DNA of 64,000 bases from Streptomyces sp. NBC_00236 (GTDB lineage Bacteria > Actinomycetota > Actinomycetes > Streptomycetales > Streptomycetaceae). Of the stretch, positions 1-64,000 are shown piece by piece. Both the position numbers and the translations under genes were made by a program. Under the pieces are notes generated by a model. That model was given only the letters and a program-made list of their open reading frames with translations, searched no databases and was not told the DNA's origin. The stretch covers positions 6,634,001-6,698,000 of the forward strand of contig NZ_CP108100.1 in NCBI RefSeq assembly GCF_036195045.1, written 5' to 3'. Every line of letters starts with the position of its first letter. The stretch's first letter is position 1.

Positions 1-53
1 GGCAGATGTTCCCTGGCGAAGCTGTCGATGTGCGCTGAGGAATTCGGTTCCAT
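1..53 (-). CDS. N-terminus of probable AMP-dependent acyl-CoA synthetase (partial)
   Basis: An ATG at position 53 on the minus strand opens a frame that runs off the window edge after 17 codons. The visible peptide begins MEPNSSAHIDSFAREHLP. It resembles the extreme N-terminus of actinobacterial benzoate-CoA-ligase-like AMP-forming synthetases, which often start with a Ser-Ala-His-[IV]-Asp-x-Phe-Ala-Arg pattern. A divergent acyl-CoA dehydrogenase and RidA next door fit an acyl- or aryl-CoA catabolic locus. Only 17 residues are visible, so the product is inferred from a short resemblance and from context. Confidence 0.45.
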   Translation of the reverse strand, partial: MEPNSSAHIDSFAREHL

Positions 54-174
54 GAAGGATCGCCCCCTTGTCGCCCTTGGAGCGTATCGTTTGGGTGACG
101 GTAGTCAACGGTCCGCGATAAAGTCCCGGTCCCGGAAGGGACGGCACCGGGACGTTCGACAGAGAGGCGCCGGT

Positions 175-1302
175 ATGACGGCATTCTCGCTCGATCCGGC
201 ACAGACCGCCTGGTGCGAGGAACTGCGCACCCTGGCCGACGAGCGGCTGCGCCCGCTCGCGGAGAAGGGCGAGCCGGGGCACGTCAACCGCCCTCTGGTG
301 GCGGCGCTCGGCGAGCTCGGGCTGCTGGACCGGATGCTCGGGTCCGGCGCCCTCGATCTGTGCCTGCTGCGCGAATCGCTCGCCCGCGGCTGCACGGAGG
401 CCGAGACCGCCCTGGCGCTCCAGGGCCTCGGGACGTACCCGATCGTGCAGGCGGGCACCTCGGCCCACCGCGAGCGCTGGCTCCCCGAGGTCCGCGCGGG
501 CCGCGCCGTCGCCGCTTTCGCGCTCAGCGAGCCGGGGGCCGGTTCCGACGCGGCGGCGCTGGCCCTGGACGCCGTGCACGCGCCGGAGGGCTGGCGGCTG
601 ACCGGCGAGAAGTGCTGGATCTCCAACGCCCCGGAGGCGGACTTCTACACCGTCTTCGCCCGGACGACGCAGGGCGCCGGAGCGCGGGGCGTCACCGCGT
701 TCCTGATCCCCGCCGACCGCCCCGGCCTGACCGGCACCCCGCTGGACATGCTGTCCCCGCATCCGATCGGCGCGCTCCGCTTCGACGGAGTCCCGGTCAC
801 CCCGGACGATGTGCTCGGCGAACCTGACCGGGGCTTCCGGGTCGCCATGAACACCCTCAACCTCTTCCGGCCCAGCGTCGGCGCCTTCGCCATCGGCATG
901 GCCCGGGCGGCGCTCGACGCCACTGTGGAACACACCGCCACCCGCACCGCGTTCGGCGGGCCGCTGAGCGATCTGCAGGCCGTCTCCCACCAGGTCGCGG
1001 AGATGGCCACCCGCACCGAGGCCGCCCGGCTGCTCGTGTACGCGGCCGCCGCCGCGTACGACGCGGGGGAGCCGGGCGTCCCGCGGCGGGCCGCCATGGC
1101 GAAGCTGTACGCCACCGAGACCGCGCAGTACGTCGTGGACACCGCCGTCCAGCTCCACGGCGCCCGCGCCCTGCGCCGCGGGCATCTGCTCGAACACCTC
1201 TACCGCGAGGTCCGCGCCCCCCGTATCTACGAGGGCGCCAGCGAGGTGCAGCGCACGATCATCGCCAAGGAGCTGTACGCGAACCGGGAGCCGTCCGCAT
1301 GA
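175..1302 (+). CDS. Acyl-CoA dehydrogenase family protein
   Basis: Predicted FAD enzyme of 375 residues that oxidises an acyl-CoA to the trans-2-enoyl-CoA. The first family signature is clear (FALSEPGAGSD), as is the C-terminal signature with QLHGARALRRG and the catalytic-glutamate segment IYEGASEVQRTI. The ATG at 175 is chosen because GAGAGG lies about 8 bases upstream and homologs start close to this point. An in-frame ATG at 28 would add 49 residues of non-family sequence. The stop overlaps the RidA start by 4 bases (ATGA), so the two are translationally coupled. The substrate cannot be read from sequence. Confidence 0.92.
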   Translation: MTAFSLDPAQTAWCEELRTLADERLRPLAEKGEPGHVNRPLVAALGELGLLDRMLGSGALDLCLLRESLARGCTEAETALALQGLGTYPIVQAGTSAHRERWLPEVRAGRAVAAFALSEPGAGSDAAALALDAVHAPEGWRLTGEKCWISNAPEADFYTVFARTTQGAGARGVTAFLIPADRPGLTGTPLDMLSPHPIGALRFDGVPVTPDDVLGEPDRGFRVAMNTLNLFRPSVGAFAIGMARAALDATVEHTATRTAFGGPLSDLQAVSHQVAEMATRTEAARLLVYAAAAAYDAGEPGVPRRAAMAKLYATETAQYVVDTAVQLHGARALRRGHLLEHLYREVRAPRIYEGASEVQRTIIAKELYANREPSA

Positions 1303-1700
1303 GCCCGATCCACCGGATCAACCCCGCCGAACTCTCCCCGCCCGCGGGCTTCTCGCACGCGGTCACCGCCACCGGGAGTCAACTGGTCTTCCTCGCCGGG
1401 CAGACCGCCCTCGACCAGCGGGGCGACATCGTGGGAGGCACCCTGCCCGAGCAGTTCGCCACCGCGCTCACCAATCTGCTCGGCGCCCTGCGCGCGGCCG
1501 GGGGCGCCCCCGCCGACCTGGCACGGGTCACGGTCTACGCCACCGATGTCGCCGACTACCGGGCGAACGCCGCCGAGCTGGGCCGGATCTGGCGGCGGCT
1601 GGCGGGCCGCGACTACCCGGCGATGGCGGTCATCGGGGCGGTGCGGCTCTGGGACGAACAGGCCCTGGTCGAGATCGACGGGGTGGCGGTCCTGCCCTGA
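1299..1700 (+). CDS. RidA family (YjgF/YER057c/UK114) protein
   Basis: Small cytosolic protein of 133 residues. Classical RidA hydrolyses reactive enamine/imine intermediates to ketones plus ammonia, and many paralogs act inside catabolic pathways. Family features visible are the strand GSQLVFLAGQTALDQ, the helix with LGALRAAGGAPADLARVTVY, and a C-terminal VEIDGVAVLP. It overlaps the acyl-CoA dehydrogenase stop (ATGA), so it probably acts on an intermediate of the same pathway. Length is typical. Confidence 0.9.
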   Translation: MSPIHRINPAELSPPAGFSHAVTATGSQLVFLAGQTALDQRGDIVGGTLPEQFATALTNLLGALRAAGGAPADLARVTVYATDVADYRANAAELGRIWRRLAGRDYPAMAVIGAVRLWDEQALVEIDGVAVLP

Positions 1701-1706
1701 CGCACG

Positions 1707-1750
1707 AACGCCCTGTGCGGGCCCGGGAGTCCGGGACCGCACAGGGCGTT
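1707..1750. terminator. Intrinsic terminator between convergent genes
   Basis: Perfect 14-bp inverted repeat: AACGCCCTGTGCGG at 1707-1720 and its complement at 1737-1750. The 16-base loop itself contains CCCGGGA/TCCGGG. It sits between the ridA stop and the 3' end of the convergent monooxygenase, and can serve both directions. Confidence 0.85.
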
Positions 1751-1779
1751 CAAACACTCTCAGAGCGATCGGCGCATGA

Positions 1780-2913
1780 TCAGTACGGCTGCACCAGCAC
1801 GTGCGCGGCACCCGGGATGCCGACCTTCAGCAGCTCGTCCTCCTCGGGCGTCGTCTCCCCGCCCGTCTCCTGCTTGAGCACGGCGCGCGACAGGGCCTGC
1901 ACCCACATGGCACGGGGGCGGCGGCGGGCCTCCCAGGCACCGAGAGCGGCCGCGAGGTCCGCCTCGGCGTCCAGCGACTCGGCGAGCACCAGCGCGTCCT
2001 CCACGGCCATGGCCGCACCCTGTGCGAGGTGCGGGGTGCTCGCGTGCGCGGCGTCACCGGCCAGGACGACCCGGCCGACGTGCCACGGCTCCTCCACGGT
2101 CACCTGGGAGATCCGCGAGTACACCACCGCTTCCGGTCCGGTGACGGCGGCGAGCGCCTCGGCGACCGGGCCGGAGAACATCGGCAGCCGCTCCTTGAGC
2201 TGCTCGTGCGCCTTCTCCGCGTCGGGCCGGAAGTCCTCGGGCTCGGCGAACACCGCGCCCAGGTACATCAGCTCGTCCGTGATCGGAGTGAGCAGCGCCT
2301 TGGCGGCCTGGCCCGCGGTGCCCATGACGACGCCCTTGACGTGCTCCTGGCGGGGCACGGTGACACGCCAGTTGGCGAATCCGGTGTACTCGGGGGTGTA
2401 GCGGTCGCCGTACAGCCGGGTACGCAGCGGCGAGCCGATGCCGTCGAAGCCGACGACCAGGTCCCAGCGCCCGGCCGAGCCGTCGGACAGGGTGACGTCC
2501 ACGCCCTCGCCGTCGTCGGTCAGCTCGGAGATGGTCGCGCCGAAGCGGATCGTCGCGCCGGCGGCCGTGGCCGCGGCACCGAGGATCCGGGCGAGCGCGG
2601 GGCGCGGGATGCCGTTGTTGGACGGGGCGTCGCCCATCCGGGGCTGCGGGATCTCGGCCAGGGTGTTGCCGGCCGGGTCGGCGATGGTCAGGACCTCCCA
2701 CTCGAAGCCCGCCTTGAGGCAGTCGTCGAGGACCCCGATCTCCCGCATGACGTGCAGGGCGTTGGACGGCTGGATGATGCCGACGCCCAGGGCCTCCAGC
2801 TCGTCGCGGAGTTCGGCGACCTCGACGGTGTGGCCGCGTCGGGCCAGGGCGGTGGCGAGCGTCAGCCCGCCGATGCCGCCGCCGTGGATCAGGACGCGCA
2901 GGGGTGTTGCCAT
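1780..2913 (-). CDS. FAD-dependent monooxygenase (class A aromatic hydroxylase fold)
   Basis: Flavoprotein of 377 residues in the p-hydroxybenzoate/salicylate hydroxylase group. Residues 8-16 carry the Rossmann GxGxxG motif (HGGGIGGLT), a middle DG motif reads VVGFDGIGSPLR, and the second FAD motif reads LAGDAAHASTPHLAQG. It starts only 46 bases after the cvnD stop on the same strand, so it is probably the last gene of the cvn operon. Many conservons end in cytochrome P450 genes, so here a flavin monooxygenase takes the oxygenase position. Substrate unknown. Confidence 0.88.
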   Translation of the reverse strand: MATPLRVLIHGGGIGGLTLATALARRGHTVEVAELRDELEALGVGIIQPSNALHVMREIGVLDDCLKAGFEWEVLTIADPAGNTLAEIPQPRMGDAPSNNGIPRPALARILGAAATAAGATIRFGATISELTDDGEGVDVTLSDGSAGRWDLVVGFDGIGSPLRTRLYGDRYTPEYTGFANWRVTVPRQEHVKGVVMGTAGQAAKALLTPITDELMYLGAVFAEPEDFRPDAEKAHEQLKERLPMFSGPVAEALAAVTGPEAVVYSRISQVTVEEPWHVGRVVLAGDAAHASTPHLAQGAAMAVEDALVLAESLDAEADLAAALGAWEARRRPRAMWVQALSRAVLKQETGGETTPEEDELLKVGIPGAAHVLVQPY

Positions 2914-2959
2914 ATCGGTTGTCTCCAGTGGGGAAAGGGTGCGAGGTGTCGGGGCGCGA

Positions 2960-3529
2960 TCAGCCGGCCGCGACGGGCAGGCTCATCAGGTGGTCCACGA
3001 GGGCCAGCAGCACGTCACGGCCGAACGACCGCTCGCGTACGTCACCGACCAGCAGGGGGACATGCGGATCGAGGTCGAGAGCCGCTCTGATCTCGTCCGG
3101 GGTGCGGCTGTTGTGACCGTGGAAGCAGTTGATCGCCACGACGAACGGGATGTCCCGGCTCTCGAAGAAGTCGATCGAGGCGAAGCTGGTCTCCAGCCGG
3201 CGCGTGTCGGCGATGACGACGCCGCCGAGGGCTCCGTTGACCAGGTCGTTCCACATGAACCAGAAGCGTTCCTGGCCCGGGGTGCCGAACAGGTAGACGA
3301 CGAGCTCCGGACTGACCGTGATCCGGCCGAAGTCCAGGGCCACGGTGGTCGTGTCCTTCTGTCCGACACCGGCCAGGTCGTCGACGCCGATGCTGGCCTT
3401 GGTCAGGAACTCCTCGGTGCGCAGGGGCGCGACCTCGCTGACCGCGCCCACGAGGGTGGTCTTGCCGACGCCGAAGCCGCCGGCGACGAGGATTTTCACG
3501 GCGGCGGGGGCCGCCTGACTGATGGTCAT
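2960..3529 (-). CDS. cvnD: Conservon GTP-binding protein CvnD
   Basis: Ras-like GTPase of 189 residues (ATP/GTP-binding protein family of actinobacterial conservons). It has P-loop GGFGVGKTT near residue 18, a switch region with GTPGQERFWFMW, and a base-recognition segment VVAINCFHG in place of a canonical NKxD. In characterised conservons CvnA-D form a membrane-associated complex resembling a G-protein-coupled relay. The gene follows cvnC within 6 bases. Confidence 0.93.
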   Translation of the reverse strand: MTISQAAPAAVKILVAGGFGVGKTTLVGAVSEVAPLRTEEFLTKASIGVDDLAGVGQKDTTTVALDFGRITVSPELVVYLFGTPGQERFWFMWNDLVNGALGGVVIADTRRLETSFASIDFFESRDIPFVVAINCFHGHNSRTPDEIRAALDLDPHVPLLVGDVRERSFGRDVLLALVDHLMSLPVAAG

Positions 3530-3535
3530 CTTGGC

Positions 3536-3943
3536 TCAGAGTCTCCCGAGTCCGTCGCGAAGGGCTGCCAGCATTCCCATGTCGGCACCGCCGGCCGCCC
3601 GGGCCACCGAAAGGGGCGCACGGGCGAGCAGCAGGCCCTGGGCCACCAGGTCCGCCAGCAGGATCTTGGTCACCGAGACCGGGAGGTTGAGGTCCGCGGA
3701 GACCTCGGCGACCGCGGCGGGACGCCGGCAGCGCTCCAGGATCATCCGGTGCTCCGGCTGGAGCCTGCCCGGATGGACCGCGGCGCCGTGCCCGTCCCGC
3801 GGGTCGTGCGCGGTCGTCAGCACGGTGATGAGGGTGAAGTCGTCCCGCTCGGGGGCGGTCCGGCCACGGGTGATGGTGTACGGGCGCACCATGGTGCCCG
3901 CACCGTCCTCCTCCGTCTCCTCGTCCTCCCAGTGCGGGGTCAC
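3536..3943 (-). CDS. cvnC: Conservon DUF742 protein CvnC
   Basis: DUF742 protein of 135 residues with a winged-helix-like core. The family landmark VRPYTITRGRT is near residue 20, followed by EHRMILERC and the helix with LPVSVTKILLADLVAQGLL. The GTG at 3943 is chosen because it forms a GTGA overlap with the cvnB stop and gives the usual family length. A longer upstream frame is only the shadow of cvnB. Its partners are CvnA, B and D. Confidence 0.92.
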   Translation of the reverse strand: MTPHWEDEETEEDGAGTMVRPYTITRGRTAPERDDFTLITVLTTAHDPRDGHGAAVHPGRLQPEHRMILERCRRPAAVAEVSADLNLPVSVTKILLADLVAQGLLLARAPLSVARAAGGADMGMLAALRDGLGRL

Positions 3944-4377
3944 GCGCGCGGCCCGTCCCCGCCGCCGAAGGCGTTGAAGTCGCCCCGCACCGGGGTGCTG
4001 AGCTTCTGGCCGACCTGCTGGACGAGGTTGTGCATGGCCAGCGACATGATCTCGGCGTCCACCTCCTGGGAGGCGACGACGGCCAGGTGCGTGCCCTGGG
4101 CCGCGGAGATGATGAAGAGCCACAGATCCGACAGTTCGACGATCACCTGGTGTACGTCGCCGCCGTTGAAGAGCTGGCCCACACCGCGGGCCAGGCTCTG
4201 CTGGCCGGTGCAGATGGCGGCCAGCCGCTCGGCGTCGGACCGCTCGACGGTGCGCGAGTGGCTCACCACCAGACCGTCGTCGGACAGCAGCACGGCGTTC
4301 AGGGTCTCGGCCACCGAGTCCACCAGACCGTCGAGCAGCCAGTCGAGGTCCTGGTGAGTGGCGGTAGTGCGTGTCAT
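3940..4377 (-). CDS. cvnB: Conservon roadblock/LC7 protein CvnB
   Basis: Roadblock/LC7-domain protein of 145 residues. The profile is typical of CvnB: LDWLLDGLVDSVAETLNAVL then SDDGLVVSHS, a central helix, and the strand WLFIISAAQGTHLAVVA. Such proteins dimerise and act with CvnD-type GTPases as regulators. Its ATG overlaps the cvnA stop (ATGA) and its stop overlaps the cvnC GTG (GTGA). Confidence 0.93.
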   Translation of the reverse strand: MTRTTATHQDLDWLLDGLVDSVAETLNAVLLSDDGLVVSHSRTVERSDAERLAAICTGQQSLARGVGQLFNGGDVHQVIVELSDLWLFIISAAQGTHLAVVASQEVDAEIMSLAMHNLVQQVGQKLSTPVRGDFNAFGGGDGPRA

Positions 4378-7376
4378 GACCGTTCTTCTCTCGTGGGGAG
4401 GGGTGCGGGAGGGTCGGGCTGCGTCGGCGGCTCGTCGGTCGCGCGGGCGGCGCGGGACCGGCGCTGGAAGGCTCCGATGGCAGCCCCGGCGCGGCGCGGG
4501 GCCGGACGGGACTGCGGGGACGCCTGCCGGCTCGCGGACGGGGACGCGGCAGAACCGGAGGCCGGCGTGATCCGCAGTTCGTCCACGAGGCTGGCCTGGC
4601 GTACCCGGCGCGGCAACGGGGGTTCCGCGGCGGGCGATGCCGGCAGTGCGGGCCGTCCCGGCCCGCTCTCCCGGCCGGTCGTACCCGCCGCCGGGGGAGC
4701 CGGATGGTCGGGTTCGGCCACCGGGAGCCGTCCCGGGTGTCCGACGGCCGGTTCCGGCTGCCGGGGCCCGGGCACCGGGAAGCCGGTCCGGTCGGGGACG
4801 CCCGCCGCGTACGGTCCCGGGTACGGCTGGTGCGGAGTCATGTACGGCTCCTCGGGCGTCTGGTAGGGCTGATGCGGTACCGGGTACTGGCCCTCGGCCT
4901 TCATGTACGGCTGCTCGGCATCGGCGTACGCGTCCTGGTGGGACGCGCCGTAGGTGCTGTCGCCCGGGCTGCCGCTGCCGTACGGGCTCCCGTCAGTAGT
5001 ACCGCCGTACGGGGAAGTGGGTACGGCGTGGCCGTACGGGCTTCCCGCTGTACTTGCCGGTGTGCTGTCGGCATACGGGGTGTACGGAGTCACCGGATCA
5101 CCGAACGGGTTGTCGGCGGGGGCCGGCTGCGGTTGCTCCTCCCGGTCGGGGAAGGGCTCGTCCGCCACCGTGTAGGGCGTCCCGGTGGTCTCGAACGGGG
5201 CGCCCGCGGCGTGCAGCGCGGTGACCCCGGCGAGCGCCTGGCCGCGGCCGCGGCTGGGCAGTGCGTCGGCGTCGCGGGTCGGTGCGGGTTCCGGGGCCGG
5301 TGCGGCGCCCGTGTCCTCGGGGGAAGGGACGGCCACCGGACCGGAGTGCGGGCCGGGGACGGTGAGCGCGTCGGGGACGAGCAGGACGACCCGGGTGCCG
5401 CCGAAGGCCGACTGGCGGAACTCCACCCGCAGGCCGTGCTGGTCGGCGAGGCGCGCGATCACGTACAGACCGAGCCGGATGTCGTCGGCGTGCGCCAGCA
5501 CGTCCATCCGGGGCGGCCTGCTCATCAGCTCGTTGGCCTCGGCGAGCTGGTCGTCGTCCATGCCGAGCCCGCGGTCCTCGACCTCGATGGCCAGGCCCCG
5601 GCTGACCCGGGCCGCCCTGACCTCGACGGGGCTGGGCGGCCTGGAGAAGGTGAGGGCGTTCTCGATCAGCTCCGCCAGCACATGGGAGACCGGGCCCACG
5701 GCCCGCTCCGTGAGCCAGGGAGCGCCGTCCAGATCCAGCACCACACGCTGGTAGTCCTGCACCTCGCCCTGGGCGGAGCGCATGACGTCGAGCAGCGGTA
5801 CGGGCTTGCGCCAGCGCCGGTGCGGGGAGCCGCCGGCGAGGATCACGAGGTTCTCCTCGTAGCGCCGGAGGCGGGCGGTGAGGTGGTCGAGGTCGAACAG
5901 GCCGTCGAGCACCTCGGGGTCCTCGTGCTTGCGCTCCAGCTCGTCCAGCTTCTTCAGCTGCTGGCCGATCAACTGCTGGGTGCGGCGCGCGATGCGCTGA
6001 AGCAGCCGCTCGAAGCCGCGGTGCTGGTCGGCCTGTTTGACGGCCGCCTGGAGCGCACTGGTGCGGGCCAGGTCGAGAGCGTCACCGAGCTGGGTCAGCT
6101 CGTCGGCCTTGCTGCCTTCCTTGCGGTCGCGACCGATGGCACGGGCCTCGGCCTCCATGTCGATGCGTTCGCCCTTGCCGAGCCGCTCGACGACGTCGGG
6201 CAGGGTCTTCTCCAGCTCCTCCGCCCGCTCCTGGAGCCGGCCGATCCGGAGGCGCAGGTTGCGGGTGAGGCGCCAGGTGATCCAGATGACGGCGATGACG
6301 GCGAGGAGGCCGATGACCGAGGTGAGAATGACCCTGATCAGCAGTGAGAGGACGCTGTCCTTGCCGTTCGCCACGACGACGTCGGTGCGGTGCTCCATCA
6401 GCTTCATCAGCTGGGGCGTGAGTTCGTCCATCGCACCGCGCCAGGTCTTCTCCTCGGCGCCGAGGCTGACGAAGCCGGCCTTGTCCGGGTCGGCGGGGCG
6501 CAGCACCTCGTTCTCCACCTGGGTCTTGGTCTTCCAGGCCGCGCTGCCGGAGATCTCCTCCCACATGGCCTTCTCGTCCGCCGGAAGGAAGGGGACGACC
6601 TTGGTGGCGTACTGGAAGGACTGGCCGGAAACGGCCTCGCGGAGTTGCTGGAGGTCTCCTGTGCTCAGTTTGCCCTTGGACCAGCCGCGGGCCAGCAGGG
6701 CGTCCGAGCGCGAGATCATCTCCTTGGCCCAGAACAGGTCGACCAGCGGCTGGGAGATGGTGGTGATCTCGCCGTTGTCCACATGGCTGAGCGCGGTGAA
6801 GAGCTTCAGGTCGACGGCGATCAGGTCCGTGTAGTAGCGGTACACGGCCTTCTGCTGGTCGTTGTCCCCCGCGTCGACGAGGGAGCGCTGGGCGGGGAGT
6901 TGGGTGATCGCCGAACGTGCCTGGACGACCGCGTCCCGGACCTCGCCGGGGGCGTCGTCGGTGGCGATGTCCGAAAGGGACTGGAAGCCGGTGATCGCTT
7001 CGTCGGTCAGCTTGCGCTGCTTGCGCAGCGCGTCGGTGGCACCTCCGGGGCGGGCCAGAGCGTCGGCGCTCAGCCGCCGCTCCTCCTGCAGGTTGTAGTA
7101 CACGATGTTGGACGGCTGGCCGGCCTTCTGGGCCAACAGCCCCTGGGCCGCTTGCCTTTGGAAGTCGAGCAGAGTCTGACCACTGGTGACGGCCCAGAGG
7201 GCGGCCAGTGCTACACCGGGGACGATGGCCAGTACGAGCAGGGCCGTCCGCAGCGACATTGTGGTCGAGTCGCTCCGCCTTGACGCGCGCGTGCGCAGGG
7301 CATGCTCCTTGACGATGGTGCCAGCCTCACGACTGGTCAAATCCGTTGGAAACTTCGACAGATAGATATTAGTCAC
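4374..7376 (-). CDS. cvnA: Conservon sensor histidine-kinase-like protein CvnA
   Basis: Large membrane sensor of about 1000 residues. It has an N-terminal membrane segment (SLRTALLVLAIVPGVALAAL), an extracytoplasmic nitrate/NIT-type helical sensor domain of about 300 residues, a second membrane segment (ILTSVIGLLAVIAVIWITW), a HAMP-like linker, and a GHKL ATPase domain with N-box ELIENALTFS and G-box EDRGLGMDD. A long Pro/Tyr-rich tail repeats short QPY, TPY and SPYG units. No obvious phosphoacceptor histidine box is seen, as is usual for CvnA. The start is unresolved: GTG 7376 is used here, but a TAATAT -10-like element at about 7365-7370 suggests a downstream TTG (7340) or ATG (7259). Confidence 0.88.
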   Translation of the reverse strand: MTNIYLSKFPTDLTSREAGTIVKEHALRTRASRRSDSTTMSLRTALLVLAIVPGVALAALWAVTSGQTLLDFQRQAAQGLLAQKAGQPSNIVYYNLQEERRLSADALARPGGATDALRKQRKLTDEAITGFQSLSDIATDDAPGEVRDAVVQARSAITQLPAQRSLVDAGDNDQQKAVYRYYTDLIAVDLKLFTALSHVDNGEITTISQPLVDLFWAKEMISRSDALLARGWSKGKLSTGDLQQLREAVSGQSFQYATKVVPFLPADEKAMWEEISGSAAWKTKTQVENEVLRPADPDKAGFVSLGAEEKTWRGAMDELTPQLMKLMEHRTDVVVANGKDSVLSLLIRVILTSVIGLLAVIAVIWITWRLTRNLRLRIGRLQERAEELEKTLPDVVERLGKGERIDMEAEARAIGRDRKEGSKADELTQLGDALDLARTSALQAAVKQADQHRGFERLLQRIARRTQQLIGQQLKKLDELERKHEDPEVLDGLFDLDHLTARLRRYEENLVILAGGSPHRRWRKPVPLLDVMRSAQGEVQDYQRVVLDLDGAPWLTERAVGPVSHVLAELIENALTFSRPPSPVEVRAARVSRGLAIEVEDRGLGMDDDQLAEANELMSRPPRMDVLAHADDIRLGLYVIARLADQHGLRVEFRQSAFGGTRVVLLVPDALTVPGPHSGPVAVPSPEDTGAAPAPEPAPTRDADALPSRGRGQALAGVTALHAAGAPFETTGTPYTVADEPFPDREEQPQPAPADNPFGDPVTPYTPYADSTPASTAGSPYGHAVPTSPYGGTTDGSPYGSGSPGDSTYGASHQDAYADAEQPYMKAEGQYPVPHQPYQTPEEPYMTPHQPYPGPYAAGVPDRTGFPVPGPRQPEPAVGHPGRLPVAEPDHPAPPAAGTTGRESGPGRPALPASPAAEPPLPRRVRQASLVDELRITPASGSAASPSASRQASPQSRPAPRRAGAAIGAFQRRSRAARATDEPPTQPDPPAPLPTREERS

Positions 7377-7442
7377 ACTGCAAAAAAGGAAAGGAAGCGG
7401 GCTCACATGTGCATCACTGATCGTCCACAGAAGCACCATCAA

Positions 7443-7641
7443 CGCGCGGAGCTGTCCGGAAAGTGACGTTGCGACAGCGGTCCCGCGCAGCGGAAGCGTC
7501 GGTTCGGGGAGGCTCCGCGGGCGGGGGATGACGGTCCATCACCGTCCGTGCGGCGCGCCGTACGGGTGAAGCGCAGCCGGGGATATATCTGTACATAGTG
7601 CTCTTTGCCTGTTCTGTGACCCCACCTGCCGTGCCGGCCGT
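7443..7641. promoter_or_regulatory. Divergent promoter region between cvnA and mrpA
   Basis: About 200 bases separate the divergent cvn and mrp operons. Two AT-rich patches stand out from the GC-rich background: GATAGATATTAGTCACAC, just inside the cvnA reading frame at 7360-7377, and GGATATATCTGTACATAG near 7580. They are the best candidates for the two -10 regions. No clear operator palindrome was seen. Confidence 0.4.
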
Positions 7642-10566
7642 ATGACCGCGCTCGTCATCTGCCACTTCGTCCTCGCCGCGTGCGCCCGCCCGCTGGTGCG
7701 ATGGCTGGGCGCGCGCGCCTTCGTGGTTCTCGCGCTGCCCCCCGCCGCCACCACCTGCTGGGCGTTCGCCCAGTGGGACACGGCGGCCTCCGGCGCCTCG
7801 GTCACCTGGTCGTGGAACTGGATCCCGGCGTACGACGTCTCCGTCGCCCTGCGCCTGGACGCCCTCGCCGAACTCATGGTGCTGCTCGCGGCGGGCGTCG
7901 GGACGCTCGTCCTGCTCTACTGCGCCTCGTACTTCAAGGACGACACCCCTCAACTGGCCGGATTCGCCGGGAACCTGCTCGCCTTCGCCGGGGCCATGCT
8001 CGCCCTCGTACTGAGCGACGACCTGATCACGCTCTACGTCTTCTGGGAGCTGACCACGGTCTTCTCCTACCTGCTGATCGGATTCGACAGCGAGCAGAGG
8101 CACAGCCGCCGCTCCGCCCTCCAGGCGCTCACCGTCACCACCCTCGGCGGGCTCGCCATGCTCGTCGGATTCCTGATCATCGGTCAGGCGGCGGGCACCT
8201 ACCGGATCTCGGCGATCCTCGCCGACCCGCCCCGAACGAGCCTCGCCGTCTCCGTGGCCGTCGTGCTGATCCTGTGCGGGGCCCTGTCGAAGTCGGCGAT
8301 CTGGCCCTTCAGCCTCTGGCTCCCGAACGCCATGGCGGCGCCCACCCCAGTCAGCGCGTACCTGCACGCCGCGGCCATGGTCAAGGCCGGCGTCTACCTC
8401 GTCGCCCGGCTCGCCCCCGGCTTCGCCGACGTCCCCGTCTGGCGGCCCGTCGTGATGGTCCTCGGCGCCGCGACGATGCTGCTGGGCGGCTGGCGGGCCC
8501 TGCGGCTCAACGACCTGAAGCTCGTCCTCGCCTACGGCACCGTCAGCCAACTCGGCTTCCTCACCCTGCTCGCGGGCGTTGGCAACCGGGACGCGGCGCT
8601 GGCCGCCACCGTCATGATCCTCGGGCACGCCCTGTTCAAGGCCCCGCTGTTCCTCATCACCGGCATCGTCGACCACGCGGCCGGCACCCGCGACCTGCGC
8701 AGGCTCTCCGGCGTCGGACGGTCGCTGCCGTACGTCTGCGCCGTCGCCGTGACCGCCGCCGCCTCCATGGCCGCACTGCCCCCGCTGCTCGGCTTCGCCG
8801 CGAAGGAGGCCGCCTTCGACGCCCTGCTGCACGGCGACACGGCGGACCGCTGGGCGCTGGGCATCACGGTGGCGGGCTCGATACTGACCGTCGCGTACAC
8901 CGTCCGGTTCGTCTGGGGCGCCTTCTGGCGCAAGCCCGGAGTCGCCGACACCCCGGTCCACCGGGTCGGCGCGGCCTTCCTCGCCCCGCCCGCCCTGCTC
9001 GCCGCCTGCGGGCTGGTGCTGGGACCCGGCGTGGGCTGGACCGACCGGCTGCTGAGTGCGTACGCGGACGCCTTCCCCGCCCCCGCCCACCCGTACCACC
9101 TCGCGCTCTGGCACGGCTGGGGCACCGCACTGCTGCTGTCGGCCGTCGCCACGGCGGGCGGTGCGGTGCTCTTCGCCGTGCGCTCCCCGGTCATCAGGCT
9201 CTCCCGGCGGATCGCCTGGCCGACCGCCGACAGCGCCTTCGGCCATCTGCTGCTGGGCCTGGAGCGGCTCTCGCTCCAGATCACCGGCTTCGTCCAGCGG
9301 GGCTCCCTGTCGGTCTACCTCGCCACCACCCTGCTCGTGATGCTCGCCGGCCAGCTCACCGTGCTCGGCGTCGACCGGCCCTGGCACGGGGCAGCGGCGC
9401 CGCGGCTCTGGGACGTACCGCTGCAGGGCGCCGTCGCGGCGCTGACCTGCGCGGCGGCGCTGTCCTGTCTGACCGTCAGACGCCGCATGAAGGCCGTGGT
9501 GCTCGCCGGGCTCACCGGATACGGGGCCGCGCTGCTCTTCGTCGTCCAGGGCGCACCGGACCTGGCGCTCACGCAGTTCTGCGTGGAGACCGTGTCGATG
9601 ATCGTGTTCGTGCTGGTGCTGCGGCGGATGCCGGTGCACTTCCAGGAGTCGGTGAGCAGCTGGCGGCGGGCCGTCCGGATCCCGGTGGCGCTGGCAGCGG
9701 CGGCCACCCTGAGCGTCGTGGTGTGGGTCGCGGCGGCCGCGCGTACCGCGGAGCCCGCCGGAGCCGCCATGGTCGAGGAGACCGCGCACCACGGCCTCAA
9801 GGACGTCGTCGCCACCATCCTGGTGGACCTGAGGGCCTGGGACACGATGGGGGAGTCCGCCGTCCTGGCGGCCGCGGCGATCGGCGTGACGAGCCTGATC
9901 TACCTGCACCGTCGCGCCGAGGGCGACCCGGCGCCCCCGGAGACACGGCGGCACACCGCCTGGTCGGTGACCACGCCCCCGCTGACGGGAGTTCCGCACG
10001 GCGACGAAGGCGCCCCCGAGCGCAGCTGGCTGGCAGCCGGCTCCACGCTCGCACCCGAGCACCGCTCAGTCGTCTTCGAGGTCGTGGCACGGCTGCTGTT
10101 CCACCCGATCCTGGTGCTCTCGGTCTATCTCCTGTTCTGCGCCGAGAACATGCCGGGCGGCGGATTCGTCGCCGGACTGGTCGCCGGGGTCGCGCTGATC
10201 ACCCGCTATCTGGCGGGCGGCCGCTTCGAACTCGCCGAGGCCGCGCCTCTGCAGCCCGGGCTCTTCACGGGCCTCGGCCTGTTCCTGTCCACCGGGGTGG
10301 CACTGCTCGGCCTCGCGGACGGCACCGTCCTGCACGCCTGGACCCACCACGGCCACCTGCCGCTGATCGGCGACTACCACTTCGGCACTCCGGTGATCTT
10401 CGACTGCGGTGTCTATCTGCTGGTCCTGGGCGTGGTGCTGGACATCGTGCGGGCCCTCGGCGCCAAGGTCGACCGGCAGATCGAGCGGGCGGCGGCCGTA
10501 CAGGCGACGACGACCGGACCGGCACCCGGGCCGGCCGCCCCCGAGACGGGAGGCACCGCCCCGTGA
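7642..10566 (+). CDS. mrpA: Na+/H+ antiporter subunit A fused to subunit B (MrpA-MrpB)
   Basis: Polytopic membrane protein of 974 residues. The N-terminal two thirds is the NuoL-like proton-translocating subunit, with VFWELTTVFSYLLIGFDS, KSAIWPFSLWLPNAM and the conserved channel lysines and histidines (AYLHAAAMVKAG). Residues from about 810 form a MnhB domain (VARLLFHPILVLSVYLLF, PGGGFVAGLVAG). The A-B fusion is common in actinobacteria. It heads an operon of six genes, each overlapping the next by 4 bases. The role is Na+(Li+,K+)/H+ antiport for pH and salt homeostasis. No strong ribosome-binding site precedes the ATG. Confidence 0.95.
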   Translation: MTALVICHFVLAACARPLVRWLGARAFVVLALPPAATTCWAFAQWDTAASGASVTWSWNWIPAYDVSVALRLDALAELMVLLAAGVGTLVLLYCASYFKDDTPQLAGFAGNLLAFAGAMLALVLSDDLITLYVFWELTTVFSYLLIGFDSEQRHSRRSALQALTVTTLGGLAMLVGFLIIGQAAGTYRISAILADPPRTSLAVSVAVVLILCGALSKSAIWPFSLWLPNAMAAPTPVSAYLHAAAMVKAGVYLVARLAPGFADVPVWRPVVMVLGAATMLLGGWRALRLNDLKLVLAYGTVSQLGFLTLLAGVGNRDAALAATVMILGHALFKAPLFLITGIVDHAAGTRDLRRLSGVGRSLPYVCAVAVTAAASMAALPPLLGFAAKEAAFDALLHGDTADRWALGITVAGSILTVAYTVRFVWGAFWRKPGVADTPVHRVGAAFLAPPALLAACGLVLGPGVGWTDRLLSAYADAFPAPAHPYHLALWHGWGTALLLSAVATAGGAVLFAVRSPVIRLSRRIAWPTADSAFGHLLLGLERLSLQITGFVQRGSLSVYLATTLLVMLAGQLTVLGVDRPWHGAAAPRLWDVPLQGAVAALTCAAALSCLTVRRRMKAVVLAGLTGYGAALLFVVQGAPDLALTQFCVETVSMIVFVLVLRRMPVHFQESVSSWRRAVRIPVALAAAATLSVVVWVAAAARTAEPAGAAMVEETAHHGLKDVVATILVDLRAWDTMGESAVLAAAAIGVTSLIYLHRRAEGDPAPPETRRHTAWSVTTPPLTGVPHGDEGAPERSWLAAGSTLAPEHRSVVFEVVARLLFHPILVLSVYLLFCAENMPGGGFVAGLVAGVALITRYLAGGRFELAEAAPLQPGLFTGLGLFLSTGVALLGLADGTVLHAWTHHGHLPLIGDYHFGTPVIFDCGVYLLVLGVVLDIVRALGAKVDRQIERAAAVQATTTGPAPGPAAPETGGTAP

Positions 10567-11177
10567 CCGTCAGCGCCTCGCTCCTCGCCACCGCCGCGGT
10601 CCTGTGCGCGGTCGGCGGCATCCTCATGCTCACCCGTCCCCTCACCCGGATCCTGCTGGGCGCGGTCATCGCGGGCAACGGCATCAACCTGCTCGTCCTG
10701 TCCGCCACCGGATCGGCCGGCCGCGAACCCCTCCTCTACGGCGTCGAACTGGGCCGGGTCACCGACCCGCTGCCCCAGGCCATCGCCCTCACCGCCATCG
10801 TCATCACGCTGGCCACCACCGCGTTCCTCCTCGCCATGGCCTACCGCAGCCACCAGCTGACCGGCACGGACGAGGTGCACGACGACGACGAGGACCGGCG
10901 CATCGTGCTGCGCGCCGAAGTGCTGGGGGAACGCGACGAACTGCGCGAGCAGTACCGGGCCGAGGCCGAACCCAGCGCCGAGGCCCGCCGCCGCTACCGC
11001 GAGGAGCGCCGCCGTCTGCGGGCCAGGCTGCGGGCCGACCGCGCCCTCCAGGCCCGCGGCCGGGACGCGAGCGGGGACCTGTGGCACGACGTCCTGGGCG
11101 CGGACCCGGAGGACTACGCGGCCCGGCGGCCCACGGAGCGGTCCGAAACCCCCACGAACCGAGGAGACACCGGGTGA
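10563..11177 (+). CDS. mrpC: Na+/H+ antiporter subunit C (MrpC) with long charged tail
   Basis: NuoK-like subunit of 204 residues starting at a GTG that overlaps the mrpA stop (GTGA). The first 95 or so residues give three membrane helices, with LLGAVIAGNGINLLVL and DPLPQAIALTAIVITLATTA as landmarks. The remaining 100 or so residues are a cytoplasmic tail very rich in Arg and Glu (for example EARRRYREERRRLRARLRAD), probably a helical or coiled region. Textbook MrpC is about 115 residues, so the tail is an actinobacterial extension of unknown use. Confidence 0.93.
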   Translation: MTVSASLLATAAVLCAVGGILMLTRPLTRILLGAVIAGNGINLLVLSATGSAGREPLLYGVELGRVTDPLPQAIALTAIVITLATTAFLLAMAYRSHQLTGTDEVHDDDEDRRIVLRAEVLGERDELREQYRAEAEPSAEARRRYREERRRLRARLRADRALQARGRDASGDLWHDVLGADPEDYAARRPTERSETPTNRGDTG

Positions 11178-12826
11178 ACGCACTCGTCCCGCTGCCGGTG
11201 CTGCTGCCGCTCTGCGCCACCGGACTGAGCCTCGCCTTCGGCACCCGGCTCAAACAGTTCCAGCGCTTCATCAGCGTCGCCGTCCTCACCGCCGTACTGG
11301 GGCTCTCGGTCGCCCTGATGATCGCCGCCGATACGAGCGGCCCGCTCAGCGTGCACCTCGGCGACTTCGCCCCGCCGCTCGGCATCACCCTGGTCGCGGA
11401 CCGGCTCTCCGGACTGATGCTGACCGTCTCCTCGGCCGTCACCCTCTGCGTCCTCGTCTACTCCCTCGGCCAGGGCATGGCCGACCGGGACGAGGAGACA
11501 CCGGTCGCCGTCTTCCACCCCGCCTATCTGATCCTGGTCGCCGGGGTCTCCTGCACCTTCCTCGCCGGCGACCTCGTCAACCTGTACGTCGGCTTCGAGA
11601 TCATGCTCGTCGCCAGCTTCGTCCTGCTCACGCTCGGCGGCACCGGCCCCAGGATCCGCGCGGGCTCCACGTACGTGATCATCTCCCTCTTCTCCTCGAT
11701 GCTCTTCCTCACCGCCATCGCCATGACGTACGCGGCCACCGGCACCGCCAACTTCGCCCAGCTGGCCGTCCGGCTCGGCGAACTCCCGCTGGGCGTCCAG
11801 ACCCTGATCCAGGGGATGCTGCTGACCGTCTTCGCCATCAAGGCCGCAGTCTTCCCCCTCGCGGCCTGGCTCCCCGACTCCTACCCGACCGCGCCGGCCC
11901 CCGTCACCGCGGTCTTCGCCGGACTCCTCACCAAGGTCGGCGTCTACTGCATGCTGCGCACCGAGACCCTGCTCTTCCCCGGCAACCGGCTCGGCGACCT
12001 GCTGATGGCCGCGGCGCTCGCCTCGATGGTCGTCGGCATCCTGGGCGCCGTCGCCCAGACCGACCTGAAGCGGCTGCTCTCCTTCACCCTCATCAGCCAC
12101 ATCGGCTACATGGTCTTCGGCATCGGGCTCGCCACCCGGGAGGCGTACGGCGGCGCGATCGTCTACGTCGTCCACCACATCACCGTCCAGACCACGCTGT
12201 TCCTGGTGGCCGGCCTGATCGAGCGGCGGGGCGGCACCACCGAGCTGACCCGGCTCGGCGGCATCGCCAAGGCCGCCCCGCTGCTCGCCGTCCTGTTCTT
12301 CGTACCCGCCATGAACCTGGCCGGCATTCCGCCGCTCTCAGGCTTCATCGGCAAGCTCGGACTCATGCGCGCCGGTGTCGCCGACGGCAGTGTCTGGGCC
12401 TGGATCCTCGTCATCGGGTCGACGGCGACGAGCCTGCTCACGCTGTACGTGATGGCCAAGGTCTGGAACCTGGCGTTCTGGCGGGCGGCGCCTCCCGGCC
12501 AGGCGGCGGACGGCACGGTCCTGGAGTCCGACGACGACAGCGACGACGACACCGACGAGGGCCCCGACCGGATGCCCGGCACCGGGGACGAAGGGGTGCG
12601 CCCCCGCCACGAGCCGGCCGGACGCGCGGTCGCGGCCACGCTGCACGGCCATGCCGTCACGACCACGACCAGGCTCCCGCGCCTGATGACCTGGGCCACC
12701 GCGGCGACGGTCGCGCTCGGCCTCGCCTTCACCGTGTTCGCCGGGCCGCTGACCTCGTACACGGACCGCTCGGCCGCCGAGCTCATCGCGCGCGTCCCCT
12801 ATATCGAGGCGGTGCTCGGCCGGTGA
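11174..12826 (+). CDS. mrpD: Na+/H+ antiporter subunit D (MrpD)
   Basis: Second NuoL/M/N-like antiporter subunit, 550 residues, GTG start overlapping the mrpC stop. Landmarks are LVADRLSGLMLTVSS, GDLVNLYVGFEIMLVASF, IKAAVFPLAAWLPDSYPTAP and LTKVGVYCMLR. Near residue 450 a hydrophilic loop carries the acidic run ESDDDSDDDTDEGPD before the last helix. It cooperates with MrpA in proton/cation translocation. Confidence 0.94.
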   Translation: MNALVPLPVLLPLCATGLSLAFGTRLKQFQRFISVAVLTAVLGLSVALMIAADTSGPLSVHLGDFAPPLGITLVADRLSGLMLTVSSAVTLCVLVYSLGQGMADRDEETPVAVFHPAYLILVAGVSCTFLAGDLVNLYVGFEIMLVASFVLLTLGGTGPRIRAGSTYVIISLFSSMLFLTAIAMTYAATGTANFAQLAVRLGELPLGVQTLIQGMLLTVFAIKAAVFPLAAWLPDSYPTAPAPVTAVFAGLLTKVGVYCMLRTETLLFPGNRLGDLLMAAALASMVVGILGAVAQTDLKRLLSFTLISHIGYMVFGIGLATREAYGGAIVYVVHHITVQTTLFLVAGLIERRGGTTELTRLGGIAKAAPLLAVLFFVPAMNLAGIPPLSGFIGKLGLMRAGVADGSVWAWILVIGSTATSLLTLYVMAKVWNLAFWRAAPPGQAADGTVLESDDDSDDDTDEGPDRMPGTGDEGVRPRHEPAGRAVAATLHGHAVTTTTRLPRLMTWATAATVALGLAFTVFAGPLTSYTDRSAAELIARVPYIEAVLGR

Positions 12827-13467
12827 AACGCCTGATCACGTTCCCCTACCGGAACAAGAACCTGCCCCCCTTCAGCCTGGAGTTCGGCGGCCGGAGGCCA
12901 CGCGTGCTCGACCTCCCGCTGATCGCCTGGCTCACCGTCATCTGGGTGTTGCTCTGGTCCAGCCTGAACTGGGCCAACGTGCTGACCGGAGTCGTGGTCG
13001 CGGTGGCCGTCTGCCTGGCGTTCCCGCTGCCTCAGGTCGATCTGGGGCTGCGGCTGCACCCCTGGGGCATCCTGCGGCTGGTCACCTATCTGCTCTACGA
13101 CATGTACACCTCGGGCGTGAGGGTCACCCGGCAGATCTTCGCGGACCGCCCGCACCGGGCCGCCGTCATCGCCGTCCCGCTGCGCTGCCGCTCGGACCTG
13201 ATGCTCACCGCGACCGCCGTCGCGGTGTCGAACGTGCCGGGCGGATCGATCGTCGAGGTGCGCCGCGCCACCGCCACCGTGTTCGTGCACGTCCTCGACG
13301 CGGACCGGCCCGCCGAACTCGACGCGGCCCGGCGTTCCGTCTGGCGCATGGAGGAACTGACCGTCCGGGCCTTCGGCACCCGCGACGAGATCGACCGGGT
13401 CGCCGGCCCGCCCCCGCCCGCACCGCACACCGGCGAGCGGCCGGGAGACCAGGAGGAGGGCGCATGA
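12823..13467 (+). CDS. mrpE: Na+/H+ antiporter subunit E (MrpE)
   Basis: MnhE-family membrane protein of 214 residues starting at a GTG that overlaps the mrpD stop. Two or three N-terminal helices (LIAWLTVIWVLLWSSLNW, NVLTGVVVAVAVCLAF) precede a soluble part with the family segment MLTATAVAVSNVPGGSIVEV. The C-terminus is Pro-rich. It is required for complex stability in studied Mrp systems. Confidence 0.92.
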   Translation: MKRLITFPYRNKNLPPFSLEFGGRRPRVLDLPLIAWLTVIWVLLWSSLNWANVLTGVVVAVAVCLAFPLPQVDLGLRLHPWGILRLVTYLLYDMYTSGVRVTRQIFADRPHRAAVIAVPLRCRSDLMLTATAVAVSNVPGGSIVEVRRATATVFVHVLDADRPAELDAARRSVWRMEELTVRAFGTRDEIDRVAGPPPPAPHTGERPGDQEEGA

Positions 13468-13799
13468 GTGTGCCGGAGACCGTCGACCGGGTGCTGCTGA
13501 CCGCATCCGTCGTCCTGATCGTCATCGCCGGAGCGGGCCTGCTGTTCCGTATCTGGCGCGGCCCCTCGATGCTGGACAGGGCGCTCTCGCTCGATGTCTG
13601 CGCCGCCCTCATCATCTGCGGGCTCGGTGCCAAGTCCGCCTTCGCGCGGGATCCGTTCTACTTCCCGATCATGCTGGTGCTGGCCTTCCTCGGCTTCACC
13701 GGTTCGGTCGGCATCGCCCGCTTCATCGCGGTGCGCGACCGCCCGCCGGGCCGCGCGCGGACCGACGGCGAGCCGCGGACCGGCAGGGAGGCGCCATGA
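13464..13799 (+). CDS. mrpF: Na+/H+ antiporter subunit F (MrpF)
   Basis: Subunit F, 111 residues, three predicted helices. The conserved first loop reads RIWRGPSMLDRALSLDV and the last helix YFPIMLVLAFLGFTGSVGIA. The ATG overlaps the mrpE stop and its stop overlaps mrpG (ATGA both sides). Confidence 0.93.
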   Translation: MSVPETVDRVLLTASVVLIVIAGAGLLFRIWRGPSMLDRALSLDVCAALIICGLGAKSAFARDPFYFPIMLVLAFLGFTGSVGIARFIAVRDRPPGRARTDGEPRTGREAP

Positions 13800-14149
13800 G
13801 TCTCTGGCTCCAGATCGTGGACACGACGGGTGCGGTCCTGCTGCTGATCGGCGCGGCCATCTGTCTGCTCGGCGTGATCGGCATGCTGCGACTGCCGGAC
13901 GTCCTGTCCCGCAGCCACGCCGCGACCAAGCCGCAGTCACTCGGCATGCTGCTGGTGCTGGCCGGCGTCGCGCTGCGGCTGCGCAGCGGCATGGACCTCG
14001 CGACGCTGGCGCTGATCGGCTTCTTCCAGCTGATGACCGGTCCGGTGGCCGCCCACCTGGTCGCGCGCTCCGCATACCGCACGGGCCAGATCGACCACGG
14101 CGAACTGCTCTTCGACGAACTGGACGAGCAGCTCACCGAGGAGAGCTGA
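13796..14149 (+). CDS. mrpG: Na+/H+ antiporter subunit G (MrpG)
   Basis: MnhG-family protein of 117 residues with three helices. Landmarks are LLIGAAICLLGVIGMLRLPD and SRSHAATKPQSLGMLLVLAG. It closes the operon and ends 22 bases from the convergent DUF6069 gene. The acidic C-terminal tail (ELLFDELDEQLTEES) is cytoplasmic. Confidence 0.93.
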   Translation: MSLWLQIVDTTGAVLLLIGAAICLLGVIGMLRLPDVLSRSHAATKPQSLGMLLVLAGVALRLRSGMDLATLALIGFFQLMTGPVAAHLVARSAYRTGQIDHGELLFDELDEQLTEES

Positions 14150-14171
14150 CGCGGAACCACCCCGCTCGCGG

Positions 14172-14672
14172 TCAGAACTCCTGGCGCGTCGCGCTGCGGC
14201 CGGCGGCGGACAGCAGGGAACCGATCGCGATCCCGATGACGAGGTACAGCGCCGCCGAGCCGATCCTGGCGTCCAGCGGGGCGGACGTGGTGAAGGGCAG
14301 CAGCACCATGACAGCGGTGGCGAGCGTGACGATCCACAGGAAGAAGGTGCCCGGCTGCGGCGTCGCCAGCATCAGCACGTGCAGCAGGGCGGTGGCCGCC
14401 AGAGCGGCGAACGCCGCCCCCGTGGCCAGTACCCCCGTCGACGCGTCGCCCATCGCACCGTCACCCTCCGGGGCGAAGACCGGGATCCCGAGCACACCGC
14501 GGATCAGCAGCAGCCCGACGACGGCGGTGAGCGCGGCGACCAGGGCCGTCATGGCGCCACCCGCCCACAGCCGCCCCGCGTCGACGCGGGGGCCCCGGGC
14601 GCGCGGCCGGTGCTGCGGCGGTACGTATCCGGTCTGCTGCGGCTGCCAGTCGTAACCGTCCTGTGGGTCCAT
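14172..14672 (-). CDS. DUF6069-type membrane protein
   Basis: Membrane protein of 166 residues. A soluble N-terminus rich in Gln and Pro (PQDGYDWQPQQTGYVPPQ) is followed by about four helices: MTALVAALTAVVGLLLIRG, VLATGAAFAALAATALLHVL, FFLWIVTLATAVMVLLP and ALYLVIGIAIGSLLSAAG. The pattern matches what I remember of the actinobacterial DUF6069 family; function unknown. The ATG at 14672 has GGGGAGAGG upstream. A much longer frame on the same strand has no family character before this ATG. Confidence 0.8.
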   Translation of the reverse strand: MDPQDGYDWQPQQTGYVPPQHRPRARGPRVDAGRLWAGGAMTALVAALTAVVGLLLIRGVLGIPVFAPEGDGAMGDASTGVLATGAAFAALAATALLHVLMLATPQPGTFFLWIVTLATAVMVLLPFTTSAPLDARIGSAALYLVIGIAIGSLLSAAGRSATRQEF

Positions 14673-15247
14673 GACCGGACCTCTCCCCTCGATCGACCGA
14701 ATCCCGATCGTCGGACGGCCGGGGCCCAGAGGCGACCGGGCACGGTCCGAACGAGTGAGGCAAGCGGAGGGTGACGGCGGCTCAGCAACCGCCCGCGCGG
14801 CTACCGGTCGTCCTCGGCGCCGGTGGGTGCGGTGCGTGGCACCGAGGAACCGGGCGACCTCCGGGTCGCGGGGAGCCGGCGGATGGCCCCCGCCGTCTTC
14901 CGCCGCCGGGCGCCGCAGCAGGTCGATCGCGGCGACGGCCGAGCGCTCGGTCTGCCGGAACGGCGCCCAGTGCACCTGGCCCCGGGTCCGGTCCGTGTGC
15001 CCCGCCTCCGAGGCAGCCGTCGACCTCCCCGCGCCGCCGCTGCCCCCGTAGTCGTCATGGAGGAAGTCCGGCACAAGGCTCCGACAACACTGTGCGACGC
15101 GGTTCGGGCCCGCCTCCGGGCCGGTCGTGGGGCCGGGTGCGGGAGAGGAGAAGCGTCCGCCGAACCCGGCGAGCGCGAGAAGGCCTGACGGACGGCGCCC
15201 CGCCCTCGTCGCCTCCGGCCGCGCATGATCACGTAACCTCTGGGCGC
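14673..15247. other. 575-base region with no supported gene
   Basis: Upstream regions of the divergent DUF6069 protein and P1 peptidase genes. Several frames are open because GC is high, but none gives a recognisable protein, a good ribosome-binding site or consistent coding bias. The promoter of the peptidase is presumably in the last 100 bases; no clear -10/-35 pair was seen. Confidence 0.5.
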
Positions 15248-16390
15248 ATGAATGACGACGGCACGCGCGAGGAACCTGTGGACGACCACCGCATGAGGGC
15301 ACGCGAACTGGGCATACCGCTGACCGGCGAACCGGGGCCGTGGGACGCGATCACGGACGTCCCCGGTATCGAGGTCGGGTACGTGACCCTCTGCGAGGGC
15401 GACGACGTACGCACCGGAGTCACCGCGCTCCTCCCGCGCGGCAGGGACGGAGTGGGCATGCCCTGCGCGGCGGGCCTGCACTCGTTCAACGGCAACGGCG
15501 AGATGACCGGCACCGCCTGGATCGAGGAGAGCGGATCCCTCGCCGTTCCGGTGCTCATCACCAACACCTACGCGGTCGGCCCGGTGCACCGCGGTGTCGT
15601 CGAGTGGGTACGCGCCAACCGCCGGGACATGGCGCCCGAATGGCTGCTTCCGGTCGTCACCGAGACCTGGGACGGCCACCTCAACGACATCCACGGCTCG
15701 GCCGTGGAGTCCCGCCACGCGGCCGCCGCCATCGAGGCGGCGGCCTCCGGACCGGTCGAGGAGGGATGCGTCGGCGGCGGTACTGGCATGCGCTGCTACG
15801 GCTTCAAGGGCGGCTCCGGGACCGCCTCACGGGTGGTGGAGTACGGCGAGGACCGGTACACCGTCGGCGCCTTCGTGCAGGCCAACTTCGGCGCGCGGCG
15901 CGAACTGGTGGTGGCCGGCGTCCCGGTGGGCCGCGAACTGCCCGACGGCCCCGCGCCGGAGCCCGACGGCGAGCGTCAGGTGCCGCCCGGCGCCGGCTCG
16001 GTGATCGTGGTGGTGGCCACGGACGCACCCCTGCTGCCCGGCCAGTGCGAGGCGCTGGCCCGGCGGGCGACCCTGGGCCTCGCCCGCACCGGCACCACGG
16101 GCAGCCACTTCTCCGGCGATATCTTCCTGGCTTTCTCCACGGCCAACGAAGGTGCCCTGACCAGCACGTTCCCGGAGGACGACGGCAGCGCTCCGTACGA
16201 GTCGATGCGCTTCGTGCCCTGGGGCCGGATGGACCCCTTCTACGGTGCGGTGGTCGAGTCGGTGGAGGAGGCGGTCCTCAACGTCCTCACGGGTGCGCAC
16301 GCGATGACCGGCCGGGCCGGCCACCACGTCCCGGCGCTGCCGCTGGACCAGGTCTCCGCACTGTTGGCCGCGCGGGGCGCGGTGGCGTAG
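15248..16390 (+). CDS. P1 family peptidase (DmpA / L-aminopeptidase-D-esterase type)
   Basis: N-terminal-nucleophile hydrolase of 380 residues. Members are made as a precursor and self-cleave before a serine, giving alpha and beta chains. Here the expected Gly-Ser site is in GAGSVIVVVATDAPL near residue 255. Other landmarks are ITDVPGIEVGY, HSFNGNGEMTGTAWI, GCVGGGTGMRCYGFKGG and ANFGARRELVV. The substrate is probably small peptides or amides. The ATG at 15248 is used; an in-frame ATG at 15293 is an alternative. Apparently monocistronic. Confidence 0.92.
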   Translation: MNDDGTREEPVDDHRMRARELGIPLTGEPGPWDAITDVPGIEVGYVTLCEGDDVRTGVTALLPRGRDGVGMPCAAGLHSFNGNGEMTGTAWIEESGSLAVPVLITNTYAVGPVHRGVVEWVRANRRDMAPEWLLPVVTETWDGHLNDIHGSAVESRHAAAAIEAAASGPVEEGCVGGGTGMRCYGFKGGSGTASRVVEYGEDRYTVGAFVQANFGARRELVVAGVPVGRELPDGPAPEPDGERQVPPGAGSVIVVVATDAPLLPGQCEALARRATLGLARTGTTGSHFSGDIFLAFSTANEGALTSTFPEDDGSAPYESMRFVPWGRMDPFYGAVVESVEEAVLNVLTGAHAMTGRAGHHVPALPLDQVSALLAARGAVA

Positions 16391-16473
16391 AAGGCGCCAC
16401 TGCCGGGGAGGAGTGCGGCTGCCCCCGTGCCGTGGTTCCGCGCCACGAGGTCCTGGAGGGACGTCCCCTTCAC

Positions 16474-16509
16474 CCGTGCGGGCGAAGCCCCCGGAATCCG
16501 CCCGCACGG
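16474..16509. terminator. Hairpin downstream of the P1 peptidase
   Basis: Perfect 11-bp inverted repeat CCGTGCGGGCG (16474-16484) and its complement (16499-16509) with a 14-base loop. It lies in the 324-base gap between the peptidase and the hydrolase. It has no T-tract, as is usual for Streptomyces terminators. Nothing else is evident in that gap. Confidence 0.6.
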
Positions 16510-16714
16510 CCGTGTCCCTCCCGGCGGGGAAGGGCACAACCCTTGGGACGACCCGCCCGTGACGGCTTCCCGACCGCGGCCTGTGCGTTCTCCGACGCCG
16601 AGGAGGCGGAGATCCGAAGGAGCCATGACTGGCATGCCTTGTCCCGTTCCGCAGCCGCCCCCGATGCTGGAAGGACAGCGCCCAGGGCGGGCGGAGGAGG
16701 AACGGGGACGCGCG

Positions 16715-17635
16715 ATGCTGACGACGACGGCACACCCTGCGCAGGGAACCCCCGCACCCGGCGGTCTGTCACCGGGGGTCCGCAGGATCACCCTCGAGGC
16801 CGTCGGCGGGATCCCCCTGTCCGCCTTGCTGAGCGAACCCGCCGACGGCCGCCCACCGCGCGCGACCGTCGTCGCCCTGCACGGCGGGGGGATGAGCGCC
16901 GGGTACTTCGACGGGCAGGCGCATCCGGACGTCTCCCTGCTGACGCTCGGCGCCCGCCTCGGCTACGCCGTGCTCGCGCTGGACCGGCCCGGCTACGGCG
17001 CCTCGGCCCCGCACCTGCCCACCGGGCAGCACCTCCTGGAGCAGGTGGCGACGGTCCGCTCCGCGCTCGCCGACGCACAGGCCCGCCACGTCCCCGGCCC
17101 CCTGTTCCTGCTCGCCCACTCCTTCGGCGGCAAACTCGCCCTCGCCCTCGCCGCCGACGCATCGCCCGACGACTTCCTCGGCCTGGACATCTCCGGCTGC
17201 GGACACCGGCCGGCCGCCTCCGTGGCGCTCCTGGGCCCCGGGGCGCGCACCGGACTCCGGCGGCTCAACTGGGGCCCGCTGGGCCTCTACCCGGACGGGA
17301 CCTTCCGCGAGGCCGCGGCAGTCGTCGCCCCGATGCCCGACCAGGAGATCGCGTCGGCGCAGGAGTGGAGCGGACTGTCCGCCCGCCTGTTGCCGCGCGT
17401 GGCCGTGCCGGTGCGTTTCACCTTCGCCGAGCACGAGGCCTGGTGGTGCCAGAGCGATGCCGACCTCACCGATCTCGCCGCACAGCTCTCGGCGGCGCCC
17501 CGGGTCCTCGTCGACCGGCTCGCCGGAGCCGGGCACAACATCAGCCTCGGCCGGGCCGCCAGGGTGTACCATCTGCGGGCCCTGGCCTTCCTCGACGAGT
17601 GCCTCGACGACGGCGCGCCCTCTGCCGCACGCTGA
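16715..17635 (+). CDS. Alpha/beta hydrolase
   Basis: Serine hydrolase of about 306 residues. It has oxyanion segment VVALHGGGMSAGYFD, nucleophile elbow AHSFGGKLA (Ser within HSFGG) and C-terminal histidine in GAGHNISLG; FAEHEAW probably carries the acidic residue. The substrate is not predictable. The start is uncertain: ATG 16715 follows an ACGGGGA element by 6 bases, while ATG 16625 lies only 2 bases after AAGGAG and would add 30 residues. Confidence 0.85.
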   Translation: MLTTTAHPAQGTPAPGGLSPGVRRITLEAVGGIPLSALLSEPADGRPPRATVVALHGGGMSAGYFDGQAHPDVSLLTLGARLGYAVLALDRPGYGASAPHLPTGQHLLEQVATVRSALADAQARHVPGPLFLLAHSFGGKLALALAADASPDDFLGLDISGCGHRPAASVALLGPGARTGLRRLNWGPLGLYPDGTFREAAAVVAPMPDQEIASAQEWSGLSARLLPRVAVPVRFTFAEHEAWWCQSDADLTDLAAQLSAAPRVLVDRLAGAGHNISLGRAARVYHLRALAFLDECLDDGAPSAAR

Positions 17636-17762
17636 GTGCCGATGCCCGGGCCCGGCCCTTCCGGGTACGCAGCACCTGCTGAGCCCGATCCACTTCCCGG
17701 TGGAGGGGCCTCAGCGAGCCGCCGAGTAGCGGCCTCTGGGCCGGCCAGGAGCGAACTGTGGA

Positions 17763-17960
17763 TCAGCGGGCCATCTGCCGGTCCATTTCCCGCGCTCGTC
17801 CGTCCAGGGCGGTGGCGACAGCCTCTGGTGTGGTCCTGGGGCCGATGGGTGCCGGCATGTCCAGCCGGCCGCCCCCGGCCGCGTCGGCGGGCTCCGTTCC
17901 GTGCAACTCGACCGCGATTCCCGCCCGCCGCGCGAGCGCGACCAAATGCTCATCGTTGGT
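17763..17960 (-). pseudogene. Possible C-terminal remnant of an unidentified gene
   Basis: On the minus strand the last 65 or so codons before the TGA at 17763 have coding-like third positions and a sensible amphipathic sequence: NDEHLVALARRAGIAVELHG, then GRLDMPAPIGP and a helical end REMDRQMAR. No credible start or N-terminal domain is upstream. That frame only continues as the shadow of the small membrane protein gene on the other strand. It looks like the surviving 3' end of a decayed gene. I do not recognise the family. Confidence 0.35.
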
Positions 17961-18146
17961 CCCCCGCTCAGCCCTCGATGCCGCAGGATCGCATGGTCGT
18001 CGGACATCTGGGTAGGGCGGGACCCGGCCCCCCAAGTGACCAGCGACTGGCGCCCGTTGCCGGACTGTCGTGCTTCGTGGAAGCGGCTGCGTCGAATGAG
18101 TGTGCGTACTCATGCGCACCGGTGGCCGGTCCGGCAGCATCGGGCC

Positions 18147-18575
18147 ATGACTCATGAGCTTCGCACGCGCCTGTCCCGGCGCAGATGGCCCTGGTCGAAC
18201 ACGACGTCCCGCAGTTCGGACATCCCCGCGGCCCTCATGCTGCTCATCGTCGAGACCCTGGTCTTCATTTGGGCGATGTTCGGCTACGGGATGGATGGGT
18301 GGGCCGCGCAGGGGAGGCGGGAGGAGATCGACGAGGCGACGCTGGCGAGCATCGCGTTCATGCAGCACTTCCTCATCGCCGTAGTCGTCCTCTTCGTGCT
18401 CGCGGCGCTGGCCCGCGCCCCGTGGACAGCGGTCCTGCAGCTCCTGGCCGCCGGCGCCGTGGCGATGATGCTCGTCCTCAGCCAGCACGAGTACGAACAG
18501 TCGCACCCGCGCCCCGCGCCCACCCCGAGCGCCGGCTACCAGCCCTGCTACAGCGGCAGCGGACGATGTGACTGA
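18147..18575 (+). CDS. Small membrane protein, DUF6234-like
   Basis: Membrane protein of 142 residues with two or three helices (ALMLLIVETLVFIWAMFGYG, FMQHFLIAVVVLFVLAALA, VLQLLAAGAVAMMLVLS). A short loop between them reads WAAQGRREEIDEATLASIA, and the C-terminus SAGYQPCYSGSGRC carries two cysteines. The overall pattern resembles the Streptomyces family I remember as DUF6234. No strong ribosome-binding site precedes the ATG. Function unknown. It ends just before the AfsR-like regulator remnant. Confidence 0.65.
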   Translation: MTHELRTRLSRRRWPWSNTTSRSSDIPAALMLLIVETLVFIWAMFGYGMDGWAAQGRREEIDEATLASIAFMQHFLIAVVVLFVLAALARAPWTAVLQLLAAGAVAMMLVLSQHEYEQSHPRPAPTPSAGYQPCYSGSGRCD

Positions 18576-18577
18576 GT

Positions 18578-18709
18578 CGCCGACGGCAGGCGTTCCAGCC
18601 CGACGGGGCGGCCTACGCCGACGTGGTGTCGGAGTACGCCGCCCCGGGGCGGGACGAGCCGGGCGTGGCCTTCGAGCTGCTGAACGGGCCTACTTCGGGT
18701 CGTTGTTGA
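18578..18709 (+). pseudogene. Fossil 3' end of an AfsR-like regulator gene
   Basis: The plus-strand frame starting 2 bases after the membrane protein stop reads RRRQAFQPDGAAYADVVSEY and ends TSGRC before TGA at 18707. This matches the last residues of the intact regulator at 32060-35179 (AENADRAAYADAVSEYAALE, ending TSGRG). Both overlap the convergent ABC permease stop by exactly 20 bases (18690-18709 here, 35160-35179 there). It therefore appears to be the tail of a regulator gene whose body has been lost. Confidence 0.75.
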
Positions 18710-19481
18710 ACTTGGCGGTGGACCAGAGGTAGCCGAGGACGGTGAGTGCGAGGCACCAGGCGAGGGTGAGCCAGCCGTTGTTGCCGATCTCGGTGCCGAG
18801 GAGGAGGCCGCGGAGGGTTTCGATGGCGGGGGTGAAGGGCTGGTACTCGGCGATGGGCCGGAACCAGCCGGGCATGGTGTCGACGGGGATGAAGGCGCTG
18901 GAGAGGAGCGGGAGCAGGACCATGGGGAGTGCGTTGTTGCTGGCGGCTTCGACGCTCGGGCTGATGAGCCCCATGCCGACGGCGATCCAGGTGAAAGCGG
19001 TGGCGAAGAGGACGAGGACTCCGAGGGCGGCGAGCCATTCGACGGGGGTGGCGTCGGTGGAACGGAAGCCCATGGCGACACCGACGGCGCCGACGAGGAT
19101 GACGCTGGCGACGCATTGCAGGACGCTGCCGACGACGTGCCCGACGAGGACGGAGCCCCGGTGGATGGCCATGGTGCGGAAGCGGGCGATGATGCCCTCG
19201 GTCATGTCGTTGGAGACGGAGACGGCGGTGCCGACGGTGGTGGAGCCGATGGTCATGAGGAGGAGGCCGGGGAGGATGTAGGTGACGTAGCCGGCGCGGG
19301 TGGCGTTCGTGCCGCCGATGCCCGCGCTCATGACGTCGCCGAAGATGTAGACGAAGAGCAGGAGCAGCATGATCGGTGTGAGCAGGAGGTTGAGGGTGAG
19401 GGAGGGGTAGCGGCGGGCGTGCAGGAGGTTGCGGCGGAGCATGGTGTTCGAGTCGCGGACGGCTAGGGCGAGGGCGCTCAT
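18690..19481 (-). CDS. ABC-2 type permease, DrrB-like (copy 1)
   Basis: Membrane subunit of 263 residues of a drug/antibiotic-export ABC transporter. It has six predicted helices, with family landmarks NLLLTPIMLLLLFVYIFGDV, GYVTYILPGLLLMTIG, NDMTEGIIARFRTMAI, FIPVDTMPGWFRPIAEYQPF and TPAIETLRGLLLG. The ATG overlaps the ATPase stop by 4 bases (ATGA). It is paralogous to the gene at 35160-35951; the second half is nearly identical at protein level around the PFTPAIETLRG block, while the rest has diverged. Confidence 0.9.
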   Translation of the reverse strand: MSALALAVRDSNTMLRRNLLHARRYPSLTLNLLLTPIMLLLLFVYIFGDVMSAGIGGTNATRAGYVTYILPGLLLMTIGSTTVGTAVSVSNDMTEGIIARFRTMAIHRGSVLVGHVVGSVLQCVASVILVGAVGVAMGFRSTDATPVEWLAALGVLVLFATAFTWIAVGMGLISPSVEAASNNALPMVLLPLLSSAFIPVDTMPGWFRPIAEYQPFTPAIETLRGLLLGTEIGNNGWLTLAWCLALTVLGYLWSTAKFNNDPK

Positions 19482-20480
19482 CGGGAAGTCTCCTTGGGCT
19501 GGTCCGGGATTACGGCCGGGGCGGTGAGGGCGAAGAACACGTCGTCGAGGTCGGGGGTGTGGACGGTGAGTTCGTCGGCCTCGATGCCGGCGGAGTCCAG
19601 CCAGTCGAGGATGGCGCGCAGTTCGCGCTGGGTGCCGTCGCTGGGGATGTGGAGTGACAGTGCCTCGTCGTCCCGGGTGGCCTCGCGCAGGGCGGTGGCG
19701 GCTGACCGGTAGGTGTCGGGGTCGGTGAAGCGGAGGCGGACGTGTCCGCCGGGGACGAGTCGTTTGAGTTCCTCGGCGGTGCCTTCGGCGGCGATTGTGC
19801 CGTTGTTCAGTACGGCGATGCGGTCGGCGAGTTCGTCGGCTTCTTCGAGGTACTGGGTGGTGAGGAAGACGGTGACGCCGTGGGTGACGAGGGTGCGGAT
19901 GATGTTCCACATGGTGTGGCGGGAGCGGGGGTCGAGGCCGGTGGTGGGTTCGTCGAGGAAGATGATGCGGGGGTTGCCGACGAGGGTCATGGCGATGTCG
20001 AGGCGGCGTTTCATGCCGCCGGAGTAGGTGGAGGCGGGTTTTTTCGCGGCGTGGGTGAGGTCGAAGCGTTCGAGGAGTTCGGCGGCGACCAGGCGTCCTT
20101 CCTGCTTGGAGAGGTGGTGCAGGTCGGCCATGAGGAGCATGTTCTCCTCGCCGGTGATGAGTCCGTCGACGGCGGAGAACTGTCCGGTGACGCCGATGGT
20201 GGCGCGTACGGCGTTCGGGTCGGTGGTCAGGTCGTGGCCGCCGACGTGGAGGTCGCCGGCGTCGGCGGTGACGAGGGTGGAGAGGGATCTTCACGGCGGT
20301 GGTCTTGCCGGCGCCGTTCGGTCCCAGCAGCGCGAACACGGTGCCTGCGGGGACGTGCAGGTCGATCCCGTCGAGGACGACCTTGTCCCCGTAGGACTTG
20401 CGCATCCCGACGGCGGAGACGGCGTCCGGCAACGACCGGCCGCCCCCCTTGCTGGACGTGGGCATGACAGACGAAGGCAT
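19478..20480 (-). pseudogene. ABC ATPase, DrrA-like (copy 1), interrupted by a +1 frameshift
   Basis: ATP-binding subunit of the exporter. The N-terminal part (from ATG 20480) has Walker A LLGPNGAGKTTAVKI, then the frame breaks. An extra C in the run at 20284-20286 makes ATC-CCT-CTC instead of the expected ATC-CTC-TCC. The downstream frame carries LSTLVTADAGDLHVGG, signature YSGGMKRRLDIA, Walker B RIIFLDEPTTGLDPR and switch LTTQYLEEADELAD. It could be a pseudogene, a sequencing or assembly error, or a recoding site; copy 2 has the identical change. The zero frame stays open into the permease frame, giving a meaningless 596-codon ORF. An internal ATG at 20140 could start the C-terminal part alone. 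Confidence 0.85.
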
Positions 20481-20550
20481 GGAGCCCTCCCGTTCGAAGA
20501 GTGAAGGCGGCTGGGGCTGGTGGCTGAGCGAACCGAGGGCTGCTGCCGGG

Positions 20551-21396
20551 TCAGGCCTTGGCGCGGCGGATGTCGATGTTGCCGAATCGGGTGCGGGCGC
20601 GGATGCTGACGGTGTCCTCGGTCTTCGAGGGGGTCTCGGAGGCGGTGAGGGTGTTGCGCACTTGGCCGGACCCGGAGTTGACGTCGAGCCAGGCGGCCGT
20701 ACCCTCGCGGACGCCGACCTCGATGGCCCCGTAGCTCGTCTCCAACTGGACCGATCCGCTGGCGACTTCGGCGACGCGCAGGGTGCCGTGGGCCGTCTTG
20801 GCCGTGACCGAGTCCTCGGCCCGGGTGATGTCGATGTCGCCGTTGGATCCGCTCACCCGCAGCTCGCCGGTCGCGACGCCGACGGTCGTGGTGCCGTGCG
20901 AGTTCTTCAGGACGGCGGGGCCGTCGACGAGCCCGACACGCAGGCTGCCGGAGCTGGTGGTGATCTCGGCCTTGCCGTCCACGTGGTCCACGGTGATCGA
21001 GCCGTGCGACGCGGTCAGGTGGAGCGGGCCGGTCGAGTCGAGGCGGACGTCCCCGGACGAGGTCTTCACGCGGACCTCGCCGAGCCTGCCCTCGCCGAGC
21101 ACCTGGGCCCAGGCGCCGGTCAGGTCGATACGCGATCCGGTGGGCAGTTCGACCGTCACGTCGACCGTGCCGGTGCGGCCGATCAGGTAGCGCTGCTTGG
21201 GTGTCCGGACGGTCAGCACGCCGCCCGAGTACGTGATCTCGGTCTGCTCGGCCGCCCGGATGTCCTGGTCCTTCTTCGGGTCGCGGGGCCGCGCCTCGAC
21301 GACGGTGTCGGGGCGGTCGCCGGCGGTGAACTGGATGGAACCGGCCTCCACATGGGCGGTGACCGAGATCGGTTCGGAGGTGTCGAAAGAAGGCAT
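20551..21396 (-). CDS. DUF4097 family beta-strand repeat protein
   Basis: Protein of 281 residues made of repeated short beta strands with DUF4097 motifs (TSSGDVRLDSTGPLHLTASH, GSITVDHVDG, SHGTTTVGVA, GSNGDIDITRAED, SYGAIEVGVREG). It has no signal peptide or membrane helix, so it is likely cytosolic or loosely membrane-associated. It lies 70 bases upstream of the ABC ATPase and 83 downstream of the ribbon-helix-helix gene, all on the minus strand, so the four genes probably form one unit. DUF4097 proteins often neighbour stress-responsive membrane systems; the function here is unknown. Confidence 0.88.
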   Translation of the reverse strand: MPSFDTSEPISVTAHVEAGSIQFTAGDRPDTVVEARPRDPKKDQDIRAAEQTEITYSGGVLTVRTPKQRYLIGRTGTVDVTVELPTGSRIDLTGAWAQVLGEGRLGEVRVKTSSGDVRLDSTGPLHLTASHGSITVDHVDGKAEITTSSGSLRVGLVDGPAVLKNSHGTTTVGVATGELRVSGSNGDIDITRAEDSVTAKTAHGTLRVAEVASGSVQLETSYGAIEVGVREGTAAWLDVNSGSGQVRNTLTASETPSKTEDTVSIRARTRFGNIDIRRAKA

Positions 21397-21479
21397 GGCT
21401 GTCCCGTCCTCTTGGCTCTTGGTGGCGTCCCCACTGGTGGGACGTGGTGTGGGTGAAGTGGTGCGGGTGGCTGGTGCGG

Positions 21480-21998
21480 CTAGCGCACCCACCCCGTGTA
21501 GCCCTGTCCGAGCGTCTGGCTCTTCTCCGTCGTACGTGGTGCGGTGCCACCGTCGACCGCAGCCGACACGGCTCGTACCAGCCACGCGTTGACCGACAGT
21601 CCCTCGCGGGTCGCGGCTTCTTCGGCGCGTGACTTCAGATGGGCCGGCAGGCGCAGGTTGACGCGGGCGGTGCCACCCTCGTCGCTGTCCGTCGGAGCCG
21701 GGGCCCTGAAGGGTTCGGCGGGCGCGGAGGCGGGCTCCGCGGGGGCGATGACGGTGGCCGGCAGCGTCACGACGAAGTCGGGGTCGAGCCCGCGCAGCCG
21801 TACGTCGACCGAACCGGGGGCGAGCTCGCGGGTGATCTCGTCCATCGCGGCGGAGAGGACGTTGAGCATGGTCAGCCGGGTCGCCGACTCCAGCGGAGCG
21901 GTGAGTCGCTCTGCCAGTGCGCGGGCTTCGTCGCCGCCGGCCTCGGCAGCCACCGCGAGTTCGCGGCGGAGGGTGTCGACATAGGGGGTGAGGTCCAT
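21480..21998 (-). CDS. Ribbon-helix-helix (HicB/Arc-type) DNA-binding protein
   Basis: Protein of 172 residues. The N-terminal half is helical (MDLTPYVDTLRRELAVAAEA) followed by a DUF-like segment. The C-terminal ribbon-helix-helix reads RVNLRLPAHLKSRAEEAAT then EGLSVNAWLVRAVSAAV, typical of HicB-type antitoxins and Arc-like repressors. No toxin partner adjoins it; the next gene is the DUF4097 protein. The ATG at 21998 is chosen because a longer frame upstream would read through the operator-like repeats. It is likely the repressor of its own operon, through the TGGC array just upstream. Confidence 0.85.
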   Translation of the reverse strand: MDLTPYVDTLRRELAVAAEAGGDEARALAERLTAPLESATRLTMLNVLSAAMDEITRELAPGSVDVRLRGLDPDFVVTLPATVIAPAEPASAPAEPFRAPAPTDSDEGGTARVNLRLPAHLKSRAEEAATREGLSVNAWLVRAVSAAVDGGTAPRTTEKSQTLGQGYTGWVR

Positions 21999-22001
21999 GA
22001 C

Positions 22002-22195
22002 GCCATGATGGCACCATAATGGCGCCACGCGCAAGCCGTGTGGCATCATTCCCGGGTGCGTGTCCCAAGTTATGGCATCTGACCTGCGTAAACGTGGCAT
22101 CTTTTGGCTGTGGTGGTGTGGCGTCGTGTGTGCCTGCAGGTCTCAGTTCGCACGGAAGAGCATCCAATGACGCCACCTGGTGTCACGTGATGCCA
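22002..22195. promoter_or_regulatory. Phased TGGC operator-like array upstream of the RHH gene
   Basis: Immediately 5' of the RHH start is the palindrome GCCATGATGGC (22002-22012). It overlaps a tandem 11-bp repeat, ATGATGGCACC (22005-22015) and ATAATGGCGCC (22016-22026). Further TGGC elements in the same orientation begin at 22041 (TGGCATC), 22073 (TGGCATC), 22095 (TGGCATC) and 22119 (TGGCGTC). The spacings of 11, 21, 32, 22 and 24 bases are close to whole helical turns. Two inverted elements (GCCA at 22172 and 22192) follow. This is a likely cooperative operator for the RHH protein. Confidence 0.6.
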
Positions 22196-22371
22196 TTCCG
22201 TGCCAGTGGTTGAGCCACGCGGGGCCCGCCAAGGCAGGCGACGTCAATCGCGCGTCAAGGGTCGGCCACCCGGGATCAGGAGTCCGCCAACGGGCATGTC
22301 CGGTCCGGCGGGGACAGGCATGCCGTCACCGGCATGCATCCCCGCACATCTCCGGCTGTCCCTGGCGTGGC

Positions 22372-23016
22372 TCAGGCGGAAACCGCGGCGCGGGACAGCG
22401 CGGTGCGCAACGCGAAGACGCCGAGCAGACCGCCCGACGTGAGCCGTTGGGCGGTCATGGCGCGGGGCCGGGTGGCCAGGAACCCCGAAATCCGTGCTGC
22501 GCCCAGCATGATCAGGCCGTTCACGGTGACGCCCACGACGATCTGCACGCCACCGAGCTGGAGCAGTTGTGCCCAGGCCGGACCGCCCTGCGGGTCCAGG
22601 AACTGGGGCAGCAGGGCGGCGTACAGGAGGGCGATCTTGGGGTTGAGCAGGTTGGTCAGCAGCCCCATGGAGAACAGGCGGGCGTCGGAGACCGGAGGCA
22701 GATCCCCGGCCGGGTCGAAGGGCGAGCGGCCGCCCGGCTTGAGCATGCTCCAGGCGAGGTAGGCCAGGTAGGCGGCCCCGGCAAGCTTGATCACCGTGTA
22801 CGCCACCGGCACGGCGGCGAACAACGCGGACAGCCCCGCAGCCGCGGCCAGGAGATAGCACACGAACCCCACAGCGGTCCCGCCGAGGCTGATCAGTCCC
22901 GCCCTGCGGCCCTGGGTGATCGCCCGGGAGGCGAGGTGGATCATGTTCGGTCCCGGAGTCAGGGCCATGCCCAGTTCGATCAGTGCCACTCCTCCGATCG
23001 CGGCCAGAGTGATCAC
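22372..23016 (-). CDS. LysE/RhtB family amino-acid exporter
   Basis: Membrane protein of 214 residues with about six helices and the family N-terminus MALTPGPNMIHLASRAITQG. Other landmarks are ISLGGTAVGFVCYLLAAA, AYLAYLAWSMLKPGG and NLLNPKIALLYAALLPQFLD. Family members export amino acids or related small molecules; the substrate is unknown. It stands alone between the RHH operator region and the mod genes. Confidence 0.93.
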   Translation of the reverse strand: MITLAAIGGVALIELGMALTPGPNMIHLASRAITQGRRAGLISLGGTAVGFVCYLLAAAAGLSALFAAVPVAYTVIKLAGAAYLAYLAWSMLKPGGRSPFDPAGDLPPVSDARLFSMGLLTNLLNPKIALLYAALLPQFLDPQGGPAWAQLLQLGGVQIVVGVTVNGLIMLGAARISGFLATRPRAMTAQRLTSGGLLGVFALRTALSRAAVSA

Positions 23017-23198
23017 CGGTCAGCCTCCAGGTCGTTCGTCGGGTGCCTGATACGGAAGGGGGTCACCCTGCTGTGGCGGACGGGTACGACGCGTGTGCCG
23101 TGCCTGGCCCGCCCGCTGCAGCATAGAGCGTGACCGCTCGGCAACTGCGGGCGCCCCGGGCCCCGTTCCTGTTCAGGCTCCGCGGGTACGCGTCCGCC

Positions 23199-24280
<1,082 letters not shown>

Positions 24281-24284
<4 letters not shown>

Positions 24285-25141
24285 CCTGCTGTCATCCAAC
24301 GGTCGCGCAGGCCGGCCAGCACCGCGATGGACACGGCGAGCAGGACCAGGCTGAGGGCGATGGCCGCCTCCGGGTCGCTCTGCAGGGCCAGGTACACGGC
24401 CAGCGGCATGGTCTGGGTACGGCCGGGGAAGTTGCCGGCAAAGGTGATCGTCGCGCCGAACTCGCCCAGGGCGCGGGCCCAGGCCAGGACGGCGCCGGCC
24501 GCGATGCCCGGCGCGATCAGCGGCAGTGTGACCCGGCGGAACGCGGTGAAGCGGGAGGCGCCGAGCGTGGCGGCAGCCTCCTCGAAGCGCGGGTCGGCGG
24601 CGCGCAGGGTGCCTTCGACGCTGATGACGAGGAAGGGCATCGCGACGAATGCCTCCGCGATCACGACGCCCGCCGTGGTGAACGGCAGGGTGATCCCGAA
24701 CCAGTCGTCCAGCGTCTTCCCGACGATGCCGTTGCGGCCGAGTGCCATCAGCAGGGCCACACCGCCGACCACCGGTGGCAGGACGAGCGGCAGGGTCACC
24801 AGGGCCCGTACGAGGCCGCGTCCGCGGAACTCGACACGGGCCAGCAGCCAGGCCAGCGGCACACCGATGACCAGACTCACCGCGGTGGCGGCCGTGGCGC
24901 AGACCAGGGACAGCCGGAGCGCCTGCCATACCTCGGCGCTGGTCAGCAGCTGGGGCATGCTGGTCCACGGGGCCCGTACGAGCAGCGCGACCAGGGGCAC
25001 GATCAGGAACGCCAGGCCGATCAGCGCGGGGACCAGGAGAGGCAGCGGAACACCCCGGCCGACGCCCGTCCGGACACGCCGACGCCGCGGCCCGCTCCGG
25101 AGGGGGCCGGTCGCCGCGCCGGACTTGCCGAGATCCGTCAC
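24281..25141 (-). CDS. modB: Molybdate ABC transporter permease
   Basis: Permease of 286 residues with about six helices. The inner-membrane EAA loop reads EEAAATLGASRFTAFRRVTLP and other landmarks are VIGVPLAWLLARVEF and TLPLVLPPVVGGVALLMALG. The GTG start at 25141 overlaps the modA stop (GTGA) and the stop overlaps the modC ATG. The gene order modA-modB-modC is standard. Confidence 0.93.
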
Positions 25142-25965
25142 GGCTTCAGGAACCCGGCCCCGGTCAGGACCTTCTGGCCTGCGGGGGACTGCACCAGGGC
25201 GATGAACGCCTTGGCGGCCCCGGTGTTCTGCGTGTCCTTGAGCTGGACGATCGGGTAGTCGTTGATGGCGTTCGCCGACTCGGGGAAGTCCACGCCCTCC
25301 ACCTTGTCACCCGCCGCGTGCACATCGGTCTTGTACACGACGGCCGCGTCGGCCTCCTTCAGCTCGATCTTGGTCAGGGCGGACTTGACGTCCTGCTCGT
25401 ACGAGACGGGCGTGAGGTCGAGCCCGGCGGCGTCCAGGGCCTTCTGAGCGGCGGCGCCGCAGGGCACCTCCTTGTCGCACAGGACCACCTTGAGGCCGGA
25501 CTCGGTGAGGTCCTTCAGGGAGGAGATCCCGTCGGGGTTGCCCGGGAGCGTGGCGATCTCCAGCTGGTTGCGGACGAAGGTGGCGGGTGTCCCGGAGGCG
25601 TCCCCGGCATCGGTGACGATCTTCATCGTCTTGTGACTGGCCGAGGCGAAGACGTCGGCCGGGGCACCGCCGGTGATGCTCGCGGCGAGCGAGTCACTGC
25701 CCCCGAAGCTGAAGGTCACCTTCGTACCGGGGTGCTGCTCCTCGAACTCCCTGCCCAGAGCCGTGAAGGACTCCTTGAGGGAGGCGGCGGCGAACACGGT
25801 CACCGTGCCGGACAGTTGGCCCGAGGAGCCGGACGCGGAGGAGCCCGACGTCGAGGACGAGGTGTCGTCGGACGAGGAACAGGCGCTCAGGGCCAGCAGT
25901 GCGCCGACACCTGCACCGGCCGCCTGAAGCGTCCGGCGGGTCCGGCGTGCGGTACGGGTCGTCAC
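25138..25965 (-). CDS. modA: Molybdate ABC transporter substrate-binding lipoprotein
   Basis: Precursor of 275 residues. An Arg-rich n-region and a hydrophobic stretch lead to lipobox LSAC with the lipidated cysteine at residue 29, then a Ser-rich linker. The mature part has VTVFAAASLKESFTALGREF, FSFGGSDSLAASI, GAPADVFASASHKTM and DAAVVYKTDVHA, all typical of ModA. The GTG at 25965 is chosen because GAGGGAG lies about 7 bases upstream and it gives a normal signal peptide. An upstream in-frame ATG at 26064 would add 33 atypical residues. Confidence 0.93.
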   Translation of the reverse strand: MTTRTARRTRRTLQAAGAGVGALLALSACSSSDDTSSSTSGSSASGSSGQLSGTVTVFAAASLKESFTALGREFEEQHPGTKVTFSFGGSDSLAASITGGAPADVFASASHKTMKIVTDAGDASGTPATFVRNQLEIATLPGNPDGISSLKDLTESGLKVVLCDKEVPCGAAAQKALDAAGLDLTPVSYEQDVKSALTKIELKEADAAVVYKTDVHAAGDKVEGVDFPESANAINDYPIVQLKDTQNTGAAKAFIALVQSPAGQKVLTGAGFLKP

Positions 25966-26002
25966 GGGTCTGCTCCCTCTCGTCCTGACGGACACGTCGA
26001 CC

Positions 26003-26052
26003 GTGATGATACTGCCGCAGATGCGAGGGGAAAGTCTCCTGTCACTTCGCAT
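26003..26052 (-). promoter_or_regulatory. Candidate modA promoter with imperfect inverted repeat
   Basis: Upstream of modA a TATCAT element (about 26004-26009, minus strand) could be a -10. Just upstream is an imperfect inverted repeat, GATGCGAG near 26018 and CTTCGCATGAG near 26045. It could be a molybdate-responsive operator, but it does not match the E. coli ModE consensus. No molybdenum-cofactor riboswitch was recognised. Confidence 0.3.
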
Positions 26053-26180
26053 GAGTCGGGCCAAATCCTGGCACGGGTGGTATGTGCGTTCGCACGGATT
26101 CTTGTGCCCCGGTACGGGAACCGGACCCCGGAGAAGCCGGGCCGTGAGTCGGTCCGGAGAGGGCCGCCGGGCGCGGCTCC

Positions 26181-27194
26181 TCAGGTGGTGGAGCGGGTGA
26201 CCAGGTGGGTGGGGAGGATCAGAGGGGTCGGGTCGCCTCCGTCGATGAGCGCGACGAGCATGCGTGCCATCTCCTGCCCGAGCGCCCTGATGGGCTGGTG
26301 GACCGTGGTCAGGGGCGGGTCGGTGATCTGGGCGACGGCGAGGTCGTCGAAGCCGATCACCGCGACATCGGCGGGGACGAGCCGACGAGCCTGCCGGAGG
26401 GTACGCAGCGCTCCGGCCCCCATGTTGTCGTTGGCGGCGAACACCCCGTCGATGCCGGGCTCGTTCTTCAGGAGCGCGGCCATCGCGTCCGCACCGCTGG
26501 GCTCGGTGAAGTCTCCCTCCGCAGGCGGCAGCGGTTCGAGGCCGGCGGCCAGCATGGCGTCGCGGTAGCCCCGGTGCCGGGCGCGTCCGACCTCGGTGTC
26601 CAGGCGTCCGCAGATGGTGGCCACGCGCGTCCGGCCCGCCGCGATCAGGTGCTCGGTCGCCTCACGGGCTCCGCCGACATTGTCGACGTCCACGAACCAG
26701 CGCGGTTTCGGGCCGATCGGGCGACCGCCGCAGACGACGGGAATCTCGGCTTCCTGGGCCATGCCCGCCAGCGGATCGTCCTCGCGCAGGGCCATGAGCA
26801 TGACGCCGTCCACACCTTTCGACCGCAGCAGGTGTTCCACCCGCTTGCGCCCCCGGTCGGAGGCGGCCAGGCACAACATCAGGTTGAGGTCGGCCTCCTC
26901 CAGTGCGCCGGTGGCACCGACGATGACCTGGGCGAAGAACGGATCGGCGAAGACCGACGGGTTCTCCCCGGAGATGACGAGGGCCGCCGCCCCCGTCTGA
27001 CGGGTCGCCAGCGCCCGGGCCCTCGGATTCGGGACGTAACCGTGCTCCCGAACGGCCCGTTCGACCGCCTCGCGCTTGGCGCGGCTGACATGCGGGGCGT
27101 TGTTGAGTACACGAGAGGCCACCGAGCGCGAGACGCCGGCGAGCTCGGCCACCTCGTCGAGGGTGAGCTGCCGACGTGGCCCATCTACTGCCAT
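26181..27194 (-). CDS. LacI family transcriptional regulator
   Basis: Regulator of 337 residues. The HTH and hinge read LTLDEVAELAGVSRSVASRV and NPRARALATRQTGAAAL; a periplasmic-binding-protein-like sugar domain follows (GVDGVMLMALREDD, GVFAANDNMGAGALRTL, VIGFDDLAVAQITDPPLTTV). The divergent GH6 genes and CebR-type boxes between them make it a likely cellulose- or cellooligosaccharide-responsive repressor. Its N-terminus differs from the CebR I remember, so no symbol is assigned. Confidence 0.9.
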   Translation of the reverse strand: MAVDGPRRQLTLDEVAELAGVSRSVASRVLNNAPHVSRAKREAVERAVREHGYVPNPRARALATRQTGAAALVISGENPSVFADPFFAQVIVGATGALEEADLNLMLCLAASDRGRKRVEHLLRSKGVDGVMLMALREDDPLAGMAQEAEIPVVCGGRPIGPKPRWFVDVDNVGGAREATEHLIAAGRTRVATICGRLDTEVGRARHRGYRDAMLAAGLEPLPPAEGDFTEPSGADAMAALLKNEPGIDGVFAANDNMGAGALRTLRQARRLVPADVAVIGFDDLAVAQITDPPLTTVHQPIRALGQEMARMLVALIDGGDPTPLILPTHLVTRSTT

Positions 27195-27305
27195 GAACTT
27201 CGAGCCTTCCCTCGCGGCCGGACGAGAGGAAGCTTCTCATCCCGCGCTCCTGGGCCGCCTGCCCGCCTGCCCGCCAAACACCTGTGACCACGAGGGTAGA
27301 ACGAC

Positions 27306-27319
27306 TGGGAGCGCTTCCA
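27306..27319. promoter_or_regulatory. CebR-type operator, site 1
   Basis: TGGGAGCGCTTCCA, one mismatch from the perfect 14-bp palindrome TGGGAGCGCTCCCA known as the CebR/CelR box in Streptomyces and Thermobifida. It lies 112 bases upstream of the lacI-type gene start (27194), so it may mediate autoregulation. Confidence 0.8.
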
Positions 27320-27375
27320 GTTTTATGGACAGTATGACCTCGTGACGGTCGTGTGAAGTGCGCGTTGCGAAGGAG

Positions 27376-27470
27376 CCTCTTGACAGTGAGCGCGCTCCGT
27401 CACACGATACCGGCCATCACCTCAGAACGTCTGGATGGGACTGGAAGCGCTTCCAGTGGGAGCGCTCCCA
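27376..27470 (+). promoter_or_regulatory. Promoter with tandem CebR-type operators before the GH6 genes
   Basis: TTGACA at about 27380 with ACGATA 18 bases later forms a reasonable -35/-10 pair, with GAGCGCGCTC in the spacer. Downstream are two perfect palindromes, TGGAAGCGCTTCCA (27442-27455) and TGGGAGCGCTCCCA (27457-27470), one base apart, so their centres are 15 bases apart. These are canonical LacI-type cellulose-responsive operators placed to block transcription of the cellulase genes. The remaining bases to the ATG at 27616 show no gene. Confidence 0.85.
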
Positions 27471-27615
27471 AGTTTCGTGGCTGATGCCTGAGGTGTGCCG
27501 TCCCCGCCGGAGAGCCGCCGGCACAGGGGCGCAGTACCACCGCACTCCTCTGCGCGCCGCGGGCCTCTGGACGAACGCCTGCGGTGTATCCCCGCCAGAA
27601 AGCCGAGGTACGTTC

Positions 27616-28581
27616 ATGCGTCGCCAGATCCGTGCGCTCACGGCAGCCCTGATAGCGCTGCCCCTGACGCTCAGCATCGCTCCGTCCGCACACGCCGCCG
27701 ATCCCACGACGATGACCAGCGGTTTCTACGTCGACCCGAATTCCAGCGTGAAGCAGTGGGTCACGGCCAACCCGGCCGACGGCCGCGCTCCCGCGATCAG
27801 CGCGTCCATCGCCAACACGCCCATGGCCCGGTGGTTCGGTGCCTGGAGCGGCAGCATCGGCACCGCCGCCGGCGCCTATGTGGGGGCGGCGGACTACGGG
27901 GACAAGCTGCCCGTGCTCGTCGCGTACAACGTGTACAACCGTGACTACTGCGGCGGGCACTCCGGTGGCGGCGCCTCCTCGTCGGCCGCGTACGCGAAAT
28001 GGATCGCAGAGTTCGCCGGCGGGATCGGGCAGCGCCCGGCTGTCGTCGTCCTCGAACCCGACTCCCTCGGGGACTACGGCTGCATGAACCAGGCGCAGAT
28101 CGCCGAGCGCGAGGCCATGATCAAGGGCGCACTGGGCGAGTTCACGCGCCAGACGCCCAACGCGTGGGTCTACCTCGACGCGGGGAACCCCGGCTGGGGC
28201 ACTCCCGCCACCATGGCCCAGCGGCTGCACGGCGCCGGTCTGCGGCAGGCCCACGGCTTCTCGCTGAACATCTCCAACTACTACTCGACCGCCGAGAACA
28301 CCGCCTTCGGCAACGCCGTCAACGCCGAGCTCAGCGCCCGTTACGGCTACACCCGGCCGTTCGTCGTCGACACCAGCCGTAACGGCAACGGATCCAACGG
28401 CCAGTGGTGCAACCCCGCGGGCCGCCGCACAGGCACTCCCACGCAGAAGGGGGGAGGTGCCGAGATGCTCCTGTGGATCAAGACGCCGGGGGAGTCCGAC
28501 GGGAACTGCGGCGTCGGCGCCGGTTCCACGGCCGGACAGTTCCTCCCCGAGGTGGCCTACAAAATGATCTACGGGTACTGA
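27616..28581 (+). CDS. Secreted glycoside hydrolase family 6 cellulase (1)
   Basis: Precursor of 321 residues. It has a signal peptide (RRQIRALTAALIALPLTLSI, cleavage after AHA), then a GH6 catalytic domain. Landmarks are SGFYVDPNSSVKQW, VLVAYNVYNRDYCGG (catalytic-acid Asp in NRD), VVVLEPDSLGDYGC, WVYLDAGNPGW, LNISNYYSTAEN, FVVDTSRNGNG, WCNPAGRR and LLWIKTPGESDGNC. No cellulose-binding module or linker is present, so it is a bare catalytic domain. It is probably an endoglucanase or cellobiohydrolase acting on beta-1,4-glucan outside the cell by inversion. Expression is probably CebR-type controlled. Confidence 0.93.
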   Translation: MRRQIRALTAALIALPLTLSIAPSAHAADPTTMTSGFYVDPNSSVKQWVTANPADGRAPAISASIANTPMARWFGAWSGSIGTAAGAYVGAADYGDKLPVLVAYNVYNRDYCGGHSGGGASSSAAYAKWIAEFAGGIGQRPAVVVLEPDSLGDYGCMNQAQIAEREAMIKGALGEFTRQTPNAWVYLDAGNPGWGTPATMAQRLHGAGLRQAHGFSLNISNYYSTAENTAFGNAVNAELSARYGYTRPFVVDTSRNGNGSNGQWCNPAGRRTGTPTQKGGGAEMLLWIKTPGESDGNCGVGAGSTAGQFLPEVAYKMIYGY

Positions 28582-28591
28582 CCCACCGGCT

Positions 28592-28633
28592 CCTGGGGCC
28601 CGGTCCGTCCATGCGGCGCAACCGGGCCCCAGG
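28592..28633. terminator. Hairpin between the two GH6 genes
   Basis: Perfect 13-bp inverted repeat CCTGGGGCCCGGT (28592-28604) and its complement (28621-28633) with a 16-base loop. It may terminate or attenuate transcription between the two cellulase genes, lowering expression of the second. Confidence 0.7.
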
Positions 28634-28724
28634 TACTACCGCCGCACGGGCCGGCCCGCATCCACGCCCCGGCCCGCCCGTCGCGCAGCGGCCTTCCCCA
28701 CTCGCCTCTTGGCTAGGAGCACCC

Positions 28725-30014
28725 TTGAGAACAGCCCTTGTCCTGCGCCGCGCGGGCGCCGCGATTGCCGCGCTCGGCGTCTGCGCCGCCCTCACCTCGA
28801 CCCAGGCACAGGCTCAGGCCGGGCCCGCGCCGACATCCCACGACGTGATCACACCGTCCACCAAGTTCTACGTCGACCGGCACAGCAAGGCCGCCGGGCA
28901 GGCCCTGACCGACCTCAGGAACGGCGACCTCGGGAACGCGGCCAATATGGCCCGCCTCGCAAGCTGGCCCCAGTCGAAGTGGTTCACCGAAGGAACCCCC
29001 GCCGAGGTCCGTGCCGAGGTCACCACGCTCACACGCAAAGCCCGGGCCGCGGGCACCACCCCCGTCATGGTCGCCTACAACGTGCCCGGCCGGGACTGCA
29101 CCCAGTACTCCAGCGGTGGCGCCGCGTCCTCCGCCGCGTACCGGCAGTGGGTCGACGCCTTCGCCACCGGCATCGGGGACAGCAAGGCCGTCGTCATCGT
29201 CGAGCCCGACGGCCTCGCCCTGCTGCCCAGCGACTGCAGCCCCACCACGGACCCCACCGGCGAACTGACCGCCACCCGTCTCGCCGACCTCGCGTACGCG
29301 GTCAAGACCCTCAAGTCCAAGCCCCGCGCCGCGGTCTACCTGGACGCGGGCAACGTCCAGTGGCGCCACGTCGGAGACATGGCGCAGCGCCTGCTCGACT
29401 CCGGCGTCGAACTCGGCGACGGCTTCGCTCTGAACGTGTCCAACACCCACCCCACCGACCACAACGCCCGCTACGGCGCCTGGATAGCCAAGTGCATGTG
29501 GTTCGCCACCAAGGGCCCCGACTGGGCCCGCGGCCACGCGGACTGGTGCGCCAACCAGTACTACTCCTCCGCCGCCCCCAACGACGGCACCCCCGGCGGT
29601 TCCGTCTCCTCCACGGACCCCGCCACCTGGCGCTGGACGGATGCCTGGTTCGACCAGAACACCGGCACCCCGCCGGCCGGCGAACTCGAGCACTTCGTCA
29701 TCGACACCAGCCGCAACGGCCTGGGCGCCTGGACCCCGCCGCCCGGCAAGTACAGCGGTGACGCCGAACCCTGGTGCAACGCCCCCGGCCGCGGCATCGG
29801 CCCACGGCCCACGGCCGACACGGGGAATCCGCTCGCCGACGCCTACCTGTGGATCAAGGTCCCCGGAGAGTCGGACGGCAGCTGCACGCGCAACACCGGG
29901 GGCAGCATCGACCCCGAGTACGGCATCGTCGACCCTCCCGCCGGCACCTGGTGGCCCGACTACGTCCACGGCCTCGCCCGTCAAGCGGCGCCCCGACTGA
30001 CGTTCAACCGCTGA
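28725..30014 (+). CDS. Secreted glycoside hydrolase family 6 cellulase (2)
   Basis: Precursor of 429 residues starting at TTG, chosen because AGGAG lies 5 bases upstream and the signal peptide begins there (RTALVLRRAGAAIAALGVCA; cleavage near AQAQA). Catalytic-domain landmarks are FYVDRHSKAAGQAL, MVAYNVPGRDCTQYSSGG, VVIVEPDGLALLPSDC, AVYLDAGNVQW, ALNVSNTHPTDHN, FVIDTSRNGLG and YLWIKVPGESDGSC. It is about 110 residues longer than the first enzyme because of extra loops (TKGPDWARGHADWC, PNDGTPGGSVSSTD). That suggests a more enclosed, exo-type active site. No binding module. Confidence 0.92.
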   Translation: MRTALVLRRAGAAIAALGVCAALTSTQAQAQAGPAPTSHDVITPSTKFYVDRHSKAAGQALTDLRNGDLGNAANMARLASWPQSKWFTEGTPAEVRAEVTTLTRKARAAGTTPVMVAYNVPGRDCTQYSSGGAASSAAYRQWVDAFATGIGDSKAVVIVEPDGLALLPSDCSPTTDPTGELTATRLADLAYAVKTLKSKPRAAVYLDAGNVQWRHVGDMAQRLLDSGVELGDGFALNVSNTHPTDHNARYGAWIAKCMWFATKGPDWARGHADWCANQYYSSAAPNDGTPGGSVSSTDPATWRWTDAWFDQNTGTPPAGELEHFVIDTSRNGLGAWTPPPGKYSGDAEPWCNAPGRGIGPRPTADTGNPLADAYLWIKVPGESDGSCTRNTGGSIDPEYGIVDPPAGTWWPDYVHGLARQAAPRLTFNR

Positions 30015-30028
30015 GCACCGCTCATCCC

Positions 30029-30112
30029 TGACCGTGGCCGGCCACGGTCAGCCCTCGGCCCGTGGCCGACCGCGGTGTCGTGCCCCTTGTCCTCCAGGGG
30101 CACGACACCGCG
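30029..30112. terminator. Double hairpin between GH6 and MurA-like genes
   Basis: First a 22-bp perfect palindrome centred in TGGCCGGCCA (30029-30050). Then a 17-bp perfect inverted repeat: CGCGGTGTCGTGCCCCT (30071-30087) and its complement (30096-30112) with an 8-base loop. Both lie between convergent genes, so the second is a strong bidirectional terminator. Confidence 0.85.
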
Positions 30113-30117
30113 CCCGC

Positions 30118-31647
30118 TCAGATGTCCCGGAAGATCTCGATCTGCGCCCCCACCGAGTTCAGCCGCTCCGCCAGTTCCTCGTAACCGCGGTTGATCACAT
30201 ACACGTTGCGCAGTACGGAGGTTCCCTCGGCCGCCATCATCGCGAGCAGCACCACCACGGCCGGCCGCAATGCCGGCGGGCACATCATCTCCGCCGCGCG
30301 CCACCGGGTCGGGCCCTCGACCAGCACCCGGTGCGGGTCCAGGAGTTGGAGCCGGCCGCCGAGGCGGTTGAGGTCGGTGAGGTAGATCGCGCGGTTGTCG
30401 TAGACCCAGTCGTGGATCAGGGTCTGGCCGTGGGCCGAGGCCGCGATGGCCGCGAAGAACGGCACGTTGTCGATGTTGAGGCCCGGGAACGGCATCGGGT
30501 GGATCTTGTCGATGGGCGCCTCCAGTTTGGAGGGCCGGACCGTCAGGTCCACCAGGCGGGTGCGTCCGTTGTCGGCGGCGTACTCCGCGGTGCGGGCGCA
30601 GTCGACGCCCATCTCCTCCAGGACCGCGAGCTCGATCTCCAGGAACTCGATCGGCACCCGGCGGATCGTCAGCTCGGACTCCGTGACGACGGCGGCGGCG
30701 AGCAGGCTCATCGCCTCGACCGGGTCCTCGGAGGGGGAGTAGTCGACGTCCACGTCGATGTTCGGCACCCCGTGCACGGTCAGTGTCGTCGTACCGACGC
30801 CGTCCACCCGTACGCCCAGCGCCTCCAGGAAGAAGCAGAGGTCCTGGACCATGTAGTTGGAGGACGCGTTGCGGATGACGGTGGTGCCGTCGTGCCGGGC
30901 GGCAGCCAGCAGCGCGTTCTCGGTCACGGTGTCGCCGCGCTCGGTCAGCACGATGGGGCGGCCGGGGACGACGGAGTGGTCGACCTGGGCGTGGTAGATG
31001 CCCTCGGTCGCGGCGATCTCCAGACCGAAGCGGCGCAGTGCGATCATGTGCGGCTCGATGGTGCGGGTGCCGAGGTCGCAGCCGCCCGCGTACGGCAGCT
31101 TGAACCGGTCCATGCGGTGGAGCAGCGGACCGAGGAACATGATGATCGACCGGGTTCGGCGGGCCGCGTCCGCGTCGATGGCGTCCATGTCGAGCCGGGC
31201 CGGCGGGATGATCTCCAGGTCCGTGCCGTCGTTGATCCACCGGGCGCGTACCCCGATGGAGTTCAGCACCTCCAGGAGGCGGTAGACCTCCTCGATCCTG
31301 GCCACCCGGCGCAGCACCGTGCGGCCCTTGTTGAGCAGCGTGGCGCAGAGCAGTGCCACGCACGCGTTCTTGCTGGTCTTGACGTCGATGGATCCGGAGA
31401 GCCGGCGCCCGCCGACCACCCGCAGATGCATGGGGCCGGCGTAGCCGAGCGACACGATTTCGCTGTCGAGTGCTTCACCGATGCGGGCAATCATCTCAAG
31501 GCTGATGTTTTGATTGCCGCGCTCGATGCGGTTCACGGCGCTCTGGCTGGTGGCGAGCGCCTCGGCGAGCTGACTCTGTGTCCAGCCCCGGTGCTGACGG
31601 GCGTCACGGATGAGCTTGCCGATGCGTGCGAGGTAATCATCTGACAT
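30118..31647 (-). CDS. XRE-HTH fused to MurA-type UDP-GlcNAc 1-carboxyvinyltransferase
   Basis: Protein of 509 residues. Residues 5-66 form a Cro/C1-type HTH (IRDARQHRGWTQSQLAEALA, SQSAVNRIERGNQNIS). The rest is an EPSP/MurA fold with the catalytic residues of MurA retained: KN in SKNACVALL, the PEP-binding Cys in GGCDLG, Asp in FPGLNIDN and Arg in NRGYEELAERL. It may therefore be both an enzyme (PEP plus UDP-GlcNAc to enolpyruvyl-UDP-GlcNAc) and a DNA-binding regulator. From memory, a similar gene (SCO5998) sits beside aconitase in S. coelicolor. A palindrome just upstream is a likely autoregulatory operator. Confidence 0.9.
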   Translation of the reverse strand: MSDDYLARIGKLIRDARQHRGWTQSQLAEALATSQSAVNRIERGNQNISLEMIARIGEALDSEIVSLGYAGPMHLRVVGGRRLSGSIDVKTSKNACVALLCATLLNKGRTVLRRVARIEEVYRLLEVLNSIGVRARWINDGTDLEIIPPARLDMDAIDADAARRTRSIIMFLGPLLHRMDRFKLPYAGGCDLGTRTIEPHMIALRRFGLEIAATEGIYHAQVDHSVVPGRPIVLTERGDTVTENALLAAARHDGTTVIRNASSNYMVQDLCFFLEALGVRVDGVGTTTLTVHGVPNIDVDVDYSPSEDPVEAMSLLAAAVVTESELTIRRVPIEFLEIELAVLEEMGVDCARTAEYAADNGRTRLVDLTVRPSKLEAPIDKIHPMPFPGLNIDNVPFFAAIAASAHGQTLIHDWVYDNRAIYLTDLNRLGGRLQLLDPHRVLVEGPTRWRAAEMMCPPALRPAVVVLLAMMAAEGTSVLRNVYVINRGYEELAERLNSVGAQIEIFRDI

Positions 31648-31658
31648 GCCGAAAGGCT

Positions 31659-31674
31659 ATCTCAGATATGAGAT
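31659..31674. promoter_or_regulatory. Operator-like palindrome upstream of the XRE-MurA gene
   Basis: ATCTCAGATATGAGAT, a perfect palindrome of 6-bp arms with a 4-base centre, 12 bases upstream of the ATG. It shares the pattern ATCTC-N6-GAGAT with the palindrome in the aconitase promoter (46974-46989). A natural candidate ligand is the XRE domain of the gene it precedes. Confidence 0.65.
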
Positions 31675-32059
31675 GACTCTGTTCGGGGGGTGTGGTGTTC
31701 GAGTGACGAATGGGTTCAGAGCCGCGGGAGGAGGGCGCGGCCCAGCACGGACGCGCTGTCCACCTCCAGGATCCGCCCGGGCCGTCGGTTCGGCACGTGG
31801 GGTGCGCCCATCGGGCATCCGGCAGGAGGCGGCGCGGGCTGCGTCCCCGGGCCTGTCGAGGAGTCGGGACGACGTGCACCACGGGCGGCCGGGCCGGCGC
31901 CCGGCATCCTCCGCGGCAACGGCAGCCCCGCCCGTACCGGACCGGAACCCGCCGGTACGGGCGGCCGGGTGGGGAGGGTACGTGCCGCGCAGGGCCGTGC
32001 GCACAGCGGGAGTTGGGCCCTGGGGGTTGCGAAGGGCGGGCCTTGGCTAACCTGCACGG
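31675..32059. other. 385-base non-coding junction
   Basis: Between the XRE-MurA operator and the AfsR-like regulator. No credible gene was found; open frames here lack ribosome-binding sites and family features. It is probably the left boundary of the inserted region that ends at the Tn7-like element. No terminal repeat was recognised. Confidence 0.4.
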
Positions 32060-35000
32060 GTGACCACCGACCTGACCCTGCTGCCGCGCGTCGCCTACCG
32101 GGGACAGGAACTCACCGCGCCCCGGCTGCGCGGTCTACTCGCGCTGCTCGCGGGCGACCTGCGCACGGGCTGCAGCAGCGGGCGGCTCGTGGAGGGGCTG
32201 TGGCCGGACGAGTTGCCGGAGCGGCCGGGCAAGGCGGTGCAGGTTCTCGTGTCCCGGGCGCGGTCACTGCTGGGCGCCGACGTCATCGCCAGTACGCCGA
32301 CCGGATACCGGCTCGCGCTCTCCGAGGAACAGGTCGACACCTCCGCCCTGCTGCTGCACGCCACAGCGAGCGCGGACCGGGCCAGGGCCGGCGACCACGC
32401 GGGGTCGCTCGCCGCGGCCGAGGCCGGGCTCGCGCTGTGGGCGGGCACGCCCGACGGGGCAGGCGACGCCGGCGACCCCGTGGCCGCCCTGCGTGCCGAG
32501 CGCGCCCCCGTCCGCGGCGCGCTCGTACGCGCACAGGCCCTCGCGCTCGCCCGTCTCGGGAGGCACGCGGAGGCGGCCGGACCGCTGGCCGCAGCCGCCG
32601 CCGAGCACCCCCGCGACGAGGAGGTGCTCGCCGAGCTGCTGCGCGGCGAGGCCGCGACGGCGGGCCCGTCGGCCGCGCTGACGCGGTACGAGGCCTACCG
32701 CGGTGAGCTCCGCGACGAACTCGGCACGGATCCGGGTGCCGGGCTCAAGGCCGTACAGCACGAGCTGCTGCGCGGCGAGGCGCCCGCGGTCAGGCACGGC
32801 GTACCGCACGAGCCGAATCCGCTGCTCGGCAGGGACGAGGACATCGCGGCGGTGCAGGGCCTGCTGCGTACCTCCCGAGCCGTCACCGTCGTCGGCCCCG
32901 GCGGCCTCGGCAAGACCCGGCTCTCGCACGCCGTCAGCCGCCGCGCCGAACAGCGCGTGGTGTACTTCGTGCCGCTCGCCGGCGTCACCGCGGACGCGGA
33001 CGTGGCCGCTGAGGTGGCCTCCGCGCTCGGCGCGGGCGCGATGAGCGGCCAGGCGGCGGCCGACCCGGTGGCCGGCATCCTCGGTGCGCTCGGCTCCGCA
33101 CCCGCGCTCCTGGTCCTCGACAACTGCGAGCAGGTGATCCGGGGCGCCGCCGACCTCGTACGGGCCCTCGTCTCGTCCTCGAAGGGCCTGCGGGTACTCG
33201 CCACCAGCCGCGCCCCGCTGGGACTCACCTCGGAGGCGTTGTACGCACTGCCGGAGCTGGCCCCCGACACCTCGGTCGAGCTGTTCACACAGCGGGCCAG
33301 GGCCGCCCGGCCCGGCGTGGAACTGCCGCCGGACGAGGTCGCGGAACTCTGCCGCGACCTCGAAGGGCTGCCGCTCGCCGTGGAGTTGGCCGCGGCGCGG
33401 GTTCGCGTGCTCTCTGTGCCGGAGATCGGCCGCCGCCTCGGAGACAGGTTCGCGCTCCTTCGCGGCGGAGCCCGGGACGCCCCGGAACGCCACCGCACCC
33501 TGCACGCGGTCGTCGACTGGAGCTGGAACCTGCTCGCGGAGGACGCCCGGGCGGCGCTGCGCACGCTGTCCGTCTTCCCCGGCGGCTTCTCCGGCGAAGC
33601 GGCGGAGCACGTCCTCGGCGACGATGTGCTGTTCCTGCTGGAGCAGTTGACCGATCAGTCGCTGCTCACCGTCGCCGACACCCCGGCAGGCGTACGGTTC
33701 CGGATGCTGGAGACCGTACGGGAGTTCAGCGCCGCCCGGCGCGCGGAGGCGGGCGAGGACGAGGAGGCAGTCCGCCGGTTCCTCACCTGGGCGAGGGACT
33801 TCGGGGCCACGTACCACGACTGGTTCTTCCGGTCGGAACCACGGGCCGCCTGGGAGCGCATCAGGCCCGAGCAGGACAACCTCGTCCTCGCCCTGCGGCA
33901 TGCCCTGGGGCGCGAGGACGCACCCGCCCTCGCCGCCCTCACCGCCGTCCTCGCCGCCCTGTGGGCCACCGACTCGGGCTTCCCGCGGCTCGCTGCCCTC
34001 GCCTCGGAGACCGGCCCGCCGCTCTCCCACTACCACCCCGAGCCCGCGTACGTCGAGGTCGCCCGCGCTGCCGCGGTGATGTGCACGGCGGGTCTGTTCA
34101 TGGCCCACGGCCCGGTCGCCGTACGTCAGCTCGTCACCCTCCGGCGGCTGCCGACGGCCCCGCCGGACACGCTCCTTCGCGCCATCGGGGCGGTGCTGAG
34201 CGCGATCCCCGAGATGCTCCCTCCCGACCACGACGTGCTGCGCGGGCTCTGCGAAAGCGACCAGCCGCTGGTCGCCGGAGTCGCCGAGTCCATCGCCACG
34301 TATGTCTGGGAGTACGAGCACGACATCGACCGCGCGCTCACCTCGGCCCGCCGGATACTCACCGAGCTGGCCCCGGTCGAGAGCCCGTCCATGCAGCTCA
34401 CGGGGCACTCCCGGCTCAGCGAGCTGTGCCTGCGGACGGGGCGGGGTGACGAGGCGTACGAGCACCTCAAGGCGACCCTGGACGTGGTGCCGCGGCTCGG
34501 CGACGGACACGACTACCTCTTCATCCGTACGAGCCTCGTCCTCGCCTGCCTGCAGCGCGGCGATCCGGAGGAGGCCGAGTACTGGCTGCGGCAGGCGGAG
34601 CGCGACAACACCCGGGAGCCGGACTCCTTCTACCGGCCCGACCTCGCCGGGCGGGCCGAGATCGCGCTCGCCCGCGGGCTGACGGAGGTCGGCCTCGGCC
34701 TGTGGCGCGGCGTCGTGGAGTGGATGCCCGAGGCCGGTTCGCCGCAGGGCGACGAACTCCGGCTCGACCCGTCGGCGCTGCACCTCCAGGCGGTGGCGGT
34801 CTCGGCGCACGCGTACGCCGACCGTCTCGAACTGGTCGCGGAGCCGCTCGACCGGCTGCGGAACGGGCTGCGTACCCTGCTCTCCGGCCCGCCCGGCGCG
34901 CCCTGGCAGCTCCCCGTGTTCGGTACGGTGCTGCACGCCCTCGGCCTGGCGGGGCTCGCCTCCGGCGATGACGATGCCACTGCGATACGGATGCTCGCGC

Positions 35001-35179
35001 TGGCCGAACGACTGCGGGTGATGCGCGACTTCCAGCCCACGATGTCAGCGGACCGGGCCAGGCGGGCGGCCGAGAACGCCGACCGGGCGGCGTACGCCGA
35101 CGCGGTGTCGGAGTATGCCGCCCTGGAGCGTGACGAGCTGCGGGACGCAGCCCGCGCACTCACTTCGGGTCGCGGTTGA
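32060..35179 (+). CDS. AfsR/SARP-type regulator with BTAD and NB-ARC domains
   Basis: Large regulator of 1039 residues, GTG start. It has an N-terminal winged-helix DNA-binding part (RLVEGLWPDELPERPGKAVQ, VLVSRARSLLGADVI), BTAD helices (to about 245), and an NB-ARC ATPase with Walker A GPGGLGKTRL near residue 279, Walker B LLVLDNCEQV and GLPLAVELAAARV. The C-terminal half is TPR-like. It is probably a cluster-situated activator. It converges on ABC exporter copy 2, overlapping the permease stop by 20 bases, and may act on the heptamer repeats at 36960-36977. A decayed copy of its 3' end lies at 18578-18709. Confidence 0.93.
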   Translation: MTTDLTLLPRVAYRGQELTAPRLRGLLALLAGDLRTGCSSGRLVEGLWPDELPERPGKAVQVLVSRARSLLGADVIASTPTGYRLALSEEQVDTSALLLHATASADRARAGDHAGSLAAAEAGLALWAGTPDGAGDAGDPVAALRAERAPVRGALVRAQALALARLGRHAEAAGPLAAAAAEHPRDEEVLAELLRGEAATAGPSAALTRYEAYRGELRDELGTDPGAGLKAVQHELLRGEAPAVRHGVPHEPNPLLGRDEDIAAVQGLLRTSRAVTVVGPGGLGKTRLSHAVSRRAEQRVVYFVPLAGVTADADVAAEVASALGAGAMSGQAAADPVAGILGALGSAPALLVLDNCEQVIRGAADLVRALVSSSKGLRVLATSRAPLGLTSEALYALPELAPDTSVELFTQRARAARPGVELPPDEVAELCRDLEGLPLAVELAAARVRVLSVPEIGRRLGDRFALLRGGARDAPERHRTLHAVVDWSWNLLAEDARAALRTLSVFPGGFSGEAAEHVLGDDVLFLLEQLTDQSLLTVADTPAGVRFRMLETVREFSAARRAEAGEDEEAVRRFLTWARDFGATYHDWFFRSEPRAAWERIRPEQDNLVLALRHALGREDAPALAALTAVLAALWATDSGFPRLAALASETGPPLSHYHPEPAYVEVARAAAVMCTAGLFMAHGPVAVRQLVTLRRLPTAPPDTLLRAIGAVLSAIPEMLPPDHDVLRGLCESDQPLVAGVAESIATYVWEYEHDIDRALTSARRILTELAPVESPSMQLTGHSRLSELCLRTGRGDEAYEHLKATLDVVPRLGDGHDYLFIRTSLVLACLQRGDPEEAEYWLRQAERDNTREPDSFYRPDLAGRAEIALARGLTEVGLGLWRGVVEWMPEAGSPQGDELRLDPSALHLQAVAVSAHAYADRLELVAEPLDRLRNGLRTLLSGPPGAPWQLPVFGTVLHALGLAGLASGDDDATAIRMLALAERLRVMRDFQPTMSADRARRAAENADRAAYADAVSEYAALERDELRDAARALTSGRG

Positions 35180-35951
35180 ACTGGGCCATCGACCAGCGGT
35201 AGCCGAGCGCGATCAGTGCGAGGCACCAGGCGATCGCGATCCACCAGTCGTTGCCGATCTCGGTGCCGAGAAGCAGGCCACGCAGGGTTTCGATGGCGGG
35301 GGTGAAGGGCTGGTACTCGGCGATCGGCCGGAACCAGCCCGGCATCGTGTCGGCCGGGATGAAGGCGCTGGAGATGAGCGGGAGAAGGATCAGCGGCATG
35401 GCCATGTTGCCGGCCGCCTCGGCGTTCGGGCTGGCCATGCCCATCCCGACGGCGATCCAGGTGAGCGCGGTGGCGAACAGGGCGAGCAGCCCGAATGCCG
35501 CGAGCCACTCCAGGGCGGTGGCGTCCGTGGACCGGAACCCGATGGCCACGGCGACCAGGCCGACGAGGAGCAGGCTGGCGAGTACCTGAAGCACACTGCC
35601 GACGACGTGCCCGACGATCACCGAGCCGCGGTAGACCGCCATCGTGCGGAAGCGGGCGATGAGGCCCTCGGTCATATCGGTGGAGACGGAGACGGCGGCC
35701 CCGATCACGGTGCTTCCGATGGTCATCATCAAGATGCCCGGGACGATGTAGGCGATGTAGTCGGAGCGGTCCGCGGTGCCGCCGCCGATGCCCGCGCTCA
35801 TGACGTCGCCGAAGATGTAGACGAAGAGCAGCAGCATCATGATCGGCGTGAGCAGCAGGTTCAGGGTCATGGACGGGTAGCGCCGGGCGTGCAGGAGGTT
35901 GCGGCGGAGCATGGTGTTCGAGTCGCGGACGGCGAGGGCGAGGGTACTCAT
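35160..35951 (-). CDS. ABC-2 type permease, DrrB-like (copy 2)
   Basis: Permease of 263 residues, paralog of the gene at 18690. Landmarks are NLLLTPIMMLLLFVYIFGDV, DYIAYIVPGILMMTIGSTVI, TDMTEGLIARFRTMAVYRGS and FIPADTMPGWFRPIAEYQPF. The ATG overlaps the ATPase stop (ATGA) and its 3' end overlaps the convergent regulator gene by 20 bases. The likely role is export of a small molecule made or sensed by the neighbouring genes. Confidence 0.9.
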   Translation of the reverse strand: MSTLALAVRDSNTMLRRNLLHARRYPSMTLNLLLTPIMMLLLFVYIFGDVMSAGIGGGTADRSDYIAYIVPGILMMTIGSTVIGAAVSVSTDMTEGLIARFRTMAVYRGSVIVGHVVGSVLQVLASLLLVGLVAVAIGFRSTDATALEWLAAFGLLALFATALTWIAVGMGMASPNAEAAGNMAMPLILLPLISSAFIPADTMPGWFRPIAEYQPFTPAIETLRGLLLGTEIGNDWWIAIAWCLALIALGYRWSMAQFNRDPK

Positions 35952-36926
35952 CGGGCTGTCTCCTTGGACTGGGCGGCCTGGGCCGGCACGGTGGAGCTGG
36001 TGAGGGCGAAGAACACGTCGTCGAGGTCGGGGGTGTGGACGGTGAGTTCGTCGGCCTCGATGCCGGCGGAGTCCAGCCAGTCGAGGATGGCGCGCAGTTC
36101 GCGCTGGGTGCCGTCGCTGGGGATGTGGAGTGACAGTGCCTCGTCGTTCCGGGTGGCCTCGCGCAGGGCGGTGGCGGCTGAGCGGTAGGTGTGGGGGTCG
36201 GTGAAGCGGAGGCGGACGTGTCCGCCGGGGACGAGTCGTTTGAGTTCCTCGGCGGTGCCTTCGGCGGCGATTGTGCCGTTGTTCAGTACGGCGATGCGGT
36301 CGGCGAGTTCGTCGGCTTCTTCGAGGTACTGGGTGGTGAGGAAGACGGTGACGCCGTGGGTGACGAGGGTGCGGATGATGTTCCACATGGTGTGGCGGGA
36401 GCGGGGGTCGAGGCCGGTGGTGGGTTCGTCGAGGAAGATGATGCGGGGGTTGCCGACGAGGGTCATGGCGATGTCGAGGCGGCGTTTCATGCCGCCGGAG
36501 TAGGTGGAGGCGGGTTTTTTCGCGGCGTGGGTGAGGTCGAAGCGTTCGAGGAGTTCGGCGGCGACCCGGCGTCCTTCCTGCTTGGAGAGGTGGTGGAGGT
36601 CGGCCATGAGGAGCATGTTCTCCTCGCCGGTGATGAGTCCGTCGACGGCGGAGAACTGTCCGGTGACGCCGATGGTGGCGCGTACGGCCTGGGGGGCGGT
36701 GGTCAGGTTGTGGCCGCCGACGTGGAGGTCGCCGGCGTCGGCGGTGACGAGGGTGGAGAGGGATCTTCACGGCGGTGGTCTTGCCGGCGCCGTTCGGTCC
36801 CAGCAGCGCGAAGACCGTCCCGGCCGGCACCTCGATGTCGATGCCGTCGAGGACTGTCTTGTCCCCGTAGGCCTTGTGCAGCCCCTTGGCCGCGATGGCG
36901 AGAGAGTGCGAAGTGGTTGTCGTCAT
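35948..36926 (-). pseudogene. ABC ATPase, DrrA-like (copy 2), with the same +1 frameshift
   Basis: Same architecture as copy 1: Walker A LLGPNGAGKTTAVKI in the upstream frame, then an extra C (GGG on the plus strand at 36760-36762), then signature YSGGMKRRLDIA and Walker B RIIFLDEPTTGLDPR in the +1 frame. From the ATG at 36616, about 205 residues differ from copy 1 at only three positions, while sequence before Walker A and after residue 205 is clearly diverged. That suggests recent gene conversion across the frameshift. Start taken as ATG 36926; ATG 36956 is possible. Functional status is uncertain, as for copy 1. Confidence 0.85.
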
Positions 36927-36958
36927 GCCGAGGAGGTTGCGGCAGGGCACATTCACTG

Positions 36959-36990
36959 CGGTTTCACGACGGTTTCAGCGCCCTGAAACC
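36959..36990. promoter_or_regulatory. SARP-type heptamer repeats and palindrome before ABC copy 2
   Basis: GGTTTCA occurs at 36960-36966 and 36971-36977, separated by 4 bases (period 11), which is the layout of SARP/AfsR-family binding sites. The second copy also forms the palindrome GGTTTCAG-CGCC-CTGAAACC (36971-36990). It lies 33 bases upstream of the ATPase ATG (minus strand) and 170 bases upstream of the divergent monooxygenase. No equivalent precedes ABC copy 1. Confidence 0.55.
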
Positions 36991-37162
36991 GGGCCTCGGA
37001 CGCGCCCTCCCCAGTGCCTCGTGGGCGAGGAATCCCGTGGCGCCGGGCAGCCGGCCCCACTCCGATGCCCCGGGTATCGCCGTGCGCCCTGGGCATGGAG
37101 GCCCGCAACCGGGATGATGAGCGGGCTGGACACGGCCATCGCCCGAACGGGAGTGACAGCTG

Positions 37163-38626
37163 ATGAGAGCGTGCGTGGTCGGGGCCGGCCCCGGGGGAAT
37201 CGCCACCGCCAAGGTGCTGCTGGAGAACGGCTTCGACGTCACGGTCTTCGACAAGTACCAGCAGGTCGGCGGAGTCTGGTCAGCAGAGGGCTGCTACGAC
37301 GGGCTGGCGAACCAGTCCGCGCGCCGCATCTTCGAGTTCGCCGACCTGCCGAACCGCCTGCACTTCGCCGGCGCGGTGGAGACGCAGCGCTATCTGGCGA
37401 GCTACGCGGAGACCTTCGGTGTACTGGACCGCGTCCGGCCCGGTTCCGAAGTGGTCTCCGTCCGGCCGGTGGAGGGGCCCGGGCGGATGGGCGCCTGCGG
37501 CTGGACGGTCGGCTCCCGGCCCGCCGGGGACGGGGCGGCGGACGTTCATCGCGAGACATTCGACTGTGTCGTGGTCGCCAGTGGGGCTCATCATCATGTG
37601 CGCATGCCCGAGCTGCCCGGGCGTGAGCTGTTCCGTGGGACGGTACTGCACTCCAACGAGGTGCGGGCCGGGGCGTTCAAGGGGCAGCGCGTGGTTGTCG
37701 TGGGCGGCGGCAAGTCCGCACTGGACCTGGTCACCCGAGCCGCACGCGAGGCGGCCTCGGCCACGCTCGTGCAGCGCAAGGTGAACTGGATGATCCCCGA
37801 GCGCTATCTGCTCGGCCTGGTCGGGTACAAGTGGATCCTGTTCACCCGGCTCGGTGAGGCGCTCCTGCCCCGCTACCACGATCCGGCCTGTGTCCCTCCG
37901 GTCGACCGCATCGACGAGCGGGTCAAGCGGGCCCTGTGGTGGCTCATCACCCACGACACGCTGCTCTCCACCGGGCTGTACCGGTTGCCGAAGCACCTGC
38001 GGCCCGCTCACGCGCTCCCCTTCCACCTCGCCCACGCGGGAGTGATGCCACGCGGCTACGTGCGGGCCGTCCGCCGCGGTCTGATCGCCCCCAGAGTCAG
38101 TGCCGTCGAGGCGTACACCGACAAGGGGCTGCGACTGGCGACGGGCGAGGAAGCGGCGGCGGATGTCGTCGTGTTCGCCACGGGGCACCACAAGACCTTC
38201 CCGTTCCTGGACCCGAGGGTGCGCGTGCACGATGCCGACGGTCGGCTGCGGCTCTACCGAGGCATCGTGCCCCCCGGCGCCGACCGGCTGGGGTTCGTCG
38301 GATTCCGGCAGGTGTTCAACAACATCATGGGAATGGAACTCACCGCACACTGGCTGACCGGACATTTCCTGGAGAGGCTGCTCACCGCCCCGGGCGAACA
38401 GGAGATGGAGGAGGCCACCGACGCTCGCCTGGCCTGGCAGGAGCAGGTACTGCCGGGCTCCGGCGGCTACGACTTCGGCCCGTACGACATCCACTGTGCG
38501 GACGAGCTCCTGCACGACATGGGGGTGCCGTCGCGCCGGGCAGGCAACCTGCTGGCCGAATACCTGCTTCCCGGCGGAGTGGCACACCGCTACGCGGGCC
38601 TGAGCCGAGCGCGTGCGGAATGTTGA
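37163..38626 (+). CDS. Flavin-containing monooxygenase (FMO/BVMO-like)
   Basis: Class B flavoprotein monooxygenase of 487 residues. It has an N-terminal FAD Rossmann motif CVVGAGPGGIATAKV, the FMO fingerprint in FRGTVLHSNEV (F-x-G-x-x-x-H), an NADPH Rossmann motif VVVVGGGKSALDL, and ATGHHKTFPFLD near the C-terminal FAD contact. GGGAG precedes the ATG by about 9 bases. It oxygenates a nucleophilic N or S centre or a ketone; the substrate is unknown. It is divergent from ABC copy 2 and may share the control region there. Confidence 0.9.
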   Translation: MRACVVGAGPGGIATAKVLLENGFDVTVFDKYQQVGGVWSAEGCYDGLANQSARRIFEFADLPNRLHFAGAVETQRYLASYAETFGVLDRVRPGSEVVSVRPVEGPGRMGACGWTVGSRPAGDGAADVHRETFDCVVVASGAHHHVRMPELPGRELFRGTVLHSNEVRAGAFKGQRVVVVGGGKSALDLVTRAAREAASATLVQRKVNWMIPERYLLGLVGYKWILFTRLGEALLPRYHDPACVPPVDRIDERVKRALWWLITHDTLLSTGLYRLPKHLRPAHALPFHLAHAGVMPRGYVRAVRRGLIAPRVSAVEAYTDKGLRLATGEEAAADVVVFATGHHKTFPFLDPRVRVHDADGRLRLYRGIVPPGADRLGFVGFRQVFNNIMGMELTAHWLTGHFLERLLTAPGEQEMEEATDARLAWQEQVLPGSGGYDFGPYDIHCADELLHDMGVPSRRAGNLLAEYLLPGGVAHRYAGLSRARAEC

Positions 38627-38644
38627 GCAAGGCGCCTTTACACG

Positions 38645-39550
38645 TCAGGCGGGAACGTAGCCGCGCGTGCGGATGTGGTGCTGAGTGAGGACCGTGAAGG
38701 CGCGCGCGGCGGCGCTCCGGTAGGCGCTTTCCCGCTGCAACAGGGTGACGGTGCGGGCAGGCAGGGCCGGATCGAGGGGAACGGGGGTGAGGAGGGCGTG
38801 CCCATGGGTGATGGCGTCGGGCAGAACGGTGGCGAGTTCCGTACGCCGGACAATCTCGGTGAGGGCCTGGATGGAGTTGGCCTCCACCGCGATGCGTGGC
38901 TGCACCTTGTGAGCGGTGAAGTAGACGTCGATATGGCCACGAGTGGCGAAGTCGTCGCTGAGCAGCGCGAGTTGGCGTCCTGACAGGTCGGCCACAGGCA
39001 AGGGCTGCGGCGGGGCGGGGACGCCCGGGTGTCCGGCGACGACAAGGCTGAGGGTTTCGGCATACAGAGGGGCGGCGGTGATGCCCGGCAGGTGGGCGCC
39101 TTGGAAGGCGATGCCGAGGTCGAGTTCGTCCGCCAGGAGCCCGGCCTCGATGCGGTCCTGGGGCATTTCCTTGATGTCCAGGGTGATGCCGGGGTGGTGG
39201 GCGTGGAGTTCGGCGACGAGAGGGCCGACGAGGTAGGCGGTGAACGTGGGGGTGACCGCGAGGCGGAGGTGGCCCCGGGAGAGGTCGGACACGTCCAGCA
39301 CCGCGCGTTCGGCTGCCGCCAGGTCGCGCAGGGCCCGCCGGGCGTAGTGAACATAGGCCTCTCCGGCATCGGTGAGCCGGACGGTGCGGCCGGTACGGTC
39401 CAGCAGCTGGACGCCGACGGTGCGTTCGAGCTGTTTGACCTGCTGGGAGAGCGTCGGCTGGGAGATGTGCAGGGCTTCGGCGGCGCGGGTGAAATTGGCG
39501 TGCTCGACGACGGCGAGCAGGTAGCGCAGGTGACGGAGTTCCGGAGCCAT
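38645..39550 (-). CDS. cynR: LysR family regulator, CynR-like
   Basis: LysR protein of about 301 residues. The HTH reads VVEHANFTRAAEALHISQPT and LSQQVKQLERTVGVQLLDRT; the effector domain has SRGHLRLAVTPTFTAYLVGP. Similarity to E. coli CynR and the divergent carbonic anhydrase/cyanase genes support a role as the cyanate-responsive activator. The ATG at 39550 matches the usual CynR N-terminus; ATG 39571 in frame would add 7 residues. Confidence 0.88.
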   Translation of the reverse strand: MAPELRHLRYLLAVVEHANFTRAAEALHISQPTLSQQVKQLERTVGVQLLDRTGRTVRLTDAGEAYVHYARRALRDLAAAERAVLDVSDLSRGHLRLAVTPTFTAYLVGPLVAELHAHHPGITLDIKEMPQDRIEAGLLADELDLGIAFQGAHLPGITAAPLYAETLSLVVAGHPGVPAPPQPLPVADLSGRQLALLSDDFATRGHIDVYFTAHKVQPRIAVEANSIQALTEIVRRTELATVLPDAITHGHALLTPVPLDPALPARTVTLLQRESAYRSAAARAFTVLTQHHIRTRGYVPA

Positions 39551-39558
39551 ACCCACGA

Positions 39559-39611
39559 CTATAGGTGACATCGATAGCAGTAATGGATAACACGTCTTGG
39601 ACGCTATAGGT
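39559..39611. promoter_or_regulatory. Candidate CynR binding region
   Basis: CTATAGGTGACATCGATAG (39559-39577) is an interrupted dyad with CTAT and ATAG ends, of the T-N11-A LysR type. The octamer CTATAGGT recurs at 39604-39611, 45 bases away. The first site overlaps the 5' end of the cynR leader and the second sits before the cynT start, as expected for a divergent LysR-controlled promoter. Confidence 0.6.
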
Positions 39612-39675
39612 ACAGGTCATGCACGGTGGAGAACGTCAGCCCCCACGGGGCCGGCATCCACGGAAGGGAGTGACC

Positions 39676-40275
39676 ATGCATGACCTCACCGAGGGAGTCG
39701 CGCGATTCCAGCGAGACGTCTACCCGGCCAAAGCGGAGCTTTTCGCCCACCTGGCCGCGACTCACCGGCCGTCGACACTGTTCATCAGCTGTTCCGATGC
39801 TCGCGTCGTGCCGGAGCTGATCACCCACAGCGAGCCGGGTGAGCTGTTCGTCATCCGCACCGCCGGTAACCTCGTCCCCGCCCACGCGCCCGGCCCGGAC
39901 GGGGTGGCAGCCAGTGTCGAGTACGCCGTCGCGGTCCTGGGCGTGAGCGACATCGTGGTGTGCGGGCACTCCGCCTGCGGCGCGATGACCGCCATCGCCG
40001 AACACCACGACCTCAGTGGCGCCCCGGCGATCGCCGACTGGCTGCGGCACGCGGACGCCTCCGTTGCCCGCGGCGCCGCCGCGGGGGATGCGCAGAAGGT
40101 GGAAGACCTGGTGCGGCAGAACGTGCTCGCCCAGCTGGCGAACCTGGCCACCCACCCCTCGGTGGCGCGGGCTCTGGGCACGAGGTCGGTCACCTTGCGC
40201 GGCTGGGTCTATGACATTCCCACCGGCACCGTCGACGAACTCGACGCCGCCCGTCCGGCCGCCCTGGCAGCCTGA
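39676..40275 (+). CDS. cynT: Beta-class carbonic anhydrase (CynT type)
   Basis: Enzyme of 199 residues. Zinc ligands are Cys39, His98 and Cys101, with the Asp41-Arg43 dyad in CSDAR and the second site in CGHSACGAM. The ATG at 39676 follows AAGGGAG by 5 bases. In cyanate operons the anhydrase keeps bicarbonate available for cyanase by trapping CO2. The last 29 bases, including the stop, are the first unit of a tandem repeat. Confidence 0.93.
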   Translation: MHDLTEGVARFQRDVYPAKAELFAHLAATHRPSTLFISCSDARVVPELITHSEPGELFVIRTAGNLVPAHAPGPDGVAASVEYAVAVLGVSDIVVCGHSACGAMTAIAEHHDLSGAPAIADWLRHADASVARGAAAGDAQKVEDLVRQNVLAQLANLATHPSVARALGTRSVTLRGWVYDIPTGTVDELDAARPAALAA

Positions 40276-40355
40276 CCGCCCGTCCGGCCGCCCTGGCAGC
40301 CTGACCGCCCGCCCGGCCGCCCCTGACCGCCCGTGCGGCCGCCCTCGCAGCCTGA
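40247..40355 (+). repeat. Tandem 29-bp repeat over the cynT stop codon
   Basis: Units at 40247-40275 and 40276-40304 are identical. A third (40305-40326) is shortened to 22 bases and a fourth (40327-40355) has three base changes. Each unit begins CCGCCCG and ends with CTGA, so each copy ends in a potential stop. The units are contiguous with no spacers, so this is not a CRISPR array. The repeat fills half of the cynT-cynS gap. Confidence 0.9.
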
Positions 40356-40473
40356 CCCGGCGCCCGGGCCCGATCCTCTGCCGCCCGATGGCGCGCCCCA
40401 CCACTGAACCCCCGTACCTGCCGTTTCCCTGTCTTCCCCCGGCGAGCGGCACACCCGAAAGGAAGCCCTTCTC

Positions 40474-40944
40474 ATGATCCACGCCCAGTTCGACAGCACC
40501 GCCCGTCAGGCACTGGCCGCCAAGGCCGTCGACGCCAAGATGCGCAAGGACCTGTCCTGGCAGCAGATCTCCGACGCCGCGGGGCTGTCGGTCGCGTTCG
40601 TCACCGCCGCCGTGCTCGGTCAGCACGCACTGCCGAAGGCGTCGGCAGAGGCCGTCTCTGAACTCCTGGGCCTGGACGCCGCAGACGCGACGGTGCTGCA
40701 GACCATCCCGACCCGCGGCTCCGTCCCCGGCGGAATCCCGACCGACCCGACCATCTACCGCTTCTACGAGATGCTCCAGGTCTACGGCACCACGCTCAAG
40801 GCTCTGGTGCACGAGCAGTTCGGCGACGGCATCATCTCCGCGATCAACTTCAAGCTCGACGTGAAGAAGGTCGCCGACCCCGAGGGTGGCGAGCGCGCCG
40901 TCATCACCCTGGACGGCAAGTACCTCCCGACCCAGCCCTTCTGA
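40474..40944 (+). CDS. cynS: Cyanase (cyanate hydratase)
   Basis: Enzyme of 156 residues that converts cyanate plus bicarbonate to ammonia plus CO2 (via carbamate). It has the N-terminal helical domain ([20 protein letters not shown]) and a C-terminal catalytic domain with [15 protein letters not shown]. Catalytic Arg96, Glu99 and Ser122 fall at the same numbers as in the E. coli enzyme. AAAGGAAG precedes the ATG. It is cotranscribed with cynT, probably under CynR. Confidence 0.96.
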
Positions 40945-41075
40945 TCCGGCCGAGCCCGCAGCGCCAGGGGGCGGGCCCGCAACAGCATCGGCCCGCCCCT
41001 CCTTCTCCTGCCGGACGGCTTGACCTCCTTCTCCCGCCGGACGGTACGACCTTCCTGTTCCGCAAAGGACTCCGC

Positions 41076-41282
41076 ATGGACTTCGCACAGCGCACCATCG
41101 GCATCGCCCGTCTCAACGTCGAGGAGGGTGGCCGGCCATGTGCGACCGTGATCGTCAAGGACTGGGACGAGCGGCGCCTGCCCATGCGCTACGAGGAGCG
41201 CGACACGGCAGTTGACGTGTACAGGCTCTGGCAGGAACGCAACGACGGCAAGCGCCGTGCGGCCGACGTCCCCATCGACTGA
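41076..41282 (+). CDS. Small conserved-looking hypothetical protein
   Basis: 68 residues, beginning MDFAQRTIGIARLNVEEGG. It is predicted soluble and mixed alpha/beta. AAAGGA lies 6 bases upstream of the ATG, and codon third positions are strongly GC, so it looks real. It follows cynS by 131 bases on the same strand and may belong to that operon. I do not recognise the family. Confidence 0.6.
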   Translation: MDFAQRTIGIARLNVEEGGRPCATVIVKDWDERRLPMRYEERDTAVDVYRLWQERNDGKRRAADVPID

Positions 41283-41305
41283 CCTCCGCTCCGACCGGCC
41301 CGATC

Positions 41306-41376
41306 GAGAGGCGGTGCGGCCGGGCCGAGAAGGCGGCGCGGCCGAGAAGGCGGCGTGTTCGAGAGGCGGTACGGCC
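41306..41376 (+). repeat. Short imperfect tandem repeats near the old transposon end
   Basis: Four units starting GAGA at 41306, 41327, 41344 and 41361 (periods 21, 17, 17), each with AGGCGG(T/C) and most ending CGGCC. They lie immediately inside the leftover right end of the older element. Confidence 0.6.
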
Positions 41377-41381
41377 AGGCG

Positions 41382-41462
41382 CGTACGGCTGGAGGCTCGC
41401 CGGCGAGGAAGCCGAAACGACTGGGGTCGCCGTAGAACACCTCGACGGGATGACAGCGGACA
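41382..41462 (-). mobile_element. Leftover right end of an older Tn7-like element
   Basis: Homologous, in the same orientation, to the right end of the intact element at 46852-46930. Both have CGTACG(A/G)CT, then TCGC(T/C)GGC, then CGAAACGACTGGG, and both close with GGATGACAGCGG(A/T)CA. Read inward it begins TGTCCGCTGTCATCC. It is followed directly by AGCAC (41463-41467) and then by the left end of the intact element. It is therefore most likely the end of an earlier relative into whose border the present element inserted. Confidence 0.65.
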
Positions 41463-41467
41463 AGCAC
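41463..41467. repeat. Target-site duplication AGCAC, left copy
   Basis: AGCAC between the old right end and the new left end. The same five bases follow the new right end at 46931-46935. Five bases is the duplication length of Tn7 and Tn402-type elements. Confidence 0.7.
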
Positions 41468-41579
41468 TGTCCTTTGACACTGAAGTTAGTCGCCGGGGTC
41501 GCGCTGACCTGCCACGACTAAGTTGGTTGGCAAACGATCACGTGGGATCGGTCGCGGCGTTGGCGGTCACGTCGGCTGG

Positions 41580-42389
41580 TCAGTCCCAGTCGGACGCCGG
41601 CTGATCGACTCGGCCGCCTGTGTGTGGTGTGGGGATGTAGCCCTTCGCACCGTCGGGCAGTTCGGCGACACACGCCGACGAGCAGGCGCTGACCAGCAAA
41701 GGAAGCACGTCGGTGGCCACGCGTAGCGAGATCCACACCTGATGGAGTCCGTCTTGTGCGATCGGATGGTCGCAGACACCGCAGCGATGGATGGCGGTGT
41801 CGCCCCATCGCCGGGGATCCAGGTTCTCCAGATCGAGGTCCGTGACGGAGTCCTGGGCAGGCTGAAGTCTCGGGAAGGGCGGCCGCAGCTTCTCATTGCC
41901 GAACAACGCGCGCGTGCTCACTGTGCTGCGGGTCAGCTTCCAGCATCGGGTGATCTCGTAGGGGAACCAGTGCAGCCGGTATGAGGTGTAGGGGGTGAAC
42001 TCCTCCAGGCTGGTCATGGATCCGATCTCGGGCGGGATGCGAACCAAGTTGCTGCCGTAGAGCACCAGGTGTTTGACCGCCGTCAGCATGGCGATGCTCG
42101 GGGGCAGGGTGATGACCTGCCGCCGCTCTTCCGGGCTCAGCTCGGTGAGGGGACGGAACTCTTCGCGCCCGTCGGCGATGGCCTCATCGACCAGCTCTAG
42201 CAGGTGCTGCCAGCCCGGGGCGGAGGTGTCCTGCCGTTCGGTGTGGAACCCGACGCGGGCTCGCGGTTGCGGCCTGGACTGGTCGAAGCACGAGCACGCG
42301 TCCTGGCGGGGCCCCCGCCGCTCCGGGGCTGGATCTGATGTGTCGCCCCAACGGTTCACGTAGAGCCTCGGTTCTTCCTCGTCCGTCAT
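41580..42389 (-). CDS. LRR and Cys-pair protein carried by the Tn7-like element
   Basis: 269 residues. A low-complexity N-terminus is followed by a short leucine-rich-repeat block (ITLPPSIAMLTAVKHLVLYG, VRIPPEIGSMTSLEEF). A C-terminal region has the cysteine pairs CGVCDHP and CSSACV, about 30 residues apart, which could bind zinc. The same LRR plus PPFPRL plus Cys-pair layout occurs, as I recall, in uncharacterised Streptomyces proteins. It lies 59 bases after tniQ on the same strand and 112 bases from the left end, so it is the only non-core gene. It could be cargo or a fifth transposition/targeting factor. It has no resemblance to TnsE that I can see. Confidence 0.75.
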   Translation of the reverse strand: MTDEEEPRLYVNRWGDTSDPAPERRGPRQDACSCFDQSRPQPRARVGFHTERQDTSAPGWQHLLELVDEAIADGREEFRPLTELSPEERRQVITLPPSIAMLTAVKHLVLYGSNLVRIPPEIGSMTSLEEFTPYTSYRLHWFPYEITRCWKLTRSTVSTRALFGNEKLRPPFPRLQPAQDSVTDLDLENLDPRRWGDTAIHRCGVCDHPIAQDGLHQVWISLRVATDVLPLLVSACSSACVAELPDGAKGYIPTPHTGGRVDQPASDWD

Positions 42390-42448
42390 GGCACCAAGAT
42401 ACGGAGGTTGCTGGGGGCCGCTTCAGTGACTATGCGGGCGAGAGAGAC

Positions 42449-43144
42449 TCAGGGGCGAACGCTTGCGCGGAGAAGCTGGCGCTGCTGATGGGGAATTGCG
42501 TGACGTTCCACATGCGGACGGGACCGGAAGTAGACGTTGATGGAGGAGTAGGACACGGAGACGTCGTGGTCGTCCATCAGCCGGTTCCAGATCTCTCGGA
42601 GATCGAGGCGCTGGGCGAGCATGGCGTCAATCAGGGTTCGTGTTGAGTCGTTGATCGCGGGGGCGGGCCGTCTGACTGGCTGCCCCGTCTTGGGACCTTT
42701 CCTGGACCTGTAGGGGCTCGGAGCTGGCATTTCCAGGATGGTGCGGATGGTCTGGGAGGGCAGTTGGTGGCGTCTGGACAGGTCGCGGATGGTCGCGGTC
42801 CCGGACTGGGCAGTCTCGTGGATGCGGAGGGCCAGGTCCGGGCGGTCGGCCAAGGGGACGTTGCTGGGGTAGCGGACGTTCGGCTTAGTGCGTCGGCGTG
42901 GCGATGCGACGTCGGCCAGGGCTCGTTCGAGTGAGCGTCTGGGGCGGCCGGAGACTGCTGCGAGGCGGGAGAGACTGGGTTTGCCGAACCAGAACGGTGG
43001 GCCGCAGAGGAAACGGTGCAGGTAGCTGGGCTTGAGGTGGTTGGCGCGAGCCAGGCGTCGGATAAAGGAGTCGGTTGTCTCTCCGAGCCGCGGCGGAACC
43101 TGGATGGGCAGCGGGGCAGGTCGGTCCGTTGGCACGCGGGTCAC
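42449..43144 (-). CDS. tniQ: TniQ-like target-selection protein (short form)
   Basis: 231 residues. The TniQ N-terminal signature is present (LPIQVPPRLGETTDSFIRRL, ARANHLKPSYLHRFL). The typical Cys/His zinc-finger cluster is not evident. The C-terminal half has HTH-like segments (RDLSRRHQLPSQTIRTIL, LREIWNRLMDDHDVSVSYSS) that resemble a DNA-binding repeat. The GTG at 43144 overlaps the tniB stop (GTGA); the longer upstream frame is its shadow. It is shorter than classic TniQ/TnsD (about 400-500 residues) and presumably bridges TniB to the target. Confidence 0.82.
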   Translation of the reverse strand: MTRVPTDRPAPLPIQVPPRLGETTDSFIRRLARANHLKPSYLHRFLCGPPFWFGKPSLSRLAAVSGRPRRSLERALADVASPRRRTKPNVRYPSNVPLADRPDLALRIHETAQSGTATIRDLSRRHQLPSQTIRTILEMPAPSPYRSRKGPKTGQPVRRPAPAINDSTRTLIDAMLAQRLDLREIWNRLMDDHDVSVSYSSINVYFRSRPHVERHAIPHQQRQLLRASVRP

Positions 43145-44193
43145 TTTCGGGCCGTCTTCTTGGACGGGGACGTCGTCGCGGTCTCCGCGGCGTGGTCCAG
43201 GGGGATCGCGTCGATCGCTTCTCTGGTCACACGCTCGGTGCCATTGAGGATTGCGTCGATCGCGGCGCCGCGGATCGCGTGAGACAACGCTCCGATCATG
43301 CCGTCGGCCCGGTTGTGGAGGTAACGGTCCAGCTTGACCAGGCTTCCCGGCGGGTGTTCGTGCAGGAGCAAGGTCTCTTCCAAGGTCGCGACCAGCCTCT
43401 TCCATTCGTCTCCGTAAGGAAACGGGCGGGTGGGAACGAGGGTGAACCGGCCCGCGATCTGGGCGCCCCGCGTGCCGGCCAGGAGTTCACTGGTCTCCAG
43501 GCCGATACCGGCGTAAACGAACGTTGCGGGGATGCGCTCCGAGAAGTACTTCAGGGTGTCGGAGACCTCGCCGCCGGCCCGCGTGACCTGCGAGACATTG
43601 TGGATCTCGTCGACGAGCACGAGGCCGGTGCGAGTGTCGGTGCAGACGCCGACCACTGCCTCGATGATGTCCGTCATGTTCGAGCGGCCTCGGACGGGAA
43701 GGCCGAGGAAGCGGGCGAACTCAGCGGCGACCATGCGGGCGGTGGCCGCGGGCGGGACGGTGATGTAGAGAACCGGGATGCGGTCGGCGATGTTCGGGTG
43801 CCGGGCCCGGTCGAGGAGTTCGTGGGACCGTCCGAGCTGGGTGATGGCGCTGGTCTTGCCCGTTCCGGGAAGCCCGGAGACCATCAGGCCGCGGCGGGCG
43901 CTGATCGCGTGCCGGTTGAGCAGGACCAGCCTGCGGCCGCAGATCACCGTCTTCTCGACGAACGAGGTGGCGACCGTGAGCATGCGGGCGTGATGGCCGA
44001 GTCGATCGTCGTCGTAAAGGTCCCGGGCGGTGGGAGAGAGCTGTTCCAGGTCGCGGGGAGACAAGAGGACCGGGGGCGCGGGGGAGCTGTCGATGAACCT
44101 CCGCCATCCGTCCAATGTGGTGAGCTGCCGGTTGGCATCGGCATCGACCTCCAGCAACGCGGTGTGTCGGGCCGCTAGTTCAGGGGTGGTCAC
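43141..44193 (-). CDS. tniB: TniB/TnsC-like AAA+ transposition ATPase
   Basis: 350 residues. Walker A GLPGTGKTS at 107-115, Walker B LVLVDEIHN at 191-199 and sensor region FVYAGIGLETSELL. The family oligomerises on target DNA and activates the transposase. The GTG start at 44193 overlaps the tniA stop and the stop overlaps tniQ. The C-terminus is basic (SPSKKTARK). Confidence 0.92.
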   Translation of the reverse strand: MTTPELAARHTALLEVDADANRQLTTLDGWRRFIDSSPAPPVLLSPRDLEQLSPTARDLYDDDRLGHHARMLTVATSFVEKTVICGRRLVLLNRHAISARRGLMVSGLPGTGKTSAITQLGRSHELLDRARHPNIADRIPVLYITVPPAATARMVAAEFARFLGLPVRGRSNMTDIIEAVVGVCTDTRTGLVLVDEIHNVSQVTRAGGEVSDTLKYFSERIPATFVYAGIGLETSELLAGTRGAQIAGRFTLVPTRPFPYGDEWKRLVATLEETLLLHEHPPGSLVKLDRYLHNRADGMIGALSHAIRGAAIDAILNGTERVTREAIDAIPLDHAAETATTSPSKKTARK

Positions 44194-46079
44194 GAACGCC
44201 TCCAGGGATTGGCGAGCGGGTCGAACAAGCCCAGCGGGACGACCTTGGCCAGGCCAAAGTCCGCATCGTCCTCTGGCGGCGCCCCGGTGACCGGCGGGTC
44301 AGGATTCGACCGGTCGGTCGTGGTGGCCCGGGTGCGGGCAGCGACGCGGCGGTCTCGCCGGGAAGCCCTGGCCGGACGGCCGTTCTCCTCTGCGGGGCCG
44401 TCGTGGGCTCGCTGCAGAAGGGCAGCGGCGGCATCGGCGATCTGTTCCTCACTCCCGCCGGGCACCTGTTCACGGGCGTGGTCCCAGGCCATCTCGCCGA
44501 ACGGGACGCCGACGCGGTGCAGGTGCTTCCAGAACACCGTGATCCACCGGTTGGACTCGTCGCGGCGGTCCCGTACCCAGATGCGGGAGACGTCGTAGAG
44601 GTCGTAGTGGATCTCCCATAACCCCTTCTTCGCCGCCACCCCGGAGTGCTGACGGCGCAAGGGAGTCAACTCGCGGGCGTCATATGTGCGGTGGTTGATC
44701 CGGATGCCGTAGGCGTTGATCGCCTGCCACCGTTCGGGCAGCAACTCGATGTAGTCCTCGCCGCTGAGCGGAGCCGGAACGTAGCCGCACGACTCCAGCA
44801 GCGTCGCGTACTTCTCGTTTGGCGAGAACGCCCGCTTCGGGGAGTCCGGGTCCCGCAGTGCATCGTGCGGACGGTTCTGCCAGACGGCGACGGTCCACTC
44901 CTCCAACAAACTCTGCAGCTCGGACAAGGACCACAGCGGCCCGTTCTCCAGCCCCCGGCCCCGACGGTCCACCGACCGGCCGGTGTAGCCCGCGACGAAC
45001 TGCGCGAACAGCGTCGCCACCGACCCCAGCGTCTTCTCGATCGCGCCCTTCTCGAAGGGGGACGCCTTGTGAGTCGGCTGAAGACTGATGCCCAGGTAGC
45101 GGCAAGAGGCACGGAAGTTGTTCGAGATGAAGGCCTTCCCGTGGTCGCAGACGATCGTGTCCGGCACGATCACAGGCTTCGCAGCTGCGTGCTCCAGCCG
45201 CTCGTCCAAAGCCAGCAGCCGCCGGTGCGGCATCGCCGACCTCGACATCCGAAGGGCCTCCGACCAGCCAGGACGCATCGCCTCTGGGGTGACGCTCCGG
45301 GCCAGGAGAGCAGAAGCGTCGGCCGCCTTCGTCGTCGGTCGCAGCACCACAGCGGCCAGTGACCTGGTCGCCAGGTCGATCATGGCCGTCAACTCGACCT
45401 TCTCGGCAATCCCGTTGTCCAGCCGCACCAGGACATCCAGCGGAGTGGAGTCGATCTGTATCCATTCCCCTGGCGCGCAGGCGGGCACCTCCCCGAACGG
45501 ACCGGTCGGACGCGCGTTCACCGAACGGCGCGTGGTCGCCGAGCCTGTGGCGTGGGTGCCGGCCGCCAGCCTGTCGAACAGCCGGTAGAGCGTGCGCTCG
45601 GACGGCACCTCGACACCTTCCGCGTCGTCGCGTGCGTTCAGGATCTGTGTCGCCCGCCAGACCACGAAGCCGATCGTCTTGGACGACGCCTCGGCGGTTT
45701 CCTCGATCGCCTCTCGCATCGCCTCGACCACCGCCGGGTTGACCCGGCCGAACGACGGCATCTGTTTGGCCGACCGGCCATCGGCCAGTCCTACCAGCCC
45801 GTCGCGCTGGTAGCGCTGGCGCCGCTGCTTGACGCCGCTGGCCGTCATCGCGTGCCCGGCCGCGGTCAGCTCGGCAGCCTTGGCCCGCTCACGCTGAGCC
45901 AGCGAGTTCCGTGCCGGATCGAACTCTGGCCGCGGCGCCGTCCCCACAGGAGCATCCGACGGTAAGCCGTCCAAAACCTCCAGAATGTGCCTCTCCCACC
46001 AGCGGGCCTGTTCAGCCGCGGTCTCCGGGAACTCCGCGATCCTGCCCGTCGGAGGCACCCGCCGCCCTTTACCCGTCAC
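44190..46079 (-). CDS. tniA: TniA/TnsB-like DDE transposase
   Basis: 629 residues. N-terminal HTH domains (including ASGVKQRRQRYQRDGLVGLA) precede an rve integrase core with Asp210 (WIQIDSTPLDV), Asp312 (IVCDHGKAF) and Glu348 (FEKGAIEKTLG), giving D-x35-E. A C-terminal Mu-type beta-barrel and a Pro/Asp-rich tail follow. It should bind the terminal 20-mers and do 3' strand joining. GTG start overlaps the tnsA stop (GTGA). Confidence 0.94.
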   Translation of the reverse strand: MTGKGRRVPPTGRIAEFPETAAEQARWWERHILEVLDGLPSDAPVGTAPRPEFDPARNSLAQRERAKAAELTAAGHAMTASGVKQRRQRYQRDGLVGLADGRSAKQMPSFGRVNPAVVEAMREAIEETAEASSKTIGFVVWRATQILNARDDAEGVEVPSERTLYRLFDRLAAGTHATGSATTRRSVNARPTGPFGEVPACAPGEWIQIDSTPLDVLVRLDNGIAEKVELTAMIDLATRSLAAVVLRPTTKAADASALLARSVTPEAMRPGWSEALRMSRSAMPHRRLLALDERLEHAAAKPVIVPDTIVCDHGKAFISNNFRASCRYLGISLQPTHKASPFEKGAIEKTLGSVATLFAQFVAGYTGRSVDRRGRGLENGPLWSLSELQSLLEEWTVAVWQNRPHDALRDPDSPKRAFSPNEKYATLLESCGYVPAPLSGEDYIELLPERWQAINAYGIRINHRTYDARELTPLRRQHSGVAAKKGLWEIHYDLYDVSRIWVRDRRDESNRWITVFWKHLHRVGVPFGEMAWDHAREQVPGGSEEQIADAAAALLQRAHDGPAEENGRPARASRRDRRVAARTRATTTDRSNPDPPVTGAPPEDDADFGLAKVVPLGLFDPLANPWRRS

Positions 46080-46849
46080 AGGTCACCTTCATCCGCCAGG
46101 CGCACGATGGTGGACGGCCCCAGCAACTCGATCGCCAGTCCCTCGGCGGTCATCTCCTGGAGCCAGAGGAGATGGAACAAGACAGGGAGCGTCTCCAACC
46201 GATCGCCGGCGGCATCGGCGCCGACCATCAGCGGGGCCGGGAACGCGAAACCCTCCCGGAGCCGGTCCACGACTGGTCCGCGCAGGCACCGCGGGTGCCG
46301 ATAGCGCGACAGCCACCGGACATTTGCCAGTAGCACCGCCTCCGGCACCCCGACCCGCTCGAAGCTCCACCCCGCCTGGACGCAGGCCAGGCGGGTGACG
46401 TCGAACGCCTCTACGTCCTTCGGCTCGATCCGTTCATCGGCGCGGACGTCGACGACCACTGCCGAGCCGTCCCTGCGGCGTACGAAGTAGTCCGGAGCAT
46501 GCCGACGCTCCCGTTTGCCGTCGTGCCAGTGCAGCCAGAACGGCTGCGAGGCGATCCCTGCCACCTCGGGATCGAAGTCCATCAGCAAAAGCCGGTCCCG
46601 CTCCAGCCAAGACTCGAAACCGACGTGCTGCCCGACCGTTGCCGCCCAGTACCAGCCGGAGAAGTGACGCTCACCACGCGACCAGCGAAACGGTCGTACG
46701 GCAGCCACGTCCTCGAACCGGGCCGTCACACAGTCCAGCAGTGGACGCCGCCGACGCTCGCGTACAGCATCTACGTACGACAGCTCGACGTACGGCTCTG
46801 CAAGATCCACCTCGACCGGTACGGCCACCCAGCACCCCCAGCGCGTCAC
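46076..46849 (-). CDS. tnsA: TnsA-like endonuclease subunit
   Basis: 257 residues. The restriction-endonuclease-like core has Glu79 (FESWLERDRLLLMDFDPEV), Asp120 in HAPDYFVRRRDG and VVVDVRA at 132-138. The usual catalytic lysine is replaced by Arg136, as in other actinobacterial TnsA-like proteins I remember. It makes the 5'-strand cuts, allowing cut-and-paste transposition with TniA. GTG start is 81 bases from the right end. First gene of the transposition operon. Confidence 0.88.
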   Translation of the reverse strand: MTRWGCWVAVPVEVDLAEPYVELSYVDAVRERRRRPLLDCVTARFEDVAAVRPFRWSRGERHFSGWYWAATVGQHVGFESWLERDRLLLMDFDPEVAGIASQPFWLHWHDGKRERRHAPDYFVRRRDGSAVVVDVRADERIEPKDVEAFDVTRLACVQAGWSFERVGVPEAVLLANVRWLSRYRHPRCLRGPVVDRLREGFAFPAPLMVGADAAGDRLETLPVLFHLLWLQEMTAEGLAIELLGPSTIVRLADEGDL

Positions 46850-46930
46850 CTCGTACGACTAGGTTCGCTGGCAAGAAAGTCGAAACGACTGGGTTCGCTG
46901 TCAAACGCCTCGATTGGATGACAGCGGTCA

Positions 46931-46935
46931 AGCAC
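46931..46935. repeat. Target-site duplication AGCAC, right copy
   Basis: AGCAC directly after the right end of the Tn7-like element, matching 41463-41467. Confidence 0.7.
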
Positions 46936-46972
46936 GCCCTGACATGACCCTTCCCCGGTCATGTACTAGAGT

Positions 46973-46990
46973 TATCTCGACATCGAGATA
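46973..46990. promoter_or_regulatory. Palindromic operator in the aconitase promoter
   Basis: TATCTCGACATCGAGATA, 8-bp perfect arms around CA. Its core ATCTC-N6-GAGAT is shared with the palindrome before the XRE-MurA gene at 31659-31674. It lies 157 bases upstream of the aconitase GTG. Confidence 0.7.
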
Positions 46991-47026
46991 TATGCCGAAG
47001 GCGCACAGCGGGCCACCGTGCGGTAA

Positions 47027-49861
<2,835 letters not shown>

Positions 49862-49880
49862 GCATCAGCGGCAGTACGGC

Positions 49881-49920
49881 GAGAGGGCCGCACCCCCGGC
49901 GACGGGGGTGCGGCCCTCTC
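49881..49920. terminator. Aconitase terminator
   Basis: 17-bp perfect inverted repeat GAGAGGGCCGCACCCCC (49881-49897) and its complement (49904-49920), 6-base loop. The same hairpin sequence, with a different loop, recurs at 54987-55018 beyond the toxin gene. Confidence 0.9.
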
Positions 49921-49948
49921 TCATGTCAGTCGGTCCGGGAGACAGCCC

Positions 49949-50377
49949 TCATCGCGGGCAACGCATGCTCCACATGACGTCTCGGTGTTGTGACAGATCT
50001 TCCGAGGAGAAAGCATCCTCGATTCCCCGCACCGCGGTTACTCGCTGACACTGGACATATCCCTCGACGCTCGCTGACCTGAGAGCCACCACGAGGCGAT
50101 GCGGCCGCCATTTTGGATCCAGTCCGGATGCCCTATAGATCTTCTGGGATTCGCCAACGTCAGCCGCATGTACCTCAAGGCCTTCGTACCTGGTGGCAAG
50201 CTGCATGAAATCAACACCTTCGAAAAGGAGGTCGATTCCATGAAAATCCGTATCGTCGTCTCCGACGGCGCGGAGCAGCAGCTGTGAATGTCCCACACCG
50301 TACCGCCAGACCCTGAAGGTGTGCTCGGACTTGAAGTGAACCGACGACTGGCTGCTGTTACTCAAAGGGGTTGTCAA
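49949..50377 (-). CDS. Probable immunity protein for the adjacent toxin
   Basis: 142 residues, soluble (starts TTPLSNSSQSSVHFKSEHTF after the initiator; FRVWRYGVGHSQLLLRAVGD; LLFEGVDFMQLATRYEGLEV). The start is TTG at 50377 with GGGAGGT 7 bases upstream, overlapping the toxin stop by 20 bases. A small gene directly downstream of a polymorphic toxin is nearly always its immunity gene. I do not recognise the fold. Base composition is lower in GC than neighbours. Confidence 0.75.
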   Translation of the reverse strand: MTTPLSNSSQSSVHFKSEHTFRVWRYGVGHSQLLLRAVGDDDTDFHGIDLLFEGVDFMQLATRYEGLEVHAADVGESQKIYRASGLDPKWRPHRLVVALRSASVEGYVQCQRVTAVRGIEDAFSSEDLSQHRDVMWSMRCPR

Positions 50378-53300
50378 CCTTAATACCTCCCTCGTACCAG
50401 GTTATTCTGTTCCAGGCGCCGGGCGACTGGCTGATTTGGTAGAGCTCCCAGTCAGTAAGGCCCTCGAAATCTCTTGCCGGATCGACACTTTCCCCTCGGG
50501 CTGCCGCCGCTCGGGCGTTTTTGGAACCGATCCCGTTGAGGTTGAACGATATGCGAGTGGTGCTTTCTGGCTTGAGGAACTCCTTTACGTGATTATACCA
50601 TTGCTTATTATCCGGCCAGTGCTTGTACATTTCTGCGCCATGATCCATTGCGAATTCTTCCAATTCGTATGGATTGGTCGACGTCTCGGTCCGCCCCAGT
50701 GCTATATGGGAGCATCCAGAATTATGGACCAAGATCGACGTCTGGTCGGCCATGACGTAATAGGTGTGCAGATCGTTGACCGTGAGGTTATAGGTGCGTG
50801 CATACCTCGCGGACGAAACATTCTTCCGCACTGTGACGCGGGATCCGTCGGCACTCAGCAAGGCGGTGCCGGGCTTGAGATCGGCTGCCCGGGTCCACTT
50901 TCCCGCGGAAGAATTCCAGAAGGGGTGCTCGTAGGTTGCTGTGACCTTTTCCGTACCCCTCCCCGCGCCCATCGTCAGCGTGTTGAAAAGCTTGTCGTGT
51001 TCGGTGACTACGAGGCGGGTGACATGCCGCGGGCCCTTTCTTCCGCTGAGAGGGTCGGCCGCCATGACCCTGTCTCCGAGCTTGACGTCCTCGATATTTC
51101 GCAGCTTGCCGTTCCCCATGAGGACCTTCGTACCTGCCGGGAAGCATGTCTCGCACACTGCGGTAAGGGCTCGGATGGTTTCGTACGAAACCTTCAACAA
51201 GCGAAGTTTGGAGCTGATGGTCACATCCTTCATCAGCTCGGCACAAGCCCACAGATCGTGGTTGATGCAATCTTCCAGGTCATTGAGACCGGAAATTGCC
51301 TTGCCGAGCTCAAACAAGGCTGTGATGGTAGGTTCGAGCTTTTTCGACAGTGCAAGCGTGGTGCAGAACACGTCGGTCGGGGGCTTCTTGTCGCAGTAGA
51401 ACGGGTCATTCTCTGGCGGACATCCCAGAATTCCGCACTTGCGCATGCGCTCGGCCGGTGTGTCCTGGCGGAGTTTCGCGCGTTCGGCTCTTGCCTCCTC
51501 CTTTATCTTTGCGATAGCGGCCTGCAATGCCTCCGTGCCGGCTGTGCGGGCGGCTTCGGCGTCTTTTCCAGCGGCGATCGCAGAGGTACGTGCGTTTTTG
51601 GCTTCGGTCCATGCACTGGCTGCCGAAACGTGTGCCAGCTCCGAGGAGACCGTCGCATCGGCAGCCGAGACCGCAGCCTTTGTCGCAGCTTGCTGCGCGG
51701 AGGCTGCGGCACCTCGGGCGATGCTCGCAGACTCGGCGGCTTGAGCAGCCGAGGCGGTCGCATCCGCTGCCGACTTACTGGCCTGATCGTCGTAATAGTC
51801 AGCAAGTTTTGACGAAGCGTCGGCTGCGTCTTTGTACTTCTGGGCATCCTGCGCCGCCTTGCGCGCCAGTGCCGCGACCCGATTTGCCTCGGAAGCGTCC
51901 GCCTGGGCGGTCGCTGCCACGCTGGTCGCTCCGAAGATCAACCCCTGAATCTGAGCTACGTGTGTGGCGCTCAAGAGGTCCTTGCGAGCAGCCATGTACT
52001 GGCCGGATTCGACGAAGTTGTGCAGAAGTTCCGCCGGCCCTTCCAATGCGATGCGGGCAGCCGCCTTCAGTTCGGACCCGCCACTGGAAATGAGCTGGGC
52101 GGCTCGAACGCGCTCGTCCTGCTGACGGGCGACTGTTTGCCCACTACCCAAGAAGTCGCGGTACGCCTGGAGAGTCCCTGCACTGAGCGCGGTCTGCCCG
52201 GCCTCCTTGAGTACGGGTCCCCCGACTGAAGCCACTTGCGCGATGCTGACACGGAAGTCTTCTCTGCCGGCTTCGTACTGACCAGAGGCGAGGAAGGCGG
52301 AGATTGTAGTGGCGTCGCCCTTGAGCGCCTCCTCCGCAGCGTCACTCACTGATGTGAGCGGGCTGTCCACGGACAGGCGCTCGACCTGGGACCGGTCGTC
52401 CGCCTCGGCTGCTTCCTTCCAGCCTGTGCGAACGTATTCCGTAACGTCCTGATCCGTTCCGGCCACGGCTGCTTCCGCCGCTGCCCGGCTCCACGGGCCG
52501 CCGTCCTGCATCACCAGAACAGCCAGCTTGCGACCACCCCTCACCACTACGGTGGGGTCGGCGTCAGGCTCGGCCGCTTCTGTGGCCAGGCGCTGTGCCT
52601 CGGCCACACGATCCTTGCCCCGCTGAATACTTGCGGCGCGAGCAACCTCGCGGGCCTCGTCCTCTTCCTTGAGGTCCTTGGCCCGCTCGATACCGGCGTT
52701 CGTTCGTGAGAGGAGCTCAGCAGCCTCGACTTCGCGCGCCAGAGCGGTCACGGACTTCGCTTCTTCGACTGCCGCAAGTGCGGCATCAGCAGCCACCTGG
52801 GCCGCTGTGGCATGTGCGGTGGACTCCGTTGCCGCGGTGGCAGCGTCGCCCGCGTGGTCCGCCGCTTCATTGGCTGCCGTTGCCGAAGCGCGAGCGTGCT
52901 TTGCTGCGGATCTGGCTGCATCCCTTGCCTGGCCGGCAGCGACGGCAGATTTGCGGGCCAGTGTCACAGCTGCGTTGGCCGCGCGGCTCGCTTCCTGCGC
53001 GTGACGACGCGCTGCTGCTGCAGCTGCTCGGGCCGCAATGGCTCGGCTGTCGCTCTGATTCGCGTAACTGCTCGCCTCCGTTGCCGCGTTGGCCGCAGCC
53101 ATCGCGTTGGCCCCGGCGCCGGCAGCAGCCTGGGCAGCGTCACCGGCAGCTGTGGCAGCGATCGTGGCTTGGTCGGCTGCCTCAGCGCCCACTTCCGCGC
53201 TCTTCGCAGCGGCATTGGCTTCCTCCGCGGACTTTCGAGCTGCCGCGGCCTTGGTGGCGTCGGTAGCAGCGGCGGCAGCGGCACCACGTGCGCGTGCAGA

Positions 53301-54380
53301 CGCCTGGGCTGCGCCGGCGGCCGCTGAGGCTGCCTGCGACGCCGCATTGGCAGCGATGCGCGCAGAGCTGTTCGCTGCTTGCGCGGAGGAAATCGCCTGC
53401 TGCGCGGCGGCGGCTGCTTGGCTGGCGGTTGTAGCCGCGCGTGCGGCTGCGCTCGCAGCCTTGTTGGCGTCGCTCCCGGCCATGGCGGCCTCGGCGGCTG
53501 CTTGAATCGCTGCCGCCTTGGCCAGTTTCGATGACTCGACTGCACGTGCCGCGGCGTCCGTGGCCGCTACGGTTTCGGCCGCAGCCTGGCGACCTGCCTC
53601 TCGGGCCATTTCAGCCAACTGGGAAACAGTCAGGTGCTCCTGATCGCGTGCTCGGGCTACGTGCTGGCCGACTTCAAGGAATTCCCGAATCTCATCAGCG
53701 GAACCACTCAGGGCGAGTCGGCCCGCTGCTTGGACAGCGGGCCCGCCCGTGCTCAGGATCTGAGCGACCTGTACTCGCTGATCTTGATCGCGCTGTGCGT
53801 ACTGCCCGTCGGTCAAGAACTTTCTTACGTCGTCGGCTGTGCCGTTGAGGGCGGCCCGACCAGCTTCCTGTACACCGGGCCCGCCCTCGTTGATTATCTG
53901 AGCAGTACGCACTCGCTCGTCCTGCTCGAGTGGGTCCTTCCAGCCGAAATCCAGGAACAGCTTGAGATCTCCCGGTGTCCCACTCAGCGCTTTTCGGGCT
54001 GCTTCGATGGTGTTCTGACCACCGACACTTGCAATTTGGGCGGCGTAGACCCGGTTGTCTTGATGCGCGTTGTTCGACAACTCGGCGAGAAAGTTCTGAA
54101 CATCTGCATCATCGCCGGACAGTGCTACCTCTGCGGCTGCTTTTACGCCAGGACCGCCTATTTTCCAGAAATTGAGGACGCGTCCACGGTCGTTCGGCTC
54201 CGCCGAGGCGAGTTCCGTGTGCGGATCAAGTGTGGATTCCTTGGCTGCGGCAGGTGAGGTGCCGAGCAGTCCGGAAACGAGCATAAGGGGTAGGAGGCTA
54301 AGGCCAACGATGCGAATGGCGCGTTGTGTCTTGATCATGACAATCTTAAAGATTGCATGTCTTTGTAGGGGTTGCTTCAT
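50358..54380 (-). CDS. Secreted polymorphic toxin with ALF repeats, Hint domain and C-terminal toxin
   Basis: 1340 residues. The order is signal peptide (RIVGLSLLPLMLVSGLLG, AAA cleavage near 47), ALF-type repeats (about 55-260; YAAQIASVGG, RVRTAQIINEGGPGVQEAGR), and an Ala-rich coiled region (260-570). A second ALF group (about 630-860) and a second Ala-rich helix follow, then a HINT self-splicing-type protease domain at about 1079-1222 (CFPAGTKVLMGNGKLRNIED, ending SILVHN). The last 118 residues, from CSHIALGRTE, are the toxin (HGAEMYKHWPDNKQWYNHV, RISFNLNGIGS, TDWELYQISQSPGAWNRITW). Hint probably releases the toxin. The C-terminal fold resembles what I recall as a polymorphic-toxin type 27 domain, but that is uncertain. 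ATG 54380 follows AGGTGA. Confidence 0.88.
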   Translation of the reverse strand: MKQPLQRHAIFKIVMIKTQRAIRIVGLSLLPLMLVSGLLGTSPAAAKESTLDPHTELASAEPNDRGRVLNFWKIGGPGVKAAAEVALSGDDADVQNFLAELSNNAHQDNRVYAAQIASVGGQNTIEAARKALSGTPGDLKLFLDFGWKDPLEQDERVRTAQIINEGGPGVQEAGRAALNGTADDVRKFLTDGQYAQRDQDQRVQVAQILSTGGPAVQAAGRLALSGSADEIREFLEVGQHVARARDQEHLTVSQLAEMAREAGRQAAAETVAATDAAARAVESSKLAKAAAIQAAAEAAMAGSDANKAASAAARAATTASQAAAAAQQAISSAQAANSSARIAANAASQAASAAAGAAQASARARGAAAAAATDATKAAAARKSAEEANAAAKSAEVGAEAADQATIAATAAGDAAQAAAGAGANAMAAANAATEASSYANQSDSRAIAARAAAAAARRHAQEASRAANAAVTLARKSAVAAGQARDAARSAAKHARASATAANEAADHAGDAATAATESTAHATAAQVAADAALAAVEEAKSVTALAREVEAAELLSRTNAGIERAKDLKEEDEAREVARAASIQRGKDRVAEAQRLATEAAEPDADPTVVVRGGRKLAVLVMQDGGPWSRAAAEAAVAGTDQDVTEYVRTGWKEAAEADDRSQVERLSVDSPLTSVSDAAEEALKGDATTISAFLASGQYEAGREDFRVSIAQVASVGGPVLKEAGQTALSAGTLQAYRDFLGSGQTVARQQDERVRAAQLISSGGSELKAAARIALEGPAELLHNFVESGQYMAARKDLLSATHVAQIQGLIFGATSVAATAQADASEANRVAALARKAAQDAQKYKDAADASSKLADYYDDQASKSAADATASAAQAAESASIARGAAASAQQAATKAAVSAADATVSSELAHVSAASAWTEAKNARTSAIAAGKDAEAARTAGTEALQAAIAKIKEEARAERAKLRQDTPAERMRKCGILGCPPENDPFYCDKKPPTDVFCTTLALSKKLEPTITALFELGKAISGLNDLEDCINHDLWACAELMKDVTISSKLRLLKVSYETIRALTAVCETCFPAGTKVLMGNGKLRNIEDVKLGDRVMAADPLSGRKGPRHVTRLVVTEHDKLFNTLTMGAGRGTEKVTATYEHPFWNSSAGKWTRAADLKPGTALLSADGSRVTVRKNVSSARYARTYNLTVNDLHTYYVMADQTSILVHNSGCSHIALGRTETSTNPYELEEFAMDHGAEMYKHWPDNKQWYNHVKEFLKPESTTRISFNLNGIGSKNARAAAARGESVDPARDFEGLTDWELYQISQSPGAWNRITWYEGGIKVDNPFE

Positions 54381-54986
54381 CTCATCACCTGACGATTGGT
54401 GGGTGCAGGAATTTTGATTTCGGCTGTCCGGTGGGTGCGAATGAGGGGATTTCCCGGGAGTCGATAGGTTGATGTGAAACGCTGCGGCGATGCATGGTCA
54501 GTCGGTGAGGGTTGGGCTGAAGGAGGGCTGCAGCCTCGGGGGAGGGGCCGCGTGCGCCGGGTTGCATTCGGGCAGCAGGATATATCCGCCGCTCCTTTTG
54601 AGTCCGATGGCCTTTGTTGTAAAAATGACAGAAGCCCTTCCGGATGTGGAGCCTGCGTATCTAGTGGACTCCACTGGCATGTAATGAACAAGAAAAGAGT
54701 TCGCTGAATCCTACTTGGGGCCCGAAGAGTGGTCAATGGCCGTCCGATTGGTTCTTTTGGGAGGGGATGATGCCAATCTGGTTTGACATCCTCTGGGAGT
54801 GCTGTGCCGTAATGAAATGGTTTGCTGCCCGCGTTCTTCGAGTGGACTCCAATGGGAGGCTTGGGGTGCTTTCAATGCGTTTCTGGTCCAAGAGAAATGT
54901 GATGTGCTGGTGAATGTCTGGTGGTCTGCCGCTGCGAGATGGCGCAGCTGGGCCGGCATCCAGGGGGGACTTCCTGGACATGAGGA
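54381..54986. other. AT-richer non-coding region upstream of the toxin gene
   Basis: About 600 bases with clearly lower GC than the rest of the window and no credible gene. GTGGACTCCA(C/A)TGG occurs at about 54664 and 54842. It probably holds the toxin promoter and is likely horizontally acquired with it. Confidence 0.5.
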
Positions 54987-55018
54987 AGGGCCGCACCCCC
55001 TCGTGGGGGTGCGGCCCT
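54987..55018. terminator. Second copy of the aconitase-type terminator
   Basis: 14-bp perfect repeat AGGGCCGCACCCCC (54987-55000) and its complement (55005-55018), loop TCGT. The arms are identical to the inner part of the hairpin at 49881-49920. Confidence 0.85.
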
Positions 55019-55049
55019 CTCTTCAAGCGTCAGAAAATCCTGAACGAGC

Positions 55050-55964
55050 TCAGTAGAGCAGCCGGTAGGTGCTCCAGCCGCCACCGATCTTCACGCGCGC
55101 CTTGTACGGCGAAGACGCGTTACCGGTGCCGGAGTAGCGCCACAGGATGCCGTCCTTACCACGGGCAAGCAGGTCGGCCTTGCCGTCGTAGTCGAGGTCA
55201 CCCGTGGAGATGAGGAAGTTGTACGCGCCCCAGCCACCGCCGATCTTGGTGCGCGCGGCGAACGGGGCCTTGTAGTTGCCGGTGCCCTTGTAGAGCCACA
55301 GGACGCCGGACTTGTCCTGGGCGACGAGGTCGTGCTTGCCGTCGCCGCTCAGGTCGCCGTTGCCGGCGAGCTGCGTGTACGCGTTCCAGCCGCTGCCGAC
55401 CTTGTAGCGGGTCGTCAGCTTGCCGTTGCCCGTACCCAGGTAGAGGTAGAGCACGCCCGAGCCGTCGCGGGCCAGCAGGTCGCCGGCCCCGGCGCCGCCG
55501 AAGTTGCCCGCGGAGACCATCTTGTTGTAGATGTTCCAGCCGCCGCCGACCCGGAATCCCACGGAGTTCCAGGGGAGGTACAGGAGCGAGCCGGAGGTGT
55601 CCCGTGCCCACAGGCCGTCGGTCTGGGTGTCCGAGGCGTTGTTGACCTGCCCCAGTTCCTTGATGTCAGACCAGTCGTCATCGCTGTTCGAATCGCGGGC
55701 GAGGAAGCCGCCCTTCTGGTCCTGCATATAGCCGTACGAGTTGCCCGCCTTGTCGATCCCGTACAGGGCGGACGACACGGTGGCGGTGGCGGCGGCTGCT
55801 GCCGCGGCGGGCTGCTGAGCGGCGTTGGCCGAGCTCGGAGCCACCGGGCTCGGGGAGTCGGCGGCGACGGCGGAGGTGCCGGTGCCGACGAGGGCGGCGG
55901 TGATCGCCGCAGCTGCCACGCGGGCGGCTATGCGTCTGTGCTTACGGCCAGAGGTTTTGGCCAC
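55050..55964 (-). CDS. Secreted FG-GAP/VCBS-like repeat protein (1)
   Basis: 304-residue precursor. An Arg-rich n-region and the helix AAAAITAALVGTGTSAVAA are followed by repeated calcium-binding-like propeller blades: NGDLSGDGKHDLVAQDKSGV, LWLYKGTG, STGDLDYDGKADLLARGKDG and SAGNFGGAGAGDLLARDGSG. The domain is probably a seven-blade-type beta-propeller lectin or binding protein. GTG 55964 is chosen because GGAG lies 6 bases upstream, exactly as in the paralog next to it; an in-frame ATG at 55976 overlaps that element. Function unknown. Confidence 0.85.
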   Translation of the reverse strand: MAKTSGRKHRRIAARVAAAAITAALVGTGTSAVAADSPSPVAPSSANAAQQPAAAAAAATATVSSALYGIDKAGNSYGYMQDQKGGFLARDSNSDDDWSDIKELGQVNNASDTQTDGLWARDTSGSLLYLPWNSVGFRVGGGWNIYNKMVSAGNFGGAGAGDLLARDGSGVLYLYLGTGNGKLTTRYKVGSGWNAYTQLAGNGDLSGDGKHDLVAQDKSGVLWLYKGTGNYKAPFAARTKIGGGWGAYNFLISTGDLDYDGKADLLARGKDGILWRYSGTGNASSPYKARVKIGGGWSTYRLLY

Positions 55965-56078
55965 GAAGTACTCCATGGATCGAGATGAAGGGTGGCCTGT
56001 CCGCCCCAAGGGGAGGACAGGCCACGGGTTTCATCCGAATCCTGTCATGACTTCGGTTGCGAAACCTTCACTTTTTCG

Positions 56079-56930
56079 TCAGAAGACAAGACGGTAGGTG
56101 TTCCAGCCACCGGTACCGATCTGCGTGCGGTACCCGTACGGCGCCGCGGCGTTGCCCGTGCCCTTGTAGAGGTACAGCGCGCCCTTGGCGTCCCGGCCGA
56201 TGAGGTCGGTCGTGCCGTCCAGGTCGATGTCGCCGGGGGCGAAGACGGTGTTGTACGTGTTCCAGCCACCGCCCACCTTGGTGCGGGCGGTGAACGGGGA
56301 CTTGTAGTCGCCGGTGCCCTTGTAGAGCCACAGGACGCCGGACTTGTCGACGGCGACGATGTCGTTCTTGCCGTCGCCGGTCAGGTCGCCGTTGCCCGCG
56401 AGCTGCGTGTACGCGTTCCAGCCGCCGCCGACCTTGTACCGCTTGGTGACGGTGCCGTCGCCGTAGCCCAGGTACAGGTACAGGTATCCGGCGGAGTCGC
56501 GGCCGAGGAGGTCACCGGCTTCGCCGCCGCCGAGGTTGCCCGCGGAGACGAGCTTGTTGTAGATGCCCCAGCCGTGACCGACGTTCTTGAGGTCGGAGTT
56601 GTCGTTGGCGGCGTAGTTGAGCACGCCCGCCGCGTTGGTCTGCCAGCGGCCGTCGGGGAGGCTGTCCGCGTTGCTGTCCACGTGGCCGAGGAACTTGGTG
56701 TCCTTCCAGCCCGTGTCGAACGGGACCCGGGCCTGCAGGCCGCCCTCGCCGTTCGGCGCGTAGTAGTACGAGGCGCCCGTGCTGTCCACGCCCGTGATGC
56801 CGTACAGGGGCGCGTCGCCCATGTCCGCCGCGAAGGCGGAGGTGCCGGTGCCGACGAGGGCCGCGGTTATCGCGGCGGCGGCGACGCGGGTGGCTGCCCG
56901 CCCGGGCAGACGGCCGGAGATCTTGGCCAC
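56079..56930 (-). CDS. Secreted FG-GAP/VCBS-like repeat protein (2)
   Basis: 283-residue precursor, paralog of the protein at 55050. Same signal peptide (VAAAAITAALVGTGTSAFAA) and same blade motifs (NGDLTGDGKNDIVAVDKSGV, LWLYKGTGDYKSPFTARTKV, PGDIDLDGTTDLIGRDAKGA). The GTG at 56930 has GGAG 8 bases upstream. The N-terminal third of the mature part differs from paralog 1 (YYYAPNGEGGLQARVPFD), which suggests different ligands or partners. Confidence 0.85.
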   Translation of the reverse strand: MAKISGRLPGRAATRVAAAAITAALVGTGTSAFAADMGDAPLYGITGVDSTGASYYYAPNGEGGLQARVPFDTGWKDTKFLGHVDSNADSLPDGRWQTNAAGVLNYAANDNSDLKNVGHGWGIYNKLVSAGNLGGGEAGDLLGRDSAGYLYLYLGYGDGTVTKRYKVGGGWNAYTQLAGNGDLTGDGKNDIVAVDKSGVLWLYKGTGDYKSPFTARTKVGGGWNTYNTVFAPGDIDLDGTTDLIGRDAKGALYLYKGTGNAAAPYGYRTQIGTGGWNTYRLVF

Positions 56931-57103
56931 GTGTGTTCTCCATGGGTGGTGGGTCGAGGCGTGACGCGCCGCGGGATACGGGGACACGCCACGGAATTGA
57001 GGGTGATCCTTTCACGAGTCCCTCACGGCTCCAAGGGTTTGACGGAAAGGCGTCAAAGCGACATCTCCGCCCGTCCGGCCGGGCGTTGCGCAGGACCCCC
57101 AGG

Positions 57104-59230
57104 TCAGCGATGGGCCGAGGATCCGGCGGCCGCGGGTTCGGCGAACCCCTCTGTGGTCAGCCGGTGAATACCGTGCAACTGCGTCATCACATCCCGCAGC
57201 GACCGGCAGTCCCGCGGACCCGGGCCCGGCGCCGGCCGGGCGGTGCGGTGGCCGTCCTCCAGGGCGTCCGCCAGCACGGACAGCGCCGTCGTCACCCGCT
57301 CCGCCTCGCCGGACGAGGGCCTGGGCACCCCGTTCTCGACCCGCAGCGCGCACGCGGTCGCCGCGTCGACGACCAGTTCGGCGGCCACCGTCACCGCAGA
57401 CCAGTCGTGGCGCCGCTCGCCGAACGGGCCCGGCAGCTCGGCCGCGACGGTCTCCGCGGCGGCCCGTGCCTCGGCCAGCGCCCGGTACGCGGCGCCGCGC
57501 AGCGCCAGCCCCCGCGCGTCGTCCCGCTGCCGGTCCCCGGCGTCGCCCGGCTGCCGTCCGTCCCGGGCGAGGCCCCTGGGCCCGCCGTCCCCTGCCGGGT
57601 CCGGAGTGTCCAGGACGTGGCGCAGATACCGCTCCGTGCAGCGCAGCGTGACGGCGAACCGGTGGCCGACCCGTACCCGGGGGTCGGCCACCAGCGGCAG
57701 ATGGCCGACGAGCAGCACGATCGCGCAGGCCAGGAACGTTTCCAGCAGCCGGGACGCGGCCGCCTCGGTGTCGCCCGCGGTGTGCACGAACGACAGCACG
57801 AGCACGGTGATCACCGCGGTCTGGAACGCGAAGTGGCGGGTGGACAGGGGCACCAGGGCCCCGGCCACGACGACCGCCGCCACGACCACCGGCGCACCGA
57901 GGCCGCCGAGCGCGGCCATGAGGGCGACGAAGGCGAGGACTCCGGCGACGGTCCCGGCGAACCGGTTCACCACCCGGGAGAACAGCGGCCCCATGTCGGG
58001 CTTCACCAGGAACGCGGCGGTGGCGGGCAACCAGTACCAGTGGTCCTCGTGCAGCAGCAGCGCGACAGCCGCCGTGACCGAGACGCAGAGCGCCACCCGC
58101 AGCCCGTACTCACGTCCGGCGGAGGTGAACAGACCCGGGCGGAGCCCGGATCGGAGGCCCGTCGTGCCGGGGTGTTCCGGGCCTTGCGGGGTGTGGGTGC
58201 CGGCTGTCGTGCCGGGGTGTTCCGGGTCTTGCCGGGCGTGCGCGCCGGCCGTCGTCCGGTCGAAGACCACCGCGGCCTCCAGCACCGCCCGGTCGAAGGC
58301 GAGCCGTTCGACGGTGTCCGGCGGCGGGCCCGGCAGCGTACCCGCAGGTCCGCCGGAACGGACTGCCGCGGCGAGTCGCCGGGGGCCCTCGGCCACCGCG
58401 TCCGGGACGGGACGGCCCTCCCACAGCAGCGCGATGCTCGCCTCGCAGAGCGCGACCCCCGAGCCGTGGCGTTCGACGAGGGCGTGCTCCGTTCCCCCGG
58501 ACCGGCGGGGCCACGGCAGCAGCCGCATCAGCCGCAACGCCTCGTCGGCCTGCTGCTGTGCGGCGACCAGGGTGCGCCGGGCGGAAGCCGCACCCGGTCC
58601 GCCGAGCGCGCCCAGCGCGTCCGCGAGCGCGTCGAACACGGCGGCGACGGCCTCGCGTTCACCGCTCCACCGCGTCGCGCCCGGCGATCGCGGGGCGCGC
58701 GGCAGCAGCCGGAGGAGGACGAGCCAGCCCGCGCCGGAGAGGAAGCACAGCGCCTTCAGCCACGCGGGACCGGCCAGCGGCATCCCCATGCCGATCGTCG
58801 TGGCGACCAGCATCTGGAGGGCGGCCGCCGACCACACGGCGCCCCTGGCGCTCAGCGCCCCGGAGGCCCAGCCCACCAGGAAGAGCACGGGGACCGCCGC
58901 CCACCGCCCCGTCGTGTCCGCGACCAGTGCGCCGACGAGCAGCCCCAGCGACCCGGCCGCGGCCGGCAGCCCTATGTGGACGAGCCCCTTGCGGCGGGTG
59001 CCCGGGCGGTCGTTGACCCCGGCGAGCATCGCCCCGAGCGCGGCGAGGACACCCGGCCCCGGCTGGCCGAGGGCGATCCCCGCGCCGAGGAGGGGGCCCG
59101 CGCCGAGCGCGCCGCGCACCATCGCCGTGCGGGGCACGGGGGCCCGGCGCAGGCGCAGGACGTGGGTGAGCCAGGCCGGCGCGGGGCGCCGCGGCCCGGA
59201 CCTGTCGGCTCGGACTGCCGGAATGTGCAC
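57104..59230 (-). CDS. FUSC family transporter
   Basis: 708-residue membrane protein of the aromatic-acid-exporter/fusaric-acid-resistance type. Two sets of about six helices (GPGVLAALGAMLAGVNDRPG, AAAGSLGLLVGALVADTTG; then YWLPATAAFLVKPDMGPLFS, AVITVLVLSFVHTAG) flank cytoplasmic helical regions. At about residues 325-355 a tandem 15-residue repeat (TTAGxHxxQxPEHPG, twice) is encoded by a 45-bp repeat at 58161-58250. Substrate unknown. Confidence 0.88.
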   Translation of the reverse strand: MHIPAVRADRSGPRRPAPAWLTHVLRLRRAPVPRTAMVRGALGAGPLLGAGIALGQPGPGVLAALGAMLAGVNDRPGTRRKGLVHIGLPAAAGSLGLLVGALVADTTGRWAAVPVLFLVGWASGALSARGAVWSAAALQMLVATTIGMGMPLAGPAWLKALCFLSGAGWLVLLRLLPRAPRSPGATRWSGEREAVAAVFDALADALGALGGPGAASARRTLVAAQQQADEALRLMRLLPWPRRSGGTEHALVERHGSGVALCEASIALLWEGRPVPDAVAEGPRRLAAAVRSGGPAGTLPGPPPDTVERLAFDRAVLEAAVVFDRTTAGAHARQDPEHPGTTAGTHTPQGPEHPGTTGLRSGLRPGLFTSAGREYGLRVALCVSVTAAVALLLHEDHWYWLPATAAFLVKPDMGPLFSRVVNRFAGTVAGVLAFVALMAALGGLGAPVVVAAVVVAGALVPLSTRHFAFQTAVITVLVLSFVHTAGDTEAAASRLLETFLACAIVLLVGHLPLVADPRVRVGHRFAVTLRCTERYLRHVLDTPDPAGDGGPRGLARDGRQPGDAGDRQRDDARGLALRGAAYRALAEARAAAETVAAELPGPFGERRHDWSAVTVAAELVVDAATACALRVENGVPRPSSGEAERVTTALSVLADALEDGHRTARPAPGPGPRDCRSLRDVMTQLHGIHRLTTEGFAEPAAAGSSAHR
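58161..58250 (-). repeat. In-frame 45-bp tandem repeat in the FUSC gene
   Basis: Two units begin GTCGTGCCGGGGTGTTCCGG at 58161 and 58206 on the plus strand, with a partial third (GTCGT) at 58251. The period is 45 bp, which is 15 codons, so the reading frame is kept. Confidence 0.85.
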
Positions 59231-59455
59231 CGTCGGCCTCCTCGTTCACCGGCCGGACCATGGGTCCGGGGGCGGGTGGAGCGGGCAACGGCGGCCGCGT
59301 ACACCGAACGTAACAGGGGGACTTGTCGGGAGGGATGCGGTGATGTTTCGGGCGTGTGATCCTGCCGGACAGGGAGCGGCGTCGGACGAAACCCGCAGGT
59401 CGTCCGCGGGTGCGCGTGCGGCGCGGAGCGCCGAGGCCCTACGCTCGAAGGTCTG

Positions 59456-60688
59456 ATGACGACGATCCGACCCCCCTCGCCCGGCACCAAGGCCGGAGCC
59501 GAGTCCGTGCGCCGCAACAACCTCGGCCTGGTCCTGCGTGCCGTCCTGGAGGAGGGCGAGGTGACCCGCGCCCGGGTGGCGGCCCGCGTCGGGCTGACCC
59601 GGGCGGCGGTCTCCTCGCTCGTCGAGGAACTGCTGGCGCTCGGCCACCTGACCGAGTCCGGCAAGACGTTCAGCGGAAGCGCGGGACGCCCCGGCACCGT
59701 GCTGAAGGTGTCGGAGACCGGCCCGGCCGGGCTCGGTGTCGAGATCAACATCGACTACGTCTCGGTGTGCGCGGTCGGGCTCACCGGGACCGACCGGGTC
59801 CGCGTCACCGAGCACATCGACAACCGGAACACCCCGCCGGCCGAGGTCCTCGCCCACGCGGCCCGGCTCACCAACCGGGTCATCACCGCGACCGGCGAGC
59901 AGGGGCTGCGCGCCGTCGGCGTCGAACTGGCCCTGCCCGGCCTCGTCTCCGGCGGCATGGTCCGCCAGGCGCCCAACCTGGGCTGGTACCGCGTCGCGGC
60001 TGAAGGCATCTTCGGCCAGGCACTCAGCACGCTGAGGCCGGCGGGCCGGGCGCTGGCGGTCAGCTCCGACAACGAGGCCAACCTGGCGGCGCTGGCCGAG
60101 CTGTGGTTCGGCGGCCTCGGCGACGCCCGCAGCTTCCTCTACCTCACCGGCGAGATCGGCGTCGGCGGTGCGCTGGTGCTCCGGGGCGAACTGCTGCGGG
60201 GTGCCCACGGTTTCGCGGGGGAGGTCGGGCACGTGGTCGTCGACCCGGACGGGCCGCTGTGCGGGTGCGGCGCCCGGGGCTGTCTTGAGCAGTACGCCGG
60301 TCAGGCGGCCCTGCTACGGGCTGCCGGCATCGACCCGGCCGCGGGGGTGCGCGGACTGGGGGAGCTGGAGAAGCGGGCGAGGTCGGACGACCCGGATACG
60401 CTGGAGGTGCTGCGGGCGGCCGGGGACCGCATGGGCGTGGTGCTGGCCGGGGCGGTCAACCTCTTCGACCTGGACACCGTCGTGCTCGGCGGCGTCTACC
60501 GCGACCTGATGCCGTGGCTCGCCGGGGCGGCCCAGGCACAGCTCGCGGACCGGGTCGTCTCGGGGCGGTGGCGCAGCGACGGCGGCGGGCTGCGGGCCTC
60601 CTCGCTCTCCGGCGACGCGGCACGGGGCGCGGCGGCCCGTGTCGTGCGCGAGGTCCTGGCGGACCCGGCGGCGTACGCGGCGCGCTGA
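59456..60688 (+). CDS. ROK family transcriptional regulator
   Basis: 410 residues. Winged HTH (RRNNLGLVLRAVLEEGEVTR, VGLTRAAVSSLVEELLALGH), then a ROK sugar-kinase-like domain with ELALPGLVSGG, LTGEIGVGGALVLRGELLRG and the zinc motif CGCGARGCLEQYAG. It is convergent with, and probably regulates, the beta-glucosidase/ABC transporter operon. It is divergent from FUSC across 225 bases. Confidence 0.93.
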   Translation: MTTIRPPSPGTKAGAESVRRNNLGLVLRAVLEEGEVTRARVAARVGLTRAAVSSLVEELLALGHLTESGKTFSGSAGRPGTVLKVSETGPAGLGVEINIDYVSVCAVGLTGTDRVRVTEHIDNRNTPPAEVLAHAARLTNRVITATGEQGLRAVGVELALPGLVSGGMVRQAPNLGWYRVAAEGIFGQALSTLRPAGRALAVSSDNEANLAALAELWFGGLGDARSFLYLTGEIGVGGALVLRGELLRGAHGFAGEVGHVVVDPDGPLCGCGARGCLEQYAGQAALLRAAGIDPAAGVRGLGELEKRARSDDPDTLEVLRAAGDRMGVVLAGAVNLFDLDTVVLGGVYRDLMPWLAGAAQAQLADRVVSGRWRSDGGGLRASSLSGDAARGAAARVVREVLADPAAYAAR

Positions 60689-60707
60689 GGGGCCCGGGCA
60701 AGGAACA

Positions 60708-60737
60708 GCCCCCGTCCGCAGCAGGGCGAACGGGGGC
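60708..60737. terminator. Terminator between convergent ROK and beta-glucosidase genes
   Basis: GCCCCCGT (60708-60715) and its complement ACGGGGGC (60730-60737), 14-base loop. Located between two convergent stops. Confidence 0.75.
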
Positions 60738-60761
60738 AGGACCGGATGAGGCAGGACCGGA

Positions 60762-62141
60762 CTACTTCCGGTGGGCCGCGATCAGCTCCTGATACCAGCG
60801 GTAGCTGTCCTTCGGCGTGCGCTCCAGCGTGTCGTAGTCGACCCGGATGATCCCGAACCGCTTCGCGTACCCGAGCGCCCACTCGAAGTTGTCCAGCAGC
60901 GACCACACGTAGTAGCCGCGCACGTCGACGCCCGCGTCCATCGCCGCCCGCAGCGCCGTCAGATGCGTCTGCAGGTACTCGACGCGGTCCGCGTCGTGCA
61001 CCGAGCCGTCGGCGTCCACGGAGTCGAACTCCGCCGAGCCGTTCTCCGTGATGTGCACCGGCGGCAGCGCGTCGCCGTACGTCTGCTTCAGCGCGGTCAG
61101 CAGGTCGGTGAAGGACTCGGGCACGACCGGCCAGTTCATCGCCGTCTTGCGGACGCCCCGGTACTCGCCCTCGCTGTACCGGTTGTCGGTGGCGACCCGC
61201 AGGGCCGGGTCGGCCTCGCGGTGCGGGGCGGCGGCGACCACGATGGGGCGGTAGTAGTTGATGCCCAGGAAGTCCATCGGCTCGGAGATGAGCTCCAGGT
61301 CGCCCTCGCGCCGGAAGTCCTGCGCGGTGATGAGCTCGCCCCAGGTCTCCTCCTCGGTGGCCGGGTAGCGGCCCGCCAGGATCGGCTCGGTCCACACGAG
61401 GTTGTGCTGGGTGTCCGCGCGGACGACCGCGGCGAGATCGGCGTCCGACTCGGTGGCCGGGACGTTGCGGTCCAGGTTGAGCGTGATGCCCGCCTCGCGG
61501 ACGCCCGCCGCGCGCAGCGCGGTCATCGCGTGGCCGTGGCCGACGAGCAGGTGGTGCGCGGCGGCCAGGGCCCCGCGTCCCTCCTTCGCACCAGGTGCGT
61601 GACGGCCGACCGAGTAGCCGAGGAACGCGCTGCACCACGGCTCGTTCAGCGTGATCCAGCGCGGCACCCGGTCGCCCAGGTGCTCCGCCATGATCGCCGT
61701 GTACTCACCGAAGCGCTCCGCGGTCTCGCGTACCCGCCAGCCGCCCTTGTCCTCCAGGGCCTGCGGCAGGTCCCAGTGGTAGAGGGTGGCGGCCGGCTCG
61801 ATGCCCGCTTCGAGGAGCTCGTCGACCAGCCGGGAGTAGAAGTCCAGGCCCTTGGCGTTGACCGCCCCGCTGCCCTCGGGCTGGATGCGCGACCAGGCTA
61901 TCGAGAACCGGTACGAGTCCACGCCGAGGTCACGCAGCAGCGCCACGTCCTCGGGGTAGCGGTGGTAGTGGTCGCAGGCCACGTCACCCGTGTCACCGCC
62001 GTCGGTCTTCCCCGGGGTGTGGCTGTAGGTGTCCCAGATGGACGGCCCGCGGCCGTCCTCCTCCACGGCACCCTCGATCTGGTACGAGGCCGTGGCCGCG
62101 CCGAAGACGAAGCCGGGCGGGAAGACCGGGAACTCACTCAT
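60762..62141 (-). CDS. Beta-glucosidase, glycoside hydrolase family 1
   Basis: 459 residues, cytosolic (no signal peptide). GH1 N-terminal signature FVFGAATASYQIEGA, acid/base Glu in TLNEPWCSAF, nucleophile Glu in HITENGSAEFD, and WSLLDNFEWALGYAKRFG near the end. It hydrolyses cellobiose or other beta-glucosides brought in by the adjacent ABC permeases. It lies just after the permease gene (11 bases) on the same strand. Confidence 0.95.
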   Translation of the reverse strand: MSEFPVFPPGFVFGAATASYQIEGAVEEDGRGPSIWDTYSHTPGKTDGGDTGDVACDHYHRYPEDVALLRDLGVDSYRFSIAWSRIQPEGSGAVNAKGLDFYSRLVDELLEAGIEPAATLYHWDLPQALEDKGGWRVRETAERFGEYTAIMAEHLGDRVPRWITLNEPWCSAFLGYSVGRHAPGAKEGRGALAAAHHLLVGHGHAMTALRAAGVREAGITLNLDRNVPATESDADLAAVVRADTQHNLVWTEPILAGRYPATEEETWGELITAQDFRREGDLELISEPMDFLGINYYRPIVVAAAPHREADPALRVATDNRYSEGEYRGVRKTAMNWPVVPESFTDLLTALKQTYGDALPPVHITENGSAEFDSVDADGSVHDADRVEYLQTHLTALRAAMDAGVDVRGYYVWSLLDNFEWALGYAKRFGIIRVDYDTLERTPKDSYRWYQELIAAHRK

Positions 62142-62152
62142 GAAACAGACCC

Positions 62153-63007
62153 TTACTTGACGGATCCGCCGGTGATCCCGGCGGCGATGTACTTCTGGGA
62201 CAGGACGAGCAGGACCGCGGCGGGCACGGCCGAGAGGACCGACGCCGCCATGACGGAACCCCAGTCACCGACGTGGGCGCCGATGTACTGGTAGATGCCC
62301 AGTGTGATCGGCTTTACTTCGTCCGTGGTGTTCAGGGTCAGCGCGAACATGAAGTCGCTCCACGCGTACAGGAACGAGAACAGCCCGGCGGTGATCAGCG
62401 AGTTGCGGCTCATCGGCAGGACGACCTGGATGAACGTACGGATGCGGCCGGCGCCGTCGACCTCGGCGGCCTCGATGACCTCGCGCGGGATGGACACCAT
62501 GAACGAGCGCATCAGTACGATCGCGAAGGGGATGCCCAGCGAGGCGTCCGCCAGCATCAGGCCGAAGTAGGAGTTGACCAGGCCGAGGTCCACGTACGCG
62601 CTGTACAGGGCGTTCGCGATGACGATGCCGGGCACCATCTGGGTGATGAGCGTGCCGAAGACGATCGTCTTGCCGCCGCGCAGGTTGAACTGGGCCAGAC
62701 CGTACGCCGCCGGTGCGGAGATGGCCAGACAGATGGCCACGGCGCCGAGCGCCACGGCCAGCGAGGTCAGCAGGTTGCCGCCCTGCTCGGTGAAGGCGGA
62801 GGTGAAGCCGGAGAAGTCCACGCCGGTCGGGACCGGGCCGACGTCGACCAGGCTCGCGTCCGGCTGCAGCGCGGTGTTGATCATCCAGTACAGCGGGAAC
62901 AGCATCACCGCGAGGATGACGACGCCGAGGACGGTCGCTCCCCAGCGGCGCTTCGGCCGGTGGACGGCGGGAGCCGGGGCGGCGGGGATCTGGGTGGTGG
63001 TCGCCAT
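62153..63007 (-). CDS. Carbohydrate ABC transporter permease (MalG-like)
   Basis: 284 residues, six helices. Landmarks are LFPLYWMINTALQPDASLVD, QMVPGIVIANALYSAY and the EAA loop EVIEAAEVDGAGRIRTFIQV. ATG 63007 is used because GAGGGG is about 11 bases upstream; a GTG at 63016 overlaps the upstream stop (GTGA) and is an alternative. The likely substrate is a beta-glucoside or cellooligosaccharide, by context only. Confidence 0.92.
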   Translation of the reverse strand: MATTTQIPAAPAPAVHRPKRRWGATVLGVVILAVMLFPLYWMINTALQPDASLVDVGPVPTGVDFSGFTSAFTEQGGNLLTSLAVALGAVAICLAISAPAAYGLAQFNLRGGKTIVFGTLITQMVPGIVIANALYSAYVDLGLVNSYFGLMLADASLGIPFAIVLMRSFMVSIPREVIEAAEVDGAGRIRTFIQVVLPMSRNSLITAGLFSFLYAWSDFMFALTLNTTDEVKPITLGIYQYIGAHVGDWGSVMAASVLSAVPAAVLLVLSQKYIAAGITGGSVK

Positions 63008-63012
63008 GCCGG

Positions 63013-63984
63013 TCACTTCCCCTCGTTGCGGTTGACCCGCAGGTAGAACACCGCGAAGACGGCGGAGATCAGGATCAGGATGTTGCCGACCACGGCACCG
63101 GCCCCGAAGTCCATCTGGACGAAGGAGTTCTGGTACGTGAGCGTGCCGAGCGTCTGGGTGGAGTCGGCGGGCCCGCCGTCGGTGAGGGCGAGGACCAGGT
63201 CGAGGATCTTCACCGTCGACATGAAGCCGAGCACCAGCACCACGGTGATGACGGGCTTGAGCATCGGCAGGGTGACCGAGCGGAACGTGCGCCAGGCGGA
63301 CGCGCCGTCGAGTGCGGCGGCCTCGTTCAGCTCCTTGGGGACCTCCTGGAGGCCGCCGTAGAGGATCACCATGTTGAACGGGATGCCGATCCAGATGTTC
63401 ACCAGGATCACCGAGATCAGCGCCATGCTGGTGCTCGTCAGCCAGGGCGTGTCACCGGGAAGGCCGACGGTGCCCAGGAAGGAGTTGAGGACACCGGTGT
63501 CCTGGTCGAAGATGCGCCGCCACACGATGCCGGAGACGACCATCGGGACGAGCCACGGCAGCAGGATCAGCGAGCGCAGGATGCCGTTCAGCGGGAAGCG
63601 GCGGGTGAAGAAGACGGCGAGGGCCAGACCGATGCAGAACTGGCCGACGAGCGATCCGATCGTGAAGAGGATCGTCTGCCACAGGGCCTTGCCGAACAGT
63701 CCGTCCTCGAAGACGTTGGTCCAGTTGTCGAAGCCGTTGAACGGCGCGTCGCCGGTGAAGAAGGTGGACGGCGAGTAGTCCTGGAAGCTCATCACGATGT
63801 TGCGGACGAGCGGGTAGCCGAAGAACAGCGCCATGAAGATCACGGCGGGGGCGATGAACCCCCACTGGGCGAGCGTCCTGCGCCGCTTGGCGCTCCGCGG
63901 GTTCACCGGCTTCTTGACCGCACCGGCCGAGGCGGCCTTCGGGTCGGCCGGCAGCGCGGCGGCCGAGGCTGTGGTGGATGACAT
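63013..63984 (-). CDS. Carbohydrate ABC transporter permease (MalF-like)
   Basis: 323 residues, six helices, basic N-terminus. Landmarks are FIAPAVIFMALFFGYPLVRN, LLPWLVPMVVSGIVWRRIFD and the EAA loop ELNEAAALDGASAWRTFRSV. The ATG at 63984 has GAGG in the leader at the window edge (63985-64000). A substrate-binding protein gene is expected just outside the window. Confidence 0.93.
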   Translation of the reverse strand: MSSTTASAAALPADPKAASAGAVKKPVNPRSAKRRRTLAQWGFIAPAVIFMALFFGYPLVRNIVMSFQDYSPSTFFTGDAPFNGFDNWTNVFEDGLFGKALWQTILFTIGSLVGQFCIGLALAVFFTRRFPLNGILRSLILLPWLVPMVVSGIVWRRIFDQDTGVLNSFLGTVGLPGDTPWLTSTSMALISVILVNIWIGIPFNMVILYGGLQEVPKELNEAAALDGASAWRTFRSVTLPMLKPVITVVLVLGFMSTVKILDLVLALTDGGPADSTQTLGTLTYQNSFVQMDFGAGAVVGNILILISAVFAVFYLRVNRNEGK

Positions 63985-64000
63985 GGTTCGTATACCTCAG

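Follow-up and report, generated by a model that had tools for sequence, protein, structure and literature searches.

The 64,000-nt stretch of Streptomyces sp. NBC_00236 analysed here (the window) carries a 5463-bp element (41468-46930) that we interpret, with a probability of about 85%, as a compact Tn7-like transposon homing to a site upstream of the aconitase gene acn, for which its small TniQ protein would act as the direct target selector. Comparison with its relatives shows the termini, the 5-bp target duplication, a single orientation and a fixed offset from a host segment extending from a CATGACC motif to a palindrome. The helix-turn-helix half of TniQ is proposed to bind this segment, the N-terminal TniQ domain to hand over to the TniB (TnsC) ring, and TnsA and TniA to cut and paste the element at the fixed offset; a different TniQ would direct relatives to other upstream sites.

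Ends and genes of the element

The first-pass annotation had described a Tn7-like element of 5.46 kb with five collinear genes, four of them (tnsA-tniA-tniB-tniQ) coupled by GTGA overlaps, a D-x35-E motif, AGCAC on both sides and 20-bp transposase-site motifs near the ends, and our analysis bears out this outline (Table 1). The five open reading frames all lie on the minus strand, the three overlaps occupy positions 46076-46079, 44190-44193 and 43141-43144, the D-x35-E motif was found by eye in the TniA translation, and AGCAC directly flanks the measured element. The right end contains the 20-bp motif twice in direct orientation, at 46855 and 46885, and the left end has an inverted pair (41470-41492 and 41515-41537, 74% complementary); these motifs probably serve as TniA binding sites. 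Alignment of homologous ends, which the same annotation had proposed as a means of defining the terminal repeats, delimited the termini and 5-bp duplications of the homologues; the left ends of relatives are similar to that of the window element, and under a fixed detection rule duplications were found in the window and in 11 of 17 relatives at acn. An element of identical length (5463 bp) and gene content is present in S. chryseus, flanked by a different duplication (TCCGC, in the orientation of the locus).

Table 1. Coordinates of the element, its flanks and the adjacent host gene in the window
Feature	Position	Strand	Remarks
Degraded right end, earlier same-family element	41382..41462 (about)	.	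Ends exactly at the duplication
Left target-duplication copy, AGCAC	41463..41467	.	
Left end, TGTCC...	41468..41537	.	Two TniA-site-like motifs in inverted orientation
Fifth gene, leucine-rich-repeat protein, 269 aa	41580..42389	-	Cargo
tniQ, 231 aa	42449..43144	-	N-terminal TniQ domain and C-terminal half with helix-turn-helix matches
tniB (TnsC-like AAA+ ATPase)	43141..44193	-	Pfam TniB 1e-12
tniA (TnsB-like DDE transposase)	44190..46079	-	rve 1.8e-6, Mu-transpos_C 1.1e-4
tnsA (TnsA-like endonuclease)	46076..46849	-	TnsA_like_Actin NF033179 3e-89
Right end, ...GGATGACAGCGGTCA	46850..46930	.	Repeated TniA-site-like motifs; faces acn
Right target-duplication copy, AGCAC	46931..46935	.	
Target-side motif CATGACC	46943..46949	+	12 bp from terminus
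Palindrome TTATCTCGACATCGAGATA upstream of acn	46972..46990	+	41 bp from terminus
acn (aconitase), host gene	47147..49861	+	GTG start set by comparison with relatives; longest listed frame starts at 47057

The element combines a TnsA-type endonuclease, a TnsB-type DDE transposase, a TnsC-type AAA+ regulator and a TniQ/TnsD-family protein with further Tn7-like traits: a 5-bp duplication, asymmetric ends with repeated motifs, homing in one orientation and a right end placed beside the target. No TnsE or CRISPR-based second pathway was detected among its five genes with Pfam and NCBIfam. TnsA is a clear member of the TnsA_like_Actin family (score 298, cut-off 110 bits), from which it shows no notable difference; its conserved residues are E79, D120 and D134xR136, and 42 of the 43 aligned proteins have Arg where the PD-DxK motif usually has Lys. 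In one relative at acn (L043) the tnsA frame meets a stop six codons into the aligned stretch, ahead of the conserved part. The TniA and TniB profiles match solved TnsB (1.3e-12) and TnsC (7.1e-12), respectively.

On the other hand, a role of the fifth gene in the machinery was not upheld: a 59-bp gap separates it, uncoupled, from tniQ, and it behaves as passenger cargo. We also considered this gene as the selector and ruled it out, because only the window element and L032 carry it among 14 elements compared between tniQ and the left end, and because its protein is widespread in Streptomyces (2094 homologues at E<=1e-4, many of the best 120 lying on large Streptomyces contigs). The other elements have different genes or none at this position, and no gene common to all acn elements was found between tniQ and the left end; in 12 acn-linked elements cargo was common only within the window-L032 pair and within L033-L040-L041, L043 offering almost no stretch to compare.

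A site upstream of acn used more than once

Seventeen of the 50 named relatives fetched are adjacent to acn, in accordance with the earlier proposals that the aconitase upstream region may be a preferred site and that homologues should occur at the same spot next to other aconitase genes. In all 18 members of the set formed by these and the window element, the terminus is separated from the palindrome by 40-42 bp and from CATGACC by 11-13 bp; the acn start is at 165-228 bp, and the TnsA side faces acn in every one of the 18 loci holding this gene. The insertion keeps acn and the palindrome intact. Allowing up to one mismatch, the palindrome is present in 290 of the 291 Streptomyces genomes searched, as a single copy in 283. 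In a sample of the family, 65 of 81 genomes contain it, representing 16 of the 17 genera. No published role for it appeared among the papers listed by a search of the open-access literature; in S. coelicolor, a site of the iron regulator DmdR1 is placed between SCO5998 and the aconitase gene SCO5999 in the accessible text of PMC12161575. CATGACC is found at all 26 used sites and at 42 of 49 unused ones (duplicate sites removed), a difference that is not significant (p=0.088); the idea that the target requires this motif was not retained, the comparison being suggestive only. As for the empty site bearing a single AGCAC that the first-pass annotation anticipated in related genomes, unoccupied acn sites are indeed common, but none was found within the same species. 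The state closest to it is locus L104 of genome G204, which has an acn flank like that of the window, with old right ends only.

The right-end profile matches the remnant in the left flank of the window with E=2.6e-14, up to the base beside AGCAC, and the blastn matches closest to this remnant, at 80-84% over 81-82 bp, are acn-site right ends in other genomes. It does not appear in the first-pass annotation. Of the 13 acn-linked elements whose left end is resolved, four have such a remnant adjoining the duplication (E<=3e-13) and one more gives a weak match of 0.011, to be read against 0.002 for the best of 90 control stretches. Over 59 acn regions, each some 3 kb long, from 56 genomes (three represented twice), the profile yielded eight matches in seven regions; seven of them lie 40-64 bp before the palindrome and the eighth farther out, in the region with two matches. 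Furthermore, a tandem is extant at acn in L037, and in two divergent acn elements with other end sequences, L162 and L164 (TniA 62% and 52%), CATGACC lies 11-13 bp from the terminus as positioned by eye. Taken together, these comparisons show that insertion at the acn site has happened repeatedly, in different species, with the newer copy placed between the older right end and acn, and that a second insertion beside an old right end occurs over evolutionary time.

TniQ as the candidate selector

The GTG at 43144, inside the tniB overlap, was chosen as the tniQ start, the longest frame spanning 42449-43405. The predicted protein scores just below the curated cut-off of 27 against Pfam TniQ (26.2 bits, 1.4e-5), a domain matched in 65 of 67 homologues (E<=0.01), and among the latter HTH_32 and HTH_23 were found in 10 and 7, respectively. 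The short TniQ without an evident zinc finger reported previously was confirmed: the zinc-finger pair is absent from the window protein, at least two CxxC/CxxH motifs occur in none of the 67 homologues (one in 14), and the core zinc finger that characterizes TnsD-type proteins is lacking. Positions 109-169 of the TniQ profile weakly match (E=0.004) chains 8q4d and 8b4h of IS21-family transposases, which we take to be IS21 IstA (named transposase of IS5376 by the depositors), and solved TniQ chains gave E=0.87 and worse. The second half of TniQ weakly resembles the IstA DNA-binding domain; unlike IstA, TniQ has no catalytic domain, and its role would be target reading instead of end binding. 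A copy of this half from the element's own TniA was discarded, the TniQ-TniA profile comparison being without similarity.

Relatives with 76-80% identical TniA occupy two other upstream sites: nine loci lie 56-59 bp (one 66) from CATGTCAACGTA, both of those checked having a SPDY/DUF317 gene, and four lie 37-40 bp from GATATATCG, the one checked having a PadR gene. TniQ proteins were ranked for 13 of the 18 acn-adjacent and five of the nine SPDY-site elements. Against the TniQ of L162 all 13 acn-site proteins (132-152 bits) score above the five SPDY-site ones (113-125), TniA scores being mixed with a SPDY-site TniA highest; the second TniQ piece of L164 places 11 of the 13 above the best SPDY TniQ, and its first piece leaves the two sets unseparated. 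In quick trees of 37 TniA and 33 TniQ sequences, excluding TniA of at most 450 aa and TniQ lacking the motif used for trimming (L055, L057, L046), the acn-site TniQs are not one clade (five changes); the SPDY-site TniQs form just one clade and, therefore, the ranking does not amount to many independent events. It is from this link between TniQ type and site that we infer that TniQ would bind the acn attachment site. L065 and L155 have TniQs of the two-part type yet are not at acn and share no clear common site, and L033, L042 and L162 adjoin the ends of other Tn7-like transposons. A pool of the same kind of element on plasmids was rejected, since nothing exceeded about 60% identity in plasmid records (115 of 72,556 matched, the best at 60%); a near-match search of phages gave no match, and viral contigs contain three distant relatives.

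Could the acn association simply descend from a single old insertion? The acn elements found are all in Streptomyces records, some of them close kin, which fits such inheritance; nonetheless, the right ends adjoining the duplication, the extant tandem, the unoccupied sites and the divergent elements holding about the same offset already largely contradict this history, which we find hardly credible. We likewise regard it as highly improbable that the element prefers its sites only mildly, inserting into upstream regions with lower specificity and having acn as one hotspot, given an offset spread of 1-3 bp, both at acn and for 12 of the 13 loci at the other two sites, together with the uniform orientation at acn, even though some relatives lie elsewhere, including the two without a clear common site, and several are beside other Tn7-like ends.

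A further possibility concerns the selector itself, in that an unseen partner, such as a host protein on the palindrome, might read the acn site while TniQ only bridges, as it does for TnsF or Cascade. According to the accessible text of PMC10293859, small TniQs are characteristic of elements that have additional selectors, and the palindrome resembles a host operator and is conserved in element-free genomes. However, no gene beyond the four is common to the acn elements, L043 sits at acn without a cargo ORF of at least 70 aa, and a host protein alone would not account for the above relatives at two other sites; we consider such a partner unlikely and favour direct reading of the site by the compact TniQ. 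Beyond acn, it is tempting to speculate, at slightly less than even odds, that this Streptomyces Tn7-like branch homes to promoter/operator DNA, a selector made of a TniQ domain and a transposase-type helix-turn-helix pair reading the operator palindrome, and that selector exchange redirects the transposase among the acn, SPDY/DUF317 and PadR upstream sites.

Relation to known Tn7-like systems

Tn7 uses TnsABC and TnsD to insert at attTn7 by glmS, generating a 5-bp duplication and leaving its TnsA-side end beside the target gene, a set distance away from a conserved sequence. The window element shares with it the TnsA, DDE transposase, AAA+ regulator and TniQ-family proteins, as well as the duplication, the TnsA-side end by the target gene and the fixed offset, but targets the acn upstream region and not the end of a coding region, has a 231-aa selector without the zinc-finger pair and no TnsE among the genes scanned, and places newer acn copies beside old right ends. 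It probably falls in the same broad clade as the actinobacteria-dominated clade 2 of Tn7-like transposons, which is experimentally uncharacterised according to Benler et al. (2021, PMC8649781), whose main text has no occurrence of 'aconit'. In its accessible parts, the work of Faure et al. (2023, PMC10293859) treats TniQ as a modular hub between target reader and TnsC, a likeness that would extend to the window protein, and ascribes to TniQ/TnsD a common core of about 300 aa with a zinc finger; in the window, by contrast, the TniQ domain is followed directly by the helix-turn-helix-matching half. An acn attachment site was not found in the open-access literature searched, including the accessible text of PMC8649781, PMC10293859 and PMC11406308.

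With this element, the actinobacterial Tn7-like clade to which it probably belongs gains a precisely mapped attachment site and a candidate selector of very small size. Natural relatives combine similar transposases with different TniQ/site pairs and, therefore, the residues by which TniQ chooses its site are directly testable. Because the site is single-copy in nearly every Streptomyces genome searched and both acn and the palindrome are kept intact, a four-protein element homing to acn could come to serve as a natural tool for integration in antibiotic-producing bacteria.

Gene content and boundaries of the element

Four of the five collinear genes match families of a Tn7-like transposition module (table), and a GTGA overlap couples tnsA, tniA, tniB and tniQ at all three junctions, just as the first-pass annotation had read them. 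Judged from its sequence, the element has the core features tested for Tn7-like membership, whereas its TniQ has no zinc finger, in contrast to the usual selector. Because AGCAC copies flank it on both sides, the element was delimited as the interval between them, in agreement with the size of 5.46 kb first proposed. The genome (one contig, 8.33 Mb) holds a single TniA match at E≤0.001. In the TnsA family an arginine replaces the lysine expected in PD-(D/E)xK (D134-V-R136) in 42 of 43 aligned sequences.

Features of the element and its surroundings in the window
Feature	Coordinates	Strand	Description
Degraded right end	about 41382-41462		outside the left end, same orientation
AGCAC, left copy	41463-41467		duplication
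Element	41468-46930		5463 bp
Five collinear genes	41580-46849	-	window ORFs
tniQ		-	Pfam TniQ 1.4e-5, slightly under curated cut-off
tniB		-	Pfam TniB 1e-12; solved TnsC profile match 7.1e-12
tniA		-	rve 1.8e-6, Mu-transpos_C 1.1e-4; solved TnsB profile match 1.3e-12
tnsA	46076-46849	-	NF033179, 3e-89
AGCAC, right copy	46931-46935		duplication
CATGACC	46943-46949		target-side motif
Palindrome	46972-46990		TTATCTCGACATCGAGATA
TTACCTTAG-type stretch	47020-47060		iron-box-like
acn	47147-49861	+	aconitase
Repeat protein	50358-54380	-	1340 aa, alanine-rich

Relatives were delimited by a terminus followed by a 5-bp duplication, choosing among several candidates at a locus the one with conserved left-end sequence. 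This rule recovered both ends in the window, in 11 of the 17 acn-site relatives and in loci L033, L065, L066 and L073. The S. chryseus element (L032) is likewise 5463 bp long and lies at its own acn site, with the same fifth gene and a TniA 95% identical; the remaining acn elements sized span 3286 bp (L081, internally deleted) to 7513 bp. The fifth gene encodes a leucine-rich-repeat protein for which 2094 homologues were found at E≤1e-4. It had been assigned to the same operon, but we read it as cargo: it lies 59 bp from tniQ and only 2 of the 14 elements listed carry it. Another cargo gene is common to L033, L040 and L041, and the remaining elements hold unrelated small ORFs or no cargo. The acn-site element of L072 carries an AbiEii/AAA_21-type ATPase (10746-12245), possibly defence-related. 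TniA matches occur in 115 plasmid records (best 60% identical), and the near-mode search of phages returned no match.

An attachment site upstream of acn and its repeated use

Aconitase is present in 18 of the 50 loci fetched as TniA relatives, and in all 18 the acn-type element turns its TnsA side towards it; the element directly adjoins acn in 17, as in the window, the exception being L033, where a second, divergent element intervenes. In these 18 elements (window plus 17) the terminus lies 40-42 bp from the palindrome, 11-13 bp from CATGACC and 165-228 bp from the acn start codon. Since the first two offsets are fixed and the third varies, insertion is measured from the upstream sequence and not from the gene start. 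The aconitase upstream region had been suspected as a preferred site, with homologs at the same spot beside other acn genes as the check, and the 17 relatives found there bear this out. Of 291 Streptomyces genomes, 290 contain the palindrome (20-base pattern, ≤1 mismatch), 283 of them as a single copy; a family sample contains it in 65 of 81 genomes and 16 of 17 genera. Eight of the 291 matched a strict pattern for a right end at this position. TniB matches at 1e-20 were absent from two of these (G030, G107), and G153 gave distant ones only (best 2e-32), so these three right ends look like remnants.

Between the palindrome and acn lies a TTACCTTAG-type motif that we take to be iron-box-like. 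A DmdR1 site has been reported between SCO5998 and the aconitase gene SCO5999 of S. coelicolor, in the part of the study considered here (PMC12161575). Beyond acn, the 1340-aa protein is reminiscent of polymorphic toxins; by eye, a Hint-like segment lies close to its C-terminal end.

Outside the left end of the window element, the degraded right end is 80-84% identical to the closest right ends elsewhere, and a profile built from 18 right ends matches it up to exactly the duplication (E=2.6e-14). L037, L074 and L033 give the same match (E≤3e-13) and L034 a weak one (0.011); among 90 control stretches lying further out, the best value was 0.002. Of the 13 acn-linked elements whose left end is resolved, four (five with L034) have an old right end abutting the duplication, as against none of three others; in L037 the outer copy retains tnsA as well as parts of tniA and tniQ. 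Nothing comparable lies outside the left end of L032, so the degraded right end is not part of the element. Across 59 acn regions of ~3 kb (56 genomes), the profile gave eight matches in seven regions, seven of them 40-64 bp before the palindrome. The remaining match is more distant and falls in L104, giving that region two right ends. Two of these regions (L127, L148) come from genomes with an element there; L093, L099, L104, L124 and L128 have no strong TniB match adjoining acn, which suggests solo right ends. For the window, the most parsimonious history would start with an older element at the acn site; a newer element would then have entered at the identical base pair, on the acn side of the old right end, before the rest of the older element was lost.

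Relatives with TniA 76-80% identical (best aligned piece) occupy two further sites. One, CATGTCAACGTA, has nine of them at a distance of 56-59 bp (66 in one case), and the genes adjoining L045 and L067, the only neighbours checked, have an SPDY (DUF317) domain. At the other, four relatives are placed 37-40 bp from GATATATCG, and a PadR-type regulator adjoins L046, the only neighbour checked. The rest of the 50 loci are truncated, decayed, divergent, adjoining other elements or at unassigned places. By eye, the divergent Tn7-like element of L033 (633-6149) occupies the acn site in the opposite orientation, with its TnsA end facing the right end of the acn-type element head-to-head. A head-to-head pair of tnsA genes is also present in L042, and L162 has an acn-type right end next to the end of another element. 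Some elements may target the ends of others.

TniQ and its proposed part in the choice of target

About the first 80 residues match the TniQ domain, which is matched by 65 of 67 homologues, and the rest matches helix-turn-helix families in some members (HTH_32 in 10/67, HTH_23 in 7/67). The best Protein Data Bank matches of the 67-member profile are chains 8q4d and 8b4h of the IS5376 transposase, an IstA of the IS21 family (positions 109-169, E=0.004); solved TniQ chains score 0.87 and worse. Two zinc-finger-type cysteine pairs were found in none of the 67, whereas the TniQ core described by Faure et al. (PMC10293859, in the part considered) has about 300 aa with a zinc finger. There, a small TniQ is taken to indicate a partner selector, which favours the main rival explanation, namely that a host partner protein reads the site. 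Nevertheless, we prefer a direct reading of the acn site by TniQ, because no gene common to the acn elements was found between tniQ and the left end and because L043 is at acn although it lacks any cargo ORF of 70 aa or more (a stop interrupts its tnsA frame early in the aligned stretch, ahead of the conserved part).

The two-part TniQ occurs in acn-site and SPDY-site elements, and a TniQ with six cysteine-pair motifs in the PadR-site elements read (L046, L050, L073; also L076, without flank), followed in L073 by a second TniQ. Two TniQ genes, one with cysteine-pair motifs, were noted in both L073 (9924-11554) and the acn-site L162. In the TniA tree L033 clusters with the window (quick support value 99) and in the TniQ tree with L037/L039/L081 (100), and L053 and L038/L042 have a common TniQ type (99) with two TniA lineages, which suggests exchange of TniQ between TniA lineages. 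The site labels acn, SPDY and PadR require two changes on each tree.

The sharpest test came from L162 and L164, divergent, partly decayed elements at acn (TniA 62% and 52% identical to the window, longest pieces) with different ends, yet with termini, placed by eye, 11-13 bp from CATGACC; L164 shows about the same acn offset and a tniQ split into two frames. The L162 TniQ scored higher with all 13 acn-site TniQs tried (132-152 bits) than with all five from SPDY sites (113-125), and for the second piece of the L164 TniQ 11 of 13 acn-site TniQs exceeded the best SPDY one (75.9-98.2 versus 58.2-78.6); its short first piece did not separate the two sets. Their TniAs showed no acn-over-SPDY order, the best L162 match being an SPDY-site TniA, and the contrast suggests that TniQ is the component linked to the site. 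Arguing against this reading, the SPDY set forms a single clade whereas the acn-site TniQs do not, and a two-part TniQ also occurs in L065 and L155, which lie elsewhere than at acn.

The whole case is comparative, and it is on this basis that we infer a contact between TniQ and its target. Relative to the open-access literature, the attachment site, the compact candidate selector and the repeated use of one site would be new.
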